Virus record (IMG/VR): IMGVR_UViG_3300032229_000133
Span: 1-47,569 of that record
Direction: 5' to 3' (one strand)
Length of the DNA: 47,569 nt
Source of the DNA: a virus
The notes under the pieces were generated by a model. The model saw nothing but the letters and a program-made list of their open reading frames with translations, was not told the DNA's origin and did no database searches. Within the stretch, counting starts at the first letter, position 1. Each line of letters starts with the position of its first letter. The position numbers and the translations under genes are program-made. Below are positions 1 through 47,569 of this stretch, one piece after another.

Positions 1-1
1 G

Positions 2-283
2 TTTGCTGAGACTGTTGAGTACTACAATTACTGGTTACAAGCAGCTATCTACAAGAAACTTGTTTCAGTCAAGTTTGCAATAGACAGTTCTTGGAAAGTA
101 GAGTTCAACTTTATTGTCATCGATAAATACAAACAAACATATGTGTTTCCGGTGTCTGATGAAACAATGAACAAATGGTACTTGACCGGTCTCAGTAACG
201 CTCTTGTAAAAGCAAAATATCATTATGACAAAAGAGATTTCTCTTTACCATATGATATGATTGTAACAAAAGTCGTACTGTAA
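2..283 (+). CDS. PD-(D/E)XK family nuclease, C-terminal part (truncated by window edge)
   Basis: An open frame runs from base 2 to a TAA at 281-283 with no start, so only about the last 93 residues are present. The visible part has the WLQAAIYKK segment, which is the QxxxY motif that follows the catalytic core in RecB/Cas4/YqaJ-like nucleases. A beta-rich tail (FNFIVIDK, then TYVFPVSDET) follows, as in the C-terminus of phage exonucleases of this superfamily. The catalytic D and (D/E)xK residues lie outside the window and cannot be checked. In crAss-like phages such nucleases sit in the replication and recombination block, which fits the DNA polymerase gene 1.1 kb downstream. The next gene starts 10 bp after the stop, so they are probably co-transcribed. 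Nuclease family likely; exact role unknown. Confidence 0.65.
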   Translation, partial: FAETVEYYNYWLQAAIYKKLVSVKFAIDSSWKVEFNFIVIDKYKQTYVFPVSDETMNKWYLTGLSNALVKAKYHYDKRDFSLPYDMIVTKVVL

Positions 284-293
284 AAATAATTGT

Positions 294-866
294 ATGATCA
301 AATCCCTATATGAAGGATATTTTCAAAAATCTGGTGTTTTTTTGTACCCTTTGCTGGATATACCTAAAGGCACCAGTGTTACTCCAATAGGAACTTATAC
401 ATCATTGACAGATCATTATACTTGTGATGACTGTAAATTGATTGTTACTTATCATTTAAGGGATGACCCGCAGTTTGTATTGTTTGAAAAAACAAAACTT
501 TTAGGAAGTAAATACTATGACTATTATTTGGAAACAGATGATAAAATAGGAGTTTATATTTTTGATTTATCAGACTATAAGCAAGATTGGGATTACTTTG
601 TGTTAGGTAAATACTCAAAATTCTCTAAAGATTTAAAAACAATAGTTTTAAATCACTTTGCTAAAAGTAAGAAAAACTATGTATATGTAAATAGTTATTT
701 AAATCCAGAAATGTATTTTGATATCTATTCTAACCTTTTAGGATGCCCTGCAGATCTCTTAAAAAATGTAGGTGAATTATGTGATAAACCTGACCTGCAG
801 AAAGAAACTTTACAAATAGAATTAAAGGATTTGGAAAGAGAAGGTTTATTTCTAAATTCGCAATAA
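294..866 (+). CDS. Hypothetical protein, replication block (190 aa)
   Basis: I do not recognise this protein. It is 190 residues, soluble-looking, rich in Tyr, Lys and Asp, with no membrane segment or signal peptide. A CDDC pair near residues 44-47 is the only Cys cluster in the first half and could be structural. The C-terminal third looks helical and charged (ELKDLEREG). It starts 10 bp after the nuclease stop, and the next gene begins 12 bp after its own stop, so it is part of one leftmost operon. Its position next to a nuclease and a polymerase suggests an accessory replication role, but that is only inference. Confidence 0.8.
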   Translation: MIKSLYEGYFQKSGVFLYPLLDIPKGTSVTPIGTYTSLTDHYTCDDCKLIVTYHLRDDPQFVLFEKTKLLGSKYYDYYLETDDKIGVYIFDLSDYKQDWDYFVLGKYSKFSKDLKTIVLNHFAKSKKNYVYVNSYLNPEMYFDIYSNLLGCPADLLKNVGELCDKPDLQKETLQIELKDLEREGLFLNSQ

Positions 867-878
867 AATACAGAGAAT

Positions 879-1271
879 ATGAATAATTCAATGATGATTG
901 TTAAGTCCGAATGGAATAACAAACCCACAATTAAAATGATGCCCATCTCAACTGGCTGTCCTTATGTTGAGTGTATCTATGATCCAGAGTCTAAAGTTTT
1001 GGCCGTTATTGGCATAACTAGAAAGAGTGTGTTTCATATGATGCCAAAGCTAGATGACAATGGTGACGTTGTAATGAGAAAAGTTAAAACAGACGGTGCT
1101 AAACCATACAAAGAAGACAGAAGAAGTGTTGAGACTTTCCAAGAGTATTATATTTCAGATAAAGCCCAGATCATGGAGTTTATGGAAATGTTTGCTTGTA
1201 ATTTCAATACTTGTTTAGAATTTTTTATGGAATCAACTCCAGAAGTAAGTGCAGATCAAAAAGCTGTATAA
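879..1271 (+). CDS. Hypothetical protein, replication block (130 aa)
   Basis: Not recognised. The 130-residue protein has a predicted beta-rich N-terminal half (YVECIYDPESKVLAVIGI) in which a strand pair is followed by a basic turn around residues 60-85. A helical acidic C-terminal half follows (IMEFMEMFACNFNTCLEFF). It is compact and has no transmembrane segment. The frame has a neighbouring in-frame Met four codons later (MNNSMMIVK), so the exact start is uncertain by a few residues. It is the last gene before the terminator hairpin at 1282-1312 and closes the first operon of the window. Confidence 0.8.
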   Translation: MNNSMMIVKSEWNNKPTIKMMPISTGCPYVECIYDPESKVLAVIGITRKSVFHMMPKLDDNGDVVMRKVKTDGAKPYKEDRRSVETFQEYYISDKAQIMEFMEMFACNFNTCLEFFMESTPEVSADQKAV

Positions 1272-1281
1272 TAATCTATTG

Positions 1282-1312
1282 ACATAAAGGGGTGTAAAAA
1301 CCCCTTTTATGT
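1282..1312 (+). terminator. Rho-independent terminator after the first operon
   Basis: An inverted repeat begins 10 bp after the stop of the 130-residue gene. Arm ACATAAAGGGG (1282-1292) pairs with CCCCTTTTATGT (1301-1312) around an 8-base loop, with one bulged T. The downstream arm carries TTTT and is followed by more T-rich sequence. Since the DNA polymerase gene starts only 39 bp later, this either separates two transcription units or attenuates read-through into the polymerase. Confidence 0.7.
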
Positions 1313-1350
1313 TTTACTTAAATACGGGGGAACAGCTTAACTGAACAAAA

Positions 1351-3348
1351 ATGGATATGAATCATTGGGTCCATGACTATGAAACGCTCATTAACATGTT
1401 TGGTGCTGTGTTTCAACACTACAAAACAGACGAAACAAAACAGTTTGTGATCCATAGACTAAGAAATGACATTGTAGAATTAGTAAAATTCTTAAATCAC
1501 AACAAGGACAACAAGGAATGGCACATTAGTTTTAATGGTTTGAACTTTGACGCTCAGATTACTCAGTTTATTTTAGATAATCAAGAAGAGCTAGTAAATG
1601 AAGATCCAATGCATATAGCACATAAGATCTACAACTTTGCTCAGAGTGTTATTGAAAAAACCAGTAATAATGAGTTTCCTCCTTATGCTCCCCACCAACT
1701 TTCTATAGGTCAGATAGATGTATTTAAGCTAAATCATTGGGATAACCCTGCTAAAAGATCTAGTTTGAAATGGATTCAGTATAGTATGGATTGGTATAAT
1801 ATCCAGGAAATGCCTATACACCATAGTACATTTATAAATACTATGGCACAGATTGACGAGGTAATGGAGTATTGTGTTAATGATGTTGAGTCTTGCAAAC
1901 AGATTATGCTTTTGAGTAAAAGTCAAATCAATCTGAGAAAGAACTTGACAGAACAATATAATATAAATCTATATAGTGCTTCTGAACCAAGAATTGCCAA
2001 AGAATTGTTCTTACATTTTTTAACCCGAAAGACAGGGATTAAAAAATATGAATTAAAACAACTAAGAACACTTAGAGATAAGATCAAGGTTAAGGATATC
2101 ATACTACCTTATATCAAATTCAATAGACCTGAGTTTAATCTTATCCTAGATGAGTTTAATTCTTTTGAACTTGATCCCAATAATACCAAGGACAGTTTTA
2201 AATACTCTATGGTTCATAAAGGAGTTAAGACCGATTTTGGTTTAGGTGGTGTTCATGGAGCTAGATCTAGTGGAGTTTATGAAGCTAAAGACGGTATGAT
2301 TATCATGTCATCAGATGTAACTAGCTTTTATCCAAATTTAGCTATCAGAAATGGATGGTCACCGGCACATCTTCCTAAAAAAGAATTCTGTGATCAGTAT
2401 GAATGGTTCTTTGATGAAAGGGTAAAAATCCCTAAAAAAGACCCAAACAATTACGTTTATAAGATCATTCTTAATAGTACATATGGTCTTAGTAATGATG
2501 AGAATAGTTTTCTGTATGATCCTGAATTCACAATGAGGATCACAATTAATGGCCAACTAAGTCTGGCTATGTTGTATGAAATGCTAAGTATAGGCATCCC
2601 GGGTTCTGTTCCTCTTATGCAGAATACTGATGGTTTAGAGATGATGATCCCCGCAGGTATGAAAGATAAATATCTAGAAATCTGTAAAGAATGGGAACAA
2701 ATGACTAAACTTCAGTTAGAACATGGAGAATATTCTAAAATTGTCCTAGGAGATGTTAATAACTATATTGCTGTAAATAGAGAAAAAGAAGTTAAAAAAG
2801 AGGATTTTGACAAACTTAGGTCTGAATTTCCTCACTATATTTACAGACAAGACGGGGATACATTCTTTTATTCTGCAACTAAATGTAAAGGTAGATTTGA
2901 GTTTTTTGAACTAGCTCTGCATAAGAATAAAAGCTTTATTATTATACCTAAAGCAGTTTACCATTACTTTGTGTTCGGTACATTACCGGAAATGTATCTA
3001 GCAGAAAATAGAAACATATTTGAGTACTGTGCCGGTATCAAAGCTAAAGGTGACTGGGAATTTAGAGAAGACTGCATAACCAAGGGTCTACTTAAACACA
3101 GAAAGCTTCAGCACATTGTCCGCTATTACATATCTCTAAATGGTTGTAAAATCACTAAGAGAAATAAAGTGGATGGTAGAAACTTTCAGGTAGAAGCTGG
3201 TTCTTGGAAACAGACAGTATTTAATATTGCTGAGAAGAAAACCTGGGGAGAGTATAGGATCAATGAAGACTATTATCTGCAAAACATTTATAAGATGATT
3301 GAGTCAATACAAAAAACAAAAAAAACAAACCAATTAACAATGTTTTAA
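1351..3348 (+). CDS. DNA polymerase, family B, with 3'-5' exonuclease motifs
   Basis: Replicative DNA polymerase (deoxynucleotidyl transfer, proofreading). Exonuclease motifs are readable: Exo I D9-Y-E11, Exo II N62...F-D67 (FNGLNFD), Exo III Y174-CVN-D178. Polymerase motif A is DVTSFYP with D322, motif B is KIILNSTYG with K371 and N375, and motif C is N425-T-D427 where cellular enzymes have D-T-D. At 665 residues it is short, and only about 50 residues separate motifs A and B, so the fingers region must be compact. The last five residues are QLTMF, which resemble the bacterial sliding-clamp-binding pentapeptide. The gene follows a terminator hairpin and is followed 2 bp later by the next gene, so it heads a small operon of nucleotide-related genes. 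Family assignment is firm; the clamp interaction is inferred. Confidence 0.95.
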   Translation: MDMNHWVHDYETLINMFGAVFQHYKTDETKQFVIHRLRNDIVELVKFLNHNKDNKEWHISFNGLNFDAQITQFILDNQEELVNEDPMHIAHKIYNFAQSVIEKTSNNEFPPYAPHQLSIGQIDVFKLNHWDNPAKRSSLKWIQYSMDWYNIQEMPIHHSTFINTMAQIDEVMEYCVNDVESCKQIMLLSKSQINLRKNLTEQYNINLYSASEPRIAKELFLHFLTRKTGIKKYELKQLRTLRDKIKVKDIILPYIKFNRPEFNLILDEFNSFELDPNNTKDSFKYSMVHKGVKTDFGLGGVHGARSSGVYEAKDGMIIMSSDVTSFYPNLAIRNGWSPAHLPKKEFCDQYEWFFDERVKIPKKDPNNYVYKIILNSTYGLSNDENSFLYDPEFTMRITINGQLSLAMLYEMLSIGIPGSVPLMQNTDGLEMMIPAGMKDKYLEICKEWEQMTKLQLEHGEYSKIVLGDVNNYIAVNREKEVKKEDFDKLRSEFPHYIYRQDGDTFFYSATKCKGRFEFFELALHKNKSFIIIPKAVYHYFVFGTLPEMYLAENRNIFEYCAGIKAKGDWEFREDCITKGLLKHRKLQHIVRYYISLNGCKITKRNKVDGRNFQVEAGSWKQTVFNIAEKKTWGEYRINEDYYLQNIYKMIESIQKTKKTNQLTMF

Positions 3349-3350
3349 AC

Positions 3351-3713
3351 ATGACAAAAGAATTTTTTACAAAGCATGTGGTTGAACGTCGCATAGAATT
3401 AATTAAAAAAGTTTTAGAAGCAAAGGGTACGGAATATGGTGCTGATAAAACTGCTTTCCATAATTTTATTAATGGTTCTAAACTTAGTTTTCATGCAACA
3501 GAACAAGCTTTTGCTTGGGAACTTATGTGCAAACACTTACAATCTATAAAGGATATGATAGATGATCATCAAAAATCAATGATATCTCCTTCTAAAGAAC
3601 AGATTGAAGAAAAATTTGGTGACGCTATCAACTATCTTATTTTAATTGAAGGGATGTTTAAAGAAAATCTTCCTTTAGATGATAAACTTAAATATACAAT
3701 TACAAGTGTTTAA
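3351..3713 (+). CDS. Small helical phage protein, possibly nucleotide-metabolism related
   Basis: A 120-residue all-helical protein. It has the layout of a widespread group of small phage proteins: RRIELIKKVLEAKGTEYG, then a FHNF segment, a central KHLQSIKDMI, and a C-terminal EKFGDAINYLILIEGM. The acidic residues in EExF-GDA-style positions (IEEKFGD near residues 82-88) recall all-alpha NTP pyrophosphatase folds, but I cannot name a family with confidence. It sits 2 bp after the polymerase stop and 2 bp before a MazG-like gene, so the three are almost certainly co-translated. A role in nucleotide pool control is therefore plausible but unproven. No signal peptide or membrane segment. Confidence 0.8.
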   Translation: MTKEFFTKHVVERRIELIKKVLEAKGTEYGADKTAFHNFINGSKLSFHATEQAFAWELMCKHLQSIKDMIDDHQKSMISPSKEQIEEKFGDAINYLILIEGMFKENLPLDDKLKYTITSV

Positions 3714-3715
3714 AT

Positions 3716-4105
3716 ATGAGTACTAGACAGTTAACAAAAAAAGTTAAAGAATGGTGTGAAATAACAGAAACAACAGTTTCTGATAAACCTACGTTAATCG
3801 ACCCTTCTAGAGGAGGTTTAAGATTTGCTTTAATGGCAGAAGAAAATAAAGAATATTTTGATGCTATTTCTGAAAATGATCTTGTTGGTGTTGCTGATGC
3901 TCTTGGAGATATGTTATATATTCTACTAGGCACTGCTCTAGAACATGGGTTACATGAACATTTAGAAAAAATTTTCTATGAAATTCATAGAAGTAATATG
4001 AGTAAAATGGGACCTGATGGAAAACCTCTTCGTAGAGAAGATGGTAAAATCTTAAAAGGTCCTAACTATTTTAAACCAAACATAAAAAAAATAATTTATG
4101 AGTAA
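3716..4105 (+). CDS. MazG-like nucleoside triphosphate pyrophosphohydrolase
   Basis: Predicted to hydrolyse NTPs or dNTPs to NMP plus pyrophosphate using metal ions held by acidic helices. The core is visible: E43-N-K-E46 (ExxE) followed by D61-A-L-G-D65 in the helix VADALGDMLYILLG. The C-terminal half carries the signature of the phage and bacterial subfamily (EIHRSNMSK, then GPDGKPLRREDGKILKGPNY), and its 129-residue length is usual for the family. It overlaps the next gene by 8 bp and follows the previous one by 2 bp. In phages such enzymes may cleanse modified or excess nucleotides, or lower alarmone levels during infection; the substrate cannot be told from the sequence. Confidence 0.9.
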   Translation: MSTRQLTKKVKEWCEITETTVSDKPTLIDPSRGGLRFALMAEENKEYFDAISENDLVGVADALGDMLYILLGTALEHGLHEHLEKIFYEIHRSNMSKMGPDGKPLRREDGKILKGPNYFKPNIKKIIYE

Positions 4106-4391
4106 AACAGGAAGTATTCAAATTCATAATTCTAAAAGAAGAATTATGGTACTAAATGAAGAAACAGGAGAAAAAGAAAGAAAAACTGTTTCCGGCTATA
4201 TTGTAAAATCAGTAGGTAAAAATGGGGAAATCCTACAATCCTCACAGGTGTTTAATGATGTCAAAGCTGTAAAAATTCACTTAAATGCAATGGACAAACT
4301 TTGGAATACTGGTTCATTTAAAGTTATTCCACAAGACCATACAGAAGAACAAAAATTTGTAACGCTAGGTCTAGCAGAACCAGGAAAATAA
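4098..4391 (+). CDS. Hypothetical protein (97 aa)
   Basis: Not recognised. The 97-residue protein is basic at its N-terminus (SKRRIMVLNEE, KERKTVSGY). It then has a strand-turn-strand-helix segment (YIVKSVGKNGEILQSS, then FNDVKAVKIHLNAM) that loosely resembles DUF1508/YegP-like small alpha-beta units, though I would not assign it on that basis. The start codon lies inside the end of the MazG-like gene (8 bp overlap), indicating translational coupling. The next gene starts 1 bp after its stop. Confidence 0.75.
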   Translation: MSKTGSIQIHNSKRRIMVLNEETGEKERKTVSGYIVKSVGKNGEILQSSQVFNDVKAVKIHLNAMDKLWNTGSFKVIPQDHTEEQKFVTLGLAEPGK

Positions 4392-4392
4392 T

Positions 4393-4647
4393 ATGGAAAA
4401 AGAATTATCATACGGAGAAAGATTAATAGGAGTATCTGCTAATTCATCAGGAAATGAAAAAGTAGATAAAGCAAACAAACTTTTTGCTGAAGCTGCTGAC
4501 TTACTTAAAAGTCATATCTTGGAAAAAAGAGAAAAAGAAGGTGTAGATATTATCACTGCCGACCTGTTTGGTCACGCCATATGTGAAATACTCAATGCAC
4601 AAATGTGTACTGTTAAAGTACTAACTTTTTCTGATACAGAACAGTAG
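4393..4647 (+). CDS. Acb2/Tad1-like small protein (putative cyclic-nucleotide sponge)
   Basis: An 84-residue protein. Its layout fits what I remember of the Acb2/Tad1 hairpin family in phages of Bacteroidota: an N-terminal YGERLIGVSANSSGNEKV segment, a first helix (DKANKLFAEAADLL), a variable loop, and a C-terminal helix ending AQMCTVKVLTF. This matches the family pattern AxMxxVKx(I/L)T. Characterised members bind cyclic di- and trinucleotides or gcADPR signals and so block CBASS or Thoeris defence. If correct, this is an early anti-defence protein made with the replication genes. It is the last gene before the strong terminator and the only gene seen here ending in TAG. The match is by eye and the ligand is unknown; the CTVK segment has Cys where Trp is common. 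Gene confidence is high, function moderate. Confidence 0.6.
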   Translation: MEKELSYGERLIGVSANSSGNEKVDKANKLFAEAADLLKSHILEKREKEGVDIITADLFGHAICEILNAQMCTVKVLTFSDTEQ

Positions 4648-4695
4648 TCTGTTACCCACACTCAAGACTCTTCGATAAACTAAAGGGTATAAAGA

Positions 4696-4721
4696 CCCCG
4701 GTGTAATTACCGGGGTTTTTT
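4696..4721 (+). terminator. Strong terminator between converging operons
   Basis: A perfect 7-bp GC-rich stem CCCCGGT (4696-4702) and ACCGGGG (4709-4715) with loop GTAATT is followed by six T residues (4716-4721). This is a textbook intrinsic terminator for the + strand operon. The last codon of the converging - strand gene ends at 4723. Read on the - strand the same stem is followed by the weaker tract TCTTTAT, so it may act in both directions. Confidence 0.9.
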
Positions 4722-4722
4722 A

Positions 4723-4866
4723 TTACCTTCCTTGTCCTCTATAGGTCTTCTTATAGTTCTTACTAGATTTAAGATGACTTCTCTTAGATTTAGCGTGAAT
4801 GCCAGGTCGTTTTCTCTTACTATCCTTGGGAGAAAAACTGTTTTTTGTGTTTGTTGTTTTTGCCAT
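4723..4866 (-). CDS. Small highly basic protein (47 aa), end of virion operon
   Basis: This short gene is read directly on the - strand: ATG at 4866-4864, TAA at 4725-4723, 47 codons. The product starts MAKTTNTKNSFSPKDSKRKR and ends KNYKKTYRGQGR. It is almost entirely Lys, Arg, Ser and Gly with no hydrophobic core, so it is probably disordered and may bind nucleic acid. The SPKDSKRKRPG and YRGQGR ends resemble short basic proteins I recall from crAss-like genomes at the same place, which argues that it is a real gene. Its start overlaps the stop of the 1865-residue gene as TAATG, a typical coupling signal. A role as a DNA-condensing or packaged protein is inference. Confidence 0.8.
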   Translation of the reverse strand: MAKTTNTKNSFSPKDSKRKRPGIHAKSKRSHLKSSKNYKKTYRGQGR

Positions 4867-7800
4867 TATCTTCTTTCTCTGCTTTCTAGTGATTTCATTG
4901 CGTCTATAGGTTGTACTACTTTACCTGTCAATGCTATACTTTGCATTAGTGGATTCCACAATTTGCCTGATCCTTCTTGCTGCCATACGTATGGTCCGAC
5001 AGATCTTTTATATAAAGCTGATGTATCTCCGGTGATTAAGTAATCTATATAATCTGCAGTTCCACCAAACAAATCTATCCAGCGCTCTAATGTAGCACTT
5101 GTAGCAATAGATTCCATTTTTACTATACCCAAATAATCATCGAATCCCATTCCAAACCAAGGCAACCATGAATCAGATTCAGATTCTACTTGGATAGCTA
5201 GGTTCAAAAGATGATTTTCAAACCAGCCTATCGCTTTAAATGGATGATTGGGATCATCTACTGTAAATGGTAATGGAAGAGCCCCACTCTTTTTTCTTAG
5301 TTTTTCATATCTATCCTCATCATCTGGATCATACCCAAAAATAAGACCTATCAATAACTGTGTTATAACTATAAGACCTCCTATTTCTGTTAATGTTTTT
5401 CTAGAGGCTACGATTTCATCATCCGTCATGTTTTTTACATTCATCTTATAGACAGTAAGCATTCTCTTAACTGCTCTAAAGAACTGAACATAATAACCCA
5501 TTGCTATACTATCAAGGTTACCATCATATCTAGGTACAATCATTCCATTTTTATATCTAGCTTGCCATCTGTTAATGAACATTTCAGTAAAATATTTTTT
5601 AAGGAACATGATCATTCTATAAAGAAGGAATCTATTTGCTAGTGGCTGATTGAACTCATCATAGGCACCATTAAGTCTGTTAGTTACACCATGAACTTTT
5701 TTTACAAAACTAGTAAAGTTTTTACCTCCGGGGGCATAAGTAGGATCAACACCTTGTTTTAGTTGTATTACTCCATCTTTTACTTCCCAAGCATCACTGT
5801 ATTTAATCTTTGACTTATTTCCAGAAGCATCTGTAACCTCAACAAGTTCTTTGGTAAGCATTGCCCCAAAAACACTAAGTGTTGAGTTTAATTCTGTCCA
5901 TTTACGGATATTGGTCATAAAACTAAGATCAACTACATCTCTAACAGCAGATTTAGATATACCAGCTCCTTCATTTATCTTAGATTTTAATCTTCCCTGA
6001 GAAGGATCCATTAACTCTACTAACTGATAGTTTACTGATTTAGGACCAAAATTATAGATTTGAGTACTAATTTCCATAGTAACCATATTGGACCAAACTG
6101 TACCTCTACCATAATCAGCCCAGTTAAAATGTTCTCCTCCTGAGGCCTCAATCATAGATTGGAATCTAGCTCCAAAACTATTTTTAAGTGCTGCCGGGAT
6201 ATTAAAAGAAAAGAACATCTTAGATGACATTGACAACAGACCATTAGAAAACTTATTTAGAAGAGTATTATTTTGACCATAGCCGGTCATAAGCTTACCT
6301 TCAAATTCTCTTTCTATAAAAGCATTGATAGCCTGAGCTCTGATATTAGTATTTTTAGCAGATGCCGGAGTCATTATACTAGCGGCTACTCTGTTAATCC
6401 AGTTAAGTCCTTTACCAACAGATGTAAGATCTTGCTTTAATTCATAAGGTGGAGTTGAGATTAGTTTTTGCAAAGCTTTTGCTGTAGGCAACATGTCTAA
6501 TAGTGTTTTTTGACGAACACCAGATTGCATATATCTAGTCATACTAGTAAGCATATCCATTGAGACTACATCAGTTTCAAGATCATACATACCAGTAATT
6601 GGTATTCTTATGTTATCATCATCAAAAAGATCTGCTTTAACATACATTTCTCTTTCATCAGGATTGAGCCCATCTTCCAAGTCATCTACACTTTTTGCAA
6701 ATAATGATTTAAGATTTTTGAAAAAACCTGAAATCGAGTTTTGTTTTACATTCTCATTTAATGATCTAGAACTAACTACTTCATATTGACTTGCTCTGTA
6801 TCTAGGATATTCTACATCAAGTCTACTATTATAAGGCAGGTCTTCCTGAAACTCAAGATGTTTTTTAAGAAGAGCCATAGACAAATCAAATTTGGCTTTG
6901 CTAGTATTTTTTAAATTCTCATACTTCTCATTTATATATGTCTTGTCTGCAGAATTGTATTTAGGAAGCCATTGACCACGCATATCCACAGTTGCTTCAG
7001 TGATATCTCTACCCTGATTAATTGCTTCGAGCATGTTCAATCTTTCTGTCTTTAGTTGTATTTCATTACCATTTTCATCAGTATATGAATCTTTTACTTC
7101 TGAATAATGATACTCAATACTAGGTATTCCTTGTATAGGAGGTAATTCTTTACCATTCTCATCTTTGATTATGGTCTTCTCATAATATTTTGGATTTTTA
7201 GGCTTAATATATGTCCAAGCTCTTGTTGGAGTATATTTTACCACAAGAGTTCCATCTCTCTGTGTAAATTCTTTTGTGATGTGGTTACTTCTAAACCACT
7301 CAGCAAATTCAGGATGTAGATCAAGAAGAAAAGGTAGATGAACCGGGTCATACAATCTATCAATATCAGATGCATTAAACTGACTTTGATTCAAATTGTC
7401 TTTTATATAGGCAAGAGTCTTTGGATTGTTTGTTATAAAGTCATTTACCGTATCTATAAAATTTTGAGATGGTACTCTTGACCTAAGACTATTAAGTCTA
7501 GAAAACAAAGCTTTTCTTTTTTCTATAACATCTAATTCTACATCAGATAGTTTGCCTTCTCTGCTTAATTTATTTCTTAGATTGACATACATTTCATTTT
7601 GCTGTTCGGTTGGAGAATTACCTTCTCCCTCAGAATAAAGTCTTACCATTTCTTTATACTGATTATACCAAGACCACTCATCTCTAGTTAGAGAACCGGG
7701 TGTTTCTTCTTCAGCTGAATTTTTAAGTTCCTCAAACTCTTCCTCAAGAGCCTTTATTTTTTGTAAAAGAACTTCCGGCATTTCATTACCTATAGGATGT

Positions 7801-10463
7801 CTATTTTCATCCTTATAAGAACTCATAAGATCATTGATAGTCTTATGTATCTCTACAATTCTTTTTTGATTAGGATCATTAGCAGAAAGAGCAGATAGCT
7901 CCATAAAGATATCAGCCTGTTCTTTGTAGAAGTCAGCATTAAGCTTGATTACAGTATTGTTAGCAAGCCATTCTTTAAGTTTAAGTTCATACTCCTCAGA
8001 CCCTTTTTTAATTTTAGGGGTACTGGTTTCTAAAGACTGCATAAAATCTAAGTATGCATTTTCAAATGCTCCTTTTCTGAGTGGCCATTTCTTAAAGTTT
8101 CTGGTTAGATCATAGTGTTCTTTAAGTCTAACAGCTACTTTATAATCCATAGAGGTTTCTGGCTTAGGGGAACCATCTGAATAATACAAACTTCTAAGTT
8201 GTTTATATTCTCTCCAGTAGATCTTAGCTGAGGCTGCATTCTCTAATATTTCTTCAGGGGTAGTGATATTACTATTTAATCCTCTGATTTTAGATAGTAC
8301 ATCCTCTCTTCTTTTAAAAGCCTCTTGTCCAATGTCATCAAGAAATAGACGGTCTGCAGCATAATATGCATCTGTATATTCCCTATGCATATACTTTTCT
8401 CTAAATTGAGACAACTCACCTAATGCTTTTACATATTCTAGCTTTGTTTCATCAGAGTTGTTAGAGTTTATATTCTCTTTTGCTTTTTCTAACTTGTCTT
8501 CTAGATTTTTTAGGTCACTATAAAAGTTTTTGTAGGGAGTCATGAATTTGTAAACACTCTTTGTTGTGTTTCCTAATTCATCTTTTTCTATGATATCAAG
8601 GAAAAGCAAATCTTTACCCATATGCATCCTAGAATATGCTGAGGTATAACCGGCAGCATTCATCAAACCTTCTACATCATTGATAAACTTATTATACTTT
8701 TGTTGTATAATAGTGCTCATTTCTACAAAACGGTTCTTTACATAAGAGCCAAAACCTAGAATAACAGGATCCTGGTTATTCATAAATCCTTCTAAATACA
8801 CACTTAGTGCTGAACCAACATCACCTAGCTCTCCTTTTAGATACTGTTTTATTTTATCAGGGGTGAGTTTTACAATTTCATACTCTCTCTTGTATAGGTC
8901 TATTACAGCTTGGCTAGCTCCTTTTTCTTCATACTTTTTAATTATTCTCTGATAATGATTGTCAATTCTTTCAATTAACGGTGTGAGTTGATCAATGTAT
9001 AGTTCAGATAATCCAGCCTCATAAATCTTGTTAGTGTACTTTTCAGAGTTTTCTATGTTGTCACTTATTTCATTGATAAGGTTGAATAGCGGATGACCTG
9101 ATTTAAAATCAGTATTTTCTCTGAGTTGTTCTTTAGCTCCTATGATAAACTTTTTCCAATCCTTCATTACTCTATTTAAATAGAATGCTTTAGACAAAGC
9201 AACTTGAGAATTTAATTGGTCCTTAGGATTAGTACTATTGAGCATCCTATTGATTTCCTTAAAATGCTCAAATATTCTTTTAGATGCTGCATTAAATCTA
9301 AGCAAACTATTAAGAAGCGCGTTAGCATGTTGGGCCATGTATTTTTCTTCTTCTTCTTTAGAAGCAAAAACCCTTTCACCTTCAGTTTGGAACATTTTAA
9401 GAGTTGTGATGATATCAGATAAATCAGATCTTTCCATTTTATCTTTCAGCACCTCTTTGATCTCTTTATAGTTCTTTGTATAAAGAAATGCATTTTGATT
9501 TTTAGCTAAGCTGTAAAACTTCTTACTTAGCATGTTTATCTCTTTTTGTGCTACCTGAGAAAGATCTTCTATGATTTGATCTCTATAGGCATTATTAAAA
9601 AAGTTTACATCTGATTTGGTAATAATCTCAGAGTTTATCTGAAACTGCTTGTTAGCTAGCATATCAGCCAGCTGATCTAAAGTGGTATTGACAGATAGAT
9701 TTTCTACTTTCAGTCTCTCTCCTTTAAACAGTTTTCGTAAAAACTGTTTGATAGCATACATTATAGAATCAATTACTTTGGTAAATAGATTGCTATTAGG
9801 AGTACCCGTAGTTAAATCAGCTGCTTTCTTACCTATAGCTTTTACAATAGCTTCCTCCATAAAGTCTGCAGTACCTTCTACAAGACTAGGGTCGGTTCTT
9901 AATACTTCTACTATTGCAGCACCTTCAGGTGTTGATATAAGTTCATTATATAGGCTATTAAATAAAGCCGGGTTCTCTACTGATATTGCTTTGATGATAG
10001 GATGGGCAAACTCATGGAATACAATTTCAGTATTGAGTTTATCTATTACTAGATATACTTGACCATTATAAAAAAATCCAGGTTCTCCATTATAAGCTTT
10101 GCCGGCTTGTTCCATCATTGCAAAAGCATCTGCCTCAGTTAACAATACAGATTTAACCCCTAGATTTAAAGTAAGCCTATCAACAAGTTTGTTTATAATC
10201 TCATTACCTCTAGTTACTTTCTGTTCGGATTCATCAAATATCTCTTGATTATCCAACATAAAATCAGTTATTGATTCTGATACAGGTTCATTGGGTTCAG
10301 AAACAAATTCACTTTGGTTTTTTCTTTCTTCAACAGATTGTTTTATACTTTCTAAATCACGGATAGTATCATACTCCATGAAATCTCTCATGGCTTCAAA
10401 TTCACCTACAGCAACTACTGCATCTTTCCAATCTTTGGAATTTCTATTTGGACAACTGTTCAT
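4866..10463 (-). CDS. Giant virion protein with zincin-like motif and C-terminal membrane segment
   Basis: 1865 residues. It opens with MNSCPNRNSKDWKDAV, a start seen in crAss-like giant proteins. A metallopeptidase-like motif H150-E151-F-A-H154 (IVFHEFAHPI) follows a beta strand, with acidic residues about 50 positions later (ADFMEEA) that could complete a zinc site. The middle is long, charged and helical or coiled, and a hydrophobic stretch around residues 1690-1708 (GGLIVITQLLIGLIFGY) is a probable membrane helix. It is the third of three giant genes in transcription order, and its ATG overlaps the TGA of the polymerase gene (ATGA). By analogy with crAss-like phages it is likely packaged in the capsid or tail and ejected with the DNA; the membrane helix fits a role in crossing the cell envelope. 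Proteolytic activity is not proven, and the domain could be a structural zincin relic. Confidence 0.85.
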   Translation of the reverse strand: MNSCPNRNSKDWKDAVVAVGEFEAMRDFMEYDTIRDLESIKQSVEERKNQSEFVSEPNEPVSESITDFMLDNQEIFDESEQKVTRGNEIINKLVDRLTLNLGVKSVLLTEADAFAMMEQAGKAYNGEPGFFYNGQVYLVIDKLNTEIVFHEFAHPIIKAISVENPALFNSLYNELISTPEGAAIVEVLRTDPSLVEGTADFMEEAIVKAIGKKAADLTTGTPNSNLFTKVIDSIMYAIKQFLRKLFKGERLKVENLSVNTTLDQLADMLANKQFQINSEIITKSDVNFFNNAYRDQIIEDLSQVAQKEINMLSKKFYSLAKNQNAFLYTKNYKEIKEVLKDKMERSDLSDIITTLKMFQTEGERVFASKEEEEKYMAQHANALLNSLLRFNAASKRIFEHFKEINRMLNSTNPKDQLNSQVALSKAFYLNRVMKDWKKFIIGAKEQLRENTDFKSGHPLFNLINEISDNIENSEKYTNKIYEAGLSELYIDQLTPLIERIDNHYQRIIKKYEEKGASQAVIDLYKREYEIVKLTPDKIKQYLKGELGDVGSALSVYLEGFMNNQDPVILGFGSYVKNRFVEMSTIIQQKYNKFINDVEGLMNAAGYTSAYSRMHMGKDLLFLDIIEKDELGNTTKSVYKFMTPYKNFYSDLKNLEDKLEKAKENINSNNSDETKLEYVKALGELSQFREKYMHREYTDAYYAADRLFLDDIGQEAFKRREDVLSKIRGLNSNITTPEEILENAASAKIYWREYKQLRSLYYSDGSPKPETSMDYKVAVRLKEHYDLTRNFKKWPLRKGAFENAYLDFMQSLETSTPKIKKGSEEYELKLKEWLANNTVIKLNADFYKEQADIFMELSALSANDPNQKRIVEIHKTINDLMSSYKDENRHPIGNEMPEVLLQKIKALEEEFEELKNSAEEETPGSLTRDEWSWYNQYKEMVRLYSEGEGNSPTEQQNEMYVNLRNKLSREGKLSDVELDVIEKRKALFSRLNSLRSRVPSQNFIDTVNDFITNNPKTLAYIKDNLNQSQFNASDIDRLYDPVHLPFLLDLHPEFAEWFRSNHITKEFTQRDGTLVVKYTPTRAWTYIKPKNPKYYEKTIIKDENGKELPPIQGIPSIEYHYSEVKDSYTDENGNEIQLKTERLNMLEAINQGRDITEATVDMRGQWLPKYNSADKTYINEKYENLKNTSKAKFDLSMALLKKHLEFQEDLPYNSRLDVEYPRYRASQYEVVSSRSLNENVKQNSISGFFKNLKSLFAKSVDDLEDGLNPDEREMYVKADLFDDDNIRIPITGMYDLETDVVSMDMLTSMTRYMQSGVRQKTLLDMLPTAKALQKLISTPPYELKQDLTSVGKGLNWINRVAASIMTPASAKNTNIRAQAINAFIEREFEGKLMTGYGQNNTLLNKFSNGLLSMSSKMFFSFNIPAALKNSFGARFQSMIEASGGEHFNWADYGRGTVWSNMVTMEISTQIYNFGPKSVNYQLVELMDPSQGRLKSKINEGAGISKSAVRDVVDLSFMTNIRKWTELNSTLSVFGAMLTKELVEVTDASGNKSKIKYSDAWEVKDGVIQLKQGVDPTYAPGGKNFTSFVKKVHGVTNRLNGAYDEFNQPLANRFLLYRMIMFLKKYFTEMFINRWQARYKNGMIVPRYDGNLDSIAMGYYVQFFRAVKRMLTVYKMNVKNMTDDEIVASRKTLTEIGGLIVITQLLIGLIFGYDPDDEDRYEKLRKKSGALPLPFTVDDPNHPFKAIGWFENHLLNLAIQVESESDSWLPWFGMGFDDYLGIVKMESIATSATLERWIDLFGGTADYIDYLITGDTSALYKRSVGPYVWQQEGSGKLWNPLMQSIALTGKVVQPIDAMKSLESRERR

Positions 10464-13400
10464 GATTCTAATAAACTTTTAAAACATTCTCTAAGCTTTT
10501 CTCTAACCATTTCATCGGTAACTGTTTGTTTTTCAAGCACTTGAGCCTTAAGAATGTTACCTTCTTCTATCAAAGCATTCATTTTGAATAAGCCTGGATT
10601 TATATACCCAAACTCTTCATATAATCTTTTACTCAAATATACAAAGGTTTTAGGTGCTGGAGCATTACCGGACACTAGATTTTCTTCTGTAAGTTTTTCA
10701 TCACCGGCATATCCTAACAGAGTATTGCCTATACCTTTTGAGTCAAAGTAGATTCTTCTCTTATGTACATCTCTATCTTCAATAAGCTTGTTTATTAACT
10801 TATCTATGTTTTGTACATTTGAGTCATAGGTATCATCAGTCAAAAAGTCTCCCGGCATTGTCTTACTGGTAAAGCTTTTTTTCTTGGTTATTACAGCTCT
10901 AATTGCATCAGCTAAGATTTCTTTATTAACAAACATATCTTTTATAACTGTACTGTTATATCTATTTCCATTAAAAGATGCGTTATACTTATCATACTTA
11001 TCAGAACTGTTTGACATTACTATTACGGAACCATAGGATTGTACTTCCTCAGTAACTGGTTCAGTACCTGTTTTAGGGCCTAAATATTCTTTGATTTTAC
11101 TCCTAAATTCTTCTAATGGTACTGTAGAATCATATAATAAAACATCTGAGTTATATTCAGCTGTGGTTAGGAATTTCTTTTTTTCTTTTTTCTTTTCTTC
11201 TGTTGTACTGTCTTTATAATAGTTTTTGAAGATTGGTTTTATTGTAGACACATCCTCCGGTAAAACATTTTCACTAGGTTTAGCATACATCTGATCAAAA
11301 TAATTAAGATATGTACCTAGATATTTACTAGAAAGTGCACTGTCATTCAATATGTTATTTAGAGTGTAATCAACAGCTGTAGATAGTATATTAGACAAAT
11401 TAGTAGTAGGCATTACTTTACCTAAGTTAATTTGCCCTCTTGCTCCTTGCCCACTTTGTATAAAAGCAAACACAGGAAGAATTGAGAAGAGCTTACTTAT
11501 ATATGCATTATCAACATAGTCAGATACTTTTTCTACAGTAGGATCTGATAGGTCACTGATATTCTCGTGGTATTCATTAGCTGTATCACTATCCATTATA
11601 AGTTCAGATAGTTTCAAATTTGTAACACCCTGTCTAGTGTTAATGAAGAAAGAATTAAGGACCGGATACTTCTTTGCTAATTCAGGATATTTCCCAACAG
11701 TTTCTATAATTTGTTTAGCAAAACCATTAGAATCCTTAAACATAAATGGAATATTCTTTATGTTTAACAGAGCATTATCTCTTAAGAATTCTTCATATGC
11801 AATTACCTCTATAGGTACTTCTTTAGGTAAAGTAGCAGACATTAGCTTTAATCTATCAACTCTATACTTAAAGTCTTCGCTTTTAGAATATTTATCAAAA
11901 GTCACTACACTTCTTAATAGTTCTCTTTCATAAACAAACTTCACAAACTCTTTTTTACCAAGATTGCCAAGTGAAAAATAACTTTCTGGTACAGTAGCTA
12001 ATCTTCTTTCTGAAAGATACTCAGGTTTACTAAATGTTTTCTTAGCATAATCAGAATTCAATACAGCAAAATCAACAACAAGAGTATTGTCTTTTACAAA
12101 GGCACCTTGTTCTAATTTTAGAGCCTTCTCAATCTTAAGAGATTTGTAATCTTCTTTAGGATCAAATGAAGAGTTTAGTCTAACAAGATACTGCTGGTAG
12201 ACATAATTAACAAAATCATTTTTGATAGCATTGATTAAATCAGTTTTATTATCAAAATAATTACCATACTTAAGTTTGATATCATCATCCGTCATAGATG
12301 ACGTAAATTCTTTTATAGCATTTACTAACTCTTCATTGTCTCTTGTTGGAAATAAACCAGAAATCATATCTAGTAATTTCTCATTGGTTTTAAATCCTCC
12401 GATAGGAGAAGCATCTTCTATTTTTTCTATTACTTCAAATGGCATTCTTTTTTCTTTAAGAATCTCACCAATGCCCTCTAGCTTTTCTCTTATTTCATAA
12501 GTAGAAGTAAGTTTACTTGTATCAAAGTTCATCCCCAGTTTTACAGCTGTTGTAGCCTTTGACATTTCTTCAAGTTCTATAAAATGAATAAATGCCTGAT
12601 AATCTGCTGTAGTATACTTACCTGTTTTTTTAACAGATTTTTTTAGCGTATCAACACTAAAGTCTACTGGCATTTTTTCTAAATACTTAGGAACCAGTTC
12701 AGTATATACAGTTCTCTTCTGATTGTAGACATCTAGTTTATCTTTTTTGTCAGCTGTATATCTGTCGTCCCCCTTTAACAATCCTGAAAGAAGTTGTTTT
12801 TTAGCTTCTATTCTATAAAGATTTGTTCCCGCAGAGGGAACTTTCATGGGTATAGCAAATGTACCTCGGACCTCTCTTTGGATTTTTACATAGTCTCTGA
12901 TTATAGGTTGAGACACAAAATAGATAGCTTGCTCTAATGGAACACCTGCCTGGATCATAAAAAGTAATACCGGTGATATTTCAGGATTACCCTGAATATC
13001 AAAAATCCAAGAATCTTTTGCAACATCCACCCATCCATTCATCATCTGAGAAATGATGGTAGATATTCTATTCTTCTTATTAGCATCATACAATTGAGAC
13101 AATGAAATAACCTGTTGTCCTTTAATATTCATTGTGTTATGTACCATACCTCGAATAACTTGTGGAGCAGTGTATGGTTTTTTTTCAGAGCCTAATGAAG
13201 CTACTGCAGACATATACGCACCTATTCTATTAAAGATTGTGTTATAAGTATTGTCTACTGCTCCAAGACCTAGAGTTCTTTTACCAATATTGTTAGAGCC
13301 CTGTTTGTATTCGTTGTACTCTGTCTCAAAAATTCTAGTTGCTGATATTCTTTTCTTATCTCCTTCTTCATACACTTTACCTTCATTGTTATAGGTGGAA

Positions 13401-16400
13401 AATGGATCATACTCTCTTACATCTTTAGATAACTTCTCAGCTAGATCTTTAATAAGGAAAGTTCCATTTGGTGTAGTCAGATCTACAAAGTTTTGAGGAA
13501 CTGATACAATATCTACAATAGCAAACAATAAATCATTCTCAATACCCTTAGAAGAAGACTTAGCCAAATCTGTCTTTAATTGGTCTATTTTCTCTAGTAT
13601 ACCTGAAGTTAATTCTTGTTTTTTATCTTTTATGGGTTTAGCTGCAGTCTCAAATAGATCATTTAGTTTCTCATTGAGATCATACAACTGGTCATAGAAC
13701 TGCTCAGGATACACCTCACCCATTTCAAATTCATTCCAAATGTTATTCTTTACTTTAGATATTTCTTCTTTGTAAAATCTAACATTATCATAGAAATCAG
13801 TTACTGATTCTTCGGGTAAGTTTGCAAAGTAATCTTTTGCAAATTTCAAGAAAGTATCGTTAGCATCATCTAAATCAATATACAACTGCTTAATCTCTTG
13901 CTTTATAGCGTCTTTGTCTAATTTGTTAGCCAATGACTTATCATGTTTTACTAAAGAAACTCCCTTAGATGTTTTTAAAATACTAGGGAAAAGCAAAGAA
14001 AGCTTATCAATGTCAAAGTCAGATCCAGATTTAGCTACCATTTCTGCAGGTAGGATAATCATATTACCAGAATTCTCTGGTAGAAACTCAAACACTTCTG
14101 CAAATTCCATAGAGTTAAGTCCCTGTACTGGGATCCTAACTCCAGTAATGGTTATCATTTCACGTAAACCGCTTTTGTTTAAACGATCCTCATCTTTAAT
14201 AATATTGTTGAGGGCATCTAATGCATTGATACCCTTAGCTTTAGCTTCAGTAAGTACATCAGGGTGTTTAAGTAATTTTTTAAAGTCACCTTGCAATGCA
14301 ATTTTAACTTTCATTGCTTTTGTACCACTCTCTGAATATTGATAGAAAGGAAGTCTTAAAGTTCCAAATCTTTTAGATTCTTCTTCAGTTGCTTTTCTCA
14401 AACTACTAGGTTCAAAACCTACTCCAGATACTTGGATAAGAGCTTCACCGGTAACTTTTTGTCTTACTATTCTTTTATAGATAAGAGCACTGACTAGTTT
14501 CTCAAGTTGTCCTGCAGATGGATGAATACTTAAATCATATACCAATTGATCAGAGTTGTCATATTTTAAGAAATCAATCTCATGATCAGCAAGATCTTGA
14601 CGAGTAAGTTCTTTTTTTAGGAAGTTTATCAGTTTATCTGTAACCTTAAACGTATTACCATCAAAAGTGATATCAGCTTCTTTGATAAGCTCTTCTGTTT
14701 TAAACTCTGTAAGCTGTCTTACCAACTTTTCATAATTGATAATTTTAGCATAATAAGCATTTTTTAACTTTTCTTTTTCAGGTAATTCATCCCATTCTTC
14801 TTTAGTTCCCGGATAGTCAATAGGTTTACCTTCCTCCATCAAACCTTCTTCCACAAGCTTTCTAAGCTGGGTAGAGAAGATTACATTGTTCTTATAAGTG
14901 TCAGCAATTTCAAGTTGATCCTTAAAGTAGTTTAGATAAATCTCATTTACTGTAAATGTGTAAGCAGGATCAGCAAATGCAACACCGGTTCCTTCTTTCA
15001 AGGTTGAGTCATTGTAAAACTTATCTACCTTACCATCTTTAGTCATGGTATTAATCTTAGAACCAGATTGGAATAGAGCATAGTCAATCCCTTCTGCAGT
15101 CATCTTATTATGTAAGATCTCAAGATTACTATTCTTTACTATAGTTGGTATCAAGGGCATAAGAGAAAACTTATGGAACCCTACTACATTCAGTCCATCT
15201 GTTTTGAGAGGTCCCCAATACTGCATTTTTTTAATTGGGAAAAACTGAGCAACATCTTTAACAGAAACATCCTCTCCTCTAATGATAGCATTGTACATAT
15301 CTTCTTGGTACTGACTCCATTTACCAAGTGACAATAATAAAGCCCGGTAAGAATCAAAAGATATCCATCCCTGACCATCACCAGATTTCATGTCTTTATA
15401 TTCTTTATAAGATTTTTCTATCTGGGTATTTTCTTCAGGAGTTAACTCTCTTTTTAATCTTCTTGCCTCTGCTTTTTTAGCAATCTCTATGTATTCATTC
15501 ACATATGCTGAATCAATTTTTGTATCTTCCAATACAGCACTATTCATTGTTCTACCCCATGTTCTAGAAGGATCTTTCATAGTAAATCCTGAAGCTTTAA
15601 AAGATGCAGTTTCAGAATACTTTCCTTTAAACTTTGAATTCAATAACTGTAACATATGGTTATCAGTTCTCGGGATAGTTCCTGTAGCAGCAAAACCAGC
15701 ATTTCTTTTATGGAACTCTTCTTTAACATGATTATATAAAACAACATCACCATACAAAAGTGTAGTTGTCTCAAACTTATGCATAAAGTCATTCATTACA
15801 AATGCCATTACTGCCATATCTTTTGCTTTAGCATAGTCAGTAACAGGAACATTTTTAACAACCTCATCCATCAATTTCTTGTTATTAAAAACTCCAGCTT
15901 TGTCCAGTGTGTTTTTAAAAGTCTCAGTTCTTTTATCAATGTAGTTATTTATAGCTGTTTCAATGTCTTGTCTTAGCTTAGTGTTTTTGGGAAGATTAAC
16001 TGTCTCCATAAAATCATCAGAGACAAGATTCTTTTCTATTCTTTTATTAAGAGCTGGTCCAAAAACATCCTCTAAACCTACAATCTTAGAACCTACTTCT
16101 TTATAGGTTTTATCTCCAATCAGAGCATTACCAGATGTATCACCATTCTGTAGCTTATAGATTCTTTCTGTTTCACCACCAAGATATCCCATTAATGCTT
16201 TCTTAAATGAATTTCTAGCAGTAGCTCCATCACCATAGAATTCATCAAAAGGGATATATAAGTTCTTACCTCCAAACTGCATTCTGTATAAATAAGTTGT
16301 AGATTTATCAGAGTGTCTTGTACCCTCTGCTACACCATACTTTAACATCATATATAAATTCTGAAGATAGTATGATCTTGAATCTGACTCATTACTTGAT

Positions 16401-19400
16401 GCTCCAAGCATTCTAAAATCATCATCTTTAATTACTTGAACACCAGATGAGTTAAGTAGAGTTATTGTGTTTGGTATTTTTCTAGTAAGCTTTTCAGTAA
16501 ATTGTTTTTGTCCTTTACCTGGCTGCCAGTAGTTTTCTCCAAACAATTCTGTCATCATACGCAGACCTTTGATCTGAGGATTTCTAGAAACGTCAAGGTG
16601 GGACATTTCAGGTATTGCTATCAACTCAGCATATGATTCAGCATTGTTCAAATAATCAATCATATCACTAGCTGTGCTTCTAAGGCTCATCTCATATTGA
16701 GCATCACCCTTAGCATTAGATACCATAGCATTTCCGTATTCATCAGAATACTTTAGTTCTAAACGCAATAGCTCATTATAAACACCGGTTTGTTCATCAG
16801 AAATTAAATCTGAAGGTTTGTTTATAAATCTTTTTGGGGAACTAGAATTAACACTATTGAGCTCTTTCCAAATAATATCTAAAAACTCAGATACCTTACT
16901 TTTTCTACTAGAAAGTTGAGCTGAGATATTCACATTATCAGAAATCTGCATACCAATGGCATTCAAAAATCTGATAGGATCTGTCTTATAAGTAGTTTTA
17001 AAATCATTAAGGACTTTACTAACATTGAGGAATTTTCCTTCTCCTTTGGTAACTACTACATATGCATTTCTATTCTTGGGACTCATGAAACTATTATCCC
17101 AACCTCTTTTGATAACATCTGTTTCAGCAATAGCATTACCTACGGTTATACCAGTAAGGTCATTATCCTGACCTTTTACATGAACAGATACCTGAATTAA
17201 AGGAATTCTCTTTAATGAGAATGCTTGTTGGATGTGAGTCCATAGGTTATACTGAGAAAGACTTACATCTTGACCTTCTACAATCTCAGGGTTACCTATC
17301 TTACCAATAAATTGTTTGATGTCTTTGTTTTGGCTTGCCTCTAAACGCCTGTACATTTCATCTGGCGTTTTACTACCTTCTAGCAATTTAGATATTCTAT
17401 TCCATGATACATCAAAATCTTGTAATTCCGGGAAACCAAGTTCATTTAAAACAACATTACCTTTTTTATCATACTGAAACAATCCCCGGATGGTGTAAAG
17501 TACATCATTAGATGCTAGTTCTTTAGCAGAGATCTCATTACCACCTAGATGACTATAGCCATCACGATCATTTAGATTTTTTTCTTCAGGGTCACTAATA
17601 GGATTAAACTTATCCTCAAAACTCATATACTTAGACTTTTGCATATGGTATGCGATAAGCCCAGCATTTTTACTTTCTGCCTGTAGTATATCATCTACGG
17701 TCACACCTTTCTCAGGGTTGCCTGCAGAATTATGAGAGAAGTTCAATACACCCGCTTCAAGAGTTTTAATTTTAGAATATAACTCAGCATACTCATCTGA
17801 CTCTTCAGACAAAGAACCAATCTCTTCTCCATACTCATTGTACTTTTCAACTAAACTTTCCAAGACTCTATTATATAGAGCAACTCTTTTGTTTATATCG
17901 GTAATAAGAAGTGTTGTAAATTTTCTACCGCTTGTTTCTTTTTCTTCAGCATTTAACTCATCTACAATTTGTGAGAATAGAGAGTCAATACTGTTAACAA
18001 GTGCTAGCTGTTTGCTATACGGTAGCTCATCAAGGGCAGCCTGAAAATCAGCATTGATCGCTGTAATTTTATCTAACTTATCAAACTGTCTGTTTTCATA
18101 ACCATATGGTACCTGGTTTATATTACCAACTCTAAGATTGCTAAATACAGCATTTAGATAATAAGATGCTTCATAGTTATTGACAGACTGATCTACATCT
18201 ACATTAAACAAAGCCTTTAGGATATCTAATAGCTTTTGGAAGAATGACTTAGCAGCAGGAGCTGCCGGCATATCCATTTTGCCATCAGCTAGCATATACT
18301 TACGGAATTTCTCAGCAAGATATTCCTCTATCTGTAAATCATCGGCATTATCAAAAGTTACTCTATTACCCTCAAAGTCTGTAAATGAACCAGTCATCTT
18401 ACGGGTCTCATCATATAGTCTTTGTCTTTCTTTAGATGACAAAAACAATTGACTAAAAGCATGAAATGCTTCATGGTATAGATCACTAAGATCAGATCCT
18501 TTGAATAGAGTAATACCTGCTTGAGTGAAAGTAGCTACAGACTTTGGATTAGCTGTGTTTACAATCGCAAACATTTTCTTGAATGGTACATGTTTACTCA
18601 TAGGAGTACTGTTGTACCATTCTTCTGCTTTTGCCAACTGCTCAGGAGTTACTGTCTCAGATACTTCTTTCTGATTTACTAGTTTATCTAGCTTAAGCTG
18701 CTCATTGGTTTTTGTCTTAGGAGCCTTGAGTTTTAAAGGTGTAAAACCTTTTGGCTGTTCAGTTTTAGTTTTTGTTTCTGCTTTGGTTTCTTTTTCTACT
18801 GGTGGTGCCGGTTCTTTAGCTTTAGCTTTACTAACCTTAACTTGTTCAGAATCAAGTATTCTAAATCCTAAATAGGGATGTTTGTTTATAAAATCCCCAC
18901 TAGCATCAGGAACCATCTCTGTAAAAGAGTTCTGCAAAAGAAAGTTTATGTAATCTGGTTTAGACTTTCCTTTAGCCTCTAGTACAATCTTATCTTTTTT
19001 TACTGTATAGAAAGGAACACCACCGGCATAGTTTTGATAAACATTCAAAGAGTTTCTTGCAGTAACTCCTTTATTATTTTCATAAGTTAACAAACTATTT
19101 CTAAGTTGTTCTCTAGAAGTAACAGGAACACCTTCTACCAATACAGATCCATCATCTGCAATCTTTATTCTTGGGTTATTACCAAAGTAAACATCTTTAA
19201 ACTTCTGTCTTAACTTGATAAGATTTTCATCTTTCTTTCCTTCTATGTCTTCTACATTCTTAGAACCCATAAGAATATCCAAAGACTTTTCTATAAAGTC
19301 AGGATCTACATCTTGTACAGGCTTAGCTCTAAAGCTTACTCTTGTTTTGTTAGGACGTTCAAAGTATCTCTTTTCTTTTTTACCATCTTTAGCAGGCTCA

Positions 19401-20377
19401 ACAGATATTGTAGCATTTTCAAAAAAGGTAGCATGGTCACTTAGATTGTTCTGGGCTTTGCTGTCTTCTTGGACATAACCCTTTCCAATAAAAGTAATTT
19501 CATGTACTACAAAGTTCTGTTGTTTATTCTCTAAGATATGGTTCTGTTTAGCTTTTAGAAGTCTTTTCTGAAACTCTAAAGTTTTAGCTACCATCTCTTC
19601 AGGGATACCCAAAGTTTTTGTTCTTTCAGCAACAGTTTGTAGAGTACTCTCATTTTCTCTTACATTAAAGAAAACAAGTTTGCCGTTTTCTTTTGTAGTT
19701 CTTTTAAAGTTCTCGTCAAAATAAAAAGGATTACCCTCATTATCAGATATATAGGTTATATAACCACCCAGATTTCTTTTGTCTGAAACCGCATTTTCAT
19801 CTAAAACTTTTTCAGGAGTAGACATTGTAAGATAGTACCCTGTAGACTCAGATGTTATTGCATTTTCATTTTTAAGAATAAAGTTTCTAAGAAAAGAATA
19901 ACTAAAGGCTAGGTCTTGATCTTCTTCATTACCTGTAGTAGTAAATAAACTATTTGGTTTAGCAGAAAATGTGGATACAGTTGGTTGTACTGGATTAGCT
20001 AAATCAAAAGCATTTTTTGCAATTACTGCCGGGTCTTCTTTAGGAGCCGCCGGTTCTACTTTAGCTACACCCAAATACTCTGGGACATTATTGATATCCT
20101 CTATAAAATCCTGAGTTTCTTCTAGTTGCTGAATATTAGATACAAGCTTGCGTATGTCTTTGTTAAACTGTCTAGCCAGGCCTATTTGACCTGGAACAAG
20201 TGCAGCATATGTTTGTGCTAAAGCTTCATTTCCAGTTTTTTCTTTTACTCTGTTATAAATAGAGGTAATGTAATCTTTCAAATTAAAAGATTTACCTTCT
20301 TTACTCATAGTATACAGATCCTTAGCTACTTTTTTTAAAAAAGCTTTCTGTTGTTTATCATTAAGAACACAAATCAT
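10460..20377 (-). CDS. Giant virion RNA polymerase (DFDID) with zincin-like domain
   Basis: 3305 residues. The catalytic signature is SGSDFDIDKL with D2120, D2122 and D2124, the metal-binding DxDxD of two-barrel RNA polymerases. It is preceded by R2081-I-P2083, matching the arrangement of RxP before NADFDGD in bacterial beta-prime (39 versus 35 residues apart). Upstream, FHKFSLMPLIP (K1736) and FQSGSK (K1774) offer candidate lysines for the partner barrel. This is the single-chain polymerase type described in Cellulophaga phage phi14:2 (gp66), which enters the cell with the DNA and transcribes early genes. The N-terminal third also carries H635-E-A-F-H639 (LYHEAFHAF) with acidic IEEYLAEKF about 50 residues on, after a Lys/Pro/Thr-rich linker near 520-560. 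Its last residues overlap the next giant gene as ATGA. Polymerase assignment is strong; protease activity is speculative. Confidence 0.93.
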   Translation of the reverse strand: MICVLNDKQQKAFLKKVAKDLYTMSKEGKSFNLKDYITSIYNRVKEKTGNEALAQTYAALVPGQIGLARQFNKDIRKLVSNIQQLEETQDFIEDINNVPEYLGVAKVEPAAPKEDPAVIAKNAFDLANPVQPTVSTFSAKPNSLFTTTGNEEDQDLAFSYSFLRNFILKNENAITSESTGYYLTMSTPEKVLDENAVSDKRNLGGYITYISDNEGNPFYFDENFKRTTKENGKLVFFNVRENESTLQTVAERTKTLGIPEEMVAKTLEFQKRLLKAKQNHILENKQQNFVVHEITFIGKGYVQEDSKAQNNLSDHATFFENATISVEPAKDGKKEKRYFERPNKTRVSFRAKPVQDVDPDFIEKSLDILMGSKNVEDIEGKKDENLIKLRQKFKDVYFGNNPRIKIADDGSVLVEGVPVTSREQLRNSLLTYENNKGVTARNSLNVYQNYAGGVPFYTVKKDKIVLEAKGKSKPDYINFLLQNSFTEMVPDASGDFINKHPYLGFRILDSEQVKVSKAKAKEPAPPVEKETKAETKTKTEQPKGFTPLKLKAPKTKTNEQLKLDKLVNQKEVSETVTPEQLAKAEEWYNSTPMSKHVPFKKMFAIVNTANPKSVATFTQAGITLFKGSDLSDLYHEAFHAFSQLFLSSKERQRLYDETRKMTGSFTDFEGNRVTFDNADDLQIEEYLAEKFRKYMLADGKMDMPAAPAAKSFFQKLLDILKALFNVDVDQSVNNYEASYYLNAVFSNLRVGNINQVPYGYENRQFDKLDKITAINADFQAALDELPYSKQLALVNSIDSLFSQIVDELNAEEKETSGRKFTTLLITDINKRVALYNRVLESLVEKYNEYGEEIGSLSEESDEYAELYSKIKTLEAGVLNFSHNSAGNPEKGVTVDDILQAESKNAGLIAYHMQKSKYMSFEDKFNPISDPEEKNLNDRDGYSHLGGNEISAKELASNDVLYTIRGLFQYDKKGNVVLNELGFPELQDFDVSWNRISKLLEGSKTPDEMYRRLEASQNKDIKQFIGKIGNPEIVEGQDVSLSQYNLWTHIQQAFSLKRIPLIQVSVHVKGQDNDLTGITVGNAIAETDVIKRGWDNSFMSPKNRNAYVVVTKGEGKFLNVSKVLNDFKTTYKTDPIRFLNAIGMQISDNVNISAQLSSRKSKVSEFLDIIWKELNSVNSSSPKRFINKPSDLISDEQTGVYNELLRLELKYSDEYGNAMVSNAKGDAQYEMSLRSTASDMIDYLNNAESYAELIAIPEMSHLDVSRNPQIKGLRMMTELFGENYWQPGKGQKQFTEKLTRKIPNTITLLNSSGVQVIKDDDFRMLGASSNESDSRSYYLQNLYMMLKYGVAEGTRHSDKSTTYLYRMQFGGKNLYIPFDEFYGDGATARNSFKKALMGYLGGETERIYKLQNGDTSGNALIGDKTYKEVGSKIVGLEDVFGPALNKRIEKNLVSDDFMETVNLPKNTKLRQDIETAINNYIDKRTETFKNTLDKAGVFNNKKLMDEVVKNVPVTDYAKAKDMAVMAFVMNDFMHKFETTTLLYGDVVLYNHVKEEFHKRNAGFAATGTIPRTDNHMLQLLNSKFKGKYSETASFKASGFTMKDPSRTWGRTMNSAVLEDTKIDSAYVNEYIEIAKKAEARRLKRELTPEENTQIEKSYKEYKDMKSGDGQGWISFDSYRALLLSLGKWSQYQEDMYNAIIRGEDVSVKDVAQFFPIKKMQYWGPLKTDGLNVVGFHKFSLMPLIPTIVKNSNLEILHNKMTAEGIDYALFQSGSKINTMTKDGKVDKFYNDSTLKEGTGVAFADPAYTFTVNEIYLNYFKDQLEIADTYKNNVIFSTQLRKLVEEGLMEEGKPIDYPGTKEEWDELPEKEKLKNAYYAKIINYEKLVRQLTEFKTEELIKEADITFDGNTFKVTDKLINFLKKELTRQDLADHEIDFLKYDNSDQLVYDLSIHPSAGQLEKLVSALIYKRIVRQKVTGEALIQVSGVGFEPSSLRKATEEESKRFGTLRLPFYQYSESGTKAMKVKIALQGDFKKLLKHPDVLTEAKAKGINALDALNNIIKDEDRLNKSGLREMITITGVRIPVQGLNSMEFAEVFEFLPENSGNMIILPAEMVAKSGSDFDIDKLSLLFPSILKTSKGVSLVKHDKSLANKLDKDAIKQEIKQLYIDLDDANDTFLKFAKDYFANLPEESVTDFYDNVRFYKEEISKVKNNIWNEFEMGEVYPEQFYDQLYDLNEKLNDLFETAAKPIKDKKQELTSGILEKIDQLKTDLAKSSSKGIENDLLFAIVDIVSVPQNFVDLTTPNGTFLIKDLAEKLSKDVREYDPFSTYNNEGKVYEEGDKKRISATRIFETEYNEYKQGSNNIGKRTLGLGAVDNTYNTIFNRIGAYMSAVASLGSEKKPYTAPQVIRGMVHNTMNIKGQQVISLSQLYDANKKNRISTIISQMMNGWVDVAKDSWIFDIQGNPEISPVLLFMIQAGVPLEQAIYFVSQPIIRDYVKIQREVRGTFAIPMKVPSAGTNLYRIEAKKQLLSGLLKGDDRYTADKKDKLDVYNQKRTVYTELVPKYLEKMPVDFSVDTLKKSVKKTGKYTTADYQAFIHFIELEEMSKATTAVKLGMNFDTSKLTSTYEIREKLEGIGEILKEKRMPFEVIEKIEDASPIGGFKTNEKLLDMISGLFPTRDNEELVNAIKEFTSSMTDDDIKLKYGNYFDNKTDLINAIKNDFVNYVYQQYLVRLNSSFDPKEDYKSLKIEKALKLEQGAFVKDNTLVVDFAVLNSDYAKKTFSKPEYLSERRLATVPESYFSLGNLGKKEFVKFVYERELLRSVVTFDKYSKSEDFKYRVDRLKLMSATLPKEVPIEVIAYEEFLRDNALLNIKNIPFMFKDSNGFAKQIIETVGKYPELAKKYPVLNSFFINTRQGVTNLKLSELIMDSDTANEYHENISDLSDPTVEKVSDYVDNAYISKLFSILPVFAFIQSGQGARGQINLGKVMPTTNLSNILSTAVDYTLNNILNDSALSSKYLGTYLNYFDQMYAKPSENVLPEDVSTIKPIFKNYYKDSTTEEKKKEKKKFLTTAEYNSDVLLYDSTVPLEEFRSKIKEYLGPKTGTEPVTEEVQSYGSVIVMSNSSDKYDKYNASFNGNRYNSTVIKDMFVNKEILADAIRAVITKKKSFTSKTMPGDFLTDDTYDSNVQNIDKLINKLIEDRDVHKRRIYFDSKGIGNTLLGYAGDEKLTEENLVSGNAPAPKTFVYLSKRLYEEFGYINPGLFKMNALIEEGNILKAQVLEKQTVTDEMVREKLRECFKSLLES

Positions 20378-20393
20378 AATTACTGATTATTAA

Positions 20394-23300
20394 TTATTTA
20401 CAACCTAAACTGTTATCAAATTCATCATCAACCTCTTGCTGGGTTTGACCAATAGCTTCATTTACAGAAGCACCATCTATATCTACTACTTTATCTGCAG
20501 CATCATCAATAACATTTTGAGCTGATTCCTTTTCTTCAAGGCTCACTTTTTTCTCAACCATGCCCAGTTCTGCGTTAACTAGATCATCTATACCCTTAAG
20601 ATAGACTGCTTTTTCTTCCGGTGTTATTTTCATGTTTGAAAGTGTACGTTTAGTTAAATCTATTACCTCATCAAAGGTATAAATTTGTTCGGTACCATCT
20701 TTAGCTTTGTATTTAAATTTACTTCTAATTGTCTTATTTGCAACGTAAGAGCTAAAATTATTCATTAAATCCCCAGGTGTGGCAGCCATAATAATATTAT
20801 TAGTAAGATCATTAGCCTTAAAATCAGTTGTCTGTACATTTCCTATAAGTTTATCTCCAATGTACACTTCAACCACATTATAGTATTGGCGCTTATCTTC
20901 AGTAACTATTTTCTCAACAAGTCTCAGTGTTGCTGTCTTATTAAGATCATCCATAGTTATTTGGGCAACACCCGTATTATAAAAAGTAACTGTCGGTTTT
21001 CCTTCTTCTATAAATTCAAATACATTATCAGGAGTTCCTGTTGGTTTACTAATTGTTCCGGTTATTGTCTCACCTGCCTGTAATCTTTGTACTAGAGCAT
21101 CTTTGAGTTCTTTTACAGTAAGTTCAGCATCCGGTTTAGGAAAAGATTCTTTCTTAACTAATGCTCTATTAATAAATTCTGGTGTAGATGCATTGGCGGC
21201 ATAGATTTGATCCATAATCTTATCTACCTCTTGAGCAGAAGTAGCTCTATCTATCACGGCATTCCAGTCTACTTTTTTAGTTTCTGGTTGAGCTCCTTCT
21301 AAAGCATCTAGTTCTGCATCATATTCTAATTCTAAAATTTTAGTATCTAAAACTTTCTGAGCCAAATCAATATCCTCAGAACTCATATACTTAGGTTGCA
21401 CCATCATTGGATTGATAGTATCACCTGTTATCAATGTTGGATATTTATCTTTTAACTGTTTAAATATTTCAGATTTCCTTCTATTTACATACTCATCTTT
21501 TGTCTCAGCTTTAGCATCTGTAGTAGCAGTAGGTTCTGTAGGAGTTTCTGTACCCTCTGGTGTATAACCTTTTAGTTCTGCTATTGATACTCTTGGTATA
21601 GGTGTAAGTACTGTCTTTTTTTCATCGGCATTATCATATTCATCTAATTCTACAGAAGCCATTTTCCTATTATCACTATCTGTCATTGTAGTGACTAGGT
21701 TTAGAATATAAATACCAGATATTGGTTTACCAGTAAGTTGTTCTGATAGCTCAGCGTATGCGTTTTGCTGAATCTGATCATTTCTAGTATACCAAACTCC
21801 ATTTATTCTTCTTGGTTGGGTAGAAGTCTTTAAGTCAATTATATAGTACTTGCCATCTTTTTCAAGCATTAAGTCAATAGTACCACCATATTTCTCACCC
21901 AATAATGTACCTATCATTGTAGGAACACTTGTGTACCAATTAAAATCCTGCCATCTAATTGCAAGATTTAAAAGTACAGAAGACATTGTATCAATGTATC
22001 CCTCATCAAATCTGATGTTATGTTTTTTACCAATAACACCGGAAAGAGCTTTAAGATATAGACTTATCTTAAACTTAACTTGTGAATCAGTTTCTCCATT
22101 CTTTTTGAGATTTATAACATTATCTTTAAATGAAAGACCATCTGCACCAGGTTTAGCAAAAGCTCTCCAAATATCATCTAAGAAATTACCTCTATCTGAA
22201 GATGCTTTTGTAGAAGGTGTATTTGGAAACTCTCCTTCTTTTAAATCAGATACACGTTTAGATACCTCACCTTCTTCAGATATGTAAGTTTTTTTATCTG
22301 GTGCAAGGTTCCAATTTTGTTTTTCAAGTTCATCAAACTGTTCCTTAAACTCAGCAGGTGCACCTTCAAATGATTTAGGATTCTCTGCAGTAATAAGATC
22401 AAGTTCTTTGTCCTCTGTTTCTTCAGTATCAGTCTTTTCTGTTTTTTTAACAGCAGGTGTTTTACCAGATATAATCAAAGCTGCATCAGGATCTTCTAAC
22501 ATCCATTCTTGGATATCAGTAGTAGCCCCATCTAGCATTGCTGCAGCATGAGCTTGTTTTAATTTATTTTTAATATCATCAGGGAATTTATTAAATTCTG
22601 TAGTGATATCATAAGTTACCGCTTCTTTAAAATCATCAACTTTCTGTTCTGGAGTTTCCGCAGGAGTTTCAGTTTCAGCTTTTTTCTCTTCTGGTTTTTT
22701 ATACTGAACAGGTTTATTTGAAAAAGTAACACCTCTTAGTTTTTCTTCTTGCTCAATAAGAGCTACTAATTGATTGTATTTAGGATCTGTGTTTTTGATA
22801 GCCTCCCCTGTGATAGCATCAATAAAATTAGGAGGCATGGTACCATCTTTTTTAAAGGCATCAATATGTTCTGGGTCAAAGTAAACCCCCATATCTAGCA
22901 TCTTTTGAAAAAGCTCATCTACATCTAAAATATCGCGCTTGAATGTCTCTAATCCTTTTAAATGTAATTCCTTTCTTTTTGCTTTAACTGTTGATAGAGA
23001 TGTTTGAACTCTACGGCTCATCTCATAAATAGACATTGGATCTGCAAGCATATCTGCAAACTCTGACATATGTTTAGCATCGGCATCTAGTTTTATATAG
23101 TCAACTAAATCTGCAAATGAGTTTTCTATTGATTCTGCAATAGGAAATACATTGTTTAGACCAGCTATATTTTTAGTGTATTTAGCATATGCAGCATAAA
23201 GTTTATCTTTGAAAAACTCATCTATAATTATATCTGGAGCTATGTCATTACTTACATCTTCATCATAAAGATCTTTTTTAAATGCTTTTGCTGCAATATT

Positions 23301-26018
23301 TAATTCTTCTAATGCTCTTTTACTTTCTTCAGATGCTGACTCTGGATTAGCTACAGCTTGCTTAGCTTTTTCTATAAGAAGCAATTTGTTTTTAAACTCA
23401 TCCATTAAATCTTTTAATGCAAGAAGATTGTCAAGTTGAGTAGATTTCTTTTTAGCTAAAGTTTTCTGTGGTCCGTCCCCAAGATTAAGAGCTGCTATTT
23501 CACTAGAGATAGCCTGGACATATCTTTCAAAAGATTGAGGATTAGAATATAATGCAGAGAAATCAGTAGCAGCTACATTTCCCAATGGTCCATTTGCAGC
23601 TGCATTATTGACAAGACTATTTAATCTACTGATAGTTCTACCAAAGGTATACTCATTAAATGCTATAGCTCTTTTTGCTATTTCAAAGGCTTGATATCCA
23701 GTAACTTCTAAATCATAAGCTTCTTTATCTTTTTCTTTATCAAAGTAATCCGGATTGTATGGATTCTGAAACTTTTCATTTACTTTTTCCCATCTAGATT
23801 TAATATCCTCTGCTTTTTTAATAGCTGTATCTAATCTTTCTCTGGGTGACTTTTTGTTCTGATCATTTGTAATACCAGTAGAATTAAATGCATCAGCTAA
23901 ATCATCATCAGACAATTCATTAAGATCAGTAAGCTGATCAATAAATGAATCATATCTCTCTGTTTGTAATAGAGTAGTAATATGATTAAACATAGAATCA
24001 TCTTTAGCACTCTCTGCTTCTTTTCTGTCTCCGGTTTCCTCTGCTGCTTGATATTTGTCAGCAAGGTCTCTTTGTAAAACAACATTCTCATCAAGCCAGT
24101 TTACGTATTTATATGGATTTTCACTATAGTCATTATAGGCATCCGCATATTTTTGTAATCTTTCCTTTTCTGATTTTTGATATTCTTCATAAGAATTGGT
24201 TTTAGAATACCAATCTTTTGTTTTCATTGATAATCTTTGGGCGCCAGGCATAATGATATTTTGTGCTCCACCAAGTACACCACCCATCAAAAAACCTTGA
24301 GCAAATGTATCTAGACCTTGTGCACTAAACTGCTCACTTATTCCTTTTGCTATAGCAGCGCTCATACTGTTATTTTCAGCCAAATACGGGTCACTGTATA
24401 AATCTGATAAATACTCAGTTAGATAATAATCTGTTATACCGGCTTGTACTGCTTCTTGATAAGATTCTTGCAAACCTTCCATAAGATTTGCACTAAAATA
24501 TCTAAGACCACCACCAATGGTTTTGCCTACAGCTTTTTTACTAAAGGTACCGGTTAATCTTGAGGGAATGGATTTAAGATAATCTTTGCTGAACATTTTT
24601 TTGCCAGACGAAAACATACCTCTAGAAATAACTTCCATAGGTTTTTTACCAGCTTCTTTCCAACCGTAATTTTTAACAAGTTTGTATATACTACTATTAA
24701 GACCTTCTTTACTCATGAGTCTTCTGACAGGGGCAAAACCTCGTAATGCAGTATCAAGTACTATTTTATTAGACAAGTAAATGCCACCAAGATTTGCCAT
24801 GTACACACCGGTTGCAGCCTTAGAAGCATCATTTGAAATCACAAGAGCTTCTTCTGTAGTTGGTCCCCTGCCATTTTTTTTATAAAATTCATTTAAAGCG
24901 TCAGTAGCAAATTTGTTTTGGGCAAAGCCAGCTTCTAGTCTAGCCTCTGCTGTCACAGCATTGATCTCCCTCATGCCTTTATAAAAGGCTCCAAATGACT
25001 TTTGCATTTTAGCAAAATCATTTAATCTGTTATAAGCACTGTTTGGGTTTAATGCCTGCTTTCCAATATCAATAGCATCTGTAAAAGGAAGTAAACCTTT
25101 AGCAACACTTGTTCCTGCACCTCTTGCAGCAGTCCAAAAGGATCTTGCCTTATCAGCCTTTGCTAAAGTTTCTGCCATGATTTTCATGGAAGCACCTAAT
25201 CTTTTTATATTAGAACCTAATCTAGCTGTTCCCACTGCGGCTGAAGAACCACCTGTAAACGCAGTAGCTCCGTATAAAATAGCACTTTCCACCGCCATTT
25301 CTCCTAATATACCCATTGTATAAGCGCTGTTAGCAAGGAAATTTGTTGTCCACGCGCCTGCACCACCTTTGCTAGATGTTGCTATAGAAAGATCATTTTC
25401 CATTTGTGCGGCATCATCAATAGCACCAGCTGCTCCAAACTGACCCCAGTTCTTAAATAACCCTGACGCTCCTTGATAAGCAAGACTAACCCACTTACCA
25501 CGCATTCGACCAAAGTCATCCAGCCAAGTAGAGTTGGCATTATATGCCCGTTCGTTGTCTCGATAAATATTAAAACCTAACTCTTGAAATTTAGGATGAG
25601 AGTAATATCTATCAAAATTGTGACCGGCGCTAGTAGCATTAAATGCAGTGGGTGTAGCATATTTATAAGGGTCTGATGTAGATGCTGTCTCTATTTTAGT
25701 CTTATCAACAAGAGCTGTAACATAATTAATATCAGGAAGATTAAATGGTCTTAAAGCAGGATTTGGACCAGTAATAGTATTTCCTGATATAAGATTTTGA
25801 ATTTTAGGAATAGATGATGTGCCCGTAAACTCAGGTGATTTAACTCTATTAATTAACTCAGATTGATCTTGTTGAGCTTTCGTAATACCAGATAAAACTT
25901 CTGGTCTATATGCATTAAGATAACTATTAATAGAGTTTAATCTATTTTTTATATCTTCCGCAGTAGGTACCTGTTGTGCAGAACCTGATGACGGTAATCC
26001 ATTTAATTGTTCAGACAT
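20394..26018 (-). CDS. Giant virion protein with embedded PD-(D/E)XK nuclease domain
   Basis: 1874 residues. The N-terminal third is Gly/Ala-rich with hydrophobic stretches near residues 230-265 (TMGILGEMAVESAILYGA) and about 580 (FLMGGVLGGAQ), which may associate with membranes. The middle is helical and charged, with Glu/Thr/Pro-rich linkers. At 1382-1421 there is a RecB-like nuclease core: GTI-D1382, then IID1395-L-K1397 in a beta strand, then Q1417-QNA-Y1421 (QxxxY). The rest is variable and acidic. It is the first of three consecutive giant genes, and its stop lies 16 bp before the polymerase start. Probably packaged and injected with the genome; the nuclease could act on host DNA, on defence intermediates or on phage DNA ends. 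The nuclease motifs are all present, but the position inside a virion giant is inferred from context. Confidence 0.85.
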   Translation of the reverse strand: MSEQLNGLPSSGSAQQVPTAEDIKNRLNSINSYLNAYRPEVLSGITKAQQDQSELINRVKSPEFTGTSSIPKIQNLISGNTITGPNPALRPFNLPDINYVTALVDKTKIETASTSDPYKYATPTAFNATSAGHNFDRYYSHPKFQELGFNIYRDNERAYNANSTWLDDFGRMRGKWVSLAYQGASGLFKNWGQFGAAGAIDDAAQMENDLSIATSSKGGAGAWTTNFLANSAYTMGILGEMAVESAILYGATAFTGGSSAAVGTARLGSNIKRLGASMKIMAETLAKADKARSFWTAARGAGTSVAKGLLPFTDAIDIGKQALNPNSAYNRLNDFAKMQKSFGAFYKGMREINAVTAEARLEAGFAQNKFATDALNEFYKKNGRGPTTEEALVISNDASKAATGVYMANLGGIYLSNKIVLDTALRGFAPVRRLMSKEGLNSSIYKLVKNYGWKEAGKKPMEVISRGMFSSGKKMFSKDYLKSIPSRLTGTFSKKAVGKTIGGGLRYFSANLMEGLQESYQEAVQAGITDYYLTEYLSDLYSDPYLAENNSMSAAIAKGISEQFSAQGLDTFAQGFLMGGVLGGAQNIIMPGAQRLSMKTKDWYSKTNSYEEYQKSEKERLQKYADAYNDYSENPYKYVNWLDENVVLQRDLADKYQAAEETGDRKEAESAKDDSMFNHITTLLQTERYDSFIDQLTDLNELSDDDLADAFNSTGITNDQNKKSPRERLDTAIKKAEDIKSRWEKVNEKFQNPYNPDYFDKEKDKEAYDLEVTGYQAFEIAKRAIAFNEYTFGRTISRLNSLVNNAAANGPLGNVAATDFSALYSNPQSFERYVQAISSEIAALNLGDGPQKTLAKKKSTQLDNLLALKDLMDEFKNKLLLIEKAKQAVANPESASEESKRALEELNIAAKAFKKDLYDEDVSNDIAPDIIIDEFFKDKLYAAYAKYTKNIAGLNNVFPIAESIENSFADLVDYIKLDADAKHMSEFADMLADPMSIYEMSRRVQTSLSTVKAKRKELHLKGLETFKRDILDVDELFQKMLDMGVYFDPEHIDAFKKDGTMPPNFIDAITGEAIKNTDPKYNQLVALIEQEEKLRGVTFSNKPVQYKKPEEKKAETETPAETPEQKVDDFKEAVTYDITTEFNKFPDDIKNKLKQAHAAAMLDGATTDIQEWMLEDPDAALIISGKTPAVKKTEKTDTEETEDKELDLITAENPKSFEGAPAEFKEQFDELEKQNWNLAPDKKTYISEEGEVSKRVSDLKEGEFPNTPSTKASSDRGNFLDDIWRAFAKPGADGLSFKDNVINLKKNGETDSQVKFKISLYLKALSGVIGKKHNIRFDEGYIDTMSSVLLNLAIRWQDFNWYTSVPTMIGTLLGEKYGGTIDLMLEKDGKYYIIDLKTSTQPRRINGVWYTRNDQIQQNAYAELSEQLTGKPISGIYILNLVTTMTDSDNRKMASVELDEYDNADEKKTVLTPIPRVSIAELKGYTPEGTETPTEPTATTDAKAETKDEYVNRRKSEIFKQLKDKYPTLITGDTINPMMVQPKYMSSEDIDLAQKVLDTKILELEYDAELDALEGAQPETKKVDWNAVIDRATSAQEVDKIMDQIYAANASTPEFINRALVKKESFPKPDAELTVKELKDALVQRLQAGETITGTISKPTGTPDNVFEFIEEGKPTVTFYNTGVAQITMDDLNKTATLRLVEKIVTEDKRQYYNVVEVYIGDKLIGNVQTTDFKANDLTNNIIMAATPGDLMNNFSSYVANKTIRSKFKYKAKDGTEQIYTFDEVIDLTKRTLSNMKITPEEKAVYLKGIDDLVNAELGMVEKKVSLEEKESAQNVIDDAADKVVDIDGASVNEAIGQTQQEVDDEFDNSLGCK

Positions 26019-26020
26019 AA

Positions 26021-29000
26021 TTATTGTGGCATTAACAGATTAGGATTTCTAATAAGATTTGGGTTTACTTTTCTGGTAGCCTCAGAATAGTTCATTGTTT
26101 TTATATATAATTGTCTTAACAATTCCATCTGTTGTGGTACAAATGAATCGGCTGAATGACCAGGACCTGATTCTAATTCATACACTAGTTTTTCTTCTGA
26201 ACCATCCTCGGAAGAATAATTTAAATATCCTTGCGCCTTATATCCACCCTCATATATATCTGAAGGTACTACCGTTATGTTACCTGCTTTACCAAATTGA
26301 TCAATAGTAACACTTCCATAAGAATCCATTTGCATTTGATAAGGACCTTTTTTAAATCTCTGAAACAACTCTAGCTGTTCAGCATCTTGTTTATTCATCA
26401 CAACAGTGTAAACACCACTACTATTTCTTAAAGCTTGTGGTGTTTTTTCACTTCCTTGATTTTTTGCAACAAACTCTTGATCTAATCTAAAAGTAATACC
26501 GACTGTATTTGCGTCATTTCCTAAAACAGGATGAACAACCATATCAAATCTAGCTCTGTCAGCATCTGTTTTTTTCTTTCCAGATGTTAAATGACTGTAT
26601 ACTAAACCTAAAACTTTTTGTGCTTCTGCTTGAGACCCTTCATAATCATTTAGGTAGTCTTCTGTAATTTCTTTACCGTCCGCAGAATAAAATTTTGCTG
26701 ATGGCAATGCACTTAAATTCCGGTAAATACTTAAAAAATCCTGAGCTCCTAAATCCCCTCTGTATGCAGAATCAACAGAAATCACATGAGGTAGACCTTG
26801 GACCCCAGACCCAGTGTCAGTCCTTTGAATAGTATATTGAAGAGGTTTAAATTTAGTACCGCTTAAATCTTTTCCTGCCTCGGGTACATCTGAAGCACCA
26901 TTATAAATCTTTTCGTATCTTTCTTTATATTGTTTATATAAATTTTTTCCTTCATCTTTAAAATCATTATATGAATAGAATCCATCTTCTCCAGTATCCA
27001 TACCAAACCTATAAGAATATGGTGTATTTTTTTGCATCTTGGGTCTGTTGTCTGCATACCAGTTTATAAATTCATCTTCGGTGAGATGTCTACCTTCAGA
27101 ATAAATTTTATCTAATGCTTGAACACCATGCTGTGGAGAAATAAGATCTTTAAGAAGAGCCTTTCCATATGAAGTTATAGTAGCCTCATGAACAGCTTCT
27201 CTATTATTTTTAATCTGGTTAAGATAAGAATTATAATTACTCTGTTTTCCATTAAAGTTTTGTGCAGCAGTAGGTAGTTCATCATCAGTCGGGAATAAAC
27301 TTTTAGTTAAAGGATCATTAACAAAATTATTTAATTTTTGACCAAGCTTAAACCAATTATTTTTAGAATTATCTGAAAAATCTTCAACTTCAGACAAATT
27401 CGTTAATAGCTTTCCATCATCATCTAAGTAACCCCCTGATGTTGTTTTTACTTCTTTGTAACCTTTGTATTCGCTTTTTTCTGGTAAAAACCAGTTAGCC
27501 ATTATTCCACCAAGACCTAATTCAGATTCATCTTCAACCCATTCCGAACGTGTTTCAGCTTTGCCAAAAATTTCTAGCTGTTTCTCTTTTGCCCATTGTT
27601 TAAGTTCAGGAGTTATTTTAAGTGCAGGATTGTTTTTGTCAGCGGGTATTAAAACGGCTCCAATTTCTAAATTTAAAATAGAATTTAATTTACCATTTAC
27701 TACTTTAGCATAACCAGTTAAACCATTTACCATATCATCTGTAACAGTGGTAAAAGCAGATTCATCTGTTTTTTGTAAATCTGCCTCTACAGCAGCACCT
27801 CCTTTGCCTGGACCGCCTGGCTCAGGTTTGTATTGGTTGCTACGAAGATTACCAGATCCTCCTTCGAATGTTCCACCATTGGCACCCTCTCCGTAACTTT
27901 TAACTAAAAGTTCATTTACTGTTTTAGCATTATCTACTTCAATATCATATTCTTTTTGTTTTTTCATTCTGGATAATGTCAACTGATGATCATAGTTAGC
28001 CAACATATACTTGTCTTCATCAACAGTTTGTTCCATTGTGAGTATAGCATAATTTTGAGCAGACATCGCTAAGTCATTGGTAAACAATGCATCAGCTATT
28101 GCAGAATCAATCCTTCTTCTTTTGGCCTCAAGACCAATTACATTAATTGTTGTAGGATTTACTTTTTCTTGAGTTTGTTTATATTGATCACCGGCTGCTT
28201 GTAAAATCATCTGATCAACCAAAGCTTGATTTCTATCTACAGCCATCTGCTGATCATCAGAATTATTAGGATCAATACCTCTTTGTGAAATTACTTGATC
28301 GTATACAGTTTGTTTATTTTTAGCTTTTTGACTTTCTTTTTGAGTGTTTTCATAAGCTGCAGAACTGGTATCAAAAAGTTTTTTCCCCATGTCTTCTAAA
28401 TAAAATGATTCTGCAGCTTCCTCTGATCCGTAAATATCAGCGTTACTATAAGCAAAATCTTTTCTGCTTAAATATCCTTGGGTGTTATAATAATCACGCG
28501 CTGCCTGATCATTCTGAAACGTTGCCAAAAAAGCATCAGTCAAAGAAGGGATCATCTGTGCACCATTTTTTGTGGTTACCTTATACCTTCCATCTGGACT
28601 CCAACTTACTGTTTGCATATTAAAGCCCATGTCTTTAGCAAACTTCATTGCTTTTTCTCCAATGTTTACTGCAGGTGTATATCTAGGGGCATCAAATTTT
28701 AAAGAATCTTCCGCACTAGACTTAGCAAAATCAGCCATTTGATATTGAACGGCTCTTACACCACCTTCCCAATATTTGCCTCCACAGGTTTTTTCATCAA
28801 TGCAGTTTTTAAAATTTTCAGCTTTGTTTAATTCCGCGTATGCTCTTTTAGTATACGCCATATCCTTTAGGATATACTTATTATCAACTAAAGGTTGAAA
28901 AATTTGCTGAGCCGCATTAATGTTCTGAGATAATGATAAATCTAATCCAGATATTTTAGCAATTTCAGAACTGATTTGATTAAAGAATTTATTTCTAAGA

Positions 29001-29185
29001 TCAATGTTTTCAGTTCTAAGCATGGGAGATTCCAGCAAATTACCATATAAATCACTAATTTGCTGATACCCTTGTTTATACTGAGCATTCTTAGTTTCAA
29101 GAACCTGTTGGTAAAAATTGAGGTTCGGCTTATATGGCTGAACCTGTGGGATATAATCTACTATACCGGGAATGTACTGACTCAT
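26021..29185 (-). CDS. Conserved crAss-like virion protein (1054 aa)
   Basis: A large protein of unknown function. Its N-terminus (QPYKPNLNFYQQVLETKNAQY, then QISDLYGNLLESPMLR and LDLSLSQNINAAQQIFQPL) closely resembles the conserved start of a structural protein found beside the giant genes in crAss-like and related phages. It is mostly helical and polar with no membrane segment. A CIDEKTCGG segment occurs near residue 135 and a Gly-rich linker near 440-465. Its stop TAA is followed by TT and then the ATG of the next giant gene (TAATTATG). Given its place between tail and cargo genes it is likely an internal or tail-lumen protein. A palindromic AT-rich region lies just upstream of its start. 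Confidence 0.8.
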   Translation of the reverse strand: MSQYIPGIVDYIPQVQPYKPNLNFYQQVLETKNAQYKQGYQQISDLYGNLLESPMLRTENIDLRNKFFNQISSEIAKISGLDLSLSQNINAAQQIFQPLVDNKYILKDMAYTKRAYAELNKAENFKNCIDEKTCGGKYWEGGVRAVQYQMADFAKSSAEDSLKFDAPRYTPAVNIGEKAMKFAKDMGFNMQTVSWSPDGRYKVTTKNGAQMIPSLTDAFLATFQNDQAARDYYNTQGYLSRKDFAYSNADIYGSEEAAESFYLEDMGKKLFDTSSAAYENTQKESQKAKNKQTVYDQVISQRGIDPNNSDDQQMAVDRNQALVDQMILQAAGDQYKQTQEKVNPTTINVIGLEAKRRRIDSAIADALFTNDLAMSAQNYAILTMEQTVDEDKYMLANYDHQLTLSRMKKQKEYDIEVDNAKTVNELLVKSYGEGANGGTFEGGSGNLRSNQYKPEPGGPGKGGAAVEADLQKTDESAFTTVTDDMVNGLTGYAKVVNGKLNSILNLEIGAVLIPADKNNPALKITPELKQWAKEKQLEIFGKAETRSEWVEDESELGLGGIMANWFLPEKSEYKGYKEVKTTSGGYLDDDGKLLTNLSEVEDFSDNSKNNWFKLGQKLNNFVNDPLTKSLFPTDDELPTAAQNFNGKQSNYNSYLNQIKNNREAVHEATITSYGKALLKDLISPQHGVQALDKIYSEGRHLTEDEFINWYADNRPKMQKNTPYSYRFGMDTGEDGFYSYNDFKDEGKNLYKQYKERYEKIYNGASDVPEAGKDLSGTKFKPLQYTIQRTDTGSGVQGLPHVISVDSAYRGDLGAQDFLSIYRNLSALPSAKFYSADGKEITEDYLNDYEGSQAEAQKVLGLVYSHLTSGKKKTDADRARFDMVVHPVLGNDANTVGITFRLDQEFVAKNQGSEKTPQALRNSSGVYTVVMNKQDAEQLELFQRFKKGPYQMQMDSYGSVTIDQFGKAGNITVVPSDIYEGGYKAQGYLNYSSEDGSEEKLVYELESGPGHSADSFVPQQMELLRQLYIKTMNYSEATRKVNPNLIRNPNLLMPQ

Positions 29186-29208
29186 AATTAGTATAAATAT
29201 ACGAAAAA

Positions 29209-29249
29209 AAGTTTAAAAGTTTAATAAATTTTTAAAGTTTAAACTTTAA
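29209..29249. promoter_or_regulatory. AT-rich palindrome with repeated AAGTTTAA, possible operator or promoter region
   Basis: The 60-bp gap between the 816- and 1054-residue genes is one of the few real spacers in the - strand block. It holds a perfect 18-bp palindrome (TTAAAGTTT|AAACTTTAA, 29232-29249) that overlaps the TAA of the 816-residue gene. The octamer AAGTTTAA occurs three times in the same orientation (29209, 29217, 29235). Next to the following start codon, the - strand reads TATATTTA (29199-29192), one base from the Bacteroidota -7 consensus TAnnTTTG. The palindrome is too AT-rich for a stable terminator. It could be a protein-binding site or a weak internal promoter. Confidence 0.4.
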
Positions 29250-31696
29250 GACATAGGTCCAACTAGATAATCATATGGATTATAAAATTCATTCTGGTTG
29301 TTAGGATAATCTGCTTTACCAGATTGTCTACCGATAATATCAATAGCCTGATCGTGAGTATATCCTCTTGATATAAGAGTTTCGTATTCCCTAACTCTTG
29401 GTGAAACATCTGACATTTTTCTAGGTATCATAGGCAAACCTTGGTCAAAGGTAGCCATTCCTCCTGTGCCTGGATGAATTTTAAAGTGAGGGCTTGTGAT
29501 ATTCATATTATATGTATCTACAGCATTAGTCAACATGTTATTGTACATAGCAGCTACATCAGCTCTTTTTTTGTTTTTAGCTTTCATTCTATCTGCTGCA
29601 TAAGCTTGCTCAGTGTCAAAGTTTTGTTGTTTCTGTTGAAGATTATACATTTGATTTGCATTCTTCATTTGAGTGTTAAACTTCTCAGCATCATTGTAGA
29701 TACCTACATTCATGTTAGCTACCTGCAAATTATGGTCAGCAGCTTGTCTTGCAGCTTTACCTTGAATACCAGAATAAGATGCATCTGCAGACTGCCTTGA
29801 ACCATACGCATTTATACCCTGAGTAGCAATGTTAGCAGACTCCATGATAGGACTATAATCTTCTTTTATATATGCTGGGGAAAAACCTTGATAAGATAAT
29901 GTATTATAAAAAGTTTGTGGATCGGGGATCTGAGTTCCCATAGCAGTCATAAGATTTAACACATCCTGAGGATAGTATTCAAAAGGATCATTTACAGGAG
30001 GAACCTGTAAAGGGTTTGTTTTAATAGCCTCTTGTTTAGAATCAGATTTAGGTGTACTCGTAACAACAGTCTCTTCTAACTTATTAAATCCTGGTGCAGA
30101 CCATGTATGTTCACCAAATAAACCGTCAAATTTAGTACCTGGGGCACCTGACTCTGTAAAGTAACAGTTTTTCATACCAAACTCAGATGCTTTGGAACAA
30201 TATGTTTTTTGGAATTTGCGTACATCTTCTTTTTTGGTAGGGTCAAAATTAGGATTTTCTTTAAGATACCACTGGTGTCTTCTCTTAAAGTCTTGCATTA
30301 AGTCACCTTTATTCCAATCTAGATCGCCATAAATGTTTGGATCTTTTCTCGCACTTTGTGTTGATCTTCTTTCTCTTTCTTTTGGATCTTTAAAATTAAT
30401 GCTTGGGACATCATAAATAAAAGCACCGGATTGACCCAAGGCACCATACTCATCCCAAAATGGTTGATTAAACGACATGAGATCACTTTTCTTTTCTTTA
30501 CCCTCCTGAGCTTTAGGTAATCCACCTCCATATTTAGCATCGTATACAGCATAATCATTTTTATATGGAAGATTATCTTTGTTAAGAATATTAAAGGTAC
30601 CCTTATTAGTTGGAGTACCTGACATAGTATCTTCCATTGTTCTGTAGGCCAATAAGGGATCATCTTGATTTCTAGCACTGCTATCAAAAATAGACGATAC
30701 ACCCTGCTTCATCAACTGGGCTGTAAAAAAATCATATTTTCTGTTACCTCTATCTTTTTCTTTAATTACAATTTGCTTATTTGTAGTTAACGGTTCTGAA
30801 TCTATACCGCTCTCTATAGGCTTTTCATAAAAACCTTGATTAACCATAGAATCAAAAGTTAAATCTTTGTTTTGACCCGTATCCCATGTATAATCAAATG
30901 CCATAGGATTTTCAATATTAACCAGTTGCCCATCATTAACCGAAGCTGATAAAATGTTTTGATCATTGAGATTTTTACCAGACTGAGTGCCAAACGAAGC
31001 TTTAGGTAAAGCTTTAATTTTTACTTTTTTTGCACCACCATATTTTGCTAAAGGAACAGAATCTTGTTTAGAGGTCATTACAGTTTGTGAACCCATCGGT
31101 AAGATATCTTCAGGTTTAATATTATTAACCATCATATAGGGTTCTGCAATGAGAGGAATACCTTGGGGGAAACCTTTTAGTGATTCTTGAGCCAAAGCTA
31201 ATTTACCTAAAATAATATTATAATTACCAATCATTTGTTCTGCAGTATTTTTTTGAATACGGTCAGAACTAGGATCAGCTAGAATTTTTCTATATTTATT
31301 TATATCATAACTCTTAGCAAGTTCTGCAGGAGTGTATCCTCCTTTTTTAGGAGCCTTTCCAAATTCCTTAAGAATGTTAGGATCCTTAATTTTCATAGCT
31401 CTGGTATCACTAAATATAAAAGAATCGTCAGGAAGATTTAAAGGTGTGCCTCCTTCAGAATGTCTTTTACCAGCTACTTTAAATTTAGCAGACATCCCGC
31501 TGTAATTAGGTATTACAACCTCTTCATCTTTTTCTGCTTCAAGATTAGCATCTTCCCTATCTACCGGCTGAAGAGTTTTTTTATACTGAAGCATTTCTTC
31601 ATCAGTTTGGTAAGGTAGCGCATTAGGTGCTACTTGATTAAACACCCTACCTCCCCAGGCCATATTAGGAATTTTTGTAATTTTTACTTTTTTCAT
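29246..31696 (-). CDS. Structural protein with peptidoglycan-binding-like segment (816 aa)
   Basis: A virion-associated protein of a type common in Bacteroidota phages. The N-terminal region has GKRHSEGGTPLNLPDDSFIF and FSDTRAMKIKDP, a conserved block I recall from crAss-like relatives. Around residues 490-530 there is DVRKFQKTYC followed by FDGLFGEHTWSAPGF, which matches the pattern of a peptidoglycan-binding domain (VxxFQ...DGxFGxxT). The C-terminal third is rich in Asn, Gln and Ala and helical, with coiled-coil character. Short glycine-doublet segments (MAWGGRVF, LAKYGGAKK, DAKYGGGLPKAQEG) resemble those in the next two proteins. It may contact the cell wall during entry, but no catalytic lytic domain is evident. 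Confidence 0.8.
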   Translation of the reverse strand: MKKVKITKIPNMAWGGRVFNQVAPNALPYQTDEEMLQYKKTLQPVDREDANLEAEKDEEVVIPNYSGMSAKFKVAGKRHSEGGTPLNLPDDSFIFSDTRAMKIKDPNILKEFGKAPKKGGYTPAELAKSYDINKYRKILADPSSDRIQKNTAEQMIGNYNIILGKLALAQESLKGFPQGIPLIAEPYMMVNNIKPEDILPMGSQTVMTSKQDSVPLAKYGGAKKVKIKALPKASFGTQSGKNLNDQNILSASVNDGQLVNIENPMAFDYTWDTGQNKDLTFDSMVNQGFYEKPIESGIDSEPLTTNKQIVIKEKDRGNRKYDFFTAQLMKQGVSSIFDSSARNQDDPLLAYRTMEDTMSGTPTNKGTFNILNKDNLPYKNDYAVYDAKYGGGLPKAQEGKEKKSDLMSFNQPFWDEYGALGQSGAFIYDVPSINFKDPKERERRSTQSARKDPNIYGDLDWNKGDLMQDFKRRHQWYLKENPNFDPTKKEDVRKFQKTYCSKASEFGMKNCYFTESGAPGTKFDGLFGEHTWSAPGFNKLEETVVTSTPKSDSKQEAIKTNPLQVPPVNDPFEYYPQDVLNLMTAMGTQIPDPQTFYNTLSYQGFSPAYIKEDYSPIMESANIATQGINAYGSRQSADASYSGIQGKAARQAADHNLQVANMNVGIYNDAEKFNTQMKNANQMYNLQQKQQNFDTEQAYAADRMKAKNKKRADVAAMYNNMLTNAVDTYNMNITSPHFKIHPGTGGMATFDQGLPMIPRKMSDVSPRVREYETLISRGYTHDQAIDIIGRQSGKADYPNNQNEFYNPYDYLVGPMS

Positions 31697-31711
31697 AATG
31701 CTAATTTATTA

Positions 31712-33115
31712 TTAGTCCATTTCTTCAATTTGCCCACCATTTTTTACAAACTCGGCTATTTCATCATCGCTCATATACACAACATCACCTTGTCTATATG
31801 AACCTCCAAACTTGTTCATAGGTGTAAAATTATCAAAACTAGACGGTGTAGCACCATCTATTATACTACGAAGCATTGCACCTCTATGTTCTGTATCATT
31901 GCTGTTAAAAATAGTACTTGGCAACATAAACTCAACACCTTCATATGGTGATGGAGGTAAAGGTGCTTTTTGTTTATTTTTGATATTCTCTGGAGAAACG
32001 TTAATTACAGGCGTACTAATATTACTATATTTTTTTACAGTGTTATCTGCGTCATCTAACTTTACATTAGGTTGAGTGTAAGGAACTGTTTGATTAAATG
32101 TATATTTCCTAGAGCCAAATAATTTTTTAAGACCTGTTGGTTCTTCATAACCAGTAAGTCCCATTGCCTCAGCTCTATTTCTAAAGTCAGCGTTATTTTT
32201 CATCAAATCTTCAAAGTTTCCTTTACCGTATAGTTCCGGCATCATTGCTTTAATCAAAGGCATATTACCGTAGAAATTCCCAGCTCTTTGTCCATCAACA
32301 CTTATTCTACCTCTAGTCGAAGCGCCTACAAAAGGATTACCTGTTGTGTATGCAAAGTAATTTTGTAAAAAATTACCCATATTTCCAGTAGGTCCAACAT
32401 TATAATAAGGAACTTGAGGTTGACTTACGCTTTTCCACCACGCGTCTAAATCTTCTTTTGTCAAGTAAGAAGGGGTGCTTGCTGATTTTTGTTCAGTGTT
32501 ATCTCCAGTAGAAGAATCTGCAGCAAATCTGTAACCATCCTTATAAGGACCTATTAGACCAGAATCATCTGTTGTTTGAACACCGCCTTCTTGGAAACCA
32601 TATTTACTTACAGCATTCATCATGGCATTTTTGTTATTTACCTGATTAGCTTTGTTTTTAAGGTTTGCTACAAAAGATCCTGTGGTATTTAGAACACCCA
32701 TCCTATCTGGACCTTCGGGTTCCTGTTCACCTTCCCCACCATCTTGAAAGAATATATTAGTTGGTCCCCAATGTGGAGTTGTTTTAGCATTTGGATACAT
32801 TTCTACATTAGACCCACCCATAGATTTGTTGTATGGGTTATACACATCGGTGTAAATAGGAATAAAGAACTGTTCTTCAGTCTGTGCCTGTGGATAAGCT
32901 GAACCACCTTGTTTTAGATATTGTGGTCCAGGAGGAACTCCGTAGCTAAAGAAGTTATCAAATGTGGCTGTTTGTGGATAAGCCTCAGTGGCTCCACCTT
33001 TTGCATATTTTCTGGCTTCAGGAAAATCACGGAAAAAGTTCTCCTCACCGTATGCCTCTAGATCTTGAGGAGTTTTGAATCCACCGATCTTCATAAATTG
33101 TTTAACAATATCCAT
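31712..33115 (-). CDS. Glycine-doublet-rich phage protein (467 aa)
   Basis: Function unknown. The N-terminal 200 residues are low in hydrophobic content and contain repeated short units with GG after Lys, Gln or Tyr: RKYAKGGATEAYPQ, YLKQGGSAYPQ, KSMGGSNVEMYP, YGFQEGG. Two of these are followed by similar AYPQxxTxxxFF strings, so this part looks like diverged tandem repeats. The C-terminus (FGGSYRQGDVVYMSDDEIAEFVKNGGQIE) is a short motif I recall at the ends of crAss-like structural proteins. The start is fixed by the TAATTATG junction with the upstream gene. It belongs to the same transcription unit as the flanking 816- and 477-residue genes and is probably a minor virion protein. Confidence 0.75.
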   Translation of the reverse strand: MDIVKQFMKIGGFKTPQDLEAYGEENFFRDFPEARKYAKGGATEAYPQTATFDNFFSYGVPPGPQYLKQGGSAYPQAQTEEQFFIPIYTDVYNPYNKSMGGSNVEMYPNAKTTPHWGPTNIFFQDGGEGEQEPEGPDRMGVLNTTGSFVANLKNKANQVNNKNAMMNAVSKYGFQEGGVQTTDDSGLIGPYKDGYRFAADSSTGDNTEQKSASTPSYLTKEDLDAWWKSVSQPQVPYYNVGPTGNMGNFLQNYFAYTTGNPFVGASTRGRISVDGQRAGNFYGNMPLIKAMMPELYGKGNFEDLMKNNADFRNRAEAMGLTGYEEPTGLKKLFGSRKYTFNQTVPYTQPNVKLDDADNTVKKYSNISTPVINVSPENIKNKQKAPLPPSPYEGVEFMLPSTIFNSNDTEHRGAMLRSIIDGATPSSFDNFTPMNKFGGSYRQGDVVYMSDDEIAEFVKNGGQIEEMD

Positions 33116-33117
33116 AA

Positions 33118-34551
33118 TTATTTATATTTATTTAGCCAACTGTTTTCTTTAGACTTGGTTCCACCATTAGCAAAGATACCACTATACCCATTAATATAGT
33201 CATAATATCCCTCACCTTGACTTTTTGCACCACCTTTTTTGTAATTATCTAACCGCCCTCCGTATTTTTTTTTAATAGTACCATCAGGATTATATCTAAT
33301 TATATCTTCCGCTTCTAATTCAGCTCTTGCTTCAGGAGAAAGAAATGATCTAAACCTTTTTTCATCTCCGCTAATTTCTTTAGTAACCTGTCCTAAATAG
33401 GGCTCCATGTATTCTGGTAACGGTTGATTTACCTTAGGGTAAATTACTTTGCTTTGTAAATTAGTACTATTAGGTGAACCCGTCAGTGTCTTAGATATTT
33501 TGGTATATTTATTATTAAGATACTTACCTGCTGCATTAATCCCTTTGCTCAAAGGGACTACTTCACCAAGTGCCCCAAGACCTGCATCAACACCAAAATC
33601 AATTAAGCCACTCATTATAGCAGCTTCTGTAGGAGAACTGCCTGTTCGATCACTACTTACAAAATATGGAGAAGGGGTTTCTCCCATAAGGGCATCTCCA
33701 AATTCACCTACAACAGCACCTCTTACTAGATTAGTAGGGTACTCAAGTGGAGCTGCAAGATCACTAAGTGTTTCTAAATTAGATTCCGGATTTGATGGAA
33801 GGTATGGTACAAAAGACCGGAGTTTGTCTAAAGCTAGACTGCCAAGTCCTTTAAAGAATCTTGACTGTACAGATGGTTGTAATCTCTGAGCATACTCAGA
33901 TCTTTCTATAAACTTTCTTTGCTCTGGTGTAAGATTTTCTTTTTCTCCTTTTAGATATTGTTTAGCTAAGGTGTTGTAAGCATATTGGTTAGCTCTTTTC
34001 TCTACATTTTTTCGATCATAACCTAGCTTATCATACCAGTGTGCCCATACTTTTTTATCTTTCTCTATATACTCATCACGTATTCTGTTTCTTTCTAACT
34101 CAGCTTTTGTCCAGTTAGGTGTAACATTAACTGGATTTAAACTGTATTTTGATTCATATAAACCCGGTTCAGTTGGTGATTCATAAATAAGTCCATTTTG
34201 ATTTGATACTTCACCAGCATCTTGATACTTATCAAGCCAATTAGGTCCAGATAGATCTGGTATAGATATATCTCCTCCATTAGCATATTTAGATACCCAG
34301 TTGCCCTCAGGATTTTTAAATCTACCTGGAAGTGCATACCCACCTTCTTTTTTCACAGGAAACTCATAAACATAATTACCTTTAAATGAATAATTTAAAC
34401 CAGGGTACATCATTTTAGAATCTCCTGTATCGGATATACCAAAAACAGGAAAATCCACATTATCCATTGTAATCTTGTTAGAGGGTATTAACAGAGCAGG
34501 CTCATTCTTATCCTTAGAATTTTTCTTATAACCTGTTTTAGAAATTTTCAT
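33118..34551 (-). CDS. Conserved phage protein with W-x-x-K-Y repeats (477 aa)
   Basis: Function unknown. The N-terminal 60 residues (ITMDNVDFPVFGISDTGD, then KMMYPGLNYSFKG and VYEFPV) form a conserved block known from crAss-like and other large Bacteroidota phages. It is followed by a motif repeated three times: W85 in GNWVSKYANGG, W105 in PNWLDKYQDAG and W472 in the last residues NSWLNKYK. The middle (residues about 220-350) is helical and partly hydrophobic (AIMSGLIDFGVDAGLGALGE), perhaps membrane-active. More glycine doublets occur in KKKYGGRLDNYKKGG. Its ATG overlaps the stop of the 1676-residue gene (ATGA). Likely a virion protein; the repeated aromatic motif may be a docking peptide. 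Confidence 0.75.
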   Translation of the reverse strand: MKISKTGYKKNSKDKNEPALLIPSNKITMDNVDFPVFGISDTGDSKMMYPGLNYSFKGNYVYEFPVKKEGGYALPGRFKNPEGNWVSKYANGGDISIPDLSGPNWLDKYQDAGEVSNQNGLIYESPTEPGLYESKYSLNPVNVTPNWTKAELERNRIRDEYIEKDKKVWAHWYDKLGYDRKNVEKRANQYAYNTLAKQYLKGEKENLTPEQRKFIERSEYAQRLQPSVQSRFFKGLGSLALDKLRSFVPYLPSNPESNLETLSDLAAPLEYPTNLVRGAVVGEFGDALMGETPSPYFVSSDRTGSSPTEAAIMSGLIDFGVDAGLGALGEVVPLSKGINAAGKYLNNKYTKISKTLTGSPNSTNLQSKVIYPKVNQPLPEYMEPYLGQVTKEISGDEKRFRSFLSPEARAELEAEDIIRYNPDGTIKKKYGGRLDNYKKGGAKSQGEGYYDYINGYSGIFANGGTKSKENSWLNKYK

Positions 34552-37500
34552 CGTGGTGAATTAAGATTTTTGTTATTAGCAATTTTCATTAACATCTTGA
34601 CGTTTCCTGAAACCTTTTTTGTAAACAGCACGTTATTGTAATAGTGTCTAAACTTCTTTCTTTCAAAAGTTGATTTGTTGTAGTTCAGGTTAGCCGGGTT
34701 AAGTTCTTTCCTATACCCATCCCATTCTGTTAGCCAAATAGGTCTTTGGACATTTGGATTAAATTCTCCACGGTCATCTGTAATATCCCAAAACTGATTG
34801 ACTCTTATTTTTTGTTCTACCTTATCATATATAACATCAATATTATCAGCATTGACTCTAGGATAGTTTAATCTATTAAACGGATCATTTTTAGGTGCTA
34901 GATTTAAATTAAGTTTTCCTGATACCTGCTCTGTATTATATACAACAAGATCATCAAAGTTATAATCTAGTAAATGAAATCTATCAATACCATCTATATC
35001 ATAGACATAACATTCAAGCAAATACTCAATGTTTCTAAGTGTAACTACATCCTGACCAGTATCCAAAACATATTCTACTTGGAAAGGATGATCAACACCA
35101 TAATAGTTACAGTAACTAGCACTGGTATCATTGTGTCTCCACATAGTATTACCCTTGGTGCTTATGAAGTTTAGCTTACTAGGCATAGTTAGATCCGGGT
35201 GCCAGTCATGAAATGAAACCCAAATTTTACTCTTAGGATCATATGATAGAGTCCATGATACATTGTTAAAGTACAAAGGATCTCCTAGTTTTATTACAGT
35301 CCGACCATTCAAAAGAAAGTCGGTACCTTTTCCTGAGTAAGTAATTGATACATCTTTGGGAAGGTTTTTCTTTAGCTCATAGTCTTTTTTACTAAAGTAA
35401 AGAAGTTGAAAATCATTGTCATATATACTCTGGCAACCAATACCGGCAACAGGATTATCTATCAACTGAAAATCAGGGAAGTCAACCAATAGTCTAAAAG
35501 GTAAGAACTTACCAAACCACCATCTCATTCCATCTGAAGATACCTCAGTCAGATTACCAACAACACCAAGAACTTTACCCTGGTTTTGAGATATCCAGTA
35601 TACACCCATAGGTGTGCTTATGATAGAAAACTTATCTTGACAAGAACCGTACTCATAAGATTCATCTGAATTTACAAGAGACTGTAATGGTTGGCTAAAT
35701 AGCGCTCCATCACCTATTGTTATCTTGGTACCCAAATCTGTCTCTAGAGTTTCTGATCCCTGGAACATAACAGGACTATCATATTTAAAGAATATCATAG
35801 CTCCGTTTTTACCTATGTCTTTTACAGACAAAACCTCAGATCTAAAATCCTTATAGTTATTAGGTAGGAAAACCTGCCAGTTATCTTTTCTATTTTCGTT
35901 ACTCTCTGGTAATGAGTATATTACACGGTTAGGTAAATACTGATAACACAAGGAAGAGATCATAGGATTATAACTTCTATCTTGAAGATTACCCCATGAT
36001 ATTACACTACTAAATAAATTAGAAATAGATAGGGATGGATCTAGCTTAAAGTAGTTTCCTGATTTAATGATGTTGGTATCAAATAGTTCTGACAAGTTAG
36101 TAAGAACCTCATAATACTTTTGCTCATCCAAATCCCCATAATCTCTTTGTGCTACATTGAGTTCTGTTTCTACATAAAAGTCTCTTACACCTGATTGAAA
36201 CAAATACATGTATGCAAACTTTCTATTAAACCTATATGTGTCTAAATCAAAAAGATCCTGAAGATTTAAGCCGTTACCGGTAGACTCTAATTCACCATCT
36301 AGGTTATTTGTATTAGCAGGAGTATCCCACTGGTTAGATTGAAATAGATTTCCTAGTACCGAACCCAAAAAACCCTGGGTATCATATTTTTCAAAGTTTG
36401 CCCAATACCTAGGGTACAAACCTAAATACCTTAAGGAGTAGTCAAAGTCAGTTCCATCAGGTTCATTGTACAACCAGTCAGAAAAATAAAAAAATGTATT
36501 TTTCTCTGTGTATCTACTGATATAGATATCTCCTCCAAAAAGAACCGGTGTTTTAAATACAGAAGTTACAGAATTGATAGGAGTGTTATTATCAATAATG
36601 ATAGAACAGTTAATAGGTATCTGTTTAATACTATCTAGCTGACCGTATTGATTTCTATATCTAAGTTTTGTTCCTACATAATAACAACTAGCTGTTGTAG
36701 TAAAGCTATTAAAAGGATCTTCAAAACTTACATTATTTGCATTATTAGTACCTACGGTACATACAGTATTGTCTGTTATATTAGGATGCTCTATAAGACC
36801 TTGTGTTTTTAGTATTACAGATCCAGATCTAAATAGATTGTTAATTCTACGATTATCAAAGATATTAAACTGATTTGTTAGGTATCCTGAATCAGAGATG
36901 AATCTTCTTTTATTTGATCCAGAAGAATTTCCTAAATTATCTCTATGTAAAACACCATGAGATACATAACGCAACACATATTGACGGAATCTTACTAAAC
37001 TGTATATAAGCTCAAGGTTATTATTTGTGGCTGTGCTGGTAAGATTAAAGAATGTAACCACACCAGCTGCAGTAGAAAGTCCTGTAGGTAGTCCTGCTAA
37101 AAGTCCTTCTTCACTTACTATAGATCTAGATCTTCCAATATAACCACGCATTCCTGCTTCAGAAAGTCCCCATTGAGAATAAAATGTATTTGCAGGTACA
37201 CCTATACCTAAAATAGTAGCTGCAAAATCAGCACCTACAACATCAGATAAACCATTTAATAAATTTATTCCTGCATTGGTTGATGCTATTATACCTGATG
37301 TTCCTAAAGATGGATAGGCTCCAGCTGAAGGTCCAAATAGACCGGGAACAGGTAATGTATCAGTTCCTAATCCTAAATTTAAAATCCTTGGTGATTCACT
37401 GTTACGTGTTTGTTTTCCTCTCATTGCTAAAGCTGCTTCAGCCATACCAACAAGAGTTGATGCAATAAGACTTAAGTCTGTTAGTATTTTTTCTCTAGGG

Positions 37501-39578
37501 TGACCAGGAGCTTCTTCAAAGTTTCCTACTACATTATTTGCTGATCCAAGTTCAGTATATAGTCTTAGTTCTTTTACAGACAAATAAGGTTTGTAAAAGT
37601 TGGTATCAGGTGAATGAAAAGTAAAGTAGTTTTTCTTTATGTCATTGGTTGTTACAATGCTAAAATTAGATCCATTCGCGTTTACCGGTGTATTAGATAA
37701 AGAAGGATCCAAATAACCATTTGCTCCAAAACCTGAGTAAATATTTTTTACAGGATTATAAGGATAATTCGGGTATAAACCTTCATCACCTGATGCTGTG
37801 GTATACTCACGCATGTTGTTGATAATACCTTTAGCAACAACAGACTTGTTACCTTCACGAGAACCTCTTAATATTTCATAGCCTACAATACCGGGAATAA
37901 AAGTTGTGTTTCCGTTTTCATCAACATATGTAGGAGCCTGGATATTTTGAAATTCAACACCTAAAATATTTATATGGGTAGCCAGAGTTCTTCCTGAAGA
38001 ACCGGTAGCTCTAGTATAACTAGTATCACCACCAATAATGTCCTCAGGCATTTTGTGATGTCTAATCGGTTTATTACATAAGTCTCCCCATACATCAGGC
38101 ATTTGATCAGGATACTTTTCTGTAGATTCCCAATAAGCCATTATCCCTCTACGAACAACAACACCACCATCTTCTACAGTATCTCCTATGGGTAAACCAA
38201 AGTCAATAGTTGCTGTATTGTTAACTTCAAAAAATCTTTCTAAATCTGTTGGTCCATAAATACTATCAATAGGGGCAACATTATCTGTTTCTCCGGGTAA
38301 CGCAGCTCGTCCTGGTATATGGTAAGATTTAGACTTTTCTCCGGTATCATATATCCACCTGATAAAAAATGAGTAAACCTCATCCCTCATGTATCCGGTG
38401 ATGTAACCACCTGTTTTATAGTAATTTGATGGGTACTGAGCTATAACCCAGTTAGTTGTAATTTGATTGGCTAAGGGTTGGTAGTTAAAATCAAAAGTAG
38501 TTCGCGGTCCAATTCTCAATAAATAGTTAGAAACCTCAAACATTGATTGTGAAGTTTCATATTTTGGTGTCCGGATTGTAATGAACTCCAAAGGAACCGT
38601 TACCAAAGAATCATTTATGTTATCAAGATTTATGGTAATAGCCTGACTAGTATTATAAATACCAATCTTTCTTGCAACCGTAGCCTGGTCAATAATAGAT
38701 ACAATAACTAGCTCAAACTCACTAAATGCATTTGTCTCTAGGTTGGTAATGGTTATATCAAGTGATCCCCCAATAGCATTACGATTAAAAATATATTGGA
38801 CATTAGAGGGAGAAGAATAGTCACCATATCGCTGACCATCTATAGTATAACCTATTACAGCAAAATAAGAACCGTTGGATAAATTGCCCCCGGTAACAGA
38901 GTTATCTACTTTTATACAAGGTGTATTTACAATCTTGTTGATCTTGATTTTATCACAATCTAATACATTAGTATCAGTGCATATTGTGCACCCATCTTCA
39001 CTTTTACAAGCCTGTACCCAAGAAACCCCAGGCCATAATACATTATCTGTATAGTAGTTATTTCCTAAGTAAGCACTAGTAGGCCATAAGTCAGGATTAC
39101 CAATATTTAAAACTCTGTCTGGATTTCTACCATCAGAAAAATAAACAGACCAGCTACAATCAAAATTTTCCTTAGATGCTCCTGTTATAAGATTAAAGGT
39201 AGATAGGTTTAAACAAGCATCATTTACGATCACCCTATATGTACATAGGTCTTCATCATATAGACCTATTTCAGAACTGGTAGCTGATGTGGGGACATCT
39301 GTAGAAAAAATAATCCAATACTGTTTAAACAAATGCACCCTACCCATAATTGTATAGGTAGCCTGGGCACATAAATAATTAGACATTTCGTTACCCAGCA
39401 ATCCCAAGTCTCCTTCCACAGAATTATTTACAGCATTTCTGGCATATGGCCAGGAATTCTCCGGGTCAAAGTTCTCATCAAAGTCTCTTACAAGTCCTTT
39501 AACAAAACCAGCAGATCCTGCATTAGATGTATTTTGTAAAGAATCGTTAGAACCGGTATCTGTTTTTTTCTTTGCCAT
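34548..39578 (-). CDS. Large tail protein, crAss-like stabilisation/muzzle type (1676 aa)
   Basis: The N-terminal segment (GFVKGLVRDFDENFDPENSW, then YARNAVNNSVEGDLGLLGNE) is the conserved start of the large tail protein found after the ring proteins in crAss-like phages. The protein is beta-rich throughout, with many short strands and turns like a beta-propeller, and has no membrane helix. A conserved-looking block occurs near residues 1310-1345 (SYEYGSCQDKFS, then YWISQNQGKVLG). Related proteins have been called tail stabilisation or muzzle proteins that plug the tail; the exact structural class here is inferred. Its stop shares bases with the next gene's ATG (ATGA), and the ring protein gene ends 1 bp after its end in the other direction. 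Confidence 0.8.
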   Translation of the reverse strand: MAKKKTDTGSNDSLQNTSNAGSAGFVKGLVRDFDENFDPENSWPYARNAVNNSVEGDLGLLGNEMSNYLCAQATYTIMGRVHLFKQYWIIFSTDVPTSATSSEIGLYDEDLCTYRVIVNDACLNLSTFNLITGASKENFDCSWSVYFSDGRNPDRVLNIGNPDLWPTSAYLGNNYYTDNVLWPGVSWVQACKSEDGCTICTDTNVLDCDKIKINKIVNTPCIKVDNSVTGGNLSNGSYFAVIGYTIDGQRYGDYSSPSNVQYIFNRNAIGGSLDITITNLETNAFSEFELVIVSIIDQATVARKIGIYNTSQAITINLDNINDSLVTVPLEFITIRTPKYETSQSMFEVSNYLLRIGPRTTFDFNYQPLANQITTNWVIAQYPSNYYKTGGYITGYMRDEVYSFFIRWIYDTGEKSKSYHIPGRAALPGETDNVAPIDSIYGPTDLERFFEVNNTATIDFGLPIGDTVEDGGVVVRRGIMAYWESTEKYPDQMPDVWGDLCNKPIRHHKMPEDIIGGDTSYTRATGSSGRTLATHINILGVEFQNIQAPTYVDENGNTTFIPGIVGYEILRGSREGNKSVVAKGIINNMREYTTASGDEGLYPNYPYNPVKNIYSGFGANGYLDPSLSNTPVNANGSNFSIVTTNDIKKNYFTFHSPDTNFYKPYLSVKELRLYTELGSANNVVGNFEEAPGHPREKILTDLSLIASTLVGMAEAALAMRGKQTRNSESPRILNLGLGTDTLPVPGLFGPSAGAYPSLGTSGIIASTNAGINLLNGLSDVVGADFAATILGIGVPANTFYSQWGLSEAGMRGYIGRSRSIVSEEGLLAGLPTGLSTAAGVVTFFNLTSTATNNNLELIYSLVRFRQYVLRYVSHGVLHRDNLGNSSGSNKRRFISDSGYLTNQFNIFDNRRINNLFRSGSVILKTQGLIEHPNITDNTVCTVGTNNANNVSFEDPFNSFTTTASCYYVGTKLRYRNQYGQLDSIKQIPINCSIIIDNNTPINSVTSVFKTPVLFGGDIYISRYTEKNTFFYFSDWLYNEPDGTDFDYSLRYLGLYPRYWANFEKYDTQGFLGSVLGNLFQSNQWDTPANTNNLDGELESTGNGLNLQDLFDLDTYRFNRKFAYMYLFQSGVRDFYVETELNVAQRDYGDLDEQKYYEVLTNLSELFDTNIIKSGNYFKLDPSLSISNLFSSVISWGNLQDRSYNPMISSLCYQYLPNRVIYSLPESNENRKDNWQVFLPNNYKDFRSEVLSVKDIGKNGAMIFFKYDSPVMFQGSETLETDLGTKITIGDGALFSQPLQSLVNSDESYEYGSCQDKFSIISTPMGVYWISQNQGKVLGVVGNLTEVSSDGMRWWFGKFLPFRLLVDFPDFQLIDNPVAGIGCQSIYDNDFQLLYFSKKDYELKKNLPKDVSITYSGKGTDFLLNGRTVIKLGDPLYFNNVSWTLSYDPKSKIWVSFHDWHPDLTMPSKLNFISTKGNTMWRHNDTSASYCNYYGVDHPFQVEYVLDTGQDVVTLRNIEYLLECYVYDIDGIDRFHLLDYNFDDLVVYNTEQVSGKLNLNLAPKNDPFNRLNYPRVNADNIDVIYDKVEQKIRVNQFWDITDDRGEFNPNVQRPIWLTEWDGYRKELNPANLNYNKSTFERKKFRHYYNNVLFTKKVSGNVKMLMKIANNKNLNSPR

Positions 39579-39579
39579 A

Positions 39580-40494
39580 TTACACTACGTTATTAACTCT
39601 TAGATTATTAGAATATGGATAACTCTTAAACATGTTATAATATTTAGCATACATAGCTTTTCTGTTTAATGCCCAAACCTTAGCTATTTCTGAGAAATTA
39701 GGAGTGTTAACAATAGTCAATGCATAATTTCTAGCAGCTCTTAGTTCAGCATTAATTAATTGATACTGAGTGCCTACATTAACATTGTCCATGAGTAAGT
39801 TCTCAATGATTCTTTTCTTTAGTGAATACTCATAATACTCATTGATCATAGGATGATCCACAACAATAAGATTGCCATGCTCATCTACCATATCAGCTTG
39901 ATAATTGATGTACATGTTACCATCTTCAAAATTAGCATACACCCAACCATCTTTGATATAAGCTTCATCTTTATTATACCATCCTGGTGAACAAGCATTT
40001 GGACAATCTACATCTACAAATTGTGAGCTTCTAAATGTTACGGGAGAAAAAGTTCTATACTCTCTCCTAACTGTATTAACCATCTGAACAAGGGTATAGT
40101 CAGTACCACACTGAGTCATACAAGTAGTTTCCGGTGAGGTACCATTAACATCGCTGCATGTATTAGCTTCAATCCAGGGACGGTAACCCGGTACAATCTC
40201 TTGTACATTAGTTCCCTGTGGGGGAACATAGACTACGCTGTAATTACCGCAGATAAGAGCAAAGTTCATTACCTGAAAATCTTCTGGAAGTCTTGCTTTG
40301 CCTTTACATATTTCTAGAACAATCTCTCTAGTTCTTTGAATTCTAAGACCTAAATCATAGTTACACTTACGCGCAATCTTGATTAACTGACCAGGCTCAA
40401 TGCTAGTATCAGCTGCTAAGTTTCTAAGATCCATCTTAACATCCTCAAGAAGAGAATCGAAGGTCCTGTATTTCAGGGTGTAGTTAGCATTCAT
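39580..40494 (-). CDS. crAss-like ring / tail-tube protein (304 aa)
   Basis: The N-terminal part (LKYRTFDSLLEDVKMDLRNL, then IEPGQLIKIARKCNYDLGLR and ARLPEDFQVMNFAL) is strongly reminiscent of the conserved ring or tail-tubular protein of crAss-like phages. It combines a helical start with a beta domain and a C-terminal helical bundle (EYYEYSLKKRIIENLL), like tail tubular A/gp4-type adaptors that stack below the portal. Several Cys pairs (TCSDV, TTCMTQCG, CPNACSPG) lie in the beta domain. Its start codon is intact and overlaps the stop of the upstream homing endonuclease by 4 bp (ATGA), so that insertion has not truncated it. Confidence 0.8.
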   Translation of the reverse strand: MNANYTLKYRTFDSLLEDVKMDLRNLAADTSIEPGQLIKIARKCNYDLGLRIQRTREIVLEICKGKARLPEDFQVMNFALICGNYSVVYVPPQGTNVQEIVPGYRPWIEANTCSDVNGTSPETTCMTQCGTDYTLVQMVNTVRREYRTFSPVTFRSSQFVDVDCPNACSPGWYNKDEAYIKDGWVYANFEDGNMYINYQADMVDEHGNLIVVDHPMINEYYEYSLKKRIIENLLMDNVNVGTQYQLINAELRAARNYALTIVNTPNFSEIAKVWALNRKAMYAKYYNMFKSYPYSNNLRVNNVV

Positions 40495-41186
40495 GTACGT
40501 TCAATTATATAATTAAGATATGATATTTTTTTAAGAATTCTTCTAGGTTTACCTTGATAAAACTTATAAATCAATTTATCACGTTGAATTCCTAAAAAAT
40601 CTTCAACTTCTCTTTTACTTTTAAAAGTTAAAACTTCACCAGACTCAATATTTGTTAGTATTACAGTTTTACCTTTTTGTCTAGTTCCAGTTCTTTTTCT
40701 CATAGTTTCTTTAATAGCATGAATGTGTTTATCTGTATAACTTCTTTTTTGCCCCCGTAGTTTAGAAATTCTAGCCTCAATCCATTCATCAGATTGTTTC
40801 TTTCCTTTTAAAGAAGAAGATTTACCTATTCTGTTTATTCTTTTCTTTTCTTTAGCTTCTAGTGTTAAGTTTCCTAAATCTTCTCCACCTTTAGTTAAAT
40901 TATATCCTTGAGATCTAATGTATGTATTGTTAGATTCTATCCAAAACATTTCACATTTTTTTAATTCTTCTAGTAAACATTCCTGAATTAAAAAAGCTAC
41001 AAAGCTTCCTTTTAAATAAGCAGCTTGCAGATATTCATTATAATGTTTTTTATTTTCCAAATCTTTTTGATGTTCTTTTATTCTTTTTAATATATTTCTA
41101 GACAATCCAATATATTTTTTACCGTTGTTTTTATTAAGTAAACAATATATTCCACATACATTATCTTGTATATTTATCAATTCCAT
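40491..41186 (-). CDS. GIY-YIG homing endonuclease, free-standing
   Basis: 231 residues. The N-terminal catalytic domain shows G12-I-Y14, Y25-I-G27, R35 (NILKRIKEH) and E79 in EMFWIE, the standard GIY-YIG active-site set, then GYNLTKGGE. DNA-binding modules follow: NUMOD3-like units (GKSSSLKGKKQSDEWIEAR and KHIHAIKETMRKRTG, about 120-165) and a C-terminal NUMOD1-like helix-turn-helix (FKSKREVEDFLGIQRDKL, about 190-210). It lies between two ring-protein genes, overlapping the upstream stop by one base (TAATG) and the downstream start by four (ATGA), so it entered without breaking the operon. Such genes spread by cutting an empty homologous site; the target is probably in one of the flanking genes. 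No intron is evident. It is not needed for the virion and is probably a recent arrival. Confidence 0.92.
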   Translation of the reverse strand: MELINIQDNVCGIYCLLNKNNGKKYIGLSRNILKRIKEHQKDLENKKHYNEYLQAAYLKGSFVAFLIQECLLEELKKCEMFWIESNNTYIRSQGYNLTKGGEDLGNLTLEAKEKKRINRIGKSSSLKGKKQSDEWIEARISKLRGQKRSYTDKHIHAIKETMRKRTGTRQKGKTVILTNIESGEVLTFKSKREVEDFLGIQRDKLIYKFYQGKPRRILKKISYLNYIIERT

Positions 41187-41857
41187 TATCTTAGAATATT
41201 TTGTTTATCAGAAATATTAGTATCAACAGGAACTTGTAGATCTACCATGAGATCTTGTAGAACTTGTTTTTCAACTTCAGCAAAAAGATCATCTGGAATA
41301 GGTAAAATTTGATTCTGTTTGATGCTGCAAACATCATCTTCACATGTAAAAATAGAAATATCATCCTGAAAAATTCCTTCAATCATGATAGAAGGCCATT
41401 CTACATTAGGTAGATATAAATATCCATTCATGTACCAATAGTACTTTTGATTATTATACTTAAATGCTGTTGTCTTTGTCATAGAAACAAAAGCAGCCGG
41501 CTGAGTTCTGTATACCTCAATAGACCCATCTATGGATGAAACTGTTCTTATAAAGGGACCATAGGATCCTTCAAAAGGAATTGGAATTTTTTCTTTGGTC
41601 TTCATGATTTTACATGAATCCGGTAGAGACCCACAACAAGCTTCTATTTTGTTTGTTTCCACAAGCTCAACACAAGGAAGACTTCTAAACAAACTAGAAA
41701 ACTTAAGACGGATGTTAAGGTTATCTTGACGTTTGATATAAAGTTTTGCATACTTTACAATCAAACTATAGATAAATCTATCAGTCATAAAGGCATCTTG
41801 CTTTGCTGCTTTTACTAGGTTTCTAACCCTTGATATGCTTTCTCCAATTGTAGTCAT
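41186..41857 (-). CDS. crAss-like ring / head-tail adaptor protein (223 aa)
   Basis: A 223-residue structural protein. It has a helical N-terminus (GESISRVRNLVKAAKQDAFM, then DRFIYSLIVKYAKLYIKRQD), a beta-rich middle with a Cys cluster (EACCGSLPDSCK), and a C-terminal helix (LPIPDDLFAEVEKQVLQDL). This layout and order match the ring or adaptor proteins between portal and tail in crAss-like phages; the exact ring number cannot be assigned from sequence. It overlaps the upstream gene through TGATG and the downstream homing endonuclease through TAATG. The C-terminus looks complete, so the endonuclease gene did not split it. Confidence 0.75.
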   Translation of the reverse strand: MTTIGESISRVRNLVKAAKQDAFMTDRFIYSLIVKYAKLYIKRQDNLNIRLKFSSLFRSLPCVELVETNKIEACCGSLPDSCKIMKTKEKIPIPFEGSYGPFIRTVSSIDGSIEVYRTQPAAFVSMTKTTAFKYNNQKYYWYMNGYLYLPNVEWPSIMIEGIFQDDISIFTCEDDVCSIKQNQILPIPDDLFAEVEKQVLQDLMVDLQVPVDTNISDKQNILR

Positions 41858-42447
41858 CAGTCTATATCAAATTCGTTATAATCTTTAATCTTCTCATTAT
41901 CAGCACGTTGCTGTAAATCCTTCATAAAATTGATAGTATATAAATTAGAAACTTTCATTTTGTTTTCCATTTTTATATATCTATTCCAGTTATCAGCATA
42001 TGTTTTAGAAACATATCGTTTAAAGTTTCTGCACGGTATGAACACCCATATCTCTCTATCTAATACTTTATACTTAACCGGATAGTTAGTATAAAATATT
42101 TTAGCAAGGGTTCCATCAGAGCCCAAATTATTGTTAGTTACTTTTAATCCATACTTTATGGATTTACCGTAATTAATGTTTTCTGTCTTTGAATTATTTG
42201 AAATACAAGTACCTACAAACAAATAACCCAATCCTTCCGGCAACTCCACGCCATCTCTATACTCAACCACACTCTCCCATATTCTTTTACTAGATTCTCT
42301 TATTATTTTTTTAAATGTAGAATAGTCTAACTTATCATATTTGGGATACTTTTCTTTAAACTGAGTCAGTAAATCAGGATTGAGTACATTATATATTTTT
42401 GGTCTATAACGTGGTGCTTTAAGATTTGGTTTTTTGAACTCTCTCAT
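41857..42447 (-). CDS. Conserved crAss-like head-tail protein (196 aa)
   Basis: I recognise the type but not the function. The N-terminus (FKKPNLKAPRYRPKIYNVLN) and the segment KRIWESVVEYRDGVELPEGL, then GYLFVGTC, are typical of a small protein conserved next to the ring proteins of crAss-like phages. It is basic and alpha-beta, with no membrane segment or signal peptide. It is the first gene after the terminator at 42496-42521, and a promoter-like sequence lies 39 bp upstream of its start, so it probably heads the unit that continues through the ring, tail and cargo genes. Its stop overlaps the next ATG (TGATG). Confidence 0.75.
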   Translation of the reverse strand: MREFKKPNLKAPRYRPKIYNVLNPDLLTQFKEKYPKYDKLDYSTFKKIIRESSKRIWESVVEYRDGVELPEGLGYLFVGTCISNNSKTENINYGKSIKYGLKVTNNNLGSDGTLAKIFYTNYPVKYKVLDREIWVFIPCRNFKRYVSKTYADNWNRYIKMENKMKVSNLYTINFMKDLQQRADNEKIKDYNEFDID

Positions 42448-42485
42448 TATACTACAATTTAATGAATTTTAATCAATTATAAAAA

Positions 42486-42518
42486 CAAATATAACAAAAA
42501 GCCTTGGTTTGTGCCAAG
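42486..42518 (-). promoter_or_regulatory. Possible Bacteroidota-type promoter before the ring-protein unit
   Basis: On the - strand, TATATTTG (42493-42486) matches the Bacteroidota -7 consensus TAnnTTTG exactly. CTTG (42518-42515), 21 bp upstream, is one base from the -33 TTTG. The ATG of the 196-residue gene is 39 bp downstream of the -7 box. Late genes of phi14:2-like phages are thought to be read by host RNA polymerase, so a host-type promoter makes sense here. The -33 part falls within the terminator stem, so this rests mainly on the -7 box in an AT-rich region. Confidence 0.4.
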
Positions 42519-42521
42519 GCT
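42496..42521 (-). terminator. Terminator after the tail-appendage unit
   Basis: On the - strand, AGCCTTGG (42521-42514), loop CACAAA and CCAAGGCT (42507-42500) form a perfect 8-bp stem followed by TTTTG and further T/A-rich sequence. It lies about 50 bp after the stop of the fibronectin-type gene and before the 196-residue gene. It therefore separates the spike/fibre unit from the ring/tail/cargo unit. Confidence 0.85.
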
Positions 42522-42571
42522 CCTTGTAGATAATTCCGTTTAAACCAACAAAAACGGACTTATTCAATAAT

Positions 42572-42871
42572 TTATTGGCAATATTTTTTCCATTGTGAAG
42601 TGTCTCCTGTAATAGAGACAGAATAACAGTTGCTTTCATCTTCACAAATAGTATTAACCCTGATTGCATATTCTGTGTTTTCAGTTAATCCTGAAATTGT
42701 AGCATATGTTGTTGTTTGCTCTGGAAGTGTACTCCATGATACAACAAGAGGATCATTTAGTTTATATTCTACTTGATATGCAAAAACAGTATCTACAGCA
42801 CCCCAAGACACGCTAATGGATGTTTTCGTAATATATGTAGTATAGAGTGGAACAGCTGATGTACAGGCCAT
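42572..42871 (-). CDS. Single fibronectin type III domain protein (99 aa)
   Basis: The whole protein is one Fn3-like beta sandwich. It has strand B with the core Trp (SISVSWGAV), strand C (AYQVEYKL), and the typical TYATISGLTENTEYAIRVNT strand E-F-G region with the Tyr corner. The N-terminus (MACTSAVPLYTT) has no signal peptide. Fn3 domains are frequent on phage tails, where they are thought to make weak contacts with surface glycans. It is translated right after the spike gene (17 bp gap) and is followed by a terminator. It may decorate the spike or act as a separate adhesin. Confidence 0.88.
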   Translation of the reverse strand: MACTSAVPLYTTYITKTSISVSWGAVDTVFAYQVEYKLNDPLVVSWSTLPEQTTTYATISGLTENTEYAIRVNTICEDESNCYSVSITGDTSQWKKYCQ

Positions 42872-42888
42872 TGTTTTTATTTTAAATA

Positions 42889-44631
42889 TTAATATTCAGG
42901 AATTTCTAAAGCTGCTGTAAGTGTAAAACCTACGTAAACATCACTTATGTTTGCAGCTAATGGAGAATTAGCTCTAGTATTTACCATACCAAGCTGTTCT
43001 GTTAGATTAGCTGATTCAATAGAAGCAATGGTACTATTATCAATTACCATCAAAGTATCATAAAGATATGTTCTATTAGGTTTATTACCAGAACTAATTA
43101 CACAGGTTCCGTTTAAATCTAAAGTGTTTTTGTTATAAAGTCTAGTATTTACAAACTGCAGTTTACCATTGTCACCACCGTGGGTTATATTCCAAACAGC
43201 CGGCCTGTCAACAACAGTATTACTTGCACCTAGACCTTGTGTAACCAAAGCAGCATCTTTAACAACAATAGAATGCCATCCATTACCATTACCTAGTTTC
43301 ACACAAGAACTTATACATTCAATGTTAGAAGACATATCACCTTGAAATATGATAGTTCCATAATGTGGTGTTGCACCCAAACCTCTATTACAAACAGCAA
43401 GACAGGAATTACCTTCTAATTTTCCATTAATGTAAACATTATTGCCCCCATCTATCCAAACGCAAGAAGAGATTATATCATCGCCTGTTTCTGTCATAGT
43501 TGGGTTAGTCTGTCTTATAACAGAGCTATTAACAATAATCTTATACCCGTCATTAGCTTGAAGACTTAATACACCGTCTAGATAAACACATGCTCTTGTA
43601 GTCTGGGAACCATTGTTTTCTATAATAGGGCAGTTTAAAATAATATTTCCTATCATAGGTGTAGTTGCACTAAATCCTCCAAATCTTACAATAAATCTTT
43701 GTGCTCCTGATATAATGTTGTTAATATTAATCATAGCATCAATGTTGTTAGAATTATCAATTCTAACCAAATGGGTATTTCCGGTACTTGTAGAAGTGAT
43801 TTCATTTCCTTCAACCAATACTTTTAAAGATGGTGAAGAAATATCTTTGACATAAATAGCTTGATTAGCATTACCCATAATCTTATCAAACTGAAAGAAG
43901 ATGTTATGAGTCGCTCCAGTACTGTTTATATTCAATGGAACTGATGTACCATTTAAAACATTAAATACAGCATACCCGTAAAATCTTAGATTTAATGAAG
44001 TATTTATTGTAAACCCACTATTTGTAAAAGATACCCCTGGTTTGCAATAAATATTTACATCACTTTTCGTAAGAAACACTTGTCCTATATTATAGTTACC
44101 TGCATTTAACACAACTGTGTCTCCGGGTACAGCAGCTGCATATGCTGCAGCAAATGTACTAAATGGTCTTACAAGACTGTATTTTTGAGCAGTTGCGTCA
44201 GTACCTAGTGAATCAACATACACTGTATAATTTTCACTTACAACAGCCTCAATTTCAACTTGACCTGCAGAAATATTACTGATTAAAGTACCATGACTAG
44301 CAATAATATCAAGTACAGTTTGACTAAGGTTGTTGATTGAATTTGTTTGGAGCAATACACCTCCACCTGCAGGACAATTACAACTGTTTGTATTACTGCA
44401 TTCTGGATTTGTGATCATTAATACCAACTGTTGAATAATGTGCTCAAGTGAAACACCTGCTGGTAAATTAGCATCTAAAATTCCATTAGTAATAAAAACA
44501 CAAGCTGCGTTTACATACTCACTGCATCTCTGTTTACATTCCGGCAAACAAGTATTTGTAACAGGAGTGGTATATGCACTGTCAGCACATCCACATCTAG
44601 TATTACTATTTCCACATTTATTACAATTCAT
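42889..44631 (-). CDS. Tail spike/fibre with Cys-rich N-terminus and beta-helix body
   Basis: 580 residues. The N-terminal 45 residues contain eight Cys (3, 6, 13, 15, 28, 32, 36, 44) in CxxC and CxC spacing; I associate such a start with tail-attachment ends of crAss-like appendage proteins. A helical linker follows, and from about residue 135 the chain enters a right-handed beta-helix. SLGTDATAQKYSLVRPFSTF and then AAAVPGDTVVLNAGNY is the classic entry of pectate-lyase-like spikes, followed by many short strands with Asn and Ser turns to the C-terminus. No catalytic residues of a named depolymerase can be assigned. It is probably the receptor-binding protein or a main fibre. Gene order (497-residue tail protein upstream, Fn3 protein downstream) supports this. 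Confidence 0.82.
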   Translation of the reverse strand: MNCNKCGNSNTRCGCADSAYTTPVTNTCLPECKQRCSEYVNAACVFITNGILDANLPAGVSLEHIIQQLVLMITNPECSNTNSCNCPAGGGVLLQTNSINNLSQTVLDIIASHGTLISNISAGQVEIEAVVSENYTVYVDSLGTDATAQKYSLVRPFSTFAAAYAAAVPGDTVVLNAGNYNIGQVFLTKSDVNIYCKPGVSFTNSGFTINTSLNLRFYGYAVFNVLNGTSVPLNINSTGATHNIFFQFDKIMGNANQAIYVKDISSPSLKVLVEGNEITSTSTGNTHLVRIDNSNNIDAMININNIISGAQRFIVRFGGFSATTPMIGNIILNCPIIENNGSQTTRACVYLDGVLSLQANDGYKIIVNSSVIRQTNPTMTETGDDIISSCVWIDGGNNVYINGKLEGNSCLAVCNRGLGATPHYGTIIFQGDMSSNIECISSCVKLGNGNGWHSIVVKDAALVTQGLGASNTVVDRPAVWNITHGGDNGKLQFVNTRLYNKNTLDLNGTCVISSGNKPNRTYLYDTLMVIDNSTIASIESANLTEQLGMVNTRANSPLAANISDVYVGFTLTAALEIPEY

Positions 44632-44642
44632 ATTTTTTTATA

Positions 44643-46136
44643 TTATTGGCAGGTAACGAGACTTGTTTCACAATCAATAGAACGACCATTTTGTGTAGAT
44701 GTAATTGTTGCTCTATAAACTGTACCTGATGCTAAACCTACAAAAGCTACTGATGTAGTGCCTCCGCCTGAAGTTGTAATGCTAGCACTATCCACAAACA
44801 CATTAGCTGATGTATATAAATTAACAGTATACTGAGTAACAGCACTATTTAAATTCCACTGAACATTCATTTCGCCAACATTTGGAGAAGTAAAAAGCCA
44901 CCCTAGGTAAGTGCACCAGTTATTATTATAAAATGCTAAAGAACGTGTACTATTACAAGTTAACGTACCATCTGTAAGACACAAAGAAATATCTACTTCA
45001 TAATATACAGAATCTTGAGTCACTGTTCCTGCCGTACTCACATCTAAAGCAATATTACCACCTGAAGTTATTTCTGAAAGAACATCTTGATTGGTGAATG
45101 TAAAAGATGCACCAAAAGCATCTCTAACCACAATGTTAGTTCCTGTTGCTGCGCCACAATAATCAAATGCTGCTGGAACAGAACCTGTAAAGAACAAATC
45201 AATGTACTTAACTGCACGTATACCATTTCCGGTAAGAGACCAGATTATGTCATCACATGTTACTGCACAACATGCCAATAGATCTGCCTGTAAAGTTGAA
45301 ACAGTAGAGGTAAGATTTTGAATTGCCAATCTTTGATCACAAATGATCAACCACAAATCTTGAACATTCTGTGCTAGATTCAGTGGTGAATTAATCCAAC
45401 CGGGTAAACCTGCATATGTTCCTACTGATCCTAAAGTAGCATCAGCACCTGAAATACACTGATAAGATAGAGTTGTATTGATATCTACTGGTGTTCCGGT
45501 AGCTGTCCGTAAACTGCAAAAAGCAGTTTCAAAATCAGTCAAATAAACCTGAATTGTTTTAGTAGTATTGTTACCTATACAACCGGGTGTTGTGATGTTA
45601 ACACTAGCCGGTGAACTACTGCAACAGTTATTTTCTATAAAAGTTACTCTAGTGTCTAGATCTTCTATAGAAGCTGTATTAGCAGCAATTTGTGTAAGTA
45701 TTGTACATATTTCATTTCCAATTTTTACAACATAATCTTTCAAAGACAACGTGGTAACAAGATTCCCTAAGAAGTCATCTGTTTGAAAACAAGGCGCTAT
45801 AGTAACAATACAATTATCTGGACAACCCCCTTGCTGTACAGGATCTACAGTTACATTCTCTAGCTCACAGATTTTATTTAAAATAAACTGCAAAAGCTCT
45901 TGAATGTCATTTACTGTAGGGCACAATGGATTAAAGCAAGAAAGGTCTAAAAGACTCATATCCAATTGATTAACAATTAGACAGAGACGTTCTGCCATTT
46001 TAGCTACAACATCACTTACTGAATCACCTTTGCATAGATTGATACACGGAATATCAGGACCCTGCCAGATCACACAGTTAGATGAAATAGGATTACATCC
46101 TGCTTGATTATCATTTGATTTTATTGGAAGTGCCAT
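44643..46136 (-). CDS. crAss-like tail protein with C-terminal Fn3-like domain (497 aa)
   Basis: The N-terminus (SNCVIWQGPDIPCINLCKGD, then SVSDVVAKMAERLC) is a conserved start in crAss-like tail-appendage proteins. It is followed by a Cys-rich, partly coiled-coil region (ASIEDLDTRVTFIENNCCSS, near residues 160-180). The last 90 or so residues (MNVQWNLNSAVTQYTVNLYT to VYRATITSTQNG) look like a fibronectin type III fold. There is no membrane segment or signal peptide. A 57-bp gap separates it from the upstream gene, and its stop lies 11 bp before the spike start. It probably connects the tail to the spike or fibre. More than 20 Cys residues make it unusual for a phage protein made in the cytoplasm. 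Confidence 0.78.
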   Translation of the reverse strand: MALPIKSNDNQAGCNPISSNCVIWQGPDIPCINLCKGDSVSDVVAKMAERLCLIVNQLDMSLLDLSCFNPLCPTVNDIQELLQFILNKICELENVTVDPVQQGGCPDNCIVTIAPCFQTDDFLGNLVTTLSLKDYVVKIGNEICTILTQIAANTASIEDLDTRVTFIENNCCSSSPASVNITTPGCIGNNTTKTIQVYLTDFETAFCSLRTATGTPVDINTTLSYQCISGADATLGSVGTYAGLPGWINSPLNLAQNVQDLWLIICDQRLAIQNLTSTVSTLQADLLACCAVTCDDIIWSLTGNGIRAVKYIDLFFTGSVPAAFDYCGAATGTNIVVRDAFGASFTFTNQDVLSEITSGGNIALDVSTAGTVTQDSVYYEVDISLCLTDGTLTCNSTRSLAFYNNNWCTYLGWLFTSPNVGEMNVQWNLNSAVTQYTVNLYTSANVFVDSASITTSGGGTTSVAFVGLASGTVYRATITSTQNGRSIDCETSLVTCQ

Positions 46137-46193
46137 ATCTATAATTTACTTAAATTTTATTCATTTTCAAAACATACTGCCAAGTTTCTTGAA

Positions 46194-47060
46194 TTAAGGT
46201 TCTGGACAGGGTTCTGGACAAACTATATCAACAGGAGGAGTACAAAAACCGGTTGGATTAATCTTATTATATCTAGACAATTCATGTTTTAACCAAATTT
46301 TATCTAAATCTAAATACTCACAACAATCTTTAATCCCATAATACATGCTTGTATATAACCTATAGTAACTCTGGGCAAAACTAATTGTATCTTTAATTTC
46401 ACATTCAGTATCAGTTACTCTATAAAAAATCTTAACTGGTTTTTGAATAGACTTAGGAATCTCACAACAAGTAGGATCATCCGGTGGTGGTGTACAACAT
46501 TCGCAATCTTTAAAAGCATTGGTTACTGTGTAATAGTCACAAGGACAAAAACCTACTCCTGAATATGGACCTAAAACCTGATAACAATTGCCAGGGTATT
46601 CTGATATGTTTACAACAGATCCTACATAAAGTGCTAGATCTGAAGAAGTTATCAATACAGTATCTGGAGATTGTACAATTTCATCAAGAGGCAACTCATC
46701 ATTAAAAACACTTGGATCAGCTGAGCAATTCAGTAATACAAATGCATTTGATACAGGACAATCTTCTAAATCCGTTGGTGTTACATACTCTAAAGGTAAA
46801 GTAAAATATACACCGGATGTGTATGTGCTAGACATACATTCAATACAGTCTACTCCAGGAGAAACATCATTTGAAAAACAAATGTCAACAACAGTATAGT
46901 AAATATCCGGGAAGTTAGCTGGATCTGTTATTTGAACTACAGTTCCCAGCAATGCTGACCAAAATGGTTCAGTTGCCGTATCTTCTGATGCTGTACTTCT
47001 AGTGTAAGCAAATTCTTGAGTACTACAACTTTGAAGAATTATACAATTTTTAGTTGCCAT
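46194..47060 (-). CDS. Cys-rich tail-associated repeat protein (288 aa)
   Basis: Function unknown. It contains repeated units of roughly 80-90 residues in which beta strands end in a Cys cluster: YYTVVDICFSN...DCIECMSS, VLLNCSADPS...CYQVLG, YYTVTNAFKDCECCTPPPDD. The same unit (DITVDTVYPDCECC) closes the upstream protein, so the two genes appear to share a repeat domain. The C-terminal 80 residues are helical (FAQSYYRLYTSMYYGIKDCC) and may anchor the protein. It ends in a Pro/Cys-rich tail (CPEPCPEP). Its ATG overlaps the upstream stop (TAATG). Probably a tail or fibre component, by position next to the spike genes. Confidence 0.72.
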   Translation of the reverse strand: MATKNCIILQSCSTQEFAYTRSTASEDTATEPFWSALLGTVVQITDPANFPDIYYTVVDICFSNDVSPGVDCIECMSSTYTSGVYFTLPLEYVTPTDLEDCPVSNAFVLLNCSADPSVFNDELPLDEIVQSPDTVLITSSDLALYVGSVVNISEYPGNCYQVLGPYSGVGFCPCDYYTVTNAFKDCECCTPPPDDPTCCEIPKSIQKPVKIFYRVTDTECEIKDTISFAQSYYRLYTSMYYGIKDCCEYLDLDKIWLKHELSRYNKINPTGFCTPPVDIVCPEPCPEP

Positions 47061-47569
47061 TATGTGCAGGATTTAGTTATACAACACTCACAATCTGGAT
47101 ATACTGTATCTACAGTTATATCATATATAACAGTAGCACATGACTCTACTGAAAAAGAAACGATATTTACCCAATAAGATGTGTACGGACAATCTACATC
47201 TGCACCAGAATACCCTACAAGAGTAGATGTGGTTTGGTTATTTAGCTCCCATCTGCTAGTTGTATCATTCCAATTTAACAAATAAGTGTTACCACCATTT
47301 GTAAAAGCGTATTGATTACGGTTATTTAAAAGAATACCTGTAGCCTGAATAGTAGTTGTAAATGGACCGGCACCTAAATTACCTGATATTTTTATACATT
47401 CACATGTAGGAAGACCTACAGAAAAACATATTCCTGGATATCCTACAATACTTATTGTTTTATTTAATACAGCCTGAAGATCGGAATCAGAGATAATAAA
47501 ATTACTGTCATTAAAACAGTTGTTTAATTGATATTTAGGTGGGTCACATTCTACACAAGACCCAAAAGA
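47060..47569 (-). CDS. Cys-rich tail-associated repeat protein, C-terminal part (truncated by window edge)
   Basis: The - strand frame is open from the right edge of the window (base 47569) to TAA at 47062-47060, giving 169 residues with the start outside the window. An internal TTG at 47281 could be mistaken for a start, but the same frame continues upstream with coding-like sequence (GILLNNRNQYAFTNGGNTYL). It contains repeated beta units with CVECDPP, GLPTCECIK and YPDCECC clusters, the same type as in the next protein. The pattern suggests a longer multi-repeat protein in the tail-appendage unit. Function unknown. Confidence 0.7.
   Translation of the reverse strand, partial: SFGSCVECDPPKYQLNNCFNDSNFIISDSDLQAVLNKTISIVGYPGICFSVGLPTCECIKISGNLGAGPFTTTIQATGILLNNRNQYAFTNGGNTYLLNWNDTTSRWELNNQTTSTLVGYSGADVDCPYTSYWVNIVSFSVESCATVIYDITVDTVYPDCECCITKSCT

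Follow-up and report, generated by a model that had tools for sequence, protein, structure and literature searches.

The locus examined here raises the question of whether a small gene at the end of a phage replication operon encodes a sponge for the nucleotide signals of host immunity. The window, as we call the whole stretch of viral DNA that was analysed (47,569 nucleotides, IMG/VR record IMGVR_UViG_3300032229_000133), had received a first-pass annotation from its letters alone. It proposed an Acb2/Tad1-like cyclic-nucleotide sponge with which a crAss-like phage blocks nucleotide-signalling immunity. CrAss-like phages are a group best known from the gut. We agree with the assignment of the phage to this group because close relatives of its DNA polymerase occur on contigs of up to 124 kb and because a 3305-aa ORF of the window matches the crAss-like catalytic RNA polymerase subunit.

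We verified the gene and its surroundings. The 84-residue ORF is present exactly as first described, with SYGERLIGVSANSSGNEKV and the C-terminal AQMCTVKVLTF, and it starts 1 nt past the end of the upstream 97-aa ORF, which had no family match in Pfam or PHROGs. The placement at the end of the replication operon also held, as a terminator comes next. The terminator region (4640-4730) folds at -30.3 kcal/mol (z=-4.5), and its letters are CCCCGG-TGTAATTA-CCGGGG-TTTTTT. A simple pattern scan for terminators missed this stem on the + strand, and the evidence for it is therefore the fold together with the letters themselves. The convergent late operon starts behind it. On the strand opposite the terminator we observed a very basic 47-aa ORF (4723-4866, -) with a weak match to phrog_17967 (0.0026), and the late operon includes a GIY-YIG-type homing endonuclease (40491-41186, -). 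The features of the window and of the related loci are collected in Table 1.

Table 1. Coordinates of the hairpin gene, its parts, its operon and the Tad1 and RyR genes linked to its relatives
Feature	Positions	Strand	Basis or remark
84-aa hairpin protein gene	window 4393..4647	+	ATG start; ORF, homologues, AlphaFold2 model, profile match
N-terminal signature YGERLIG, residues 7-13 (family GEKLVG)	window 4411..4431	+	column counts; predicted short helix 7-12 (DSSP on model)
Ala16 codon, aligned with T4 Acb2 Tyr8	window 4438..4440	+	Phe in 73/77 family members
Predicted long helix 1, residues 22-48	window 4456..4536	+	AlphaFold2
Predicted long helix 2, residues 53-78	window 4549..4626	+	AlphaFold2
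C-terminal motif AQMCTVKVLTF, residues 69-79 (family AQMxxVKxLT[FLY])	window 4597..4629	+	column counts
Family B DNA polymerase (context)	window 1351..3348	+	phrog_1252, 7.4e-135
phrog_6802 protein (context)	window 3351..3713	+	1e-24
MazG/PRA-PH-type nucleotide pyrophosphohydrolase (context)	window 3716..4105	+	PF01503, 4.3e-13; phrog_671, 2.7e-36
97-aa ORF directly upstream of the 84-aa gene (context)	window 4098..4391	+	conserved in L006/L007
Stem-loop and T-run, intrinsic terminator closing the operon	window 4691..4722	+	fold and sequence
Tad1 homologue genes	L088 4240-4587; L130 8240-8587; L170 7104-7439		directly 3' of family gene
RyR-hairpin fusion genes	L136 281-871; L215 4965-5597; L221 872-1516; L291 2486-3052 (Sulfitobacter phage phiCB2047-B)		

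Two contigs, L006 and L007, encode a DNA polymerase that is 80% identical to that of the window. Both have an orthologue of the 84-aa gene at the same place and keep the pyrophosphohydrolase and 97-aa neighbours in the same order. The dN/dS between these two orthologues is ~0.14, which points to purifying selection. On L141, a more distant crAss-like contig, the gene is also found at the operon end, just ahead of a convergent late gene. Because same-place orthologues in all three contigs and purifying selection are joined by ~77 distinct homologues, the ORF is more than a chance reading frame and is confirmed as a genuine gene.

The distinct relatives, found by alignment scans of viral contigs, form a phage-borne clade with the signature GEKLVGxTFNPSGD...AQMxxVKxLT and the consensus TFGEKLVGLTFNPSGDxKVxRAKELCAELADLL...HAIGEILNAQMNVVKVLTFKY. 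Conservation is strongest near the two ends. In the N-terminal signature G8 and L11 are found in 77/77 members and G13 in 76/77, and in the C-terminal motif A69, Q70, M71 and T78 are each found in 75/77 and K75 in 76/77. The window protein deviates from its own clade at three near-invariant sites: F16A (Phe in 73/77), P18S (Pro in 70/77) and K28N (Lys in 76/77).

The family gene was detected in 3 of 22 other large crAss-like contigs searched, apart from the window group and in differing genomic places. Only one of 396 Bacteroidota genomes has a family member, so we regard the gene as a phage-borne accessory. Its patchy presence in crAss-like phages, together with its near-absence from bacterial genomes, is as expected of an accessory counter-defence gene. 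The relatives vary in location and lie, for example, beside terminase genes or chaperonin/PhoH genes. In aquatic phage contigs (e.g. L150, L158, L188), Cpn60 and PhoH recur near the hairpin gene, and apparent GroES-like ORFs were also seen there by eye; one phage-encoded Cpn60 chaperonin (L083, 7994-9625) scores 246.7 bits.

The operon context of the window gene could be read differently. A protein unrelated to immune signalling, for example a small accessory of replication or nucleotide metabolism sharing only an ancient helical hairpin, would fit an operon with a polymerase and a pyrophosphohydrolase, and the varied places of the relatives, near terminase or chaperonin/PhoH genes, can be cited in its favour. 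We consider this improbable, as varied location and patchy presence are unfit for an integral replication role and as two families known to act against signals occur in fusion with, or next to, relatives (see below).

We assessed whether the protein belongs with Acb2 and Tad1. Searched in Pfam, PHROGs and PADLOC, the window protein gave nothing at threshold, and in particular no match to PF24729 (Acb2_Tad1_hairpin) over its curated cut-off of 27 bits. A likeness of residues 34-72 to SpoIVA_C lay below the Pfam threshold and was discarded, and the PDB sequence search returned essentially designed helical proteins and nothing useful. Relatives pass the PF24729 cut-off: L099 scores 41.3 bits, with Flavobacterium phage FCL-2 at 51.4, Pasteurella phage Pmp11 at 42.5, Enterobacter phage EcP1 at 37.5 and T4 Acb2 at 71.4. 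We built a bridging profile from non-Acb2 PF24729 members only (FCL-2, Pmp11, EcP1, L099 and the phiCB2047-B hairpin). This profile retrieves the window protein at E=2.5e-7 among 17,683 ORFs, and its best match outside the hairpin clade is T4 Acb2 (E=0.003). The window protein scores 30.5 bits with it, against 9.3 for the best of 5,000 shuffles. Profile-profile comparison (hhalign) of the Bacteroidota-phage clade with PF24729 members aligns the full length at P=1.8e-26, and a second comparison with PF24729 members is likewise full length (P=2.9e-21).

The direct comparison with Acb2 itself gave a different result. Against a profile of the Acb2 group (T4, phi5, PMBT1 and a Rhizobium phage) the window protein ranked 561 of 5,001 among shuffles, no better than chance, and hhalign with this group gave P=0.029. 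Acb2 orthology on the strength of the direct profile score was rejected because shuffles score as well, and the protein is thus a superfamily member but no demonstrable Acb2.

The predicted fold is consistent with this placement. The AlphaFold2 model (mean pLDDT 90.9) has helices at residues 7-12, 22-48 and 53-78. The short N-terminal helix is predicted ahead of the long hairpin, as in Acb2, for which this architecture has been described (PMC10419184). Among viral structures, the best matches of the model carry Acb2/Tad1 hairpin names, with an 'Acb2/Tad1 hairpin domain-containing protein' in first place (E=4.4e-4). Foldseek of the model against the PDB found nothing significant, with Acb2 (8h2x) at rank 10 (E=4.5). 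This negative carries little weight because the model of L099, a PF24729 member by sequence used as a positive control, fared no better and had no Acb2 among the best 50 matches listed. Tad1 identity was rejected, since the window protein has 84 aa and its model has neither strands nor an N-terminal beta domain.

By these profile comparisons and the predicted fold, the window protein belongs to the Acb2/Tad1-hairpin superfamily, in a divergent clade. The claim of an Acb2/Tad1-like protein thus stands at the level of the superfamily, through intermediates over the Pfam cut-off and the predicted fold; a direct Acb2 match and the Tad1 beta domain are missing.

We compared the ligand-site positions with those of T4 Acb2, taking residue equivalences from sequence alignment. 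Cyclic-dinucleotide binding by T4 Acb2 depends on Tyr8, with Phe82 stacking on the base of the ligand (PMC12657218). The Y8A substitution disrupts this binding (PMC12657218, PMC12657230), and T68M reduces affinity (PMC12657230). Tyr8 aligns with the Phe of the FNPS motif, which is retained in L141 and replaced by Ala in the window protein, Glu in L006 and L007 and His in L137. Thr68 and Phe82 align with Cys64 and Thr78 of the window protein, which retains a conserved basic residue in its last helix (Lys75; R79 in T4 Acb2). As far as the alignment indicates, the canonical pocket for cyclic dinucleotides has not been conserved. The window protein lacks the aromatics that in T4 Acb2 stack on these ligands, and we therefore expect an ADP-ribose-type (Thoeris) or trinucleotide signal to be a more likely ligand than 3'3'-cGAMP. 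The idea that a Cys in place of the common Trp of the last helix shifts ligand choice did not hold up. This position is Asn in 39, Ala in 16, Thr in 8, Trp in 7 and Cys in 2 of 77 members, and the argument is weak because Trp is rare in the clade.

A naturally binding-defective sponge would also account for an altered pocket. In the window lineage the ability to bind cyclic dinucleotides would have been lost, one conceivable cause being that sponges set off the Panoptes guard, and the gene would be on its way out or kept for other reasons. Acb2 with the Y8A substitution is defective in binding and leaves Panoptes untriggered, and T4-like phages with natural resistance to Panoptes have acb1 or acb2 variants that have lost function, T68M among them (PMC12657218, PMC12657230). 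Both observations fit this explanation, as do Ala16, Ser18 and Asn28 at the near-invariant F/P/K sites and Glu16 in L006 and L007. An intact frame, the purifying selection noted above for L006 versus L007 and the retained K75/T78 motif speak against a decaying gene, and we rate binding loss as improbable.

The genomic neighbours of the relatives bear on function. In L088 and L130, and independently in L170, the next gene after the family gene encodes a Tad1 homologue; these contigs represent two phage lineages, and the L088 copy matches PDB 8kbb (Thoeris anti-defense 1) at E=4e-10. All Tad1-like ORFs found in the loci examined sit immediately behind a family member; Tad1 was also sought in Serratia phage CHI14 (100-149 kb), with no match. 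In four loci the hairpin is fused to an RyR domain (Table 1), and in the phiCB2047-B fusion both the RyR (PF02026) and the hairpin domain are over the Pfam cut-offs (40.5 and 33.4 bits). RyR genes adjoin the hairpin gene in four further loci (L173, L185, L225 and L212), a count of RyR-linked loci that is inflated because some came from a search with a RyR-hairpin query. In the set of 106 loci retrieved with only the hairpin, which includes some contigs twice, RyR is present in 4 (1 fused, 2 abutting and 1 ~1.6 kb off), compared with 0/80 DNA-polymerase loci of similar total length. These arrangements show genomic linkage of Tad1 and RyR genes with relatives of the window gene. For RyR proteins of phages, degradation or sequestration of the Thoeris signals 2'cADPR and 3'cADPR has been shown (PMC13232231, a 2026 preprint whose text leaves hairpin fusions unmentioned). 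That relatives have Tad1 or RyR beside the hairpin, or RyR in one protein with it, supports a function in counter-signalling.

Three RyR loci deserve description. In L212 the RyR gene (2050-2403) overlaps by 8 nt a downstream FCL-2-type hairpin gene (2396-2602) with an AxMWAVK motif. L261 encodes a separate PF24729 protein (1513-1836, 46.6 bits) ~3 kb from a RyR-domain gene (4953-5891). The RyR gene of Salmonella phage pertopsoe (L290, 1958-2830) is directly upstream of PRPP-synthase and nicotinamide phosphoribosyltransferase genes, and thus beside the NAD+ salvage pathway.

The same linkage could mean that the hairpin is mainly an oligomerisation module, which multimerises RyR in the fusions and may co-assemble with Tad1, with the free 84-aa protein a pocketless partner or structural subunit. 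Acb2 and Tad1 hexamers are built from the same hairpin (PMC12043709), which is also fused to ligand-binding RyR domains and abuts Tad1, and the window copy is without the stacking residues. However, no RyR or Tad1 gene was found in the available sequence of the window phage, and most family loci are without either, yet the N- and C-terminal motifs are highly conserved. We judge a mainly structural role unlikely.

The explanation we favour, with a probability somewhat better than even, is that this member of the Acb2/Tad1-hairpin superfamily acts in counter-defence as a sponge, with a ligand that is likely of the ADP-ribose type or a trinucleotide. As an analogy to the Acb2 and Tad1 hexamers suggests, the two long antiparallel helices would come together in an oligomer. 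Pockets between its subunits would sequester a host-made nucleotide alarm molecule, and the immune effector would stay off during phage replication. Oligomerisation, ligand binding and phage protection are what we infer for the window protein. Possible, and put forward only tentatively, is that the window gene represents a distinct and widespread hairpin branch acting with or replacing RyR/Tad1 against ADP-ribose (Thoeris) signals in Bacteroidota phages. On this view each RyR-hairpin fusion would be a sponge with two pockets, and in the crAss lineage the cyclic-dinucleotide pocket would have been re-tuned or dropped.

If the favoured explanation is true, crAss-like phages carry a nucleotide-signal sponge, which suggests that alarms of the CBASS or Thoeris type are part of their hosts' defence against them. 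We found no mention of the RyR-hairpin fusion or of the tandem with Tad1 in the literature consulted on these families. A testable idea is that one module family, combined in various ways, catches different alarm molecules, and ligand choice could readily be mapped with the natural series of Phe, His, Glu and Ala that occurs where T4 Acb2 has Tyr8.

We compared the window protein to the known systems. RyDEP and other phage RyR-domain proteins (PF02026) have a different fold, and no RyR is beside the window gene; they are fused or adjacent to the hairpin clade in several phages. Tad1 (Thoeris anti-defence 1) has in common with the window protein the superfamily of its C-terminal hairpin, and relatives of the window gene are directly upstream of Tad1 genes, whereas the window protein is without the N-terminal beta domain and the RT.DR..R.VEG tail. 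With Acb2 (Anti-CBASS 2; T4 Vs.4, PaMx33) the likeness consists of the predicted short helix followed by two long helices, the motif A.M...(R/K) and the basic last-helix residue (R79 in Acb2, K75 in the window); a significant direct sequence match is lacking, and Y8, T68 and F82 are not conserved. The non-Acb2 PF24729 members of phages FCL-2, Pmp11 and EcP1 differ from the window protein in that it lies under the Pfam threshold, has the last-helix Trp replaced and has Ala at the Phe of FNPS. Their profile likeness to it nevertheless extends over the full length of a small single-domain protein and includes the FNPS...V..K...A and A.M..VK motifs.
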